Below, one piece after another: positions 1 through 64,000 of a stretch of DNA of 64,000 nucleotides (the first letter of the stretch is position 1; every line of letters starts with the position of its first letter). The translations under genes were made by a program, and so were the position numbers. The notes beneath the pieces are model-generated. The model made no database searches. It was not told the DNA's origin and saw nothing but the letters and a program-made list of their open reading frames with translations. This stretch comes from Lampris incognitus (lineage: Eukaryota; Chordata; Actinopteri; Lampriformes; Lampridae), in the NCBI RefSeq assembly GCF_029633865.1, contig NC_079223.1, positions 8,523,432-8,587,431 on the forward strand, given 5' to 3'.

Positions 1-199
1 GAAAACCACAGTCAGGTCGGCTGCAGCTTCTTGCACGCACACACACACACACACGAGTGAGAACAAAGGTTTTGAATCACCGCAACCACAAGAGGTTCTT
101 CATTATACACACAGTCATAACTGTGCACAAAAAACATTAGGCTGACAGGTTCGGTAGGATGCGAGATTGGCTGCGGACACACACGTGCGACCAAAGACA

Positions 200-1130
200 A
201 TCCCCTCGCGGCTACCTACCACCTGGCAGAGATGATTAAGCAGAAACCAGTGGACATGACAGAGGAGAGAATCTGAAACCTCAGAATCCTAGTGGCTCAA
301 AGAACAACAGCGGCACGAGGTTTCATCTGGCAGACGTTTAATTACAGTTAAAATATCACTGAAAAAAGATACAGGTTGAGGGAACATTAAGAGCGGCAAA
401 AGAAAACATTGAAAAATCACGGTCTGTTAATCAGGTTGATAGTGAACAGACTCAGCATGTCAACTATTCACTGTTGATTGTAATTAGGAGGACTGTCATG
501 ATCAGCCCTCAGCAGGAAGTGATGGTGTTCTTAGCAGCACATGGGGGGGGGGTCCTCAAGGTCAGAAGACAAATGGCTTAATAAAAAATATAAATCCTAT
601 TCTTTGATCAATTAATAGGGAATTGCTGAGACAAAGCCGCTGACCGACACCCAACATTTAGAGGAAGATAAAATATAAAATCCCCCAAATACCGACAATC
701 TGTATGAAAGACGATCCAGGTCACCCCGTCGTTCTTCTCTGGGCTGAATTATTTATGGCCGATATCAAACCAACATTAAAATCTGGACATCAACATATGA
801 ATTAGGTTACAACTGATACTGAAAGATGTTTACGCACGATCCATGTCAAGTAAACTACAAGGCCCAAATATCCAACTCAACTGGTGGTCTACAGCCACCT
901 AGTGGCTAAACGCAGTAACTTGCAACACTTTCAATCAGTGCCTCCAGGATTTCGCAACAATTACCGCAAATTCAGCCAACTTGTCCAATCACCGCAACCT
1001 TTCCGCAAAGTTGACCGATCATAGCAGTCCATAGCAAAGCACTGAGCCATACGTCACCAAATTCACTCCCTTGTTTCTGGTTGTGAAGATGCAACGTCCC
1101 ACATTTACCAACTGAAATCACTGCTGGAGA
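200..1130. other. No gene seen
   Basis: A/T-rich sequence downstream of nolc1 with no recognisable coding or repeat structure beyond short simple runs. Confidence 0.5.
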
Positions 1131-1135
1131 CCGTA

Positions 1136-1256
1136 CATCCATCCATTACCTGAACCGCTTATCCTGCTGTCAGGGTCGCGGGGACGCTGGAGCCTATAGT
1201 CATTGGGCGGCAGGCGGGGAGACACCCTGGACAGGCCGCCAGGCCATCACAGGGCC

Positions 1257-1305
<49 letters not shown>

Positions 1306-1514
1306 CTAGGGACAATTTAGTACAGCCGATTCACCTGACCTACAGGTCTTTGGACTGTGGGTGGAAACCGGAGCCCCCGGAGGAAACCCATGCAGACACG
1401 GTGAGAACATGAAAACCCCACACAGAGGACGACCCACCAAGGTTGGACTACCCCGGGGCTCGAACCCAGGACCTTCTTGCTGTGAGGCGACGGCGCTAAC
1501 CACTGCGCCACCCA
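1136..1514 (-). mobile_element. tRNA-derived SINE, family 1
   Basis: Read on the minus strand it starts GTGGCGCAGTGGTTAGCGCC with a box B-like GGGTTCGAGCCCC, a conserved body (GGTTTCCTCC...ACAGTCCAAAGAC), a CA/GT microsatellite and a (TGGA)n tail. Further copies in this window define the family. Confidence 0.8.
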
Positions 1515-1750
1515 CTGCCGAAGACCGTGCAAGGCAATTCCCTGATGTTCTGCACGAAAGCGGGGGTAAACCGTTTTGCACCATGTGCAACGTTGTGGTG
1601 GAACACAACTGAAAATCCTTGATTGACGAGCAGTTTTCAACCGCGAAACACACCCGGAGACTGGCTGAAACGCATGGACAACAGACGAGACAAATCACCA
1701 TGACAGGATGTTGCATCCAGATCTACTGCAAGCGCGCAAAGAATCAAGGT
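1510..1750 (+). pseudogene. CGGBP1-like hAT-derived zinc-finger exon, degenerate
   Basis: The frame reads EFPDVLHESGGKPFCTMC then NVVVEHN, a TGA, then KSLIDEQFSTAKHTRRLAET. This matches the BED-type C-x2-C...H-x-H finger of CGGBP1-like proteins derived from hAT transposases (typical EF..LHE.GGKLFC..CNVV). The stop codon interrupts the finger between the Cys and His pairs. The block ends in a possible donor (AATCAAG|gtgagt near 1750). A SINE abuts it on the left. Confidence 0.6.
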
Positions 1751-2403
1751 GAGTTGGACTCAATATGCATGGTTAGTGGGGACGCGTGCTTGCCTGTTTG
1801 CATGATTCTTTGTAACCCTGAGCCTTTTTTGGTCAGGTTACTTATAACACTCAGAAAAGTGCGGTTTTGGAAAAAGTCGCCTTCGATTTTTAATGAATTT
1901 TAAACCCCCCCCCCAAAAAAGCAACTATTTTTGCAATTTTTACTTGCTGCTGCAAGTTCATTGCAAAAAACGACTAAAAACATCACAACATGCATTGCAA
2001 TTTTTTAGAAATGCTGCCGTGAAATCAGGCATTTTAGCCCGTAACAATCCCCAAAACAAAACAAAAAAAAGCCAGCGAAATCCTGGAGGGACTGTTCAAT
2101 GTAATCTAAGCAGGGCAATGAAGACCCCCCCCCCCCAACCTCCACTGAACCATGTTTTAAACCAGAGCTGAAAGGATCCGACTCCATTATGAGCTAAGAG
2201 CTGCCAACTGCATGTAACGGCCAGCTCAGTGTTACAGTTCACATTCCATTCAGGATTCTGCTGCCACCGGAAGGACTGGGGTGATCGGGGAACTGTGCAT
2301 GAGGATTGGGAGGGAGGGATGGGAATGACAGCTCTGATAGTCCTGATCAAGTAGGTGCAAAACACTACCTGGGTAGGTCGGGGTACAGGTGTGTAAAAGG
2401 CCC

Positions 2404-5400
2404 TTAGTCACTGTCAAACTTGATGGAGTTGACCGAAGTGGAAATGGCTCCCCCGCGGTAGCTACCACGCTTCTTCTTGGTCTTCTCGTGACGGAAGGAC
2501 TTTCCCTTGGTAAACTTGAGCACGTCATTAGCTTTCTGGCCCCAGTCACCACTGGCTCCAAGCTGAAGAAGAGCCAAATTAAAATTTTCAGCAGGGTGTT
2601 CACCGTTAGCAGTTTGGACTTAGCATGTTCAAATCAAAGGCTCCAGCTTGTAATACAGTTCTGCATAGTAAGGGCAACTTGCAAGATGGATGATGCCTTC
2701 GACAGCTGTACTGAGGTCAATACAGACCCACATTCTCCCCAACAACCTATCGGCTATCTGGAAAATGTTTATACAATCTTTACTAATGACACAAGGAGCA
2801 TGCAGGCCCTAGGATCACATGGAGGTGCTTCGTGAATTCTGGAGCTCACCTTTGCATCAAAGGAATTATTTGCCAGACGATGATCCACGTCTATGTCCTC
2901 CTCTTTTATTCTACGGAAAGGTACATTGGCAGACTGAAAGTCACAAAGACAGACGACAGTAAATATTTACAACACTGCAATGAACAGCACCACTTCTGTG
3001 TGTCCTGAATGCAGGAGTGCCAGAGATGGGACAAAGGGAAGAAAATGGCTTCATGGGCCATAGTGGCCCTTTAGACATGTGCCGCAGTCATATACTTTCG
3101 CAACACACATCACATTGATTGTACACCGGGCCACTGCCTTGACTTGTCATTACTGATGTAGAAAAGAACTGGTAATAATATTTAACACCAAACATAGTAA
3201 TGTACATGTAAATATATGTGTCGTGTACATCTGTTGGGTTAGTAAGGTAAAGTACACTGATGGTTTAATGTAAAGGCTTGTGTTCACCGTTTACTCCTCC
3301 CCACTGACCATCTCTGTCAGTGACCTTTTGCATAGTTTCACATAAAAGATGCTAACAAATGGAGTACGGAAATATGGAATCTACTGTATTGTAAAAAACA
3401 TCTAAATAAAACTAACACCTTGCTTAAATACTCTTGAGTGTGGACACCGCGGGTGAAAAAGATGGAGCAGGAGCTCGACAGAGACGACAGTCAGAGCGGC
3501 CATTAATAGTGTGTACATTATTGAATAAAGGCACGCCGAGACGTGATATAGATCCAAAGATATTTGGAAATTTGGAGCCAAAATAGAACTAAAACTTGTG
3601 AAATCTTGCTAAACATGACATGCAATGAAAAAAAATAACATGATTAAGCGGGAATAGATTTCAAATCAAGACTGAATAGGTCACTCGGGTGAGCGATGAA
3701 ACGTTTCTCTCCATATGAACTGATTCACCTTTCTGTATTTTGTTTCCATTTTACTTGTTTTTGTTTTCGTTCCTTGAACTGGTACGGAACCCTAACCCAT
3801 CACAGTTGGGGTCCGTGAATGACATTGGGGTTAGGGGCTAGTAGTTGTCATGGGTGGGTGGGGTTGGCATCAATAATTGGTAGCACCGCCGCATGAGTGA
3901 CGTGGACAGCAGAGGCAAGTGTGCAATGGCGCTGTGCTACATATGCGTTCCAAAGATCTTACCTTCTCCTTGGCTTTAGGAAACGTTTGTGGTGTTGTCA
4001 TTTTTTTCTTGGTTTTGGGAGTCTTGACTTCAGTCTTCTCCTCCTCACTTTCAGATGAATCTCCATCTTTCTCCTTGCCGTTTGTACCTGTGCCTCAATA
4101 AGATTCGAGTCAGTTGTGCCAATATTACTCCTAGAAATGCATGAATAAAGAGTAAAGAGCCCAAAAAACAAAAACAAAACAAAACAGAATAGTCTTCTCA
4201 AAAGCAAACCACAAATACGCATGACCTTTTAAATAATGGCAGTTTTACTGCAACAGTGCTTACACAATCATGTTATATTTCCCTTGTAAACAACAAGAAC
4301 ATCCATTCCTTCCATCCATTATCCAAGCTGCTTGTCCTACTCAGGGCCACAGGATGCTGGAGCCTATCCCAGCAGTCATTGGGCGGCAGGCGGGGAGACA
4401 CCCTGGACAGGCCGCCAGTCCATCACAGAGCAGTTTTTAAGGTATGAACAAAAAAAAAGTCTTGTATACCTTTAACTCCTTACAGGACAGCCTTGGATTT
4501 ACTCAGTTTTGTGATACATATACCCCGCACCAAAAGCCATCTTCCGCTTCATGTCTTCACACGATAAACTCAAATATAGATCCTGATGGTTTTCAAGCTA
4601 CAATTTAGTGTGTCCTAAAAGGACTCTACATTAAACGGTAAGTGCAGTCAGTGTCATATGGACTTTAAGCCTAGATCTCAACAATAAAATTCATTTCGTT
4701 TGTGTCCGAGTACATACAAATGAACAAAATAACATGTCATGTTTATGACAGTTAAGCATATGTTTTATTGAATTTAAATGTTTTCCCTCGTCTCACTTGT
4801 ACAGGTTGTAGTTTCATGGACAAATATGGAGGAAGAACACTGGTGTATAAGTTAAATTTTTTTAGTTACTTTAGTCACATTAACAGCAGCACATTTTTTT
4901 GAATTATTACCATTTGTTGTCGGGGTGACGGGTGCTGAGGCTGCTGTCGGCTTCGCTTCCTCCTCATCTGACGAACTGTCTGAGGAGCTGCTGCTCTCTG
5001 GGGCTTTAGACTTGGCTGCTGGCGTCGTTTTTGGTGTTGCGGCTACAGCAGCCGGTTTCACAGTCTTTTTGCTGGCCTTTTCCTCCTCTTCGTCAGAACT
5101 ACTGTCACTAGATGAGGATTCAGCTGGCTTGGCTGCTGGAGTGGCGGCAGCCTTAGACGTAGCTGCCTTGCCATTGGTTAGTTTAGGCTTGGCAGGGGCG
5201 GTCTTCGCGTCAGTCTCAGAATCAGAGCTGTCTGAAGAGTCAGAGCTGCTCCCAGCTGCTGCAGCAGGTTTAGATATGGGGGTGGCAGGCTTGGAAGTCT
5301 GCCCAGCTGTTTTAGCTGCTGCTGGCTTGGCCTTAGCCGCCTCTTGCTCACTGTCAGAGGAGTCAGAGTCAGAGCTGCTCTCCGCCACTGGAGCAGCCTT

Positions 5401-8400
5401 TGCAGGCTTTGTGGCTGAGGTAACTGGTTTAGCTACTACTGGCTTGACTTTGGGTGGTTCATCCTCCTCATCAGAAGACTCTTCTGATGAACTGCTCTCC
5501 GCTTTCTTGGCCGGGGGTTTCGAAGCAGAAGCGGCAGCAGGCTTTGCTGTGGCAGCAGGTTTTGCGGCAGGTTTTCCTGAGGTCTCATCTTCAGAACTGC
5601 TATCTGAATTTGAAACGACAACAAAGAGCCAAAACTTCATTCAGACTTGCCGAATAACCCGTCAACCTTCCCTCAATTTGATGTGTCAGACGTTATGTGC
5701 AAACACAAGCCAGAGTCAATAATCTGAAAAGCTGCATCAGCAATTTGTTGACTTGTGACCTAGTAACATTTACAGAAGCATTACCAAATGACTATAGTGT
5801 GAACAAAAGTCACCAGATCGCCCTGTTAAAATGCTTTTACAGGAGCTAATGAACAAATCACAAGGAACGTATCCGTGACTTGTTCACAGCAAGCATGAGA
5901 TTTCTCTTTAAACTGGTAAACGTAAGAGCATATTCAAAAATGACAGACCTAGAAATGAGAGCTTTGTTCAGTTAGCTATAAAATGAAATCAGGCGCTGGC
6001 TGTATGGTACAGTTATATGGAAAATGGAGAATGCCGGAACAATAAATGAAAAAGGAATCCCATTAGATGCTGTAGTTTATGATATGAAGTCATCCTACAA
6101 CAGCGGGGAATGAGAATACAGTCAGTCATGTCACTTGTGAATAAAATCTATCTGTAAATCTTACAGCTAGAAAGAAGCTGTATATGAATGGGGAAAAACC
6201 ACCGTCGGCACCAGAAAACTCATACCGACATTGTTACATAATGTATGTTTGAAAGCGGCTTAAGAATGTATAAGGGCAAAAACAATGACTTTCAATGGGA
6301 TAGACGATATTTAGATCAAAAATAAATGATTACAACCAACAGATCAGGTGAAAACAGAAATTGTATTAAATTGAATTAAATTCTCTAAATGAGTTCGTCT
6401 GTCTCGAATTGAACCATAAAATGCGAACCCTTATGTCTTGTTAACCAAAAAAAAAAAAAAAAAAACATTTTTAAATTAACACTTTGTTAAAGTCTATAGG
6501 CTGACTATCTTACCTGAGCTTGAGGAGTCATCTTTTTTAGCTGGAGGCGTCTTGGCTGGTGTAGCTTTAGTTGCAGGTTTCTTTGCTTCCTCTTCTTCAG
6601 AACTTGAGTCCTCCTCTGAGGAGGTGTCTTTTTTTGCAGGTTTGACTTTAGCTGGGACAGGTTTAGCGGGAGCAGCCTTGGCAGGTGTCACCTTCACCGA
6701 AGGCTTCTTCACCTCCTCCTCTTCAGAACTTGAGTCCTCCTCTGAAGAGGAGTCTTTTTTTGCAGGTTTGACTTTAGCTGGGACAGGTTTAGTGGGAGCA
6801 GCCTTGGCAGGAGTCACCTTCACCGAAGGCTTCTTCAACTCCTCCTCTTCAGAACTCGAGTCCTCCTCTGAGGAGGAGTCTTCTTTAGCAGGTGTGACTT
6901 TAGCTGGGACAGATTTAGCGGAAGCCGTCTTGGAAGGAGTCACCTTCTTTGAAGGCTTCTTCACCTCCTCCTCCTCAGAACTGGAGTCCTCTTCTGAGGA
7001 GTCTTCCTTGGCAGGTGCAGCCTTGGCTAGGGCAGGTTTGACTGGTGCAGGTTTGGCTGGGGTTCCTTTGGGTGGTGGGGTCTTAGCTGCAGGCTTCTTT
7101 TCCTCTTCATCCGAGCTTGAATCTGATAGAAGCATGCACGGAAGTTTTGGCTGCATGATCAACTTCAAATCTGATCAAGCAAAAGTGTAAACAAACATAA
7201 CTGCAGGTTTAAACTTCCAACCTTACCTGAGCTGTCTGAGCTAGAGTCTTGCTTCTTTGCAGCAGCTTTAGGTGTATTGGGTTTGGAAGGGGGGGTCTTC
7301 ACGGGGGCAGGTTTAGCTATGAGAATTACAACACTGTCAGACAATTCTTACAAAGCAGAAGGACAGCAAGTCTACGGAAAATAGAGATTTCTTACCTGGC
7401 ACCTTTTTCTCTTCCTCGTCATCACTGCTGTCACTGCTGCTGTCTGAGGAGTCACTGTCCTTGGTGCCGCTGGCTGCTGGGGCTTTCTGGGCTGGAGCAG
7501 GTGGTGGGACAGCACTGTATGGTCCTAACAGGGCAAATATATGGTGCACATACTAAGACCTCACATCTATACTGTACTAGATACCTCAAATTTGAGGTAT
7601 CTAGTACCTCAAAGGGACACAAATATGAAGCTGGAACTAGGGTTAGTTATTGTTACAGATCATATACTCTTTATCGATACGTTACTCCCCTTTTTGTGTG
7701 TGTGTGTGTGTGTGTATATGTGGGGGTGGGTGGAACATGAAAAGAATTAACAGTGATTATTATGTTTAACTCAAAAGTTTAACAGTTTGATAGAATTAAA
7801 TAAATCGTTTCCTATGACAGCATTGGTTGTGTGCCTTTTTACTTCTTCAGTAGCAGATAGAAATTACAGAATTTTGGTTCTGGCCAATCAGCAACCAGAG
7901 CCCACTTACACCCGTTCTTGACACCCAACCCGAGCTAAAACACACCTGGTTTGGGTTTTTTACTGGGTGGACCCTCATCTTCCTCAGAAGAAGAGCTTTC
8001 ACTGCTGGATTCAGCTGCAGCAGCAGTTCTTGCAGGGCCCGGAGGGGTTTTCACTTTGACTGGGGCCTTGACAGAAACCTACCAGCCAAAAATGGGATAG
8101 CACTCAAGGTCTAATTTCATGGAAATCATCTATATCCACATGGTACAACACTTGTTATTCTACCCAATCCACATTATGGTAAATGCTGAATAGTGTGGGA
8201 AAGTCTATCAGGAAGAGGCTGAGATAGTCAGGGATAGCCTGGTCTAATACACCGATGAGCCAAGATATTAAAACCACCTGCCTAATATTGTGTTGGTCCC
8301 GATCGTGCCGCCAAAACAGCTTTGACCCAACGAGGCATGCACGCCACAAGACTTCCGAAGACATTTCCTGGTATCTGGCACCAAGACGTTAGTAGCAGAT

Positions 8401-11400
8401 CCTTTACGTCCTTTAAGTTTCGAGGTGGGACCTCCGTGGATCGGACTCGTTTTTCCAGCACATCCCACAGATGCTCAATTGTATTGTGATCTGGGGAATT
8501 TGGAGGCGCAGGTAACACCTTGAACTTTGTCATGTTCCTCAAACCATTCCTGAACAATTTTTGCACCGTGGCAGAGCACATTATCCTGCTGAAAGAGGCC
8601 ACTGCTATCAGGGAATACTGTTGCCATGAAGGGGTGTACCTGGTCTGCGACAATGTTTAAGTCAGTGGTACGTGTCAAGGTGACATCCACAAGAATGCCA
8701 GGACCTAAGGTTTCCCAGCAGAACATTGCCTGGAGCATCATACTGCCTCTACAAGCTTGCCTTCTTCCCATAGTGCATCCTGGTAGGTAAATGACGCGCA
8801 CACACACCCGGCCATCCATGTGATGTAAAAGAAAACGTGATTCCTCAGACCAGGCCGTCTTCTTCCAATGCTTCACGGTCCAGTTCTGATGCTCACATGC
8901 ACAATGTAGGTGCTTTCGGCAGTGGACAGGGGTCAGCATGGGCACTCTGACCAGTCTGCCACTACGCACCATGCTGCGATGTGCTGTGTTCCAACACCTG
9001 TCTATCATAGCCAGCATTAATTTTTTCAGCAATTTGAGCTACAGTAGCTCTTCTGTGGAATCGGACTAGATGGGATAGCCTTCGCTCCCCAAATGCAACA
9101 ATGAGTCTTGGGTACCCATGACCCTGTTGCCAGTTCACTGGTTTTCCTTCCTTGGACCACTTTTGGTAGGTACCAGGGCATTCATGACTGCTCTCTTTTA
9201 GGAGTCGTCAACTACTTCCAAAAAGTAGTTGATTTATCACGGGACTTTTACCCAATAACAACGATCACTTCTCATCCATAAGGTCTCAAATACAACCAGT
9301 AAAGGGTTAGCGAATGTAGGCAAGACCAACCTGGGGGTAGATGAAATACCAGAGTCCTCGACTGGCTCTGAGAGACTGTTTATAAATGAGCTGCAATCAA
9401 ATTTGACTACACCCCCAGCAAACTTGTCTGAGCTGGAACATTTGACTGCAGTAATGAAGCGACTGCTTTCTTGCGGATGTTTCGGTTTAACTAGTGACCA
9501 TGTTAAAGCAACATGACGCAACTTTTTTTACTTTGAAATAACACTTCAAAATCATTTTGATGCTACACTGACTTGTAACGGGGAGAATGGTGCCTCTTTC
9601 ATTCTCACTCAGCGCCTCAAGCGCCTGTTCTTGCACTATATAATTTGGGTTGAGTGAGTACCATCTCCCACGAGCGATATCTTATTGTCCTAGAATGGCG
9701 AAGTTAGTGTACAATCAAAATGATTTTGAAGCTGTTATTTTAAAGGTAAAAACGCTGCACAATGTTACTTTAACTGGTGACTTTCAGCTCAGTGTGTCTG
9801 TGGTTGTTGTGGTGACTTCAGCTGTTTAAAAGCCTAAATGCCTTAAATTATCTTAAATCGAATTCAATAGAGTATATATTAATCTGGTCCTTTTTGTCCT
9901 CCATTATGTAAATCAAACAGTGTCGCCAACTAGAAGCATTCACATTTTGTTAATGCAGATGGCGGCACGAATTCACATTTGCAGTGGCCTCACCCAGTAC
10001 TGGTGTGGCGCAAACTTAAGTTTGTGGCAGCCTCACCCAGTACCTTTGTTCACGTCTAGGTTTGTGTCTTTGTTTGGTGGCTGGGAGAGCTGGCACAGGA
10101 TCAGCTGGGGGAGCCGGGTCTGCTGCATCCTGGGGGCCCAGGGACCACAGCCATGGCTGGAGCTGCACCCAAAGAGGAAACACCGAGCGCAGTCTGACAG
10201 GACGCAGAAGCAGGGCAGGCTAAGTTAACTGCTAGCCTATGCAGACCAGCAGTTCCGATAACACTGAGGGCGGTCTGGCAGCGGCCTCGTCCAGCGTTGA
10301 CGGTGGTTTTGGTGTTGTTGTGTGGAGGTGTGTCGAAGGTGTGTAGCTGGGAGAGCTGGCGTTGGATCAGTGGATCGGCTGGGAAAGCTTGGTCTGCCCG
10401 TCCGGTGGGCCCAAGGACCACGGCCCTGACTGGAGTTGCGCCCGAGGAAAAAACACCGCGGGCGGTCTGACAGGACGTGGAAGCGGGGCAGGCTAAGCTA
10501 ACTGCTAGCCCATGCAGACTGGTGGTTCCAACAGTCATCCTGGCATTCACTCTCTTGTTGGACAGTGAATTTTTTTTTTTTGGATATGTTGGATATATGT
10601 GTTTTGTAGTTTGGCTCCATGTGTTCTTATAGCTTGGATATATGTTTTTGTCTTTGTGTTGTACTGCTGCAGGAAACGATACTTTGTTTCATTTCATATG
10701 TGCAGGTGCATCTAGCGTCTAATGAGGAATTTGACATTATAAAGCTGCAGGTTAAATGACTGAATATGAGTAATTTTACAATTGAGGGTAACAGTATAAA
10801 ATGCAACTGCACTGCCAACTGTGGTTTGTTTCCCACATTATAAGAAATGTTACAAGGAGGTGAAGGAGTCTTGCTGAACACAATTTAACTTACGTAAATG
10901 GTTAGCATAGATATTAAACAGATGAGTGTGTATTCAAAATTGTTTAAAGTAAAATTAAAGGCTTTTAGAAGGACACTAAGTGTTCTTTTCATGTTTTCAA
11001 CAGCTACCGTCACTTAAGTCACCAGTTAACACTGTCACTTGTTAAACCGAAACACATGGATAGCGGAAATCTTTCCTTCTCTACATACCTTAAATTCTTT
11101 TTATTTAACATGACATAACATAGAATATGATTGTTCAAACCAAACAAATTTATGTTTGAAGTACAGCGCCCCCAGATGCATATCTGCTGTAGATGCAAGC
11201 CCAATGCAGTTATTACTGCAGTGCTAAAACCCACACATAAACAATTAGTCTTACAGGGATGGGCAACCTGATCCAGAAAGGGCCGGTGTGGGTGCTGGTC
11301 TTTGTTACAACCCAGCAGTTACACACCTGATTCTATTGGTCAACCAATAGTCTTTGCTAAGGACCTTGATTTGTAGACTCAGGTGTGTAACTGCTTGATT

Positions 11401-13884
11401 GGAACAAAGACCTGCACCCACATCGGCCCTTTCTGGATAATGTTGCCCATCCCTGGACTCTTATGACTATGCTCAGTCACCCATTTGTTTTGATAGTCGA
11501 CTATTCTGTGAAACCCCTAGTAGGTACTGACCAGTGGCATGTCTGTGAATGTTCTCATTCATCCAGGTTATGGTTATCCAAAGGAGTTGAATCAAGTGCA
11601 ACTGGACTTGGTATATATCCGTGAAGACGTTTCGCCTCTCATCCAAGAGGCTTCCTCAGTTCGTGCCTTTCTGACTAGACCATAAGTCCAGTTGCACTTG
11701 ATTCAACTCCTTTGGATATACTGACCAGTGCACACCCCACAAGACCTGCCATTTTGGAGATGCTCTGACCCAGTTGTCTACCCATCACAATTTGACCCTT
11801 GTCAAAGCAGCTCAGATCCTAACGCCTGCCCATTTTTCCTGCTTCCAACACATCAATTTCAAAAAATTACTGTTCACTTTGACAGGTGTGAGATAATGAG
11901 ATAATGTTATTCACTTCACCTGCCAGTGGTTTTAATGTTTCGGCTGATCAGTGTATATGCATACCTTAGTTGGCTCTTCATCTTCAGAGGAATCATCCTC
12001 ACTGCTACTACTCTCCTGCTTTTTCTTAGCTGGGACAGTAGCCTTGGGAGCTGTGACTGCAGCAGCCTTTGGTTCTGTAACAAAAATGATGAGACAAGTC
12101 AAATTAGGACACAATTCTTGGCGCAATTCAAAACTAAGGAAAAAAATCTTTGATCACAATATGCTAATAGTTTGTTTGTTAACTCACTGAGAGCAGGGAC
12201 TTTGGCTGGCTGCTCATCCTCAGAGTCAGATTCTTCACTGCTGGAGCTGGAGTCTTTCTTCCTTGTGCCTGTTGCTGCAGCAGGGGCCTTCACTGGAGCC
12301 TGCAAGGAGAAATTCCATGCTTGAGAAAACAGAATTTGCTATAGAGTGTTGCTCTGGGATGAGTTTAAAATTTGGATGTTCCCTCATACCTTTGCAGGAG
12401 TTTTTGTAGATGCTGCCTCATCCTCAGACTCACTGGAATCTTCACTGCTGCTAGATGCAGTTTTACCAGCTGCTGCCTTAGCAGGCACAATCTTAGCAGC
12501 TGTTAAAATACACATTTATAAAAAGACGTAAAATCTGATATGGACGATTCCCCCCCTCCCCCCACCCATGAATTAAAACAACAGTAATACATTCTAGATT
12601 TATGGAGTCTTGTCAACACTCAGCATGAGACAAAATGTTAAAGCTGTTGTGAACACTGATATCAGAAGGTAAACAAATATTTAACTACTATGTACAGATG
12701 TATATTATAAAATTTTATATATATACAGTTAGTTGCATTTAGGTATGTTAATCGCACCTAGTTGAAACAAGGTTATTTGATATGACTTCCTTGCAGATGA
12801 GTTTTGTTGATCCAGGGCCTGCTTACAGGCTGCCCAATATATTACCTTTAAGTGCTAATGGGTCCAATGAGTCACATGGAACCAAACTCATATGGCTGCT
12901 AGGCTATCACGACTAAATGTAGAGCACAACAGGATTGCTTTGGTGCAAGGTGGGCAGTTCTGCATTTGCAACATGACCAGTGTTTTGTGCCATTTCTCAC
13001 CATGTAAAATGTGTTTTACATATCATGGACATGCAAGTCACTTAGAAATCACGAATCTGACTTTCCAATACCTTTAGGTTTATTTGTAGGAGCTGCTTTA
13101 ATTGGTGGTGCTGCTGCCTCATCCTCACTGCTGGAGTCTTCACTGCTAGAGCTCTCTGCACTGATCTTAGCTTTCTTGGCTGATGGACCGACGTTGGCAT
13201 GGGCCTCGTTGGAAAGAGCTTTTCTTTTCCTGGCTTCAGATGACCTATGAACCGCGGTGGCGTTAAACACTTTTTTAAGAAAATCCATTCCAATGTATCA
13301 TTACTACATCGCTGTTAATTTTACATCACATAAAAGAATACCCGTGGAAATTCAACTTTAAAGTTGGCGATAACCTATATCCTAAGAGATGTGCAGTGAA
13401 CAAACAGCATGGCTTAAGACAGCAGGCAACTCACTTCACCCAGAAGCTGTAGATGTCGAGGAGCCCCTGCTCATTTTCATCTAGTGGGTTCTGTTGAGTA
13501 GCAAACGTTACGTTAGTTTTAACTGTCAACATGCGGGATTACGAAGTGACTTTGTTAGTTAGATTGGCGTTGCAGTCTTTGGCCCAGATCACGCTGCGGG
13601 CATTTTGCCGAAACGTTTGAGCGACGAGCAGTTAGGATAACGGAATAAACAGCTCGGACTCGCAACACACGTTGCTGGCCGACACGACGTTCTAGCTTGG
13701 ATGGCTAACTCAACAACACGCATCTTCCGACGCACCTCAACCACGCCCAATTTGACGCCGACAACAAACTCACCACTTTCGTTTTCCTGGCAAACTTCTG
13801 AGCCACCTCGGCGAATTTGTTCTCGAGCAAAAACGAATATATATATTTGTACAGATCGCTGGGGACCGCGTTGTGCTCCGCCAT
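2404..13884 (-). CDS. nolc1: Nopp140, nucleolar and coiled-body phosphoprotein 1; 14 coding exons
   Basis: Scaffold and chaperone of the nucleolus and Cajal bodies that binds snoRNPs and RNA polymerase I factors (known family role). Exons in transcript order: 13884-13774, 13490-13435, 13244-13072, 12499-12390, 12299-12188, 12074-11965, 8066-7946, 7524-7396, 7316-7227, 7122-6514, 5603-4911, 4087-3963, 2933-2850, 2562-2404. All introns are GT-AG and all junctions keep frame, giving 893 codons; the human protein is 699 residues. The N-terminus ([20 protein letters not shown]) is a LisH domain, continued by LLDIYSFW across the second exon. The middle alternates acidic [13 protein letters not shown] blocks, likely CK2 targets, with K/P/A-rich spacers. 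The end has the SRP40-type C-terminal domain ([20 protein letters not shown], ending VNSIKFDSD). Extra length lies mainly in the 609- and 693-nt exons. The start is the first ATG before the LisH domain. Long open frames opposite the large exons are composition shadows. Confidence 0.96.
4306..4435 (-). mobile_element. SINE family 1, 3' fragment in a nolc1 intron
   Basis: It contains only the tail half: the (TGGA)n end and the CCTGTCCAGGGTGTCTCCCC segment. Confidence 0.75.
5650..6500. other. nolc1 intron, no feature seen
   Basis: Plain A/T-rich intron between the 609- and 693-nt exons. It ends in an A run at 6450. Confidence 0.6.
6514..7122 (-). repeat. nolc1: Internal coding repeat inside the nolc1 609-nt exon
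   Basis: Within this exon a unit of about 43 residues recurs three to four times: [13 protein letters not shown], then [12 protein letters not shown], then [13 protein letters not shown]. The DNA copies near 6590-6720, 6720-6840 and 6840-6960 are highly similar, so the exon probably grew by recent tandem duplication. The family is known to tolerate variable numbers of such acidic/basic modules, and the frame is kept throughout. Confidence 0.8.
9502..9774. mobile_element. Inverted-repeat MITE inside the hAT-like element
   Basis: Arms of about 65 bp (GTTAAAGCAACATGACGCAA and its near-complement ending at 9774) are inverted copies around about 140 bp. It is non-coding. Confidence 0.65.
10040..10540. 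repeat. Tandemly duplicated GC-rich repeat, also found at 39890-40210
   Basis: Two related units of about 200-250 bp carry GGGCCCA(A/G)GGACCAC..., GGTCTGACAGGACG and GGCAGGCTAAG. The same material recurs in the opposite orientation at 39890-40210. It is a dispersed repeat of unknown class. Confidence 0.6.
11254..11455. mobile_element. 202-bp MITE with 40-bp inverted ends
   Basis: The ends CAGGGATGGGCAACCTGATC and its complement bound a short non-coding element. Flanks ending in CTTA on both sides suggest an imperfect 8-bp duplication, as for hAT MITEs. Confidence 0.7.
11550..11718. mobile_element. Foldback MITE in the Tc1 N-terminal part
   Basis: Inverted arms TCCAAAGGAGTTGAATCAAG and complement surround a GAAGACGTTTCGCCTCTCAT motif common in fish repeats. 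ACTGACCAGTG appears on both sides, consistent with a target duplication. Confidence 0.65.
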
Positions 13885-14258
13885 CTTCGCCACGCTCGTC
13901 CGGGAAGGAAAGAGTTGCAGGAGGAGGCGCACTAGTTATACGTCATCGTGTGTTTTTTTTTTATATATAAAAAACGGTCCAAAAATATTTTAAAAAAGCG
14001 GGGAAAAAATCTATAAATTACGGTTTAGTTTTTATCTTATAAATATCCCCCTAATTCTGTGTGGTTTTTTTTCAGTTACGCATAAACACGGAGGCTATTT
14101 ACGTGTGATACGTCATCAGTAATCGCCCCGACTTGCCATAACATGGCTGCCTTTGGAGCGTAAGGCCTGCGACCGGGTTGTCATTAGCTGTTCCTGTGGA
14201 AGAAGGACATTCCCGTTGGGTTTTCCCCCGACTCGATCCCTGGAAAAATATCGAAGCC
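13885..14258. promoter_or_regulatory. Shared bidirectional promoter region of nolc1 and mrps6
   Basis: The nolc1 start codon (minus strand) and the mrps6 start codon (plus strand) are only 374 bp apart and point away from each other. The ends of the interval are GC-richer and the centre holds an A/T tract. No convincing TATA box is seen for either gene, as expected for divergent housekeeping promoters. Both products serve ribosome production (nucleolar and mitochondrial). That they share regulation is inference from geometry only. Confidence 0.6.
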
Positions 14259-14618
14259 ATGCCTCGTTATGAACTGGCCCTCATCATGAAGGCTATGCAG
14301 AGGGCGGAGACGGCGGCGACTCTTCGGCGGACGGTTGAGACCCTTATGGAAAGAGGCGCAGTGGTGCGGCATATGGAGAATCTCGGAGAGAGGCTGCTGC
14401 CCTACAAGATATCGAAACACAACCAACGCCACACGCGGGGCTCCTACTTTCTGATAGACTTTCACGCTGCCCCGAGCATCCTCCCGGGCTTGCTTGATCA
14501 CCTGGACCGTGACGTGGACGTGGTGAGGCCGACCGTTTTGAAGAAAGACACCGAGGTTTCCGGGAAAACTTGCTGTGGCCATTCTCGTTCCACGTCCCAG
14601 GACACTGCTCGTAAATGA
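14259..14618 (+). CDS. mrps6: Mitochondrial small ribosomal subunit protein bS6m, single exon
   Basis: Component of the mitoribosomal small subunit, homologous to bacterial S6. The 119-residue product begins MPRYELALIMKAMQRAETAA and continues with LENLGERLLPYKIS-like and RGSYFLIDF-like segments, matching vertebrate MRPS6 (human 125 residues) from its first methionine. The ferredoxin-like S6 fold region is complete. The last 20 or so residues, after VVRPTVLKKD, are weakly conserved in the family, so the end is less certain. The start is the ATG at 14259 because family similarity begins exactly there; an in-frame ATG at 14178 would add an unrelated extension. No intron is needed. The mammalian gene has introns, so this could be an intron-less functional retrocopy or simply a compact fish gene. 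Confidence 0.88.
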   Translation: MPRYELALIMKAMQRAETAATLRRTVETLMERGAVVRHMENLGERLLPYKISKHNQRHTRGSYFLIDFHAAPSILPGLLDHLDRDVDVVRPTVLKKDTEVSGKTCCGHSRSTSQDTARK

Positions 14619-14979
14619 ATGAAATGTAAGGACCTGATTTTAAAAAAAAAATTTTTTTTAAAAAGGGGGCAGCACTAGCCATGCACCTTTGGGGGCATCG
14701 TGAAGGACCGCTGGGAATTCCAGAGATAAAGACTGTATCAAACTAAAGATTACCAACGACTGTATGATCATGCTGTTTTCTACTTTCAGCCTTAACGTGT
14801 GTGCTTGAGTCGTTTACATGTAGGCCATTCTTCTCCTTCCATTAAAACCTGCAGCACCTCTCTTGTCTGTTGGCAAATAGTGGATCCTATGTGCAAGATA
14901 CTGCAAAAAGGCCACATGTTGAGGTGTGCTGCTTTAGGTTCAAGTCAGACGAAATTGGCGCATACGCCAGGTTTTAGGG

Positions 14980-15620
14980 CAAGGCAAGGCAAGTTTATGT
15001 GTATAGCACCTTGTCATCGCAGAGGTCATTCAAAGTGCTTTGTAGGCAAAAGAATAGGGGGGGGGCATAAAATAAGATAAATAAAAGTACAGACAAGTTT
15101 AAAACTGAGTTAGTAAACTAAAAAGTGCCATAAAAACTGATTAATTAAACGTAACAACAATCGGAGCAGAATATATCAGAATAGCAAAATATACAAAACA
15201 CACACGCACACACACCAAGAACTTAGCCATAGGCTGTTGTAAAAAGTAAGGTTTTTTAGCCTACTTTTAAATGTGTACAGTGTGTGTGGCCTCTCTCAGG
15301 TCCTCAGGCAGGGCGTTCCATCTACTTGGAGCGTACATACAAAATGCTGCTTCCCCTGCTCTAGGGGGTGACTGTTAAATTTAACTAAAAATGAAAATAT
15401 GTCATTGAATAAGGATGGAGGAATAGAATGTGTGGGGTCAATACTTTGCTACGAACTTGTGATGAGCAAATATCCACAGACAATCTTATAAATCAAACCC
15501 CAGGCACAAAAGGGTAGATGCGAGATCCTCGTTTCGAGGGGAATAGAGAGTAATAAGCAGAACCAAAAATAGTGCATCCTCTTTCGAAAGGTTTCAAGTA
15601 ACTTTCAAATTTTTTTTATT
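14980..15620. repeat. Dispersed fish repeat starting AAGGCAAGGCAAGTTTATGT
   Basis: The AAGGCAAGGCAAGTTTAT...TATAGCAC...CATTCAAAGTGCTTT string is a common fish interspersed repeat. No open frame is present; boundaries are approximate. Confidence 0.5.
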
Positions 15621-16218
15621 TAAAATAACAATATCATCTGACACAAATAAGGGGCAGATAATGGCAATCAAAAAAAGGCGTTTACTGTTAAGGTGGGGTT
15701 TTTTTTGTTTTTTTGTTTTTGTTTTTTTGATCAATCTGGCTGAACATATAGTTTTAAGTCTATACCAACCTTTGACCTATGACCCCAGAGAATGTGGGCA
15801 AATCAGGCTCAATATTCTTTATGGATGTCATGCGTTGCTGAGTGTGCTGTAATTTTACACCTATGATGATTGCTCCTTTTGTTTTACAGGGACTCTGCTC
15901 ATACCTAGAAGACGTGAAGTGTGATGGCTTCCTCTGCTCTTTTCCATTGTACACCTGCATTCGGATTTAATAAACAATGTTTTTGTATCTCACTTATCGA
16001 AAAGACTCAGCTTTTTGTTGGTGAAAAGGTGAACGGCCGTATGTTAAACGGTATGTTTTGCAGTTTTAAGGCATTTTCAGTTCTTCTTTTCAAGCCATCT
16101 CCAGCTGGGGATCTAACACCGGCCACCATTTCAAAGCTGTTTATGAAGTGATGTTCACTAAAGATGGCATGAGGCCATGAAACACCATTACTGCCATGCC
16201 ATCCAGATTATTAAACAA

Positions 16219-18338
16219 CTAGAAGAACCCTGCTACAATGTAGCGGTTTGGTTATCCACCCGTCTAAATCTCCCTCCTCTTCATCCTGCCAGCTAACCGC
16301 CTTCCCCCCTGCCCCTAAACCCCCCCCACTCCAACTCCCTCCCCCCAAATGCTCAGAATCATCTGAAATGCCGAGAAAAGTGGTTTTTAGCCATTTGTAG
16401 AAAATGCATAATTATGCATAATTAATATAATTATTTGAATTTTCTGCTGTTTTTCTGGTCCTCTCTGGAACAATACCTACCATCTCCAAAAAAATGAGGA
16501 TCATAAGTGCATTTTTGCAAAAATGCACTTATTTTGCATAATGCCAAAACATTTCTGTCCCAGAAATTTTATTTATATAGGTGAAAAAAATCAGAGAGGC
16601 TCATAATCACCTGAAATGCCGAGAAAAGTGGTTTTTAGCCATTTTTAGAAAAATGCATATTTTGCATATTTATGCATAATTATGCATAATTTTAATTTTC
16701 TAAGATTTTTCCCTTACTCTCTGAGACAATACCTACCACCTCCAAAAAGACTTAGGATCATAAGTGCTTTAGTTTTCGGTCCCGCTATCTACACTAACTA
16801 ACACACACACACAGACTAACACCACACACACACATTACGGAAATATGGGAGTAGATGAGGGAATCTAAAGCGAAAACCGACATAAGGTGTCTACCTGATG
16901 TTGGTTAATGGCTTATTTGTGACTTATTCGGATCAACCTGAACTACACACAGTACATGTAAGAGACAGGGGACGGCGTGTATTGTGTTTATCACTCCATA
17001 AATCGTCTGACATGAACGTTATTTGCAACTGAACGGAATAGAGTCTCTGTTGTCTTTAACAGCTGAGATATCTGTCAGACTTGTTGCCGCCAGAAGCCTC
17101 GATTTCGACACATCGACGGATGAGTTACCGTTTCTCATCGGAAAGACTTATAAAGGTGTGGTATCTAGTGATTCAGAGATTTGCATCCCCGGTATCGAAT
17201 CCCGCACCGGGCAAGAAAATAACCGGTTACACAAATGTTGATAGTTTTTAAATCCTTTGTGTTTTTTTTGAAGTAGAGATTGTCCTTATATATTGCTCAA
17301 CTTCGTTTTTTAAGTGCAAACAGTTCGGGCTTTCTGTTGGAGAATTTACATTTACGTATATGAAACTTGGCTAAAAATAAATGCATAGTTATAAAAAAAG
17401 AATGCATCACCATCTTTGTGATTAAAATTATGAAAACCAAAAATCACATCTACTCCTGTATTTTCACAACGTGTGTCTGGTGTGTGGTGTGTGTCTGTGT
17501 GAGAGTCTATAAACGGCCAAACTAGAGCACTTAGGGCCTCGATTCTTTCTGGAGGTTATTGGGGATGATCGGGGGCACCTATAAAAAAGTAGCAGAAAAT
17601 TAAAATTATGCATAATTAATTATGCATAAATATGAAAAATATGCATTTTTCTAAAAATGGCTAAAAAACCACTTGTCTCGGCATTTCTGATGATTCTGAG
17701 CAGCTTTGATTTTTTCACCTATAAATTTTTTTTTTTCTGGGACTTAGAAATGTTTTGGCATTATGCAAAATAAATGCATTTTTGCAAAAATGCACTTATG
17801 ATCCTAATTTTTTTGGGAGGTGGTAGGTATTGTTCCAGAGAGGATCAGAAAAATAGCAGAAAATTAAAATAATTACGCATAATTATGCAAAATATGCATT
17901 TTCTAAAAATGGTTAAAAAACCACTTTTCTCGGCATTTCTGATGATTCTGAGCATCTGGTTTTTTCACCTGTAAATTTTTTTTTTTCTGGGACTTAGAAA
18001 TGTTTTGGCATTATGCAAAATAAATGCATTTTTGTGAAAATGCACTTATGATCCTCATGTTTTTTTGGGGTTGGTAGGTATTGTTCCAGAGAGGACCAGA
18101 AAAATGGCACAAAATTAAAATAATTATGCATAATTATGCATAATTATGTAAAATATGCATTTTCTAAAAATGGCTAAAAACCACTTTTCTCGGCATTTCA
18201 GATGATTCTGAGCATTTGGGGGGAGGGAGTTGGAGTTGGGGGGGGGCGGTTAGCTGGCAGGATGAAGAGGAGGGAGATTTAGACGGGTGGGTAACGGGTG
18301 GGTAACCAAACCGCTACACTGTAGCGGGGTTCTTCTAG
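16219..18338. mobile_element. 2.1 kb foldback element with long inverted arms
   Basis: The ends are inverted copies (CTAGAAGAACCCTGCTAC and its complement at 18338), followed by C-rich and then A/T-rich segments that also match in inverted order. The right arm holds about three tandem units of some 240 bp containing ATGCATTTTCTAAAAATGG and CTCGGCATTTCTGATG. No coding sequence is seen. Superfamily is not assigned; no target duplication is evident. Confidence 0.8.
17186..17232 (+). mobile_element. 3' fragment of a tRNA-like LTR inside the foldback element
   Basis: Only the box B side and the GGTTACA end match the family. The fragment sits in the centre of the 16219-18338 inverted repeat, so it was captured by or inserted into that element. 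Confidence 0.6.
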
Positions 18339-18496
18339 TGCTTATAGTAAAGGTGAAAATCAGAAAAGACAAAATCAGCGATAAACTTGTGGAAGTCTCT
18401 CCGGAACTGACATGAGCAGAATAAGCGGACACGTGTTTCAGGTGGCATTTGGCAACAAGACCATTCATCATCTATATCATTTCTAAACTTCGATAA

Positions 18497-18603
18497 TGTA
18501 ACCGGTTATTTTCTTGCCCGGTGCGGGATTCGATACGGGGTGTTGTGCACCACAAGGCGGCATCACTAACCGCTCGGCTAACGTGTCTTATTAGCAATTT
18601 ACA
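18497..18603 (-). mobile_element. Solo tRNA-like LTR, shorter variant
   Basis: It shares both ends and the box A/box B-like core with the 35795 family but is about 30 bp shorter in the leader between the 5' end and box A. It lies just beyond the right end of the 2.1 kb foldback element. Confidence 0.7.
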
Positions 18604-18765
18604 CTAAATATTGTTTTGCAGGGTAGCATTTGCGTAGCTATTTCAATGAAATCTCTTTGACTTTGTTTGTTAAAAAAACAAAATCTTTGCGGTAACGACC
18701 AAACTTTCTTCCATTCAACATCAGTCACAAAGTTGTCCCAAAAAAATGGCCATGCTGAAACCTGG

Positions 18766-18766
18766 A

Positions 18767-18818
<52 letters not shown>
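18766..18818. repeat. (TA)n microsatellite left of the Tc1 palindrome
   Basis: A perfect TA run of about 50 bp abuts the left end of the palindromic element. TA is the Tc1 target, so the element probably landed in an existing TA tract. Confidence 0.95.
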
Positions 18819-18821
<3 letters not shown>

Positions 18822-20012
18822 TACCGTTCAAAAGTTTGGGATCACCCAAACAATTTCGTGTTTTCCATGAAAAGTCACACTTATTCACCACCATATGTTG
18901 TGAAATGAATAGAAAATAGAGTCAAGACATTGACAAGGTTAGAAATAATGATTTGTATTTGAAATAAGATTTTTTTTACATCAAACTTTGCTTTCGTCAA
19001 AGAATCCTCCATTTGCAGCAATTACAGCATTGCAGACCTTTGGCATTCTAGCTGTTAATTTGTTGAGGTAATCTGGAGAAATTGCACCCCACGCTTCCAG
19101 AAGCAGCTCCCACAAGTTGGATTGGTTGGATGGGCACTTCTTTGAGCAGATTGAGTTTCTGGAGCATCACATTTGTGGGGTCAATTAAACGCTCAAAATG
19201 GCCAGAAAAAGAGAACTTTCATCTGAAACTCGACAGTCTATTCTTGTTCTTAGAAATGAAGGCTATTCCATGCGAGAAATTGCTAAGAAATTGAAGATTT
19301 CCTACACCGGTGTGTACTACTCCCTTCAGAGGACAGCACAAACAGGCTCTAACAGGTACTATTTAATGAAGATGCCAGTTGGGGACCTGTGAGGCGTCTG
19401 TTTCTCAAACTAGAGACTCTAATGTACTTATCTTCTTGCTCAGTTGTGCAACGCGGCCTCCCACTTCTTTTTCTACTCTGGTTAGAGCCTGTTTGTGCTG
19501 TCCTCTGAAGGGAGTAGTACACACCGGTGTAGGAAATCTTCAATTTCTTAGCAATTTCTCGCATGGAATAGCCTTCATTTCTAAGAACAAGAATAGACTG
19601 TCGAGTTTCAGATGAAAGTTCTCTTTTTCTGGCCATTTTGAGCGTTTAATTGACCCCACAAATGTGATGCTCCAGAAACTCAATCTGCTCAAAGAAGTGC
19701 CCATCCAACCAATCCAACTTGTGGGAGCTGCTTCTGGAAGCGTGGGGTGCAATTTCTCCAGATTACCTCAACAAATTAACAGCTAGAATGCCAAAGGTCT
19801 GCAATGCTGTAATTGCTGCAAATGGAGGATTCTTTGACGAAAGCAAAGTTTGATGTAAAAAAAATCTTATTTCAAATACAAATCATTATTTCTAACCTTG
19901 TCAATGTCTTGACTCTATTTTCTATTCATTTCACAACATATGGTGGTGAATAAGTGTGACTTTTCATGGAAAACACAAAATTGTTTGGGTGATCCCAAAC
20001 TTTTGAACGGTA

Positions 20013-20015
<3 letters not shown>
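18819..20015. mobile_element. Palindromic Tc1-like element: two inverted 5' halves
   Basis: Arms of 535 bp (18819-19353 and 19481-20015) are near-identical inverted copies around a 127-bp centre. Each arm starts CACTACCGTTCAAAAGTTTG and encodes the start of a Tc1-type transposase, MARKRELSSETRQSILVLRN, with a paired-like helix-turn-helix. The minus-strand copy runs on a little further (19636 to about 19349); the DDE catalytic part is absent from both. It is embedded in (TA)n tracts, consistent with TA targeting. The near identity of the arms means it is young. It could fold into a long hairpin. Confidence 0.88.

Positions 20016-20080
<65 letters not shown>
20016..20080. repeat. (TA)n microsatellite right of the Tc1 palindrome
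   Basis: A perfect TA run of about 65 bp abuts the right end of the palindrome and ends about 70 bp before the first psap CLEAR motif. Confidence 0.95.
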
Positions 20081-20084
<4 letters not shown>

Positions 20085-20150
20085 AGACGCAGCAGCACGC
20101 GCGAAAGCAGAAACGGTCAGCGTGACGGCGATTACGCCACTCTGGAGACG

Positions 20151-20197
20151 GTCACGTGCGGGCGGAGGAGTCACGTGACTGTGACGCGCGATATAAA
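20151..20197 (+). promoter_or_regulatory. psap: psap proximal promoter: two CLEAR/E-box motifs and a TATA-like box
   Basis: GTCACGTG lies at 20151-20158 and the full palindrome GTCACGTGAC at 20170-20179. These match the CLEAR consensus bound by TFEB/TFE3/MITF on lysosomal genes. A TATAAA motif follows at 20192-20197, about 100 bp before the psap start codon. Motif identity is read directly from the sequence; TFEB control of psap is known in mammals and is inferred here. Confidence 0.72.
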
Positions 20198-20295
20198 GTA
20201 TCCAGGGCCTCTGATCTGCATTGCGGCGCTCAGAACCCGACGCGAGTAGACGCACGTCCCGACCGACCGACCGACCAGCGCAGAATAGCGGAGTC

Positions 20296-23200
20296 ATGCT
20301 GCTTTTAGCTCTGCTTTTCGTCTCCTCAGGTAACCGCCCCCGGAGCTGGGAAACCCAATATGTGTCGTCGTATCTCACGACGGTGGAAAGTTCGGGACGA
20401 TTCCGTTTCGTTCGTAACCGAGGCGAAGCGGTCGTGTCGCCGAGTGTGTTTTCCACGCGAGGCGCGGAAGTGCGTCGCAAGCGACGGCTGATAAACGTAA
20501 ACACGACGGCGACTGCCGCTAGCTCGGCTCGGCTAGGCTCGGCTAGCTAGCGCCAGGCGGTTCGTTAAACTGAGTTTTATGCCTCCCGAGGGCCAAATGG
20601 TTTCAATCCAAAACGGGCTCATTCGGAGAGCAGCGATACGTCCGAACGAAAATCAGCCGCGTTACTGCGTAAGAAACCATCTTGTTTCGGCTTTCGTCTC
20701 CGCTAACGACAGCTTTTAGGCTAAGCTAGCTTGTCATTTAGCGAACGACGGCTTTTAGGCTAAGATAACTTGTCATTTAGCTAACGACGTCTTTTAGGCT
20801 AAGCTAGTTTGTCATTTAGCTAACGACAGTATTTGGTTAGCTTATGTAACCCCCTTTTGTTCTGGCTCTGTTACACTTAACAGTAACTAACCTACCCACG
20901 TTAGCAAACAAGTCAAACTATAAACCATGTATAGCTGTTGACACGACTGAACGCGATTTATATTTTGAGCCCCCATATGGCTTCTAAACAACCACTGTTT
21001 GTTTTTTTAATGACTTATGTACTTGTTAGAAATTGAATGTACCTTTTCCCCCACTCTCACGTTTCTGATTTGTGCTAAGTACTTTTTCGTATTCCTGTGT
21101 ACAGGACGGCTCGGCGGGTCTCTAACCCATAAGATGTAGGATGCTACAAAGGAGGCGTTGAAATGGGCCGCTTGTTGTTTTTCAAGGACGCTGTTGTTTT
21201 AGCTTGCATAGCATAAAACTGTTGTTTTAGCTTGCATAGCATAAAACTGCTGTTTTAGCATGCATAGCATAAAACTGCTGTTATAGCATGCATAGCATAA
21301 AACTGCTGTTTTAGTATGCTGTTTTAGCATGCATAGCGTAAAACTGCTGTTTTAGCATGCAGCACTGAATCATACGATATTTACCCACCACAGCACTGGG
21401 TTTCTTAACTCAGAATCGCGTCACGCGCATCAAATGACTCAAATATAAGTCAGCTCACTTTTGTAACTGTTCTCTGCTAGGAAGTCGGTCACAGGTTTTG
21501 CTGTGTATGGACTTTGATTTGCCTTGTCCTTCTAATGGTGCAACGTGAGAACATGTTATTTTGCCTGTTCATCATGTGACCTATAAAGTGGAGGGAGGGG
21601 CATGCACTGTCTGTAGGAGTGAAGGTGTTTTTCAGGGGTCTGCACAACTGAGTGTCTTAATCACGGTTACCTGCTCTATCTCTCTCGTTGCTGTATGTTA
21701 TCACTAAGGGTTTCTCTGTAAGGCCTGGGCATTCTTTGCATGCTGATTGGTTTATATTCTCTGCTGATTAATCAGTATCTTTTGTCTCATGACATTGAAG
21801 TGATGGTTTTAGTATTTGTGTGTTTTTAAGACTGTTGTACCTGGCTGGAATACTGTAGTAGAACAGCCCCTTTTTTGGCTGGACCAGACCAGCGGGGGGC
21901 AGCCCTACAAATACAAATGTCGCTGAGTGGCCATGTTTAGAGTGACTGACTGAGTGATCATGTTTAACACAATCGGGCCACTGGATCAGGTGACAAGTGA
22001 CGTCACTAAAGTTACATGATTGGTCTGTCGGCCAGCCCTTCAATTGCCAATGTCTGTCAGTGAGCCACATCAAGCTGCACAGAGCAGACCAGTCCAGTCA
22101 GGAAGTCAGACATGGTAGGCATAGAGCATCTGGTCAATTTTCAAAATAAAGTGGCATGTGCTATCACATCACTACATCAGCATTACTCCGTAACCTGTGG
22201 CACCAGGCCAGAAGTAGGAAGTACAACAATAAACACAATTACATAGCAATTGTGTAGTAACACAATTACTACGTAGCCTACTTACCCATGGTAGAAGCAC
22301 AAAAATCAAGGAAAAATGATCAAGTCAACAAAATCGGGCAGGCAAAGCGCTCCGCTTTTGAAGTGCTCCCGGTGGGGTATGAAGCCGTGTGGAGGATGGG
22401 ACAAAACTGCGTAGCACACGCGACGTAATGGACCCGCCCCGGTGGAATATGGTAACCCTAGATTTGAGAAACTAGCACATGTGCATTAAGCTTGACAATG
22501 GCAGATAGTGGAGGGTTAGAATAATGCAAGTGTGAGGTTATGGTTGGGTTGAGGCCGGGATTAGCTTATGGGTTAGGTGTCGGTAAGGTTAAGGGTGGCT
22601 ATTGGTTAAGGTTAGGTTAAAGTAAGCGTTGAGTTGAGGTCAAGTTAGCACGAGAGTTTCGCAAATCTAGGGTTACTATCTAGACATGAACATGATTGAT
22701 GACTGAGTGAACAAGTTATACAAGTGCCGACGACGGCACTGAAGTGACACTATTGGTCGGCAGACCAATGACATCAATGGTAAACACAGAACTAGTTTAT
22801 CAAACGTAGCTTAAACATGTCATGTGATATGCTACTTCAGTACACTCTAACAACAAATATTACTGTGACCATTACAGAAAATTGCACATGAACATTTAAT
22901 ATCCAGGAATTCAGATTATTCACACTACCACTGACTATCCCTCTAACAAAACTGGCCACAGTTTTGAACATTTGTCATACATGCTCCAAGCCATGTACTA
23001 GGTTTTGAACTAGTCTTCTTGGAAGTCCTGTATGTGGAAATTTTCCGCTCTTACAATGGAAAGACCAAATTTGAACAAGGAATTTGGACACGTGTTCTTC
23101 CAGATTACCTGGCCTTCAGGGCAAACTTGCTTAACTGTTGGTGTTTATGACCTACTTTCTCCTAATCTATTGATAAATTAAGCTGGTCAGCCATTAAACC

Positions 23201-26200
23201 AGTAATTTTTACCCAAAATGTCTGTTGGGTACTTTCCCCAAACGGTTTCAGTTCAGTAACGAAATGACCAAAACCAGGAAGTGTGTACTACTTGGTATTT
23301 CTACTTAATTCCCTTTTGGTTTACTCACAGTAATTATTTGCAGACTGATGTATTGCCTTGATATCACTATTTGTAGGTTAGGGTGGTATCGATGCAACCA
23401 AATGGGTCTCTTAAGTTTATTACATTAATTGCACTGTGTGGATACTTCTGGCCTCTTCCCCCCATTTGTTTCAAAAACTTACCATTTTATCACATTGGAT
23501 GGTCTAATCAGTTTTTGAGGCTGGCCCACTTAATGCTATGCTATATGGTTTTTAAGTCCTTTGGTAAAGCCAACTAATCTCAAAGCTAGTGTTCATGACA
23601 TGAGCATATTTCAAAGGCAGAAATACTCATTTCTTAATGTGATGGCGTAGTCATTATGTTTGAGCTGCAGGCAAAATGAGATGCTAGTGTGCTGTAGCAA
23701 ATGGTCCCACAGCTATTTGGGTTGCGCTGTTGATTTGACATTTGCTTGCCTGTACCAACCACTGTAATAAGTCACTCTATTTGTTAAGAGTACAAAGAAG
23801 TATTTTTGATAACACTTTAGCCTTTTTCAGGCAGTTTATCAAGGATTTAAGTCAAATCTCTTATGTGACCCGAGGTGACTATTTTAACAGAGGTCTTCCA
23901 AACAGGTAGCACATTTTAAGTATAGAATTGTTTTGTGTCGATTCTGTCTAGTGACAGGAATAGTTGTTTGTCTTTAACGTGAGCACAAACTGGTCTGTCT
24001 GTTTTCTAGTTCTCGTTTTTCATACTGAACTCATCACACCTACATATGGTACATTTTAAACCCCTTTGTCCAACAATTCTAACAAGAAATTCTTTAAAGG
24101 GTAGATGTAGAAGAAATCCACGTTGGAATGTCACCTGCCTTTGCCCTTGCTCAATGTTTTTCCAAAGGGGCAAGAAAATGTTGAGTAGCGACGTATTATT
24201 TACTCTGATAACCTCATCCTTGGCTTATCTTATCCTTCTAATGAAAAAAAGCACTTTTTGCTTCATTTTCGACTAAAGTGTTTGGAAATAGAAAAGGGCT
24301 CAGGCGGCGCAGTGGTTAGCGCGGTCGCCTCACAGCAAGCAGGTTCTGGGTTTGAGCCCCGGGGTAGTCCAACTTTGGGGGGGGTCGTCCTCTGTGTGGA
24401 GTTTGCATGTTCTCCCCATGTCTGCGTGGGTTTCCTCCAGGTGCTCCGGTTTCCTCCCACAGTCCAGAAATATGTAGGTCAGGTGAATCGGCTGTACTAA
24501 ATTGCCCCTAGGTGTGTGTGTGTGTGTGTCTGTGTGTGTCAGCCCTGTGTGATGACCTGGCGGCCTGTCCAGGGTGTCTCCCCGCCTGCCGCCCAATGAC
24601 TGCTGCGATAGGCTCCAGCATCCCCCGACCCTGAGAGCAGGATAAGCAGTTCAGATAATGGATGGATGGATGGAAAAAGGCTCGAAACCAAACCAATGGT
24701 TTAAGCTCACCAATGGCAGAAATGTTAATGGACATAAAGGAAAGACTCGCGTCTGTAGCCATGGATCTCATTGTGTTAGTGTTGTATGGTTTTTAAAGTG
24801 CATCCGAACTGATCCTTGATTTAAAAGGACTTTATTCATTCTGTCTGTCCTGAATTGCAGCTGTAGCCACCCCTCTGCTGGGCACTGAGCAATGTGCTCG
24901 TGGACCCCCCTACTGGTGTCAGAATGTCAAGACTGCATCCCTTTGCGGAGCCGTGACCCACTGCCAACAAAACGTGTGGAGCAAGCCCCAGATGGTAAGG
25001 CTCGGCCAGCAGTACCTGCAGTATAGCAAGGAGTGTGTTTTCTGGAGGTCTGTAATAGCTGCAGTTACTTATTTATTTTTCTTACTTGGAAAATGGCACT
25101 CTATCCTTTTCGCTTGGATCACAATTGGGGCAAATATGTCTATATTTTCTTTCAGAAATCAGTGCCTTGTGACCTATGTAAGGAAGTGTTGACGGTGGTG
25201 GCACAGTTGTTGAAAGACAATGCAACTCAGGTGAGACTTGAAAGTACCTATTTTCCTGCACTGTTAGATTGTTATTACTGAACATTTATAAACTACTGAA
25301 ATGGTTCCAACATGGTCTGTGCGGTCTTGTCCTCTCAGACTTGCTGTCAGGAAAAATGGGAAAGTGCAAAATGTGCAACCTTTTTATAATGATAATGTAG
25401 GTTCAGTTAAGTCCATTTGATAAATCTAAACTATAATTTACAGAAACTGAACTGCAGCTGAAACATGGTACAGGTTGACCCATTTGTAGCTGCACCTCTT
25501 CTGATGTAGCTGTTGAATCCATGTGCACAATAGTAATAAACATTCCTTCTGCAGCACACTTTTTTTTTTTTTAGCGGCACGCCTTTTTATGTGCCCCACA
25601 TGTGAGTTTCTCTTCTCTTAAAGCTGTGGCCAGAGTTGTTTTTTTTTTTTTTTTTTGCAGCCATGTCAATTTTTGTCAACGTGATACATAAGATGACGGT
25701 TTCAGGCTGCAGTTGCTTGTTTGGTTTCGGGAAGTGTTGTGAAAACTTCAAATTGAGCACATTAGCACATTTTACATATCTTATTATTATTGTATGTTTT
25801 TTAACTTGACTAATATTGCAGTGTGTTTGAATTGAAATATGCATTCTCTATTTAAAAGCTGTTTATGGTAATGTCTTATTTAGAATGTATAAATGTCGAA
25901 TTTTATTGACTAAATTACAAAAAGTGATACTGCAGTCTATCTGGCAGCCATTATGTGTTTTGGGGGGGAGGGGAGTTGTTGAAAGTTTGTTCTACTCTGG
26001 TACCCAGCTGAATTGAATGTACTTAGTTTGTTATGAACCCTTGCTGCCACAGTGTGGCTCATCCTGATCTTTCACTTTGGTGCTGCAGTCTGAGATCCTG
26101 GATTACCTGGAGAAGGCATGTCAGCTGATCCCCGATCAGGGCTTGACTGCAGAGTGCAAGGAGATGGTGGACAGCTACTATCCCATTGTCATTGGAATCA

Positions 26201-29200
26201 TCACTGGAGAACTGGTGAGCGCTGGTAGCTGGGCTCGAACTCTTATCTCTGTTCATGCATGAGTGTCCATCTTCATCTCTTTTAAAGTGCCTTCTCAATC
26301 AAAAGGGACTAGTACAAATCTTTTTTGAGAGTTGTTAAAATGCACCTCTCTGGAGTGACATTACGAGCGGATCCTTTTTCTTTTCTTTTTTATACAAGAC
26401 AGTAGCAGCTAAACAGAGGACTGGATGGGATGAAGAGCCTCCTGTAGCTTCTTTGGTGCTTCGTTAGTTTATTCTTCTGCTTCACCAAGACATCTTGAGT
26501 CAAGCTCCATCTGCCCCAGTTAGTCAGGAAGGGTGCGAAAGAGCAAACGGAAGTGACTTTAAGGGGGAAGTGCATGTAGTTGAATGAGGGCTTTTGATAG
26601 GGAAGTAAGTGAAGGAACAAGACGGTTATTGTGTGATACCGCTCCCCGTGACTGTGTGATGCTCTGCTTTTTGTTCCAACTCTCACCTGCTACAGCTAAT
26701 CTGACAACTGCTTAAAATGTGTTTATTTTTCCATAGCATGACGTCAAACTCAACTTGTTGACCAGTGTTGTGATCAGTGCTTCAAACAGGAGGCATTCCA
26801 AAGATTTTTTTTAAATACCCTCAAACGATTTTGTGTCTTAAGGCTATCCAAAAACGTGTTCTCCACCGTTCCTGCAGTTGTTTTGATAATGCCTTCCATT
26901 GAGAGCTTATTTTCAAGATAAAATGTCGACAAAGATCTGTATGTTTATCACAAACATAACTTGACATACTTTGTTTACCACATTTCTGCAAGTTTTGTGG
27001 TTTGGCCAGATTGTTAACAGTGCAATCCACACTGCTAACTGAATAACTCAAATACAGTTCTCAACCCACAAATTTTTTTTTTTTCCCCCCCTGCTTCTAT
27101 GGCACTATGAGCATCGAGATGCACATTCATGTCCTTCACTCAGTGCACAGCGATAAACTCTCACAACTGTCAATTTTAGTTGTTGTTCACAATTTAAGGA
27201 TTTTTGGTGCTCTTCTTGAATGAAAATTAATAAAAGAAGAATTTTCTATTGTTAAAAATTGCCTTTAGCCTAGAATTTACAGAGCTTCTGTCGTTCCTTT
27301 ATTTCTTTTCTTTTTTTTTTTTTCGTTATTCATCATTCATTCATCTTCAGCTGCCTCTCCTGGGTCAGGTCGCGGTGGCAGCAAGCTAAGTAGGGTACTC
27401 CAGATGTCCCTCTTCCCAGCAACGCCCTCCAGCTCCTCCTGGGGGATCCCAAGGTGTTCCTAGGCCAGATTGGACATGTAGTCCCTCCAGCGAGTTCTGG
27501 GTCTACCCCGGGGTCGTTGGCCATGCCCGGTAAAACCTCCAAAGGAAGGCGCCCAGGAGGCGTCCTAATCAGATGCCCAAACCACCTCAACTGGCTCCTT
27601 TCGACGCGAAGGAGCATTAGCTCTCCTCCAAGCTCCCTCTGGGTGTCTGAGCTCCTCATCCTATCTCTAAGACTGAGCTCGGACACCTTACAGAAGAAAC
27701 TAATTTCAGCCGCTTGTATCTGCGATCTCACCGTTTTAGTCACTGCCCAAAGCTCATGACCATAGGTGAGGGTTGGAATAAAGCTTGACTGGTGAATTGA
27801 GAGCTTTGCCTTCCGGCTCAGCTCCCTCTTCACCACAACGGTCCGGTACAACGTCCGCATTACTGCTGATGCTGCCCCAATCCACCTATCAATCTCCCGC
27901 TCCTTCCTGCCCTCACTCGTGAAGAAGACCCCGACAACAACTCATCCCCAACCCAGATGACCAACTCTTTTCCTTTTTTTTTTTTTTAAATTCAGAAGGT
28001 CACATTAGCACCATGAATCTGCTATAAGCACAGATTCTGTGCATGATTACACAGAATCTGTACTTTGAATAACTTGTTGTGTAATGACCTCTGGCATAGT
28101 CGTGTTTTTGTTTAATGCCTGATGGCTGTTTGAAATGACCGGTTTGTGTTTCAGGAGGATCCCGGCGTGGCATGTGGAGCCATGGGGCTGTGTCACTCTC
28201 AGCAGGCAGCCCTGGCCACACTCCAGGAGCAGTTTGAGTCCAATGAGATCCCACAGGTGGATCTGTCCCAGAACGTGGCCCCCTTCCTCCTCAATGTGCC
28301 CCAGCTCCTCTATCCCCAGCAGAGCCCCAAACAGGAGGACCCCAAACAAGAAGCTTCAAAGCAGGTGCGGTACTGCTTGGGAATTCCCTGCATCACCTAC
28401 ATGGATCAGTATTCATATGCCCTTCATCTAGGGTATTAGGGTATACAGACATGTCTAGTCATTGGTCCTCTACATTTTTATTTTATTTTATTTTTTCTGA
28501 ATTTTATCTAACCTACAGGACGAGGGTGACATGTGCCAGGACTGTGTCAACTTTCTGACTGATGCTCAGCAGCAGGCTAAGGATAACTCCACATTTGTCA
28601 GCTCCCTCATTGAGCAAATTGAAAAGCAATGTGACCTGCTCGGGCCTGGCATTTCTGACCTGGTGAGAGTCAGTTGAGTGGCTGTTTCTTGTCAATATAT
28701 GTCTGTATCTTTTCTAATAATGTAATTTTCTATGTTGTCCTCTGTTGCAGTGCAAGCAGTATGTCAGCCAGTATGCTCCCATCGTTGTTGAGCAGCTCAT
28801 GTCTATGGTGAGTTTCTAGGTGTTCACATTCCATCTGCTTTCTCCCAAGTTCAGGAAAGCCCCAATCACCTCCCCCTTCATTTCCTTTATTTCAACTTGA
28901 CATTGAAAATGTGTTATCTGCTGTCAACTGCTCGCTGTAACTAATGGGTCTGATTTATCTGAATGTTGTGACATTGTTAAGCCAATATCCAGACTTACAG
29001 CCCCACCATACCTGCTGATGATAGGGCTGGGCAATATGGACAAAATCAAATATCGCCATATTTTTGACTGAATACCTCTATCAATATTTTGACGATAATG
29101 TACACATGACTATTGGTGCTGTCAAAAAATATTTACATTGTCATTTTTGACAAACACTCATTAGTAGTGTGGATATGATGTCCAAATGAGTCAAGACAAA

Positions 29201-32200
29201 TAATATAATGGCTGCAACAAAGTTCAGAAAATTGCATCTCTTTACTTTGATGCGACCTTTAAAACCAGGAAACAACACTTGCGTCATATCACGACATTAG
29301 GATATCCAAAATCCCAGATTATATATAGTCTTGTATCCGGATATCTATAATATTGATGTATTGCCCAGCCCTACTTGCTGATGACAATTCATTCATATCT
29401 TTTAATCACTCCCTTTTTTGTTATGCTTTTGTTCCTATTCTTTTTTTCCTCTTTCCTCCATTTTCCAACTGTTTCCCTACTCTTTCACCTGCTCTGGGTT
29501 TTGTGCACTGGGTCCCAGGAACAGGTAGGTCTCTCTTGGTTCTGCCTCTTAGCCTCTCACCCTTAGCTTTTGCTTCCTGTGCTGTCCACTACTAACACCT
29601 CGTAACGGACGTAGACGTGCATGGCACTGTTCTGAATGTGAATACTGACTTATTTCGTTACACCTGCTTTTTAGAAATTAAAATTGGTACAGTTTGGTCC
29701 TCTCCAGTCTTTCCGTCCTAATGACTAAATCTCAGCCACAAGTCATACCTTGCATTTTAGTTTAACTCAATGTTTTTACACAATTTTGTATATGTTACTT
29801 TCGTTTTAACAAATACACATTGATGCTAGAGTGAGTGACTCGTGTGTGAATCTTTCCTGTACATATGTATTAAAATCTTACACCAGTATATAAATGTGTC
29901 ACTACAGCTGGTCCTGTTATGGTTTCCTCCGTGGGACAGAGTTGAGTTATGCTACATAACAAATGTTTTGCCAATATCGGTGCATGTTGCTTTATATCTG
30001 CCACTGGTTAGAGACTCTTGCGTTTTCAAAAAAAAGGGACACTGCATGAATGGCTGTTGTTGTTTTTTTGGTACTACAGTGAAATGAGTCTGTATGATGC
30101 ATAAGGATAGTTCAGCTTAACAGCATGTGATGTGCAAGGGTTGGTAACGCTTGGGTTCGGCATTCAATTCTGTTTATTTTATTTATTAACTCATTTTCTG
30201 TTTCCTGTTCTCTTCAATAGCAACCCAAGGAAATTTGCGCCTACGCTGGCTTCTGTACTGCTATGAAGAAGTCTTCCCCCATGCTTAAACTGCAGGCTCC
30301 CAAGATTAAGCCTGTTGCCAAAAGCGTCCCTGCTCTCAAAATGTTCCCTGCCACCAAAGTGGAGTCTGCTCCCACCAAGGTAAGCAAGGGGGGGAAACCC
30401 CAAGGGGTGCTGTTTTATCTCTGGCATTTTGTCAATGTTTGGTGATGACTGTAGATAAGTGTTTTAACACTTTCCTTGTTGTCTGTGTTTTAGACCATTG
30501 TGCGTGCCCACAGCTCCCCCCAGTGTAGCATCTGTGAGTTTGTAATGAAGCAGCTGGAGAGCATGCTGGAGGACCAGGCGACAGAGGTGTGCTGTGTGCC
30601 GCCAGAAAGATCTTAAACATTCTTTGCCTAAATTTTGGTGTCACCTGAAGTGAGACTAATACGTGCCTCTTGTGCCAGGAGGAAGTGCTTCATGCAGTGG
30701 AGAAGGTGTGCACACTGCTTCCCGCCACTGTGAGTGCCCAGTGTCAAGACTTGATCGAGGCCTATGGTCAGGCCATCATTGAGCTGCTTGTTCAGCAGGC
30801 TGACCCAAAGACTGTCTGCACAGTGCTGGGGCTCTGCAAGGATGCCAGCCGTTTATACACCCGTAAGCCTCTTTAGTGGTTTTCAGAGCACTGAAATGAA
30901 ATGTTAGGATTTTGGAGGAAATTGTCTTCCCTAGACTTGTGCTATTTTTAAAGATTTAAAGGCTAAGAATAGGAAGAAATCCACTGAGATGTGAATGGCA
31001 GCTCAATTAAGGGGTGGCGCCATTCACAGGGAAATGTATACCAGACTATTGAAAAGGATCGGCAGTGTATGGCTTTCCTTTTCCGACAAATGGTTGAGCT
31101 GCTTTAGAATGCCCAGAACCGCAAAAAATTGAAGATTCTTTTTTTTTTTTTTTTTTAGCACATGCCATCACCTTATTGAATCCTTGAACCCAGTATTTTA
31201 ATTCTCCACTATTACATTTACTCATTTGGCAAACACTTTTATCAAGAGTGACTTATGATGGCATCACTTTGTATGTCATAGCCAAGAGTACATGTCAAGT
31301 CTAATACTTATAGTCTAACTACGCCTCAGAGAATAGGAAAATCCATCCATCCATTACCCGAACCGCTTATCCTGCTCTCAGGGTCGCAGGGATGCTGGAG
31401 CCTATCCCAGCAATCATTGGGTGGCAGGCAGGGAGACACCCTGGACAGGCCGCCAGGCCATCACACAGGGCCGACATATACACACACACACACATTCATA
31501 CCTAGGGACAACTGAGTACGGCTGATTCACCTGACCTACATGTCTTTGGACTGTGGGAGGAAACCGGAGCACCCAGAGGAAACTCAAGCAGACACGGGGA
31601 GAAAATGCAAACACCACAGAGGATGACCCAGGATGACCCCCAAGGTTGGGCTACCCCAGGGGTCGAACCCAGGACCTTCTTGCAGTGAGGCGAGGGCGCT
31701 AACCACTGCGCCACCGTGGTGCAGAATAGGAAAATCAAAACGGGCAAATTTTGGCATGAGCATACAGTGGCAACTGCAGCTGGAAAGGGGCTCAATAGTA
31801 GATGCCAATGATAATGGTGTTTAAGTAATTGAGGGTGGAATAGTAATGGTAACAGCTGGTACCACTTCTTGGTCACTGCATTACTGTTAAGTACTTATTG
31901 TACTCTTTTTGTTCTGAAATCTTGTTGCCTGTTCTGTTATTGCATCTAGTCTTTTTTTTTGGCTGGACCAGCGGACGGGCCAGCCATACAACCGTGAATT
32001 TCACTGAGTTATCATATTTAGAGTGAGTGATCATGTTTGACATGATTGGGCTGCTGGATCAGGTGACCAACGACGTCACTGAAGTTACACGATTGCTTGG
32101 CAGATGGATATCGCACACTAACAGACGAAATATGTCGCTGCTCGTGGATACTACTGAAACACTAAGATTAAATATTTTTCTGCTCTTACCACATCTGGTT

Positions 32201-33825
32201 ACGCAGTCCGGCATAGAGCAGAGTAGGAGAGAAAACAGCTGGCCCTGCGCCGAGAGGCACGAGGGAGAGCGCACAGTTAAAGCATCCCAAATAACAATCA
32301 CTCTGACAAAACACTCTGATTACGCAGTCCGGCATAGAGCAGAGTAGGAGAGAAAACAGCTGGCCCTGCGCCGAGAGGCACGAGGGAGAGCGCACAGTTC
32401 AAGCATCCCAAATAACAATCACTCTGACAAAACACTCAATACAGAGTGAGTCTAAGAAAAACAGACATCCGCAGGTAGAAACGGAGGAAAGGGGGCGTTG
32501 ACACACAATTCTTTTAGTTGTAATTGCAATTCGATTAAGTTCTGGTGGTGGTGGTTGAGGTGAGCTTTCCCCCTTCACTGTGAAGTGCTTTGGGTATTGA
32601 GATAAAGCGTTGTATAAATGTAATCCATTATCATCATTATTCAGTTATTGGAACTGCAAGAACGTAGGTTAACCATGTCATGTGACATGCTACGTCAGTA
32701 CACTTTAACAACAAATATTACTGGGACCATTACAGAAAATTGTAGATGAACATTTGATATCCAGAAATTCACATTATAGACACTACCACTGACTCTCCCT
32801 CAGACAAAGTGGCCCTCAAACATTGACTAAACATGGTCCAACCATATACTAGGTTTTGACCTTGTCTTTTTTTTTTTTTAATCAAAAGCATGGTTTGTAT
32901 CTGTGGTTTATAAAGCTTCTATTGTGATTCAACCCAGTCCCAGTAAACCAGGACCGCTTTAAGGCCGGTGGGTACTGTGACGTGTGCAAGTTGGCTGTCC
33001 GCTACGTTGTCGACATGCTGGAGGAGAATGCTACCCAGTCAGAGATCGAGGATGTCGTGAGGAAAGTGTGCAACTTCCTGCCCGAGTCTGTCCGCAGCGA
33101 GGTGAGATGGGGCTTTTGGCTCGCTGTGTTTTCTCCTACCTTACTGGTGGAGCGTCTCGTCAGTCCATGTGTGACGGCGTTCTTTTGTCCACAGTGTGAC
33201 CAGCTGGTTGAACAGTACGAGCCGATACTTGTCCAGGTGCTTCTCCAGATGCTGGAGCCAGACTTCGTATGCATGGTGAGTGCTAAGTGCAGTCCAGTCA
33301 TAATGCGATAACCTGTATTAAAATTAAACGGGAAAGACTTTCTTTTCACTATCGCTTTCTAAATTTATGTAAATTAACTATTTGGACAGGACATTTTGGT
33401 TTGCAATGTTTTTTTTAAATCTGTAAGTGATGCTGGATTTTGTTTATCATTCTGGTGCAACAGAAAATAGGAGCATGCTCTGAAACTGTGCAAAGGCTCC
33501 TGGGAACGGAGCAGTGCAGCTGGGGACCTGCGTTCTGGTGCAAGAACATGGAAACGGCCACTCGATGCAACGTGAGTAGTTCTGTCAAACTACAGCACGC
33601 AAGCTCGTCTCCCCCCTGTGTTCAACGTTCTTAATAGCCACAGATGGATTATGCAAATGGGTTATGGTGGCATTGTAATGCGCTGCCTTCGTTGGAATGG
33701 AATGGCAACGCAATCTTTGTGCAGTCTTATGGACAAGTTTGTCTCACGAGGCCCGTCTAAGTACTTGTTTTGTTTTGTTCCCCTCCCAGGCGGTGGCTCA
33801 CTGCAAACGTCACGTGTGGGTATAG
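20296..33825 (+). CDS. psap: Prosaposin, precursor of saposins A-D; 14 coding exons
   Basis: Lysosomal precursor cleaved into four sphingolipid hydrolase activators. Exons: 20296-20329, 24861-24994, 25156-25230, 26089-26214, 28155-28364, 28519-28662, 28751-28807, 30221-30379, 30494-30586, 30679-30862, 32938-33101, 33195-33275, 33464-33571, 33790-33825. All splice GT-AG and in phase to 534 residues (human 524). The first exon is a hydrophobic signal peptide ([11 protein letters not shown]). An N-terminal saposin A-type domain follows (about 17-56, paired Cys). Saposin B-type domains with the six-Cys pattern lie at about 58-138 (A), 196-276 (B), 322-402 (C) and 413-493 (D). A second A-type domain (about 499-534, ending CKRHVWV) closes the protein. 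N-glycosylation sequons occur in A, B and D but not at the usual place in C. A poly(A) signal is at 33908. Confidence 0.97.
20700..20830. repeat. Tandem repeat of about 55 bp in psap intron 1
   Basis: Three imperfect copies contain CTTTTAGGCTAAGCTAG and TTGTCATTTAGC. Confidence 0.8.
21186..21365. repeat. Minisatellite of about 32 bp in psap intron 1
   Basis: About five copies of a unit with CTGTTTTAGCATGCATAGCA and TAAAACTG. Adjacent units are near-identical. Confidence 0.88.
21877..23020. repeat. Dispersed 1 kb repeat, copy 1 (psap intron 1)
   Basis: It shares GGCTGGACCAG, CTGGATCAGGTGAC and CATGTCATGTGATATGCTAC, and an end near ACTAGGTTTTGA, with copy 2 at 31961-32875 in the same orientation. 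Class not recognised; probably a DNA transposon remnant. Confidence 0.6.
23030..24290. other. psap intron 1, no feature seen
   Basis: A/T-rich sequence with no supported gene or classified repeat. Confidence 0.5.
24298..24676 (+). mobile_element. SINE family 1, full length, psap intron 1
   Basis: It shows GGCGGCGCAGTGGTTAGCGC at the left, GGTTTGAGCCCCGG as box B, a GTGTGT tract, and ends in (ATGG)n. It is a clear full-length copy. Confidence 0.85.
26220..27330. other. psap intron, no feature seen
   Basis: Between the exon ending 26214 and the LINE fragment at 27335; short frames only. Confidence 0.5.
27335..27960 (-). mobile_element. LINE reverse transcriptase C-terminal fragment in a psap intron
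   Basis: The minus strand encodes [31 protein letters not shown] and [19 protein letters not shown], the end of a fish LINE ORF2. The order of motifs is normal, but the final part is rearranged and no 5' region is present. Confidence 0.75.
29021..29373. mobile_element. MITE with TAGGGCTGGGCAATAT ends, psap intron
   Basis: Inverted ends TAGGGCTGGGCAATAT and TATTGCCCAGCCCTA enclose about 320 bp of A/T-rich non-coding DNA. GCTGATGA occurs on both outer sides, suggesting an 8-bp (hAT-like) duplication. It ends about 145 bp before the saposin B microexon. Confidence 0.78.
29519..29524 (+). other. psap: Candidate 6-nt psap microexon (Glu-Gln) in saposin B
   Basis: Between the exons ending 28807 and starting 30221, the sequence reads tcccag|GAACAG|gtaggt, a good acceptor and donor bracketing six bases that add Glu-Gln in frame. 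Mammalian PSAP has an alternative exon 8 at the same point of saposin B, used as 9 nt (QDQ), 6 nt (DQ) or skipped. Position, phase and product all fit. Actual use cannot be seen from genomic sequence. Confidence 0.72.
31340..31722 (-). mobile_element. SINE family 1, full length, psap intron
   Basis: Same structure as the copy at 24298, opposite orientation, lying in the intron between the exons ending 30862 and starting 32938. Confidence 0.85.
31961..32875. repeat. Dispersed 1 kb repeat, copy 2 (psap intron)
   Basis: Same element as 21877-23020. It also contains a 121-bp tandem duplication (units starting near 32200 and 32321), absent from copy 1, that reads TACGCAGTCCGGCATAGAGC in each unit. 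Confidence 0.65.
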
Positions 33826-33907
33826 AAGAGGACGAAGAGGAGGGATGGAAAAGTCTGACCTGTAGGGAATTACAACAGAAATGACTGTAGTGCTGCTTCT
33901 CAGTTTT

Positions 33908-33913
33908 AATAAA
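33908..33913 (+). promoter_or_regulatory. psap: psap polyadenylation signal AATAAA
   Basis: A canonical AATAAA lies 83 bp after the psap stop codon, followed by T-rich sequence. This would give a short 3' UTR; other weaker sites downstream remain possible. Confidence 0.6.
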
Positions 33914-34679
33914 TTTGTCCTGTTTCCTTTTTAAAATGAAATCGACTTAACTTCAATTTGTTAAAGTGATTTTGATGCATATTTTGGAAGGCACTGCAGG
34001 GAAAGGAACTTGGGACTGTTTTTTTTTTTTTAGGGGGAACAATGTTAATTAAATATAAAGTGCTCGAAAACTGCTTGTTTTGGTTACCGCTTCACTTAGA
34101 AAATAAGACTAAACTGTCATTGTAGGTCTTTGCAAATTTGCAGAAGTTGGGCTGTACTGACATTTTGTGTGTGTATGTGCAAGCACAATATTTCAGAAAA
34201 CAAAAGGTAAGATGTGTGTATATAAACTGCTGTCTACCAGATGGGTCTCTATACCACAGATATGTGTGCTTCTCTTCTCCCTGTAAGAGTTCATGGCGAA
34301 AAACTGCTTATTGTAAAAACCAGGCCAAGATGTGGTTTTAGCCGTCTCACCCTAGAACAAGTGAATTTATATTTTGTAGACAGCTTTGACTTCTACTCGT
34401 GTGTGCGTGTGTGTGTGCGTGTGTGTGTTCTAGGAAGTTGATATGGAAGTAAAGATGTGTCCCTAGCTTGTAACCCCTCTCCCGCTATCTTGTCATTTGC
34501 ACTCTGCGACTCAGTTTGTACATTTCTAACATGACTCTAAGCAGCTTGTGTCCGGTCACAGTCTGCTTCATGTACTGAAACATTTGTCAGGTGATCTGCA
34601 AAATTTTTAAAAGTTGAATTAAAATATCCAAATCCACTCCAGTGTTCTTCTGTGATTGACAGCTAAGATGACTTCAAAT

Positions 34680-34765
34680 GGGGGGGGGCTACCAACACGG
34701 GGATCGCCAGATCGAATCCCCGTGTTGCCTCCGGCTTGGTCGGGCGTCCCTACAGACACAATTGG

Positions 34766-34845
<80 letters not shown>

Positions 34846-35110
34846 AGGTCGCTGCACTAGCGCCTCCTCTGGTCGGTCGGGGCGCCTGTTCGGGGGGAGT
34901 AGCGTGATCCTCCCACGCGCTACGTCCCCCTGGTGAAACTCCTCACTGTCAGGTGAAAAGAAGCGGCTGGCGACTCCACATGTATCGGAGGAGGCACGTG
35001 GTAGTCCGGCTCGGCAGAGGGGGGGGTGGAGCAGTGACCGGGACGACTGGGAAGAGTGGGGTAATTGGCCAAGTACAATTGGGGAGAAAAGGGGGGTGGG
35101 GGGTCCTCAC
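34680..35110 (+). mobile_element. tRNA-derived SINE, family 2, with a long GT tract
   Basis: The head has CGAATCCCCGTGTTGCCTCC after a box A-like region, then CAGACACAATTGGCCGTGTC, an internal (GT)n at 34768-34843, CGCTGCACTAGCGCCTCCTC, and a tail near GGTAATTGGCCAAGTACAAT. Copies at 46.2, 47.3, 48.0, 49.6 and 63.2 kb define the family. Confidence 0.82.
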
Positions 35111-35199
35111 AAAAAAAGTTGACTTTGAATATCTGATTCACATTGTTGGACATATTACTCTTTTGTGTGTGTGTGTGTGTGTGTGTGTTTTTTAATAGA

Positions 35200-35790
35200 T
35201 AAATTCACAATCTAATACCCCTTTGACACTGACCCAGAATTCGAAGCTGCGATTTAAAAATGTATGACGTCGAAGGCACAAATAAAATCTCAAAAGCACC
35301 GAGCTGAACTGGTGGAAGGTGATTTGACTTTCACGCTGTTTCCCGGGCGCGTTTTTTAACACGGGTGGTTTGAATGGCGACCGGAAGGTGGGCGTGGTTT
35401 TATGACGTCATCGCGATTGGCTGCTGAAGTTCAGGGTGGTCGTGCGGGTGGGGCTGCACACTGGGGCTAAACCCGCTTGCCGTAGAAAAACGAGAAACTC
35501 ACCAAGATGGATATCAATACGGCTGGCAAGATCGATAATGACGTCTCCGCAATACCAACTTCAACTCGAACTAGCAAGGGGGGGGGGTGGTGCGTCTTCG
35601 CTTTTATAGCGTCCCGCTAGGGACACGCCCACTATGCTAATGATAATTCGTGACGCGGCAAGTTACCGCGTTTTCGCCAACCGGAAATAGTTCACTCGGC
35701 CGCCGGTGATTTTTAGGGCCACCATTTGTCTCGTCGATCACACCCACGCTCCCTACATCGATTAACAGCAGGAAAAGCCGGGTTTTGATG
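35200..35790. other. Intergenic, no gene seen
   Basis: It contains several TGACGTCA-like CRE motifs (for example TATGACGTCATCG at 35401) and a GC-rich patch, so a remote or repeat-derived promoter is possible, but no exon is recognisable. Confidence 0.35.
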
Positions 35791-35794
35791 CAAG

Positions 35795-36167
35795 TCTAAA
35801 CTACTAATAAGACACGTTAGCCCATAGTTAACGGGTGTGACCCTTTAGCCGAGCGGTTAGTGATGCCGCCTTGTGGTGCAGTACACCCCGTATCGAATCC
35901 CGCACCGGGCAAGAAAATAACCGGTTACATTGGTGGCAGCGGTGGGATCCGGAAGTGTGCAGATCCTCAGAAGTCTCTTCGGAGCGCGGGAAGAACAAAC
36001 CGCGAGGGCGCGCTTCCGGGGAAGGTGACGACTGTAAACTACTAATAAGACACGTTAGCCCCTAGTTAACGGATCTGACCCTTTAGCCGAGCGGTTAGTG
36101 ATGTCGCCTTGTGGTGCAGTACACCTCGTATCGAATCCCGCACCGGGCAAGAAAATAACCGGTTACA
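35795..36167 (+). mobile_element. TRIM-like LTR element with tRNA-like LTRs and a tRNA-Leu primer site
   Basis: Two direct repeats of 135 bp (35795-35929 and 36033-36167), the second with TG...CA ends, flank a 103-bp interior with no coding capacity. One base after the left repeat is TGGTGGCAGCGGTGGGAT (35931-35948), an 18-nt match to the complement of a vertebrate tRNA-Leu 3' end including CCA. A purine-rich stretch precedes the right repeat. The LTR body carries TAGCCGAGCGGTTAGTG (box A-like) and TATCGAATCCCG (box B-like), resembling a class II tRNA. The two LTRs differ at about 4-5% of positions, suggesting moderate age. The size is that of a terminal-repeat retrotransposon in miniature; the autonomous partner is not in the window. 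Confidence 0.75.
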
Positions 36168-36307
36168 CTAGTATCTCTTGAAGTAGTTTCCGTGTTCCTC
36201 GTTGCTCTCCGGTAAGACTGAAATGACAACAGGGTTTGCTTGATTCGTGGAAATCGAGTTAAAAGCCTCGGATTTATTTGCGTGGTACAGACGGACACGC
36301 GCTAGAG

Positions 36308-36995
36308 CAGTGGTTCTCAACCTTTTTGGGGTCCTGGACCCCCCCGCGTATTTTTGATCTACCCTGAGGACCCCTCCACCTGATCTTGGGGGAGGGGGGG
36401 AGTTGCAATTTGATAGAAACAGTAGAAACTGCATTTTAAATTGCATTATAGCATTTATTCACTCTTTGGGGCAAAAATAAGAGCTTTCAGTTGTAACTTA
36501 GATATATGTAACAAAACAGAATTCTTATGCAGTAACTTTCAGATATATGTAACAAAACAGAATATGTATTCAGTAACTTTCAGATATATGTAACAAAACA
36601 GAATATGTATTCAGTAACTTTCAGATATATGTAACAAAACAGAATATGTATTCAGTAACTTTCAGATATATGTAACAAAACAGAATATGTATTCAGTAAC
36701 TTTCAGATATATGTAACAACAGAATTTTTATGCAGTAACTTTTAACAATGCAAACGGGAGCGAGATCTCTTATTAAAATACAATAAATTACACTTGTGAA
36801 ACAGATGTAATTAGAGAAAAAAGTCCTGTTACCCTTTATAGTTTAGGTAGATAAAGGTTTGTCACATTTGAGTAAAATAATCCTATTTCTATAAATGTCA
36901 TAGGATCTTTTTTTTAGATATTTTATTTTCACTGACCCCTTGCAATTACACCACGGACCACTAGGGGTCCGCGGACCCCCGGTTGAGAAACACTG
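36308..36995. mobile_element. 688-bp hAT (Charlie-like) non-autonomous element
   Basis: It begins CAGTGGTTCTCAACCTTTTT and ends GGTTGAGAAACACTG, with a perfect 8-bp target duplication CGCTAGAG at 36300-36307 and 36996-37003. The middle holds a tandem repeat of about 40 bp (see next entry). No open frame. Confidence 0.9.
36490..36745. repeat. 40-bp tandem repeat inside the hAT element
   Basis: About six copies of a unit containing CTTTCAGATATATGTAACAA and AACAGAATATGTATTCAGTA follow head to tail with no spacer, so it is a minisatellite. Confidence 0.9.
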
Positions 36996-37184
36996 CGCTA
37001 GAGTGACCGGAACACACTCGACAGGAAAGCCTTCCTCTTTTCACATCCTGTGTCCCGTGACAGCTCGGCTCGTGTCCTTCCGGCGCCGTTGTGCAAAAAG
37101 CTCCGGCGTGTCGGTGGACGTCATGCAGCACAGCTGTGTCTTGTGACTGAAAAGCTGACGTGACGGAGCCACTACAGCCGACAC

Positions 37185-37520
37185 CAGTGGCGCCCCCCCC
37201 TCATACATTTTTTCATAGGGGGGGGCAAATGGGGCCCCTGAAAATCTTGGGGTGGCACACCAAAACCAAAAGCCAAGACTGAATTTCGGGAATTCTATGC
37301 TGCTGTTGTAGTATACTGTATAGGCTAGTGGAAAACTGTCAATATGAGAGTTAAGAAAAATATACATTATCGATTTAAATGAACAGCACCTAATGTAAGA
37401 TATCAGATAGAAGCATATGATGCATAATCAGAAGCATATTCTGCATATGCAACTCGTGGCTGGGGGGGGGGCCAGGGATAGTATCAGGGTGGCCGTGGAC
37501 ACCCCTTGGGGGCGCCACTG
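37185..37520. mobile_element. 336-bp hAT-type MITE, copy 1
   Basis: Ends CAGTGGCGCCCCC and GGGGGCGCCACTG are inverted; the flanks GCCGACAC and GCTGACAC are an 8-bp duplication with one mismatch. The interior matches the copy at 57677. Confidence 0.85.
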
Positions 37521-37529
37521 GCTGACACA

Positions 37530-38140
37530 CAAATCACTATCTTAGATGCAAATGAAAACTTTACAGCACGCCATTATTTATTATTTACTATTTGTCTTTT
37601 CGCAATCAACGATTTGGTGCATAACCGCCACCAACTGGAATGGAGAGTGGACCAGAATTTCTATTTATTTAAAAGTAAACCCGCGTCTTCTCCATTAAAC
37701 TAGTTATTTCGCAGGTTTCTCAGACGAACTAAAAGCCCCCCCGGCAGCTGCTGAACACCTTCTCCAGAAAACACCGGAGATGTCCTTGCTGCATCTATTC
37801 AGCTCTGTCGGTTCTCTCAGATTGGCTTTCTACTCCAGCAGTAGTCGTTTACCGTTGCCAAAAAGGCCAAAAGCCTCACCCGGTCCTCACCAAATTAAAA
37901 CCCGTGCATGCTTTTTAACTTGACTTGTCCTCCTTAGCTTCCTGTCTCACACCATTCTCACAGTTTCTCTCCATTCTCTTAGCAGCTTCAGCATACGGCG
38001 GCCTTCTCTGCTCTCGTCTCACCTTCTCTTCCCTCCTTCATTCCTTCTGGACACGGCGGTGACCCCGAGTCCTGATGTCCCTTGCGGTGCAGGCACTTTG
38101 CTTGCGCTTTCTCCACTTTACAAATTTTGCACATCACCAA
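37530..38140. other. Intergenic, no gene seen
   Basis: Pyrimidine-rich sequence and a C run before the LINE fragment at 38150. No supported feature. Confidence 0.45.
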
Positions 38141-38149
38141 CTACAGGAC

Positions 38150-38300
38150 CCCCCCCCCCCCCCACACACACACACACACGTAGAGATAGTTCAACTAGCT
38201 GAAGACTTGAATGCGTTTTACTGCAGGTTTGCAGAGCCCACTTTCACACCCCGCACCCACTCCAACTCAGACATCGCACAACAGACCGCAACCACTGCCA
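38150..38300 (+). mobile_element. Short LINE ORF2 fragment
   Basis: AEDLNAFYCRF, followed by Thr/Pro-rich sequence, matches the pre-RT DLN.FYCRFE motif of Rex1/CR1-type LINEs. Only about 150 bp is recognisable. Confidence 0.5.
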
Positions 38301-38309
38301 ACACCCTTC

Positions 38310-39640
38310 CTCTCCCCCCTGAAGGCTCACATTTTAAATTTGGTCAAAAAAAAATACATGACTACGTTATCTCTAGTATAAATTCCAGGTGGATGTGACA
38401 ACAACGTAAGCGTGGTTCACTTCCAGAGTGTTTCCCGTCGTCTCGTGGTCCGGGAAACGCAGGCGACGTCAGGATGACAGCATGACACCGTGTCTCGGGT
38501 CAGCTGTGGACGTGTCATCTGTCGTGCCTGCTGACTCTTGACTCTGCTGCCGACTCTGACGCCGCATCCTCTCCGTTTGAGGATGTCGCCAGTGTTGTGT
38601 TGGACCACAGCTACCTGCCACAACTGGCTTTAGGGTGCCTAACCGAGAATGCTCTGGTTTAGTATATTGTGGGTTTTGTTGTCAGGCAGGCCATGAGGCA
38701 GCTTTCATGCGACGTATGCCATAACAGTTGGGTTTGTGAGGCTCTACCAGCACTATTTTGATATAGCTACCGCCTGCTAACCTCGAACAACAGCGGAGGC
38801 CTGGTGGTTCCAAGCATACATGGGTGCAGTCCAGGTGCTCGCTCAGCAGAGCACCGCGTCCGACGGGCCACAAGCACTTCATCTGCAGCGCATCGGTGCA
38901 CCGTGTCTCTGCTCAACCGCCATGTTCTCTTTCTGCATCCATGCACCGCTGGAGCAAACTGTCTTGCATGTAGGAGTCCCCAGAGGATCGGTAGGCAGAG
39001 ATGTCCGACCGGTGTTGCGAGACTATTATACACTAAACCAGGTCCTGGGATACCACCACGTATTGCTGGTTTTCTATTCGGCCAGGAAAATCATCACATT
39101 CACCTGTTGTACCAGGTGAATGTACAGGGAGGAGTACCAGGGAGGTTTTAAACCTGCAACAATCTGAGGACCAAGTTGAAAACCATTTTTTGACACTGAT
39201 CCGGGGTTGTCGTTTTGTTTAGGAGAGGTTGGATCAGTCTTCTTACAATCAAAGAAAATGTGCCAATTGCCAGAGGACTATTGGTCATTTACCCCAAAAA
39301 CCAGCGGGAAACTGTCAGACCTCTTTCATGATTTCTGCAGACACCACGTGAGAGACCTTGTCTGCTGACGGTGGGAGGGATCGCAGTTCCGGGTTGTTAA
39401 AAATCCAAAGCATTTCCCTGTTTGTGGATAGGACCCAGTCAGTGTAACATTTAAAACACTGTTCACAAACTCTCTGTGGTGGATTCACTACCACACCTAC
39501 AGCAGTTTGGTACCATGACGTATACCAATCCTGGAAGAATAAAAAACACTACTAACGCCCAACTATCATCTATTTATAGCCGTCCCCTGAAGTTTTGAGA
39601 TCTTTCAAACTGTTATGAAATAATGTCTTCTTGCACGCTC
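38310..39640. other. Intergenic, no gene seen
   Basis: Frames at 38804-39151 have no family resemblance and no splice context. The sequence is probably old repeat. Confidence 0.45.
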
Positions 39641-39651
39641 AATAATCCAGC

Positions 39652-39729
39652 TAAGAAGGTTGAATCAGTTCATCTGGACACAACGTCGATGATACATTGT
39701 ATCCAGATGAACTGATCAACCTTCTTTGA
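39652..39729. mobile_element. Small foldback MITE
   Basis: AGAAGGTTGAATCAGTTCAT and its complement form 30-bp arms around a short loop; the solo LTR at 39735 begins just after it. Confidence 0.6.
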
Positions 39730-39734
39730 TGCAA

Positions 39735-39872
39735 TGTAACCGGTTATGTTCTTGCCCGGTGCGGGATTCGATACGGGTGTACTGCACCACAAGGCGACGT
39801 CACTAACCGCTCGGCTAAAGGGTCAGACCCGTTAGCTAACTAGGGGCTAACGTGTCTTATTAGTAGTTTACA
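39735..39872 (-). mobile_element. Solo LTR of the same tRNA-like family
   Basis: This 138-bp copy has TG...CA ends and the same box A-like and box B-like core as the two LTRs at 35795-36167, in the opposite orientation. No interior sequence or primer site accompanies it, so it is a solo LTR. Flanking duplications are not clear. Confidence 0.75.
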
Positions 39873-39889
39873 CTAACACATCTCCAAAC

Positions 39890-40210
39890 TACACAAACAA
39901 ATCACTGTCCACGGGAGCGAACGCCAGCCAGGACGACTACAAGAACTCCCGGTCTGCATGGGCTAGCAGTTAGCTTAGCCTGCCCCGCTTTCGCGTCCCG
40001 TCACACCGCCCTCGGTGTTTTCTCCTTGGGCGCAGCTCCAGGCAGGGGCCGTGGGCCCAAGCTCGCCCAGCCAGACACCCGCGACGCCATCAAAAACACC
40101 ACAGTCAACGCCGGGCGAGGCCGCCGCCAGACCGCCTCGGGGTTATCGGAACCGCCGGTCTGCATGGCAGTTAGCTTAGCATCGTAGTTAGCTTAGCCTG
40201 CTTTAGAGCT
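39890..40210. repeat. Second locus of the GC-rich dispersed repeat
   Basis: Segments such as CTAGCAGTTAGCTTAGCCTG and GCCGTGGGCCCAAG are reverse complements of the units at 10040-10540. It follows directly on the solo LTR at 39735-39872. Confidence 0.55.
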
Positions 40211-40214
40211 CGGG

Positions 40215-41280
40215 ATGATCTCCGCGAAGTCAATGGAGCGGGACGGATAAACCTTCATACCTATTGAGGACAGACATTGTCGTCATACAGGTTCTGGTTC
40301 CAGAACCGAAAAGCGGATTATTACAAAAATCGGTGACGTAGGTTCACGCGAGCGTCTGCCTAACGCCGCAATAAAACCGGAACTTGCCCCTCGACGGAAG
40401 TAGTGCGTCACAAAATGGACGCCCAGGCAGCGATCGCTCATGGATGCACATTGTCCCTGGGCCCACGGGAGGCGGCAGACCAGGCTCTCCGGCACCGGCT
40501 CGCCCAACCGTCAAACGAAGACGACACTCAGACGTGGACAAAGACACCACATGGACGGCACTACTGGGTGAGGCCACTATACAAACGTGTATTGGCGCCG
40601 CCATCTTCCCACACCGGAAGCGGAAGGTGTAGTTCACACGCCTGACTTGTGCGTTCAGCGTCTCTTTCAGCGGCCTCACGGAACGACTGCAGTAGGGTTT
40701 CGTGGCGGGCTCGGAGGGTTCCGTTTAAAAGGGGACCATAGTACACTTTCACATTAGTCAACAGGAAGTCAGCTGCCACGGAATAGTTCCAAACACAAGC
40801 AGCCAGCTGGGCACATCACACACGACAACTTTGTGGTCAGATACCCCCCCCCATCCCCACCCCCCCACAGTGAAAACTGCTCGGTCAGGGTCTTAACATG
40901 TGAGGAGTGACGCACAGGAAAGGGAAATTTCGCTTCCCTTGGTTTTGGTGCTCAGTTCGCCGAACAACACAGGGGGGCCTTGCCGGGTCCTCCCAGAAAA
41001 GTGGAATCGGTTCATCTGGACTCGAGGTTTGGTGGGAGAAACCTTCATCCCTCACCTGAGTGAGTGCAGCAGCCTCAGCCGAGCACTTAGTTGGTTTGTC
41101 CATGAAGCTGGTAGATAGTTCGAAGGCCTGTTGAGCCCTTTTCCATCCACAGACAACTGAGTCCTTTCCATTTGGAGCCAGGTGGCAGCATGGGACCGAG
41201 GCTTACCTTTTCTTTTCTTTTGTATAAGAAATAAAACTTGGAAAAGCCAGCAAAGCTGAGCAAGGTGTGGGTGCTTATGT
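40215..41280. other. Intergenic, no gene seen
   Basis: A piece near 40440-40510 recalls the GC-rich repeat at 39890. CAGACC-rich and C-rich runs; no coding evidence. Confidence 0.45.
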
Positions 41281-41288
41281 GTTTATAC

Positions 41289-41585
41289 TGTAGCGAGTTC
41301 GAGGGGGGGGGGCAGCTCGGGTACTGCCACAGCCGGGACGCGAACCCGTATCTCCTGCACCGCAGGCGACAATGTTAAACAGTCGACTAAAGGGTCCCAC
41401 CCGTTAGCCAAGGGCTAAAGGGTCCCACCCGTTAGCCAAGGGCTAAAGGGTTCGACCCGTTAGCCAAGGACTAAAGGGTCCCACCCGTTAGCCAAGGGCT
41501 AAAGGGTGGGACCCTTTAGCCCTTGGCTAACGGGTCCCACCCGTTAGCCAAGGGCTAACGTGTCTACTTATCCTTGCACGTTACA
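41289..41585 (-). mobile_element. Solo tRNA-like LTR, second subfamily, with internal 28-bp tandem repeats
   Basis: Ends are TG...CA with a perfect 4-bp target duplication, ATAC, at 41285-41288 and 41586-41589, as expected for LTR integration. The core has a box B-like GGTTCGCGTCC on the minus strand. The leader is expanded by about four tandem copies of a 28-bp unit (GGCTAAAGGGTCCCACCCG plus nine bases), followed by an inverted copy. Confidence 0.72.
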
Positions 41586-41687
41586 ATACATGTGTATGTG
41601 TGAGGGGGTAGCTGGTCGTTAAAGCAAAGTAGATAGAAATGTAAATACGAAGGGAAGGGCGAAAGGTGAGAGTCGCTGCATTAAAAG

Positions 41688-42012
41688 CCCGGTGGGCCAG
41701 CGGTTAGCTCTGTTGCCTTGGGCGAGAAGGTCCTGGGTTCGAAGCCCAGGCCGTCCCAGGTCGTTTGTGTGTGGAGTTTGCATGTTCTCCCCCGTGTCTG
41801 CGTGGGTTTCCTCCAGTTTCCTCCCACCATCAAAAAGACATGCACGTTAGGGTTAAAACTCCTGTCTGTGCCCCTGAGCAAGGCAGTGGAAAGAAGAACT
41901 GGAGTTGGTGCCCGGGCGCTGCTGCTATCCAGTAGGGCGGGTTAAATGCAGAAAACACATTTTATTGTAACCTGTACAATGACAAAATAAAGTGGCTTTC
42001 TTTCTTTCTAAA
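41688..42012 (+). mobile_element. tRNA-derived SINE related to family 1
   Basis: The head (GGCCAGCGGTTAGCTCTGTT, GGGTTCGAAGCCCAGG) resembles family 1, but the body after TTTCCTCCCACC diverges. The tail is AATAAAGTGGC(TTTC)n, so this is a distinct subfamily. Confidence 0.65.
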
Positions 42013-42591
42013 TATACGAGGTGTGTGGGATGAAATCACGTGGGACCTGCCAGTGGCAGATTTTTTTTTTATAATTATGGTGGTTTGTTAGCAGGATTAT
42101 AGAGAGGGACGCTCCGGTGGCCCGTTGTGCTTCTTGGATTTATGCACTGGGTTTTATTGCTCTGTGTGTTTCTGGAAGAGGAGGAAGTTTCTTTGTTGGA
42201 TGGTTTGGAGTCCGGACATGCTGTGGGTGTAGTGGGTGCTGATGCACAGCAGGAGTCTGTGTGCCATTGTTATCGCCTTGTTTTGGATGGTTTGTAAATC
42301 ACTGAAACCGGGGATCTAACTGGGATTTCACATGCAAAATGACCGTGGCCGTTACTTAAGAGCATATGAGACCTGTGTTTGATCACAGGTTTCAGTCGTT
42401 ATGCAACTGTGCTTTTTATAAGGTTGGGGATACTTGCAGTCAGCTGAGACTGACAAAGTCACTTAGACAGAGTGATGAAGATGATGAAGAGGATGTTTCT
42501 CCCTCTAAATCTTGTTTCCAGATTAACTTGATTCAACTTTCTGGGATTTTCTTACCAAGATTATTGTTACCGTTTCTTAACTACCAAGATA

Positions 42592-42717
42592 CTCATCCAT
42601 CCATCATCTGAACCACTTATCCTGCTCTCAGGGTCGCGGGATGCTGGAGCCTATCCCGGCCGTCATTGGGCGGCAGGTAGAGAGACACCCTGGACAGGTC
42701 GCCAGGCCATTACAGGG

Positions 42718-42808
<91 letters not shown>

Positions 42809-43028
42809 ACCTAGGGACAATTTAGTACGGCCGATCCACCTGGCCTACATGTCTTTGGACCGTGAGAGGAAACCGGAGCACCCGGAGGAAACCCACACAG
42901 ACACGGGGAGAACATGCAAACTCCACCACAGAGGACGACCCAGGATGACCCCCAAGGTTGGACTACCCCGGGGCTTGAACCCAGAACCTTCTTGCTGTGA
43001 GGCGACTGCACTAACCACTGCACCACCA
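42592..43028 (-). mobile_element. SINE family 1, full length with an expanded CA tract
   Basis: Standard family 1 head and (TGGA)n tail, with the internal microsatellite at 42720-42806 grown to about 87 bp. Confidence 0.85.
42720..42806. repeat. (CA)n microsatellite
   Basis: Uninterrupted CA run of about 87 bp inside a family 1 SINE. Confidence 0.97.
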
Positions 43029-43039
43029 TGTCCCATATA

Positions 43040-43168
43040 CTATATATATATATATATATATATACATCTATATATATATACATACATCTATATATATATA
43101 CATACATCTATATATACATACATCTATATATATATACATCTATATATATACATACATACATACATACA
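43040..43168. repeat. (TA)/(CATA) compound microsatellite
   Basis: Repeated TATATATACATACATC units, next to the SINE at 42592-43028. Confidence 0.95.
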
Positions 43169-43179
43169 AGATATATGAC

Positions 43180-43740
43180 TTCTACTCTAGATTTCTATGC
43201 CACTACTAGACACCCCGGGCTGGAAAATGTGTGTAAAATCTGGAGTAAGCAAAGTCTCTTGTCTTATAATACAATAAAATCTTATAATGAAATCATGGCA
43301 AATAACGGCTTTGTTTTACAGACTCGTCCTTTATTCTTAAGCTATTCTAGTGGTGTGGCCTTCCACTGTCGATTAAGCGATACTCGATGGACCGGCAAGA
43401 ATTTGTTGGATGTAAAGAAAGACGTGAGGGTAAAAATGTGAAGTTTTTAATGGAAACGTCCATTTTATCCAGCTTGGTCAAATCCAGTTGTGAATAAACC
43501 AAAGGTTGTGAATCGTGAGCAGTTTAAGCAACAACGTGACACTGATGAAACATTCTTAAAAAAAAGAAAAGAGACAATAAATGGGTAACCCACAAACTTG
43601 CTGTACAACCTCACCAGACTATCTGGAAACAGTTATTTACTGTGCAATTTATTCAGGAAAACTGACGAACAGACTTCTACCCAAATATTCAAACCTGATT
43701 CGTTCATAGTCTTGAGCTTTAGGGTATAAAATAAAATGTA
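43180..43740. other. Intergenic, no gene seen
   Basis: Lies between the TA microsatellite and the slc29a3 3' UTR. One 137-codon frame overlaps the microsatellite and has no resemblance to a known family. Confidence 0.45.
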
Positions 43741-43754
43741 GGAGATAAGCAGTA

Positions 43755-43764
43755 TTTATTTATT
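43755..43764 (-). promoter_or_regulatory. slc29a3: Overlapping AATAAA signals for slc29a3
   Basis: On the minus strand two overlapping AATAAA motifs lie about 400 bp after the slc29a3 stop codon, giving a plausible 3' UTR end. No nearer canonical signal was seen. Confidence 0.45.
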
Positions 43765-44160
43765 TAGGGTGCACCTCTGAAAATGCACTCCCATCTTTAC
43801 TCATACCTGAGGTGTTTTACAGCACCACTTGGTCATTCTCCACTTTCTGGTGGACAAGCATAAGGAGGCCATGCTCACCACAGCCTCCAGGTTTAGACCA
43901 TGAACTAGAACAATGCAGACACGACAGTACAGTACATCTGTTAACGTACGCTATGGGGGAGGATGCATGGGAAAAATGTGGGGGTTTCTTAAAAGCACCC
44001 TTTCAACATTCTTATAACCACCTCCCCTCCCCCCCCCCAAAAAAGGCTGTGTTAGTACCCTTGTAATTGTGGTGCCTTGCAGTATTCACACGAGTCAGCA
44101 GGGGGCACACTTACACTTTTCTATTGAGACATGAGGGTCGTACCTCCCTGGACAGTTAGT

Positions 44161-47100
44161 TCAGATACAGTGCACGACGAGCACCGAGAGGGCCGAGCCC
44201 GAGGCCAGTCCTAAAGTGAGAAAGAAGGACATGACCACTCCCGTAGCCTCGGCCAGCTCCCGCGGCACCACCTTGGGCCCGTAGATCATGGGCAGGGTGC
44301 CCAGGTAGCCGTTGGAGAGGCCCAGCAGGCAGTTGAAGACCACGGGGTACAGATCGTGGTTGAAAAGCACGGTACGGACGTGGTCCCTTGGCTGGTAATT
44401 GCAGAACAAAAAAAGGGGCACGAGCACGGTGCGACAGAGCACCAGCGTGGGCAGCATCCGGCTGGTGGGGCCGGGCACCTGCAGCCAGGCCGTAGCCTGG
44501 CGCCCACAGTAGTCTGCAAAGTTGTACAGGAAAAAGCTGGTGAGGGGCACAAAGTAGGTGGTGGTCCAGGGGCTGCCGGTGTCCCTGTGCACCGACTGAA
44601 TGGCCGAGGAGACGGCGGGGAACACCGTGATGGAGACACAGAAGACGTAGAAGACGCAGAGGCCCAGCAGCCACGTCTTCCGGAGTATGGGCTGCAGCGG
44701 CGGGACAGTTCGCGCCGCCGCCTCCGGACCGGTATCGGATGCGCCGGCGCACGTCACTGCCAGCATGTAGTGTCTGAAAAGGGACACAGTGGAACTTGTT
44801 TTACAACTCTGCAAACGTTCTACAAATTACCGGACGGCTGGGATTTACATGTCCCACTTGCTGAACTTCAAAATACATCCGAAACAAAAGTTTTTCCGGA
44901 AGGAACCATATGGTGTGTAAGGGGAAACGGACTGTGAAGGGACTGGCTTCATTCCGGCGGGTTGAGAGAGAAACCTCCTCTCGGTTCTCCCGTTCGCCCG
45001 TCTCGATTCGTCTCTTTCCACTTTTAATTCGCAAATGGGATTACATGTGAAGTACGCGTCACTGACCACACGAGCAGCAACTTGTGAACAAACAACTACC
45101 TCATTACGGCGTCCAGCTGACGGAAAAGACTTGCTCGAACTGGCTGTCAGAAACGTTTTCGTGGGCAATTTTTACCAACGAAAAAACAACGTATGGCGGG
45201 AATATGGTGTCGCAACTAACTCGGCATTTGTTTTACGCCTTTTGGGACGCCGGCTGGCTGAGATATGCCCCATAAGGCCGTGCAGCTGGTGCAGAAAAGT
45301 CAATTCTTACTTACGCGGCGACAACTTATCCGATGGTGAACGTCCCTCCCCCCCCCCCCCCCCCCCCGTCTGCCGTTCCAGGACTTGAAGAACAAACACC
45401 GGAGATTTCCGCGAATAACCCGGGTTTAAGTTCACCCACAGCGAGAAAACATAGAAACAGCCCTTTAAAGACCGGGAGGGGGGGGGGAGGGGGGGGATAC
45501 TCGAGACATTTTTCCCTTATTCTGCGGGTTCGAAATAAAGACACTTGATTTGATTTGATTCGCTTGATAGCTGTGCCAGCGAGAGGAGAAAGAACATTGC
45601 GGCTCAACAAAACAAATAGAAAAGAGGAAATGGAGATGACGAGCGACGACCCGTGAATAACAGAATCTGAAGGACACCAGAAAAAAAAAGAAACGGGGCG
45701 GAAAATAAAGCGGCGTGTGGGGGTTTGGCGTGGACGTGTGTGTTTTGTTTGTGACTGGCTCTTCGAGGGGGGGGATTCTCGCTATATGATGTGTGTGTGT
45801 GTGTGTGTTTGTGTGTCATCTCGATGTGGTGTGTAATTCACATCAACTTCCCTGCGGTAAATGGTCTGCTTTTGTCCATCTAAGACACCCGGAGTTACGC
45901 GGATATGAAATGTCCTGTCCTCCTGCTCCCATCCAAGTACTAACCAGGCCCCACCCGGCTTAGCCTCCGAGATCGGAGGTGGTACGGTCGGGGTGGTACG
46001 GCCCTAAGCCCCTCTCCTCCTCTACATACTGGTGTGATGACTTACCGAGACCGTGCTTTGCTTTGAGCAGCTGAGACAAGATTATGTCTGGACATGGTCA
46101 GAGATGCGGACTCTGTGGCAGTGCCGGTGTGTTTATGCACCTGTGGCAACTCACTGATGTGTTATTGAGAATCGACAGACTAATCTTTTCCTTAATTTTC
46201 CCCCTTTTCTCCCCCCTCTGCCGATCCGGGGAGGGCTGCAGACTACCACATGCCTCCTCCCATACGTGTGGAGTCGCCGGCCGCTTCTTTTCACCCGACA
46301 GTGAGGAGTTTCACCAGGGGGAGGTAACGCGTGGGAGGATCATGCTATTCCCCCCCGAACAGGCGCCTCGACTGACTGACCAGAGGAGGCGCTAGCGCAG
46401 CGACCAGGACACATACCCACATCCGGCTCCCCACCCGGAGACATGGCCAGTTGTGTCTGTAGGGACGCCTGAACAAGCCGGAGGTAACACGGGGATTCGA
46501 ACCGGCGATCCCCGTGTTGGTAGGCAACGGAACAGACCGCCACACCACATCACCCGGGCGGCCATGGACAGAGGGTGTAGGTTGTTAAAGTGTCTCGGTG
46601 TCCACAAATATGAAGTTGTCAGTCAGGCGTAAAGGCCGAGGGCAGGGGGGGGGGGAGCGGGGGCTAACTGACGCACAGGGACCTGGAATAAAACACAAAT
46701 GTGGGACATTGTTATGCTGAAGGAAATATACCGAGTCCGCCACTGACCGTGAGTATTTCAGCTTGGACAGGAGAAGGTAGGCGACGATGCAGATGATTAT
46801 GAAGACGTCAGCTGTCAGGAAATAGGCGAGGGCGCTGTTGGTCACGTCGTCAGCCAACGCCAGGTCCACCATTGACGCCATCGCGCTCAGAGTGCCTCCC
46901 ATCGCCTGGCCTGGGACCAAAAACGGGGAGAATTGAAGAGGAGTGGCAAACACTTTTGTACGCTGGCCCCTTAACTAATCCCACTTTTTTGGATTCTTTC
47001 AACTTTTTCAATTAGAGACACAGAACAGCCTCCTACACAGTGGTCTTGATGTGACATTCAACCGCATGGCATTAGCTCCGCATATACACCTAGCTAGCAG

Positions 47101-50100
47101 CTAGCAGCTAGCATCCAATGCTCAACGGTGTGTCGGCAAATGGGGTAATTCCTGCAAACGGCAGCTATACTCACCAGAGACGCCCAGATCTGTGGACGCG
47201 TGGTTCCATGTGCATCCCTTGATAGTCATTACATCACAACGCCACTATCAAGGCTGGTGCTGCCCCCCCCCTCCCCCCCTTTCTCCCCAGTTGTAGCCGG
47301 CCAATTACCCCACGCTTCCGCACCGCCCCGGTCACTGCCCCACCCCCTCTGCCAATCCGGGGGAGGGCTGCAGACTACCACATGCCTCCTCCCATACATG
47401 TGGAGTCGCCAGCCGCTTCTTTTCACCTGACAGTGAGGAGTTTCACCAGGGGGACGTAGCACATGGGAGGATCACGCTATTCCCCATGGATCCCCCTCCC
47501 CCCCCGCACAGGCGCCCCGACCGACCACAGGAGGTGCTCGTGCAGCGACCAGGACACAGACCCACACCCGGAAACACACGGGAGTTCAAAGCATTTCTTC
47601 CACGTCACATGTCTCTGTGTGAATGGCCCCTAGCTGCACCATCAGCGGTGTTGAACAGAAGGTATAACGGCCTTCGAGATAATTGTTCACAAGAACTTTT
47701 TCGGTGCAAGATAAACTCGGCAAGCAGACGGGCCCGGCCGAGCTGGGGCCGGTACCTGTTATGAGGGCCTGGGAGATCTTCATGGGGAAGTGCCCGCTGA
47801 TCCCAAATACACTGCCGGTGAGGACGTTGGATGCTCCGCTCACAAGGGCCACACTGGCCAGGGTGGCGACGAAGAACTGAGTCCTGCAGGTCGACATGTC
47901 CACCTTCACCAGCACTGTGGTCACCACAAACACCAGCAGGATCAAGACCAGCGAGGAGAGGATCCGTACATTCGAAGACAATCTGCCAACACACACACAT
48001 ATATATATTTTTTTTTTGTGTGGATTTTTTCCCCCTTTTTCTCCCCAATTGTATCCGGCCCATTACCCCACTCTTCCGAGCCGTCCCGGTCGCCGCCCCA
48101 CCCTCCCTCTGCCGATCCGGGGAGGGCTGCAGACTACCACATGCCTCCTCCGATACATGTGGAGTCGCCAGCCGCTTCTTTTCACCTGACAGTGAGGAGT
48201 TTCGCCAAGGGGGACGTAGCACGTGGGAGGATCACGCTATTCCTCCCAGTTCCCCCTCCCCCCCGAACAGGTGTCCTGACCGACCAGAGGAGGCGCTAGT
48301 GCAGCGACCAGGACACACACCCACGTCCGGCTTCCCACCCGCAGACACGGCCAATTGTGTCTGCAGGGACGCCCGACCGGAGGTAACACGGGGATTCGAG
48401 CCGCCGAGCCCCGTGTTGCTAGGCAACGGAATAGACCGCCACGCCACCCGGACGCCCCACACGCCTATATATTTAGCACAGGTTTACGTGCAGGGGCATG
48501 CACACACAAACGTTACCCTTCGTGAGTTAGAGGCTACACTGTGAACACCAACACAATGGAAGAAAGTGAGGAATGTAGCAAAGACGCGACACTCGGCGTA
48601 ACCATGACAACAGGTGGGAAGGTGCCGATGGAGGATGCATGCATATATATATAGGTTGTTCGTTATCCATACAAGCTACAGTACAGCTTGTTGTGTCGAG
48701 TGAGGTACCCTCAAAATAACAGATCCTTAGAGTGAGTGGACAGATCCTCCAGGTGACCTCAGACACACGCAGGATAGGTCAAGGGTCAGAACAAGTATAA
48801 GGGTGCACAAGGCCAGGTTTCAAATAAATCTAACTCATCCATCCACCCATTATCTGAGCCGCTTATCCTGCTCTCAGGGTCGCGGGGATGCTGGAGTCTG
48901 TCCCAGCAGTCATTGGGACTCATTCATCATGAAATTATTTTACATCCTTCTCCTGACGTGAGGCCTCGGTGACAGAACAAGCGAGGCTTTGTGCACACAG
49001 AAGGACGTCTAACAGCGAATGACATGATGGTGAATGATGAAAAAGAAATCATAAGGATGATAGGGAAAGGAGTGATGTGTGTGTGTGTGTGTGTGTGTGT
49101 GAAAACCAACTTGTTAACTAGGAGGTAGTTGAGTACCAGACACAGCACAGAAGGCACCGTAGAGGCAATAGCCAGGTAACTCTCGAAGTAGTCCTGAAAA
49201 TAATGGCAGAAATGACAGAGTTATTCTTTTTACAAGGTGCTTGAACGCAGACACACACACACACACACACACACACAGAGGAAGTGAGACGAAGGGGAGA
49301 ATCTAAAACAACCTGCACTTGTCTTGCACTTTCACTGCTGGGGTCAAATGTCACGTCTCTATTTAAATCGCCAGTTCAGGAACCCTCTGACACCTGATTT
49401 ATCTGCTAGTCGGTTTAGTAGGTGTTAGATGACTCTGCCGGTGGTTCCCCATCTGAGCACCTTTATGTGACTGTAAAACGTGTAAAACGTGACCCTGTGG
49501 CCTCACTGAAAAGACACACAGTCTGTCCAGCAGCTCCACACCTCTCCTTAAGAAGTTAGCATAAAACCCCACACGTACCGCAGGAGGCGTGTGGTAGTCT
49601 GCAGCCCTCCCCGCATCGGCAGAGGGGGTGGAGCGGAGACCGGGGCGGCTCGGGAGTGTGGGGTAATTGGGGAGAAAAAAAGGGGGGGAAATCCCCCCCC
49701 CCAAAAAAAAACAACCTAAGATGGACTTGGCACCAAAATATTTGGTGCACGGCCTTTGAGTCTCGCCTCCTGAAACAAGCCCTCCGCTCTCAGCTCGTGA
49801 CAGGATGCTGAGCCCCGGCAGGACAAAGAGGCCATATAAAGAGAACATCAAGGGCCACATCACAAGGTTTGGCATCGACCTTAACACCTGTGAACAAGCA
49901 GCAAAACCCAGGGAGGCCTGGAGACTGGCTGTCTGCGAGGGTGCCGGGCGCCACAAACCGTGACCGCCGCTGTGCCGCTGAAAACAAGGCCAGACTCAGA
50001 AAGGCCCGAGTCACGTCCTCAACCACTTCTTCACACCCTTGCCCACATCGCCACAAAACATGGGGCTCCAGGATCAGCCTCTATGCCCACCTGAAGACCC

Positions 50101-52833
50101 ACACGGACCTAGGAGGACGGTCATACTCGACCCCGTTTTGATCGCTGATGATGATGCACCACATTTATGCTGCTTTCTTGTATTGTGCACATTTCTTAAT
50201 AAATACTGTACAAGCTGAAGTGCTGCGGTGAAATGGAGAGACTCCTGCTTCAACTTCCTCAGTGTGTTCACCAACGATGACCTCACCTAGTCCAGCCAAA
50301 CGGACTCAGCGGTAAAAACCTGCCCAAAAACACCTGTACTTCCTGAGGAGACCTAAGAGGTTTGGCACATCTGCCAAAACTCTCACCAGCTTCTGTGGGT
50401 GCACCATTTAGAGCATCCTCTCTAGCTGCATTACTGTCTAGTACAGCAGGCAGAGCGCATCATTGGCTGGCACCTCTGCTCCAAGCAAGGCATCTACCAG
50501 TGACGGCTGGTGCTAAAAATTTGGGGGGGGGGGCAATTTACGCAGCACACCTGAAAGCTGCTTTATTCTCCACACAGTCACAGAGTTATCAATAAGGACA
50601 ATGTGGCCTATAGATGTTATCAGGGCTCGTAGATGGTGGATGATTGACAGTCGAGACGAGGCGTGGTGGTGGGTGCAAACATGATTGACAGCCACGAGAA
50701 TTGTCTAATCACATCAGATCAAAAAACATTAAAACAATACCGATTCGCTGCCGACAAAAGTGGGAGTGTCTGGGGCAGCACAGAACTGCGCCCCCCTGGA
50801 AAATCTGGAGAAACCAATCAGACAGCAGCCTCAGGTCACCTGCTCGCCACAAGTTTGAGGGCTCACATAAGGTAAGGTTTGGCCGGCGCCCCTCACCCAG
50901 GACGTACATGTAGAAATCAGCCAAATACCATTTGAACCAGTATGTAATGGTGCGGACAGGCGCTCACAGACTGAAAAACACTTTCATGTCATCATTACCT
51001 GCATCACACAACTACATTATATTTAACACGTTTAAGCAGATTTTCATCTCTTGATGTTTGAAGGGGGGCGGCGCCCCAGCGCCCTGTACTGCCCAGCCGC
51101 CGCTGGCATCCTACCACACACCGTGCCTTAGCAAAGCAAGGACAATCCCAAAAGACTACAGCCACCCAGGCTGTGGACCGCTCACACGGCTGCCGTCTGG
51201 TTACGGAAGCATCCGGGCACAGACAAGCAGACCCAGAAACAGCTCTTCCCCCCCAGGCCACCGGGCTTCTCGACCAGCAACATTAACCTCAGAGACCTCA
51301 GTCACCTCAACGTATTCTCTGGCCACTTTCTGTCGCCCCTCAATGTACAGCGCCACAATCTAACGTACATATTAATCAGCACTCCTACACTTCATGTTTA
51401 AAATATCTAGCACTCTTATTCTTATCGTCCATATTCTCCATCTTCACAGTCTGGAACTGCTGCTGTCCTGTTTTCTGTTGTGTAATTCTTTGCCCTTATT
51501 CGTGAGTCTTTTTAAACGACTTAACATTTTTTCCACGCCTGCTACATAGTTGTTGCTCGCCACGTCTTAAGGATGTCATCGTTAGAACGACCCCGTGTTG
51601 TACCTCCGCACTTCATAAATGAAACACTTTCTCGGACCTTTTGTCGCCGACAGTAGGAAAGGTTTCACGTCAAGGAAAGGACGAGCCTGGAGTAAAGTAC
51701 ATCGTACGTGGAAGTCTGACGTCTCTCTGACAAGACAAAACTGGCATCCTTCACAGCATGTGTTGACAGTACGCTACTTTATGGGTCGGAGACGCGGACC
51801 ACGAGGAAAGGTCTTCGGGCGAGACTTGACGGAACCTGCACGCGCCTCCTTATGGGAGTGGAGAGCATCTCCTGGCGGGAGCACAAACCCAAAGCTGAAA
51901 TCTACAGCCACGCACCACCTGTCTCAACCACGACGGCTGCCACCGAGGACAGCAGGTTCTGCAGGACATCGCTACAGAGCGGACGATCGGATTATGTCCG
52001 GCGTTGTCTGTACGCGTCTCCCACGTCCTCACGGAGGAAGGCGACCTCTCAGCCACACAGACTGTAGGTCAAGAGACGCCCAAATAAACGTTCAAGACCC
52101 ACCACACCAAATGGGAAACAGAGAATAGTGGCGTAACGTTGTGAATGCATGCTCGACTGCGGTCGAAGGATGAGGATGATGATTAATAATTTAATATTTT
52201 TTCCATGCCTGCTACGTAGTTGTTGCTCGCCACGTCTTCAGAATTCCCCTGTTGGAATGACCCTGTGTTATACGTTGCACTCAATAAACAAAACCCTTTG
52301 ACTGACTTTAACAAAGGGCTAAAAATACTTTGGATGTCATTAACATGCTAGCGCTGGCCTGGCCTGGCCTGGCCTGGCCTGGCCTTGCCTGGGATGGGAT
52401 GGGACGGTTAGGTGGTAAGTGATTAAGTTGTGGCTGGACAATACTGGCCTCTTTTAACCTCACAGCTACATGGCTGTGTACACCCCTTTCTTCTCTTTTA
52501 GGTTACTATGTTTAAACCAGCCAGTCAGCGTCTCTAATTGAGTAATTATGTTGCCACGGCTCTCTCGGAGACATGAAAAGACACACAGTGTTCTCGGTGG
52601 TCATGGGATCACCAGTCGCTAGAAATGCTTGCAAGATGGCACATAAATGCGACATATACACGCACATGTACACACAGCCAAGACTTCACACTTGAGCATG
52701 CACACACACACACATGCATGCATGCACACACACATGCATGCATGCACACACACATGCATGCATGCACACACACATGCATGCACACACACATGCATGCACA
52801 CACACATGCATGCATGCATGCATGCATGCACAG

Positions 52834-52911
<78 letters not shown>

Positions 52912-53258
52912 CTGCTCTGTCTACTTTTCCTCCCACTCACACCGAGGTCTGAGCGGAGCTCCTCGCGGCTGGTGTGGTCAGTATTGTTGCTCAGTTTGTA
53001 GAGCCAGTAGTGTTTGGCGGTGATGAAGAAGTTCCAGGGCAGCAGAGAGCCGATGCCCATCAGGAAGAAGATGATGTACACCAGGCTGTAGGAGTCTTTT
53101 GGACTGTGGCGTACGACCGGGAGCGGCGTCGTGGAACGTTTGGGCAGGAGCGGGGCCTGGTCCTCACTCTCCCCATCCTCAAAGAGGCCGCGGTTGGCAG
53201 GGACAGCAGACACGTACCTGGCGTTGACGCTGGGCTGCAGGGGCTCTATGCCATCCAT
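44161..53258 (-). CDS. slc29a3: Equilibrative nucleoside transporter 3 (ENT3); 5 coding exons
   Basis: Proton-coupled nucleoside exporter of late endosomes, lysosomes and mitochondria (known role). Coding exons in transcript order: 53258-52941 (its acceptor puts the exon start at 53266), 49193-49111, 47982-47756, 46910-46748, 44773-44161. Junctions are GT-AG and the frame is kept, giving 467 residues (human 475). The cytosolic N-terminus carries an acidic dileucine signal (EDQAPLLPK), the family's lysosome-sorting motif. TM1 has the ENT signature [17 protein letters not shown]. Later segments match ENT3 closely: [58 protein letters not shown] and [15 protein letters not shown]. The large last exon holds the C-terminal half of the 11-TM fold. 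Introns are rich in SINEs and CA repeats. It converges on psap; the two are neighbours on human chromosome 10 too. Confidence 0.96.
44780..45900. other. slc29a3 last intron, no gene seen
   Basis: Contains C and G homopolymer runs (45340-45367 and 45477-45497) and a GT repeat near 45790; nothing else supported. Confidence 0.5.
45926..46010 (-). pseudogene. 5S rRNA-derived fragment
   Basis: The minus strand reads GGCTTAGGGCCGTACCACCC near its start and GGCCTGGTTAGTACTTGGAT near its end, matching vertebrate 5S rRNA, with a shortened and altered middle. It could be a 5S pseudogene or the head of a 5S-derived (SINE3-type) SINE. It lies in the last slc29a3 intron. Confidence 0.65.
46178..46560 (-). 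mobile_element. SINE family 2, slc29a3 last intron
   Basis: Near-full-length copy read on the minus strand; it retains the tRNA-like head (GGTTCGAATCCCCGTGTTAC) at its right end. Confidence 0.82.
47262..47590 (-). mobile_element. SINE family 2, slc29a3 intron
   Basis: A copy lacking part of the tRNA-like head. It lies between the exons at 46748-46910 and 47756-47982. Confidence 0.78.
48012..48460 (-). mobile_element. SINE family 2 directly upstream of an slc29a3 exon
   Basis: A full-length minus-strand copy, so its tail points toward the exon at 47982-47756. Its end is about 30 bp from the splice acceptor, separated only by an A-rich and TG-repeat stretch. Confidence 0.82.
48837..48915 (-). 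mobile_element. SINE family 1, tail fragment in an slc29a3 intron
   Basis: Only the (TGGA)n end and about 60 bp of the adjoining body remain. Confidence 0.7.
49565..49690 (+). mobile_element. SINE family 2, 3' fragment
   Basis: It contains only the distal body (GTGTGGTAGTCTGCAGCCCT to GGGGAGAAAA). Confidence 0.7.
49740..50150 (+). mobile_element. LINE ORF2 C-terminal fragment with a C2H2 knuckle
   Basis: A C-terminal segment [21 protein letters not shown] (CPH, then [14 protein letters not shown]) follows the arginine-rich tail usual in fish LINE ORF2 ends. The upstream frame is broken. Confidence 0.55.
50210..51360 (+). mobile_element. Rex1/CR1-like LINE C-terminal fragment, split by a MITE
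   Basis: Left of the MITE, shifted frames read [21 protein letters not shown]; right of it, [20 protein letters not shown] and LLPSG-like [18 protein letters not shown]. These are the closing motifs of Rex1/CR1-type fish LINE ORF2. Confidence 0.65.
50498..51105. mobile_element. 608-bp hAT-type MITE inserted in a LINE fragment
   Basis: Ends CAGTGACGGCTGG and CAGCCGCCGCTG are inverted; the flanks GCATCTAC and GCATCCTAC suggest a target duplication with one slipped base. LINE coding sequence resumes on its far side. Confidence 0.75.
51690..52160 (+). mobile_element. LINE reverse transcriptase C-terminal fragment
   Basis: Frames show [20 protein letters not shown] and [11 protein letters not shown], typical of the region after the RT domain (LLYGSE.WT, then WREH). 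The clade cannot be fixed from this fragment. Confidence 0.6.
52330..52400. repeat. (CCTGG)n minisatellite in an slc29a3 intron
   Basis: Five or more CCTGG units, then GGATG units. Confidence 0.85.
52690..52911. repeat. ACACATGCATGC-type and (CA)n repeats next to slc29a3 exon
   Basis: Alternating CACACACATGCATGCATG units to about 52830, then a pure CA run of about 74 bp ending at 52911, 24 bp from the donor hexamer at 52940-52935. On the transcript it is a (TG)n tract. Confidence 0.95.
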
Positions 53259-53269
53259 CACCGCGGCTG

Positions 53270-54540
53270 GAAAACAGGACCAGTGACGCACGAAATGAAG
53301 GAAAAGAGGAGGGAAAGTGGGAGAGTGAGGTAGCGTGACCTGGGAGAGGAAGGGGACAGGCTGGAGGAGAGGAGAAGGATGTGTGGAAGACAAAGCGAAT
53401 AAAAAACAAAGAATGAATGTGTGGGATAAAAAAAATAAAAATAAATCAAGACCTCATGGAAATGTAATATAACAAGCATGTTCCAACTGCACCTACAGTA
53501 CGGATACTTACTTCTTTCTAGCTGTGCTTGCTGAGAGCAGATAAATCGGGTTCCGCCATCGTTACGAGGCCATGGTGCCCAAAGGTCTCCGTGATGTTCC
53601 TGAGAGAGGACCAGGGAATCTGAAGTGTTGAACAGCAGTCAAAGTCAGGCCTACAAGTTTCAATGCGAGAGGAGGTTGCTCGCCCGACATCAGAGACAAA
53701 GATTCAACAACCCTCTGCGCCTATTATTGTTTATGATCGCATGATCCACAGTGATTCCGGAAATCAAATTGGGGTGTGATTCATAGAGCACAAAGCCGGC
53801 CATTTCCTGTCTGATCAGCATGAAGGCGATGTCACAGTCTTGCGGTTAAGCGCTTGCTCAACAGAGGAAAAGGAGCAAAAACAAACTATGTCCGCCTATG
53901 GGTTCCAGTTGTGCTGGATTGCAAAGTCAGCACCTCGTCCCTCCTTGCGCTGCAGGCGACTAATTGACAGCAGTGTAAACATGAACACAATGTTCCCAAA
54001 GAGCTGCAGCCTCCACAGACAGTGGGATGAGAAATTCTACTGAAACCAAACCTCTCAGCATGCTGTCAAGTCAGCCACACCTTTGTCCTTGAGGAAGGCG
54101 GCGTGTCAACCTCACCAACGCTTCCAGCTAATTAAAAGGGGACTGATGGGGATTAATTACTGATCAATAACTTCTAATACACTATTCTGACCCATCTGCA
54201 ACGCTTTGCTCTTGATGCATGGTCCAACAGTCACGAGGCACGCCAAGAGTCAGCAAGATTGCACCAGCACTTCTTGCACAGCACGAGTCGCGCTCCCCCT
54301 TTGGGGAAGTCGAGGATGCCGCCCTGAGTGACAGCTGTGGGGAGCTGATCTCTCATCCCGAGCAAACAACCCGGTGCCCAAGAGGAAGCAGAACTCACTC
54401 GAGGCACGCGCAACCCTCGGGAGGTCCGCACGCTCTCAAAAGCCACGCGACAAGAAAGTGTACCCCCCCCCCTTGCCTCCAAGTTGTCGACTTGTGTCAT
54501 CGTTCACAAGATAACGACCCACAACCCCAGCGCGCTGACG
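53270..54540. other. Inferred slc29a3 first intron
   Basis: Lies between the first coding exon and the putative 5' UTR exon. No coding or classified repeat was recognised. Confidence 0.45.
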
Positions 54541-54543
54541 TGT

Positions 54544-54715
54544 TGTAGCGAATTCGGGGGGGGACAACGTAACCACGGGAAGTGCCGCGGCCGGGACGCG
54601 AACCCGTACGACCCGCACCGCCCGCACCGCAGGAGGCATCGCTAACCGCTCGACTAGAGGGTCAGACCCGCCAGCCGGCGGCCAGCGTGTCTCCTTATCC
54701 ACGCACGCTGCAGTA
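54544..54715 (-). mobile_element. Solo tRNA-like LTR, second subfamily
   Basis: It shares the TGTAGCGAATTCGG end, the box B-like GGTTCGCGTCCC and the box A-like TAGTCGAGCGGTTAGCG with copies at 41289 and 57971. It sits next to the inferred slc29a3 first exon. No target duplication was recognised. Confidence 0.65.
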
Positions 54716-54800
54716 TTCAAGCTGAAAGTCCCCCCGGTTATGTTCACAGTAACAACGTGAAAGAAAGAGGAATCAGCAAGTCTCGTAATCTCCGATTACC

Positions 54801-54960
54801 TGGCCGCGGTTTCTGCTCCTTCTCCGCCGCGGTCCGGGTGTGAGAAGCCAAGGTTCACGTCTCACGGAGCGAGTCGCGCCTGCTGCACCCCGGCCCTCCG
54901 CCGCAGTAAACAAGCCCCTCACGGCGTGAAGCGGCCCGACACTTCCGGCGGCAGGAAGGT
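54801..54960 (-). other. slc29a3: Probable non-coding first exon and promoter of slc29a3
   Basis: The first coding exon has a splice acceptor 8 bp before its ATG (53266/53267), so an upstream 5' UTR exon must exist. The nearest GC-rich candidate on the minus strand ends in CAG|gtaatc at 54800/54799 and has ETS-like ACTTCCGG upstream. Its 5' limit is a guess, and no transcript evidence is available. Confidence 0.4.
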
Positions 54961-55250
54961 TCCGCCTCCCCCTCGCCTAGCCTAGCCTAGCCTAGCCACC
55001 AAGGGGGGCAAGATTCTGCGGGGAGTCGGAAAATTCTACAACGCGTGTAAGCTCTTTTCAAAATAAAGGCCCTCCGCCGCAGTAAACAAGCCCCTCACGG
55101 CGTGAAGCGGCCCGACACTTCCGGTGGCAGGAAGGTTCCGCCTCCCCTCGCCTAGCCTAGCCTAGCCTAGCCTAACCTAACCAAGGGGGGCAAGATTCTG
55201 CGGGGAGTCGGAAAATTCTACAACGCGCGTAAGCTCTTTTCAAAATAAAG
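54893..55250. repeat. Tandem duplication of a 176-bp promoter-like segment
   Basis: A segment starting CCCTCCGCCGCAGTAAAC at 54894 recurs at 55070, period 176 bp. The second copy runs to about 55250 and is nearly identical. Each copy holds an ACTTCCGG ETS-type site and a short CCTAG(CCTAG)n tract that differs in copy number. It lies immediately upstream of the inferred slc29a3 first exon. Confidence 0.88.
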
Positions 55251-55259
55251 GTGCGCGTT

Positions 55260-55920
55260 TACAGCCGGCGTTTCCGTTTAGGAAGCACGAAACAGCGATT
55301 ATAAACCGCGCCGAGATGCATTTTATAATAATTGCGCTTTAAATAAAATGATAACGGTTATTAACTTTCGATGCCCGATGAGAGCATTTGAAGCGATGTT
55401 ACGTCCGGGATTGTAATGGTTGCAACGCTTTTAAGATGCCATTCGGTCCGGCTATAACGCTCTATAACACACTTATGATGCAGCAAAACGGTCAGGCTGT
55501 TTCGGTGGGCTACGTTTCTAAACTAAAATAAAAAATGTGCTTAAAAGATGCCAGATTAAAACTGCACAAGGGAGTGTTTTATAGTAAACTATTACCTTTA
55601 AACTGCTGCTGAAAAGCCCTACCCAGGCCCCGATGGGGGAAAAAAACAAAAACCGGTCGCATGGATCTGTCGATTTGTTTTTTTTAAATGGATTTGTCGA
55701 TTTGCGTTTGTTCCCGTGCTTTTCCGCGAAAGCCCCACTGTGCACAGGAAATGACGTATCCCGAGTCCGCGTGGCGTTTAAATCTCGGCCAAGGGTTAAT
55801 TTCCAGCAATTGCCCGTTATCTCCAACACACAGTGCCAGAGGCGAAATTAGGTTTTCCGGTTATTCTGGTAATAACAACAAATCTATAACTGTGTTCCCA
55901 CATTACCATATGTGATTTCA
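55260..55920. other. Intergenic, no gene seen
   Basis: No recognisable exon or repeat; lies between the promoter duplication and an L1 tail. Confidence 0.45.
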
Positions 55921-55924
55921 TGTC

Positions 55925-56520
55925 GGAATCCATTTGTGGAGGATACGGTATGAAAGAGGACCTGGCTTCTACCAAATCGATACTTAATCACCAATAAAGT
56001 TAAGGACATTTCTTTTAAGCTCATTCATAAATTATATCCAGGCAAAACTATGTTAAAAAAAATAAAGAATTGTAGTATGTAGTATGTATGTAGTATTGAA
56101 TTGTAGTTTATATGTCCAGAAACTGTGGGGCATCTATTTGGGCATTGCCCAATTGTGAGGAATTTCTGGCAAAACCCACGTGCTTCCAGTACTGAAAGTA
56201 CTGATGAACGTTTCATTTTACTTTGGAAAAATGTACCGTTTGGTCTCCTGGAAGGTAACACACAGACAAATACTTACGTGTACATGATAAATCCTGTTAT
56301 TATAATGGCCAAATTCCATATCCATAAATGTACATCTACTGGTAAGAAACCATGATACATTTCCTTTAGCCTGAAGTTCAAAATTGACAATTTTAATTAG
56401 TACCCCCCCCCCGAGTTAAACTATAGCGTTAATTTCTTTTTTTTACCTTTTTTGTTTGCTATGTGTACCTTTTCCCATATGTTATGTACATGTATGTTTT
56501 AATAAATAAAAAAATGATCC
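55925..56520 (+). mobile_element. L1/Tx1-like LINE 3' end
   Basis: Broken frames encode CPETVGHLFGHCPIVRNFW (zinc-knuckle region) and IIMAKFHIHKC, standard for the end of fish L1 ORF2, followed by a short UTR ending AATAAATAAAAAAATGA. Confidence 0.7.
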
Positions 56521-56529
56521 AAATGTGTA

Positions 56530-57670
56530 TATCATATTTAAACTATTTACATAATCAGTCTATGAACAGGTTCATCGCTTCCTCTTACCATCTACTCCCT
56601 CCGTGCCTTGTTACCGACGAGACTTCACCAATTAATTTGTTTTAATGGACCCCCCTTCATTTGATTCTGGTCATTGGAAGCGTTGTTCGCCAAACTCGCC
56701 ACTAGGTGTCAGCATTGCACAATACATCAGCGAACGCTGCTGGCGAGCTGAGTTGTTGGACCGCGTCTGTGGCCGCTCCATGAAACAACCGCTGAACTTC
56801 TGGTTCCCATTGGCAACAACGGTCATTATCTTTGAACTAACGGGTCCGACAGACAATACAGAGGCATGCTGACATTTCTGGCTTCGCTAGCCTTAATTAC
56901 TCTCCCCAGCCGTTAATGTCTGCAGCCTCGTGAATCCCACTGATTATCATTTCACCATTATTTTGCCGCGTAGCAGTGTACCTATTTTTGATTTATACCG
57001 AGCAGTTATTATAGCGCTAATTATCTTGCGTGACTCATATCGAGCATGGAGAACGGATACTCGCATTTCATACAATAAAATAACACAACCTCGCCCCCCC
57101 TGTTTTTCTTTTCCGCAACGCTGCAGCAGCTCAGACGTGCTCAGTCAAATGTTTATATCTCGATATCTCAGCCACCCACAAGGGAGGTAAACAACGTGTC
57201 CTTGTCTTATCTCATAAATATGTCGCCTCACATCTCACAGCTGTGCCCCTGCCTGCCTGCCTGCGCACAAATGACCGCTTCTTCCTCCGGTTCCCGGTTC
57301 TCTGCTTCCCCTCCGTCCCCCCTGACCTCCATCCATTGCGACATCCGCTCCTGGCATCCAACCAGATCGAGCCTCGCCTCACCTCCGCGTCCACGGCTCA
57401 GTGATGTACCCAGGAAGGATTAGGCCCAGAGAACACCGTGCAAGTCTAAAGACAGCAATGATCTGACGTATAATCAATGTCTCAAGGAGGCCCTGACTCT
57501 GACGCGTCCGGCAAGAGGAACCGGAGGGTGTGCGCGTTTAGTGTGACCGACAAATGGTGCAAATACACAGTGAGAGACACCGCATGCAGCCCCGCCATCG
57601 AACTGCTTTGTATGTCCCGGAGACCCCACGACGGAGTCCGGCAGTGTCATCATAGGTGCTGCTTGTGCCC
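56530..57670. other. Intergenic, no gene assigned
   Basis: An open frame at 57478 (MSQGGPDSDASGKRNRRVC and on) runs into the MITE at 57677; it resembles no family I recognise and is left unassigned. Confidence 0.4.
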
Positions 57671-57676
57671 CCCAGC

Positions 57677-57942
57677 AGTGGCGCCCCCAGGAATTTTTCA
57701 TCGGGGGGGGGCAAATGGGGCCACTGAAAATCTTGGGGCGGCACTCCAAAACCAAAAGCCATGACTGAATTTCGGGAATTCTATGCTGCTGTTGCAGTAT
57801 ACTGTATAGGCTAGTGGAAAACTGTCAATATGAGAGTTAAGAAAAATATACATTATTGATTTAAATGAACAGCACCTAATGTAAGATATCAGATAGAAGC
57901 ATATTCTGCATATGCCACTCGTGGCTGGGGGGGGGGGCAGTT
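57677..57942. mobile_element. hAT-type MITE, copy 2 (3' end incomplete)
   Basis: It starts CAGTGGCGCCCCCAGG and shares CTGAATTTCGGGAATTCTAT and the rest of the body with the 37185 copy, but stops inside the G-rich run before the terminal repeat. Confidence 0.8.
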
Positions 57943-57970
57943 CCGCGATGGCGTCGATCAAGAATTATAT

Positions 57971-58129
57971 TGTAACGCGCATGGATACGTAGACACGCTG
58001 GCCGCTAGGTGGCGACTCTGACCCTTTAGTCGAGAGGTTAGCGATGGTCTCCTGCGGTGCGGGCGATGCGGGTTCGCTTCCCGGCCGCGGCACTTCCTGT
58101 GGTTGCGTTGTCCCCCCGAATTCGCTACA
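57971..58129 (+). mobile_element. Solo tRNA-like LTR, second subfamily, with 4-bp target duplication
   Basis: This 159-bp copy has TGTAACG...CTACA ends and ATAT duplicated on both sides (57967-57970 and 58130-58133). Box A-like TAGTCGAGAGGTTAGCGATGG is spaced like a tRNA from GGTTCGCTTCCC. A hAT MITE starts 16 bp downstream. Confidence 0.72.
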
Positions 58130-58144
58130 ATATGTACAAACTTT

Positions 58145-58605
58145 GGTAACACTTTAGTATGGGGAACGTAGTCACCATTAATTAGGTGCGTATTAGCATG
58201 CAAATTAGCAACATATTGGCTCTTAATTGGTCATTATTACGTACTCATTAATGCCTTATTCTGCATGGCCTTATTATACAACCAGTAAGCCATTAACTAT
58301 GAGTTTTCCCTCTATAACCTCAGAAGTATTGCTTATTAGTAGTACCATCTCAATATGGTTTGCTTAGTATGGACTTTATAAGGTGGTAGTACCACAAGAA
58401 GAGTTATTCTCCCTTACTAACACTTAATGAATATGCTCTGTTCTTACATAACAACACACAAAACTACAAGTGTTCATAGTGTTAAATTACTGTAAATTGA
58501 GTTTCTGTTACTTAGAATATGTTCCCCATACTAAAGTGACATCTTGATCATTACTAATTCACTAGTAATTAAGTTTTTTTATGTTCCCCATACTAAAGTG
58601 TTACC
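58145..58605. mobile_element. 461-bp MITE with GGTAACACTTTAGTATGGGG ends
   Basis: Terminal inverted repeats GGTAACACTTTAGTATGGGG are followed at both sides by a perfect 8-bp duplication CAAACTTT (58137-58144 and 58606-58613), indicating hAT-type insertion. No coding content. Confidence 0.9.
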
Positions 58606-58815
58606 CAAACTTTAGAAAACCCCAGGAGAGATATGTGGGAAAACTCACACTTAACGATATGTTAGACCGATATGTTAACAAATTTACAAAACAAAAGCAG
58701 TTTCTCTCCCTCTTGTACTAATTATATTCAAACCATGTGATTTTAAGATTTAGCTCATAACTGCTGCAGATGATGGACACACGGTTGAAAAATGTCTAAT
58801 GAAATTGAAATGTCT

Positions 58816-59356
58816 TTATTTTAAATTGCTTTTGTTTCTTAAAAAAAGCATAACCGTTTTATACAATGAATAATATATAACTTGAAAGTTGTATCGGTCT
58901 GGAGGAACTACCGAGTCACACGCATTTGTCAATGCACAGGAAACCAAGGCAATGTTATCCAGTGTCGTCCTACCGGCACCATCCTCATTACTGAGGTAGT
59001 CTGTCGGTAAAATTCCCTGCAGAATTGTAAAATTTCCCCGTACCAGGCCAATGACACGCTCCACGCGGGCAGACGCAATTTTTCTTGTTGCCTCAATTTC
59101 TAGAGGACCGAGCTGCTTTTCCCCTCTTGTAAAAGCAGGTATCTGAACTTCTGCGTGATACTAATTTTTCGTCTGTAAGATCCTCCCGACTTATCCTTAT
59201 CATTTTCTTCTTCTTTCCTCTGACAACCTTCGAGTTTCTTCTTGATGGCTGATTATCTTCGGAAAGTGAAAGTTGTGGAGTTAGAAAACAACGAGACAGG
59301 AGACGTGAGAGTAGACGTAGTCGAGGTAGTTTACTAGCTCCAACTTTGCATGTCAT
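58816..59356 (-). pseudogene. DDE transposase C-terminal fragment (ISL2EU/Harbinger-like)
   Basis: Frames read RKIASAR then [17 protein letters not shown], then [19 protein letters not shown], matching the end of DDE_Tnp_4 transposases (R.HVERVIGRVK.F.IL, then CALTN). It is oriented opposite to the THAP exon at 59806, so it comes from another copy or an inverted rearrangement. Confidence 0.6.
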
Positions 59357-59805
59357 ACGTTCGACAACGACACTGAACTGTGTACCGGAAGCGGAAGTGC
59401 ATTATCTGACCCCTCGCCTCTTCCCTTAAAGGTACACTGTCCTCTTAGGTGAATGTCTCTAGTTATATACATGTGGGTCACCACAAAGTAGGACTTTTTC
59501 CACTCTCTTGTCAGCCCGATTGGAACAACCAAAGACAGCGCAGAAATTAACCATTGTAAAATATGGGACGACGGCAGCTATGCTGTATGAATCAAGCCTT
59601 GAAACGACTTCTGTCCAATCTGTTCAGAAAACGTTTAGCATCGCGCAGTGAGAGCAACGCGGTATCCTATCGAGCTCCGGTAGGTGACGTCACGCAATAG
59701 TCGAAATCGAAACACCGCCATTTTGGCAGGAAAGCGGGCCTATTGCTGGGCAAATGACTGCTAGCTAGCAGCAAGTCTCTTCGCTTGCTGTGTTTATACA
59801 GTGAA

Positions 59806-60590
59806 TATGGTGGATGGCTGCTGTGCGCCGGGATGCCAGAACAGTCCCGGACATGTAAAAGGGAGAGCATTTTTATCGGATTCCTAAAGATCCTGAAAGA
59901 CGACATAAATGGATCACTGCCATACAGTAGTGGATCTAGAGATTTTTTCCTGGGGTGGCAAAGGGGTGGCAAGACTGTGTCCCAGAGGTGGCAGCTGCCA
60001 CCCCTTGCCACCCTGTAGATCCGCGCCTGTGAGGGGGAGGGGGGATTCTAAATCGGCGACTTCTGTTTGAGATGAGTTCGGCGCGGGTCTCATTGACCTT
60101 CACCATGCATGTACATAAAATATACTTTAAAAACATATTATCTGATTTATAAATGGGGTGGCAAAGGGGTGGCAAGACTGTGTCCCAGAGGTGGCAGCTG
60201 CCACCCCTTGCCCCCCTGTAGATCCGCCCCTGCTGCCATAAAACCTGCTAGAAGCGACCAGAAGAAAACTGAGCGATGGGACCCACAAGCAATGCATTCC
60301 GCTTGTGTAGTGACCGCTTCATATCAGGTACAGAATACAACACTAACTAGCGTTAATATAGCATTTATTTAACAGGCTTTTGTTATGGTTTCTGACTATT
60401 TTATCACACTAAAAGGCAAGTTCGACCTATGCACTATGGCGTGGACTTTGCGGGGCTAACAAAGGCTGAGATAAAAAAAAACAACTAAGCCTGTTGCTCA
60501 CTAAAACGTGACTGGACATTCTCTATCTACTTATGTTTTAGGGAGAAAGAGTGATAACCCTCTGTCACCCGGCTACGTCCCATCCATTTA
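59806..60590 (+). pseudogene. THAP-domain exons of the ISL2EU transposase, interrupted
   Basis: The start reads MVDGCCAPGCQNSPGHVKGR (C2 of the THAP C2CH finger). After a one-base shift it continues HFYRIPKDPERRHKWITAI, is broken by a hAT MITE at 59925-60232, and resumes AIKPARSDQ..., W-P, then RLCSDRFISG after another shift. A donor at 60327 and an acceptor before 60542 join to GRKSDNPLSPGYVPSI, a standard post-THAP segment. A second zinc-ligand His is Arg here (CSDRF for CSDHF). Confidence 0.68.
59925..60232. mobile_element. hAT MITE inserted in the THAP exon
   Basis: CTGCCATA is duplicated perfectly at 59917-59924 and 60233-60240. Ends are CAGTAGTGGATCTAGA and TAGATCCGCCCCTG. The interior carries an 80-bp segment (GGGGTGGCAAAGGGGTGGCA and onward) twice, at 59951 and 60153. 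Confidence 0.88.
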
Positions 60591-60820
60591 AAACGCGTTG
60601 CTGAACAAAGCGTTTCACAGTAACTGCAGCTTATCGTAAAGGTTTATCATAAAGGTATAACTTAATGCATGAGGTGGTGCCTTTCGAAATTCATTCACAG
60701 TGATAATGTAGTTGAGTCTTGGTAAATCGAAGATACAGACTAGCTAACGCTACATACAAGTTATGACGTCACACTGCCCACTGCTTATGCTAGCTTTAAC
60801 TAACATGAAGTGACACTTAC

Positions 60821-61033
60821 CCTTCCAGTGACGAGAAAACAATTTTTAGTCGGTAGACTCCAAAGCTGAATATTTGTCACGAATCCAGATTTCGTCCATT
60901 TGTACCCCTCCAGGCTTTTGTAGGCTTTCAAAGACTCTCCAGAGTAGGACGATGGAAAGTTGATCAGGTAATTGTAGATGGCTGGGTACTGCAGGTCTGT
61001 TTCAATACGCGTGAAAAGCTCCCTGGGGGGCAT
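60821..61033 (-). pseudogene. N-terminal exon of an ISL2EU SWIM/YqaJ-type partner protein
   Basis: It reads MPPRELFTRIETD, then YPAIYNYLINFPSSYSGESL and KAYKSLEGYKWTKSGFV, a motif set found at the start of SWIM/YqaJ proteins of fish transposons. It ends at a good donor, AGG|gtaagt. No following exon was found in the element, so it is a stranded first exon. Confidence 0.6.
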
Positions 61034-61359
61034 TATAAGGGTCAGTAATGTTTAATTTGTCAAGTTTCGCAATATAGCGTTCACTGTCTTTGGAATTAAA
61101 ATGCGCAGTGAACTGACGGCTTGAAATCAACGCTGGCGCCATTCATTTTTGCTCGGCGCACACGATTTTCTTCCTGCCAAAATGGCCGCGTAAACGAAAC
61201 TAGTCCCGTGACGCCCGGAGCTCTATGGATTGGAGCCGTTCTCCTCCAACATGGCGGATGTGTTGCCGTCACGTGATTTGTGACGTAATATGAGAACGAC
61301 CCATACCCAATTCCCTGATATATACCAGTACAAGTCAAGCAAACCTGAACATGAGACAG

Positions 61360-63790
61360 TTAATCTGTGGACAGATGATTCAGTCGAGACACTAAGGGGG
61401 TGTCTTACGTTTGCAGGTTGGCCCATATTCCATGCATTAGAGCTGATGAGGCTACGGTTGCCATAACCGATTACATGAAATTCTGCCGTCGACAGTGTGG
61501 TAGCCAAGAAGGATGTCGTCGTCTATCCCAACTATATACCTAAAGACTGCTTAGATATGAAAAAGCAACCCTTTAGAAATAAAGAAGGGGCAGGACTGTC
61601 AGTAGATCAAAGGGAACTTAAACAACGCCTTACAAATGCAAGGGAACAACAACACGATGGACTAGAGCTTTCAAACTTCCACACTAAAAGTCTTTGGAAC
61701 AAAATGAAATCACTTACAATATGAACCCTGCAAAGAAACACATTATCACCCTGGATGAACGACAAAAATCAAACGAGCCGAATGACTTTTACTTGAGGTT
61801 TGATTCACAAAACGTCTCCCAAGCGTTGCATTCTCTGCCAGACAGACGCCACCTGCCGGCCAGAAGTGGACTCACCAGCGTCTCAGTAGGGTGTGCGTTC
61901 ATAAATCCACAGGCCCAGACGGACTGCCAGATTTTTTTCTTTCTTCTTCTTTATTTTTCTGCTCAAAAGTTGCGCAAAGGAATTTACACCCGCACGGTGT
62001 CCCATATGCCATATTCCTTAGAAACTGACATTGTGCCAGCTTTGTGGAAGAAGTCCGTCATAACACCAGCGCCTAAAAAGCCCTGTGCCCACAGAGAATT
62101 AGGATTTTCATCCTGTAGCCTTGACCTCGTTCGTCATGAAATGTTTTGAGAAATGTGTAGTGTCCCTGCTCAAGAAGGGAGGCGAGCCGATATTGCCAAT
62201 AAGCATGAGTGCAGCGCTGAGGGCGCCATCCTCGGCATTTCACTTTATCTCCAAGCACCTTGAGAGCATAAAAGCTTGCCGTCGAATTTTTATTTGTTGA
62301 CTTTAGTTCAGCGTTTAATACTGTGCAACCCTACATGCTCTTAGAGCAGCCCGAAGGACATAAGTGTTAACACTACCCTGATTAGATGGTTTTATTCATT
62401 TTTAACTAATAGGACACAACAAGTGAAGGCCAATGGGATGCTGTCAGAGACCAAACACAGCAACACAGGGGTCCCACGAGGTTGTGTGGTATCACCTACA
62501 CTCCTCATATTTATTGTGTACTAATGACTGCAGGAAAGTAAACCCCAGTAATTATAGTACAGAATTGGCTGATGATGTTGTGATTTTGAGCCTTCTCCAC
62601 AAGGACACGGGCCCTTCTGTGTACCACGGTGAGATAGACACTTTCATCAAGTGGTGTGACACCAGCCATCCCATTCTAAATGTCTCCGAAACACAGGAGA
62701 TGGTCTTTTGACCCGAGGTAAGTGACTGACCATGAGCCAAAAGTCAGACAGTCACTCAGGTGTGCTCATATAAGTACTTAGATATCCACATGGACAACCT
62801 TCTTCGCTGGACCTGTGCAATAGACTGCAGCAGAGACTTTACTTTCTAAGGCGATGGAGGCTTTATGGCGTGAGCAGCCAGATTATGCTCCAATCCTAGA
62901 GAGCATCGTTAGATACGGAATTACAGCATGGCTTGGCAACCTAGCAGTGCAGCTGAAAAGCAGGCTTTCAATCATGCACAAAACGGCTGTGAAGGTAATA
63001 GGGAAGAAAGAACACGAGCCCACACAGAACAAACCAAACCACTTGAAGCTATCGTTTGTTCCAGCCTCTACCAAGCTGCTGAACTCTAACGCCAAATCTT
63101 AGTGTAGTAGAGTAAACAATGTGCAAAAATGTTTCTTTTTTAGCCGTCGTGTTGTCAATGTCAAATGTATAGTCAAATTTCTCCTTTATGGGCGGCGTGG
63201 CGGTCTGTTCCGTTGCCTACCAACACGGAGATCGCCGGTTCGAATCCCCGTGTTACCTCCGGCTTGGTCGGCCGTCCCTACAGACACAATTGGCCGTGTC
63301 TGCGGGTGGGAAGCCGGATGTGGGTATGTGTCCTGGTCGCTGCACTAGCGCCTCCTCTGGTTGGTCGAAGCGCCTGTTCAGGGCAACTGGGGGGGGGAAT
63401 AGCGTGATCCTCCCACGCGCTACGTCCCCCTGGCGAAACTCCTCACTGTCAGGGTGAAAAGAAGCGGCTGGCGACTCCACATGTATGGGAGGAGCCATGT
63501 GGTAGTCTGCAGCCCTCCCCGGATCGGCAGACCGGGTGGAGCAGAGAGTGTGACAGCTCGGAAGAGTGGGGTAATGGGCGAAATGTAATTGGGGAGAAAA
63601 GGGGGAAATGTCTATTTATGTTTTTAAGATGTTTTTTTTTTTAATGTGAATCAACTGTCCAGTGTTGTGTCAGACGCTTCTCGTGTTTTTGTGATGGTTT
63701 CTTTCTATATGAAGCAACGGACTGCAGTACTGTGCCCAAGACAAATTTCCACTCGGGGACAATAAAGTTTACTTTACTCTATTCCCATCC
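61360..63790 (+). mobile_element. Decayed fish LINE (CR1/Rex1-type), ORF2 to 3' tail
   Basis: Pre-RT motif NDFYLRFDSQN near 61780, RT motifs FVDFSSAFNTVQP (about 62295), GVPRGCVVSPTL and ELADDVVILSLL with the DD catalytic pair (about 62470-62600), then IKWCDTS and a thumb-like region to about 63110. The 3' tail GGGGACAATAAAGTTTAC lies at 63755, beyond an inserted SINE (63183-63610). Several stops and frameshifts separate the motifs, so it is inactive. Confidence 0.75.
63183..63610 (+). mobile_element. SINE family 2, full length, inserted in a LINE tail
   Basis: Complete family structure. LINE 3' sequence is found on both sides, so this SINE inserted into the older LINE. Confidence 0.82.
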
Positions 63791-64000
63791 TCTTTTGCTA
63801 AAAATACAACCTCTATCAAAGCTACCTCACCAGCACGGGGTTTCAAATGCCTCCAGCCTTCTGCAAGATGTTCTCCACCTTCTCCTTCCCCCTCAACCCC
63901 CTTACCACCTCCCTCGCTTGTTCCTTATCCGATGCGAGGGTCAAAGGACAGGATGTTGTGTTGCCGTAAAGGCCCTTGAGGCAAATTGGTAATTTGTGAT

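Follow-up and report, generated by a model that had tools for sequence, protein, structure and literature searches.

The 373-bp sequence at positions 35795-36167 of the window (by which we mean the whole 64-kb stretch of Lampris incognitus DNA analysed here) is very probably a TRIM (a non-autonomous LTR retrotransposon) that belongs to the Helenus kind, an assignment that takes in the structural steps shown below. Helenus elements are TRIMs that carry a tRNA-derived sequence in their LTRs together with a primer site and a polypurine tract (Kojima 2024, Biology 13:119, PMC10886601). The kind of element is thus one that was published in 2024 and has already been reported from fish, and in that sense the finding is largely ordinary; the initial annotation of this DNA was not aware that a family like this had been described in fish, and the same paper covers zebrafish and other fish (PMC10886601). 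What our analysis contributes is an independent confirmation of a recently named kind, with statistics for its 4-bp target-site duplication, and a correction of the tRNA type that had been proposed for its LTR, which on sequence evidence is class I and His-like.

Anatomy of the element and of its tRNA-like stretch

The focal element consists of two direct LTRs of 135 bp around a 103-bp interior. The left (5') LTR (35795-35929, + strand) has TCT...ACA ends, TGT having been changed to TCT, and the right (3') LTR (36033-36167, +) has TGT...ACA ends; the two are identical at 129 of 135 positions, with 6 differences, and the pair was recovered in a repeat scan as a 138-nt repeat with a spacing of 238. 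The interior (35930-36032, +) is non-coding, and its length is insufficient for coding. One base past the left LTR lies an 18-bp tRNA-Leu primer site, TGGTGGCAGCGGTGGGAT (35931-35948, +), with no mismatches, which we take to be complementary to the 3' end of tRNA-Leu (Leu-TAG). This 18-mer has a single match in the 64-kb window when up to 3 mismatches are allowed, and at least one such match was found in 4 of 100 shuffles. Toward the other end of the interior is a short purine run, GGGGAAGG (36018-36025, +), that is a possible polypurine tract; because the run stops 7 nt short of the right LTR, this assignment is a weak one.

Each LTR also contains a box A and a box B of the tRNA type. Box A of the left LTR, TAGCCGAGCGG (35846-35856, +), has no mismatches to TRGCNNAGYGG, and its box B, GTATCGAATCC (35890-35900, +), has 2 mismatches to GGTTCGANTCC; the boxes of the right LTR, at 36084-36094 (+) and 36128-36138 (+), likewise show 0 and 2 mismatches to these two patterns. 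The initial annotation had placed the 135-bp repeats, the 103-bp non-coding interior, the 18-bp Leu primer site and the two boxes correctly to the base, and this anatomy supports its broader proposal that the sequence is an animal counterpart of Cassandra, a miniature LTR element in which the LTRs carry a tRNA-like promoter of the Pol III type and a Leu primer site follows. It had named the lack of a box excess over shuffled sequence as a ground for rejecting its reading, and such an excess is present: no box pair at tRNA-like spacing in 1000 dinucleotide shuffles of either LTR equalled the focal one. On the antisense strand of the LTR, 871 of 1000 shuffles equalled the sequence for a box pair. 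The changes in box B relative to the consensus fall at G53 and T54 and recur in each of the five places where the window has the 17-mer exactly; because box B deviates at these two positions, the focal promoter may be weak.

T8, with which box A opens, and T55, inside box B, lie 47 nt apart in the two focal LTRs. The same distance is 45-48 nt in 17 class I tRNAs and 56-57 nt in 4 class II (Leu/Ser) tRNAs, ranges that derive from 21 of 23 human tRNAs (Arg-TCT and Cys, with values of 33 and 30, were excluded as mis-parsed). Local alignment of the right LTR with the 23 human tRNAs gave scores of 43 for His, 31 for Ser-GCT, 27 for Asp and 26 for Leu-CAG, the best of 300 shuffles reaching 32; with the left LTR the scores were 39 for His, 31 for Asp and 30 for Leu-CAG, the best of 300 shuffles reaching 36. 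Only tRNA-His exceeds the best of the shuffles in both LTRs, and its match spans the anticodon loop TTGTGG. Since the spacing is 47 nt and His gives the top score, the tRNA-like stretch of the focal LTR is, as far as its sequence tells, class I and His-like.

The stretch itself probably does not function as a tRNA, because ARAGORN and Rfam both miss it and it folds like shuffled sequence. ARAGORN called no tRNA in the focal element, nor did Rfam at its gathering score, and an Rfam search of 35700-36300 at E up to 5 found no tRNA, its sole match being a chance lncRNA; the predicted folding of the stretch was no better than that of shuffles (z -0.34, with 63 of 200 shuffles doing equally well). 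The motif TTTT is absent from the focal element, as Pol III read-through would require; since 510 dinucleotide and 573 plain shuffles, out of 1000 of each type, are free of it too, its absence is uninformative.

Copies, target-site duplication and a second family

A 132-bp piece of the right LTR served as query against the genome (1.48 Gb in 537 contigs), and 40 of 916 candidates were scored. At least 41 LTR matches of the focal family are listed, a lower bound on its copies because 40 of the 916 candidates were scored; in two or more cases a pair of these matches represents both LTRs of a single element. Eight loci (L001-L008, where L001 is the window element), which hold 9 of the 41 listed matches, were examined. 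Paired LTRs with an interior are present at L001, L002, L005 and L008. At L006, four LTRs with three interiors form a tandem array; solo LTRs occur at L003 and twice within L004; and a single LTR with part of an interior is present at L007. The primer 18-mer is exact at L001, L002 and L005, is altered by one base in L007, L008 and one of the L006 interiors, and is partly deleted in the remaining two L006 interiors. Copies that combine paired LTRs with the primer site, on which the initial annotation had made its reading depend, are therefore found, for example at L001, L002 and L005. Differences between the two LTRs of an element, per 135 positions, number 6 at L001, 3 at L002 and 3 at L005, and the L008 pair shows 3 mismatches and 5 gap positions.

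The window itself holds further pieces of the focal family: a solo LTR of 138 bp at 39735-39872 (-), with a box spacing of 46 and flanks that match at 2 of 4 bp; a solo LTR of 107 bp with an internal deletion at 18497-18603 (-), whose flanks match at 3 of 4 bp; and an LTR fragment at 17192-17231 (+) made up of the last 40 bp of the LTR, the similarity itself extending over 41 bp and thus a base beyond the LTR. In the scanned copies of this family box A is perfect and the box spacing is 46-47 nt. Compared position by position, 18 focal-family LTRs are very alike, in a sample that was picked by similarity to the window copy. The focal element belongs to a mobile family. Exact-pattern scans of viral and prokaryote contig collections, where little was to be expected, gave 0 matches.

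The target-site duplication seen here is 4 bp long. We compared the flanks of ten insertions from the focal family and three from the second family described below (13 in all), L007, which is without a right LTR, and the 17192 fragment having been dropped; LTR ends were set by hand from TGT...ACA, and the flanks of the second family had already been seen when its ends were set. Over 4 bp, 42 of 52 flank positions agree, and none of 5000 re-pairings of the right flanks reached this count. The mean of the re-pairings was 23.2 of 52, well above one quarter, which indicates that the flanks are alike in make-up even between insertions. Taken by insertion, the agreement covers all 4 bp in 5 of the 13, 3 bp in a further 6 and 2 bp in the remaining 2; the flanks of the focal element (caag/ctag) agree at 3 of 4 bp and those of the L006 array at 2 of 4. 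For lengths of 3, 5 and 6 bp no clear excess emerges, 3218, 3519 and 1205 of 5000 re-pairings, respectively, reaching the observed counts.

A block of about 70 nt in the LTR (positions 16-85) matches two further places in the window at 77-79%; together with a third place these are LTR-like units of a second family, each starting with TGT or TGC and ending with CGCTACA. All three are solo LTRs. The one at 57971-58129 (+) has an exact 4-bp duplication (ATAT/ATAT) and a box spacing of 47; the one at 54544-54712 (-) has flanks ATAC/ACAC that agree at 3 of 4 bp and a box spacing of 55; and the enlarged one at 41289-41585 (-) has an exact duplication (GTAT/GTAT) and a box spacing of 46. The enlargement is due to a tandem array of a 28-bp unit (41387-41558, -; 6.1 copies, 85% matches) that derives from the stretch upstream of box A. 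In these three units, in the same order, box B has 1 mismatch throughout and box A has 2, 1 and 3. Their box pairs are weaker than the focal one, being equalled by 3 of 1000 shuffles for 57971-58129 and by 28 of 1000 for 41289-41585. When scored against the tRNAs, 57971-58129 (aligned as 57971-58150) gave Gly 42, Asp 39 and Glu 38, with 33 as the best of 300 shuffles, and 54544-54712 (aligned as 54551-54720) gave Gly 32, under the best of 300 shuffles (40). Judged by its sequence, the second family is of the same kind as the focal one and is clearly diverged from it elsewhere in the LTR, which makes two families within 64 kb.

The block common to both families, whose start lies about 36 nt ahead of box A, takes in sequence that is not tRNA-like. 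It might be a functional signal, either a start site with the repeat region used in strand transfer or a site of recognition by the partner element, and this we consider a rather improbable conjecture; if it were true, the shared block would help to explain how a TRIM whose LTR is unlike that of its partner still comes to be mobilised. Locus L002 also has two stretches, at 811-883 (-) and 3074-3123 (+), that match part of the LTR at 80-81% and may be additional members of the second family.

Relation to known elements, proposed mechanism and alternatives

The published animal families of Helenus have 4-bp duplications, those of vertebrates use tRNA-His, -Leu or -Lys as primer, and the stated lengths run from 311 to 1263 bp, the original screen having been for elements of <1000 bp (PMC10886601). 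Fish families related to zebrafish LTR-11_DR are described from Cypriniformes, a catfish and milkfish, and further Helenus families from coelacanth, sterlet and paddlefish; LTR-11_DR itself is represented in zebrafish by 5575 LTRs and is found in tandem arrays (PMC10886601). The focal element resembles these in being a TRIM with a tRNA-like LTR that carries box A and box B, in its Leu primer, its 4-bp duplications and its tandem arrays, and in its length of 373 bp, which lies within the stated range. It differs in its nearest tRNA, since the fish families are aligned with tRNA-Val-CAC (in a figure legend of that paper), whereas here His comes top and Val is outside the eight best of 23. The comparison of the focal family with named Helenus families, including LTR-11_DR, was made at the level of published descriptions; families were clustered in that work at 75% identity and 75% coverage (PMC10886601). 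Two other known systems share the TRIM form and a Pol III promoter in the LTR. Cassandra of green plants differs in that its promoter is derived from 5S rRNA and in its length of 565-860 bp (PMC10886601), and Ajax of nemerteans, which in addition shares the tRNA-Leu primer site, differs in its 5S rRNA-derived promoter and its 5-bp duplications (PMC10886601). A 2026 meeting report mentions Helenus in passing (PMC12859917), and other TRIM papers deal with an ant, bivalves, a tapeworm and Cassandra; judged by titles and abstracts, the papers searched include no further treatment of tRNA-bearing TRIMs beyond Kojima 2024 and PMC12859917.

We envisage that Pol III would start near box A and box B of the 5' LTR and continue across the interior and on into the 3' LTR. 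A reverse transcriptase acting in trans, whose most likely source is a Ty3/gypsy element, would then prime on tRNA-Leu at 35931-35948, the integrase of the same Ty3/gypsy-type element would insert the cDNA, and recombination between LTRs could give rise to the solo LTRs and the arrays. Transcription by Pol III, taken as a step by itself, is probable; for Helenus it was not validated, according to Kojima 2024 (PMC10886601).

That step is the only one touched by an alternative in which an element of the same TRIM kind is transcribed by Pol II and the tRNA-like stretch is the decaying relic of an old SINE. Box B is indeed altered at two conserved positions, neither ARAGORN nor Rfam matches a tRNA model to the stretch and its folding is unremarkable, and in the second family the spacing is 55 rather than 47 at 54544-54712, with 3 mismatches in box A of the enlarged 41289-41585. 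A relic would not readily account for a perfect box A with a spacing of 46-47 nt in the scanned copies of the focal family, nor for the spacing of 47 retained in the clearly diverged copy at 57971-58129, and we think this alternative unlikely, if worth keeping in mind, as compared with transcription by Pol III.

Two other readings concern the nature and origin of the element as a whole. The tRNA-like boxes in each repeat and the short length would also suit a dimeric tRNA-derived SINE, in which two monomers around a spacer are moved by a LINE; the TGT...ACA ends, the 18-bp primer site one base past the left repeat, the 4-bp duplications without clear excess at 3, 5 or 6 bp, the solo repeats and the arrays that share single LTRs all speak against it, and we regard it as extremely improbable. 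The initial annotation had itself gone beyond a TRIM in suggesting that the LTR promoter is of class II tRNA type and was perhaps acquired by capture of the element's own tRNA-Leu primer. It is true that the start of box A (TAGCCGAGCGG) resembles the box A of Leu and Ser tRNAs and that Leu-CAG, at 30, is third best for the left LTR. The T8-T55 distance of 47 nt is, however, that of class I and not of class II, the nearest of the 23 human tRNAs is His, with a match that includes the anticodon loop, and Leu-CAG scores lower than His in both LTRs; in the families of Kojima, moreover, the primer site and the tRNA-like stretch are without complementarity (PMC10886601). Spacing and alignment scores contradict the pairing of a class II tRNA with capture from Leu, and we hold such an origin to be very unlikely. 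A Helenus-kind TRIM with a class I, His-like stretch in its LTR is the reading that we prefer.

Other features of the window

A fold-back element at 18766-20068 has inverted arms of 588 nt that lie 127 nt apart and are about 100% complementary (a rounded value, with at least 1 mismatch). It begins in TA repeats beside CACTACCGTTCAAAAGTTTGG and has the look of a Tc1-like element that is recent, non-autonomous and equipped with giant inverted repeats. Just downstream of the focal element, at 36493-36742, is a 41-bp tandem repeat of 6.2 copies with 94% matches. An equilibrative nucleoside transporter frame lies at 44161-44814 (-; Pfam Nucleoside_tran, E 3.3e-49), and acidic serine and lysine/proline/alanine repeat frames extend over 4852-7168 (-); the frame at 4852-5640 gave no Pfam match, and the frames of this region presumably resemble NOLC1/Nopp140. 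Finally, a tRNA-headed repeat at 41680-41780 (+), with a box A/box B spacing of 46, resembles fish V-SINEs, and box pairs like its own occur at 1510 (-), 31713 (-) and 48446 (-).
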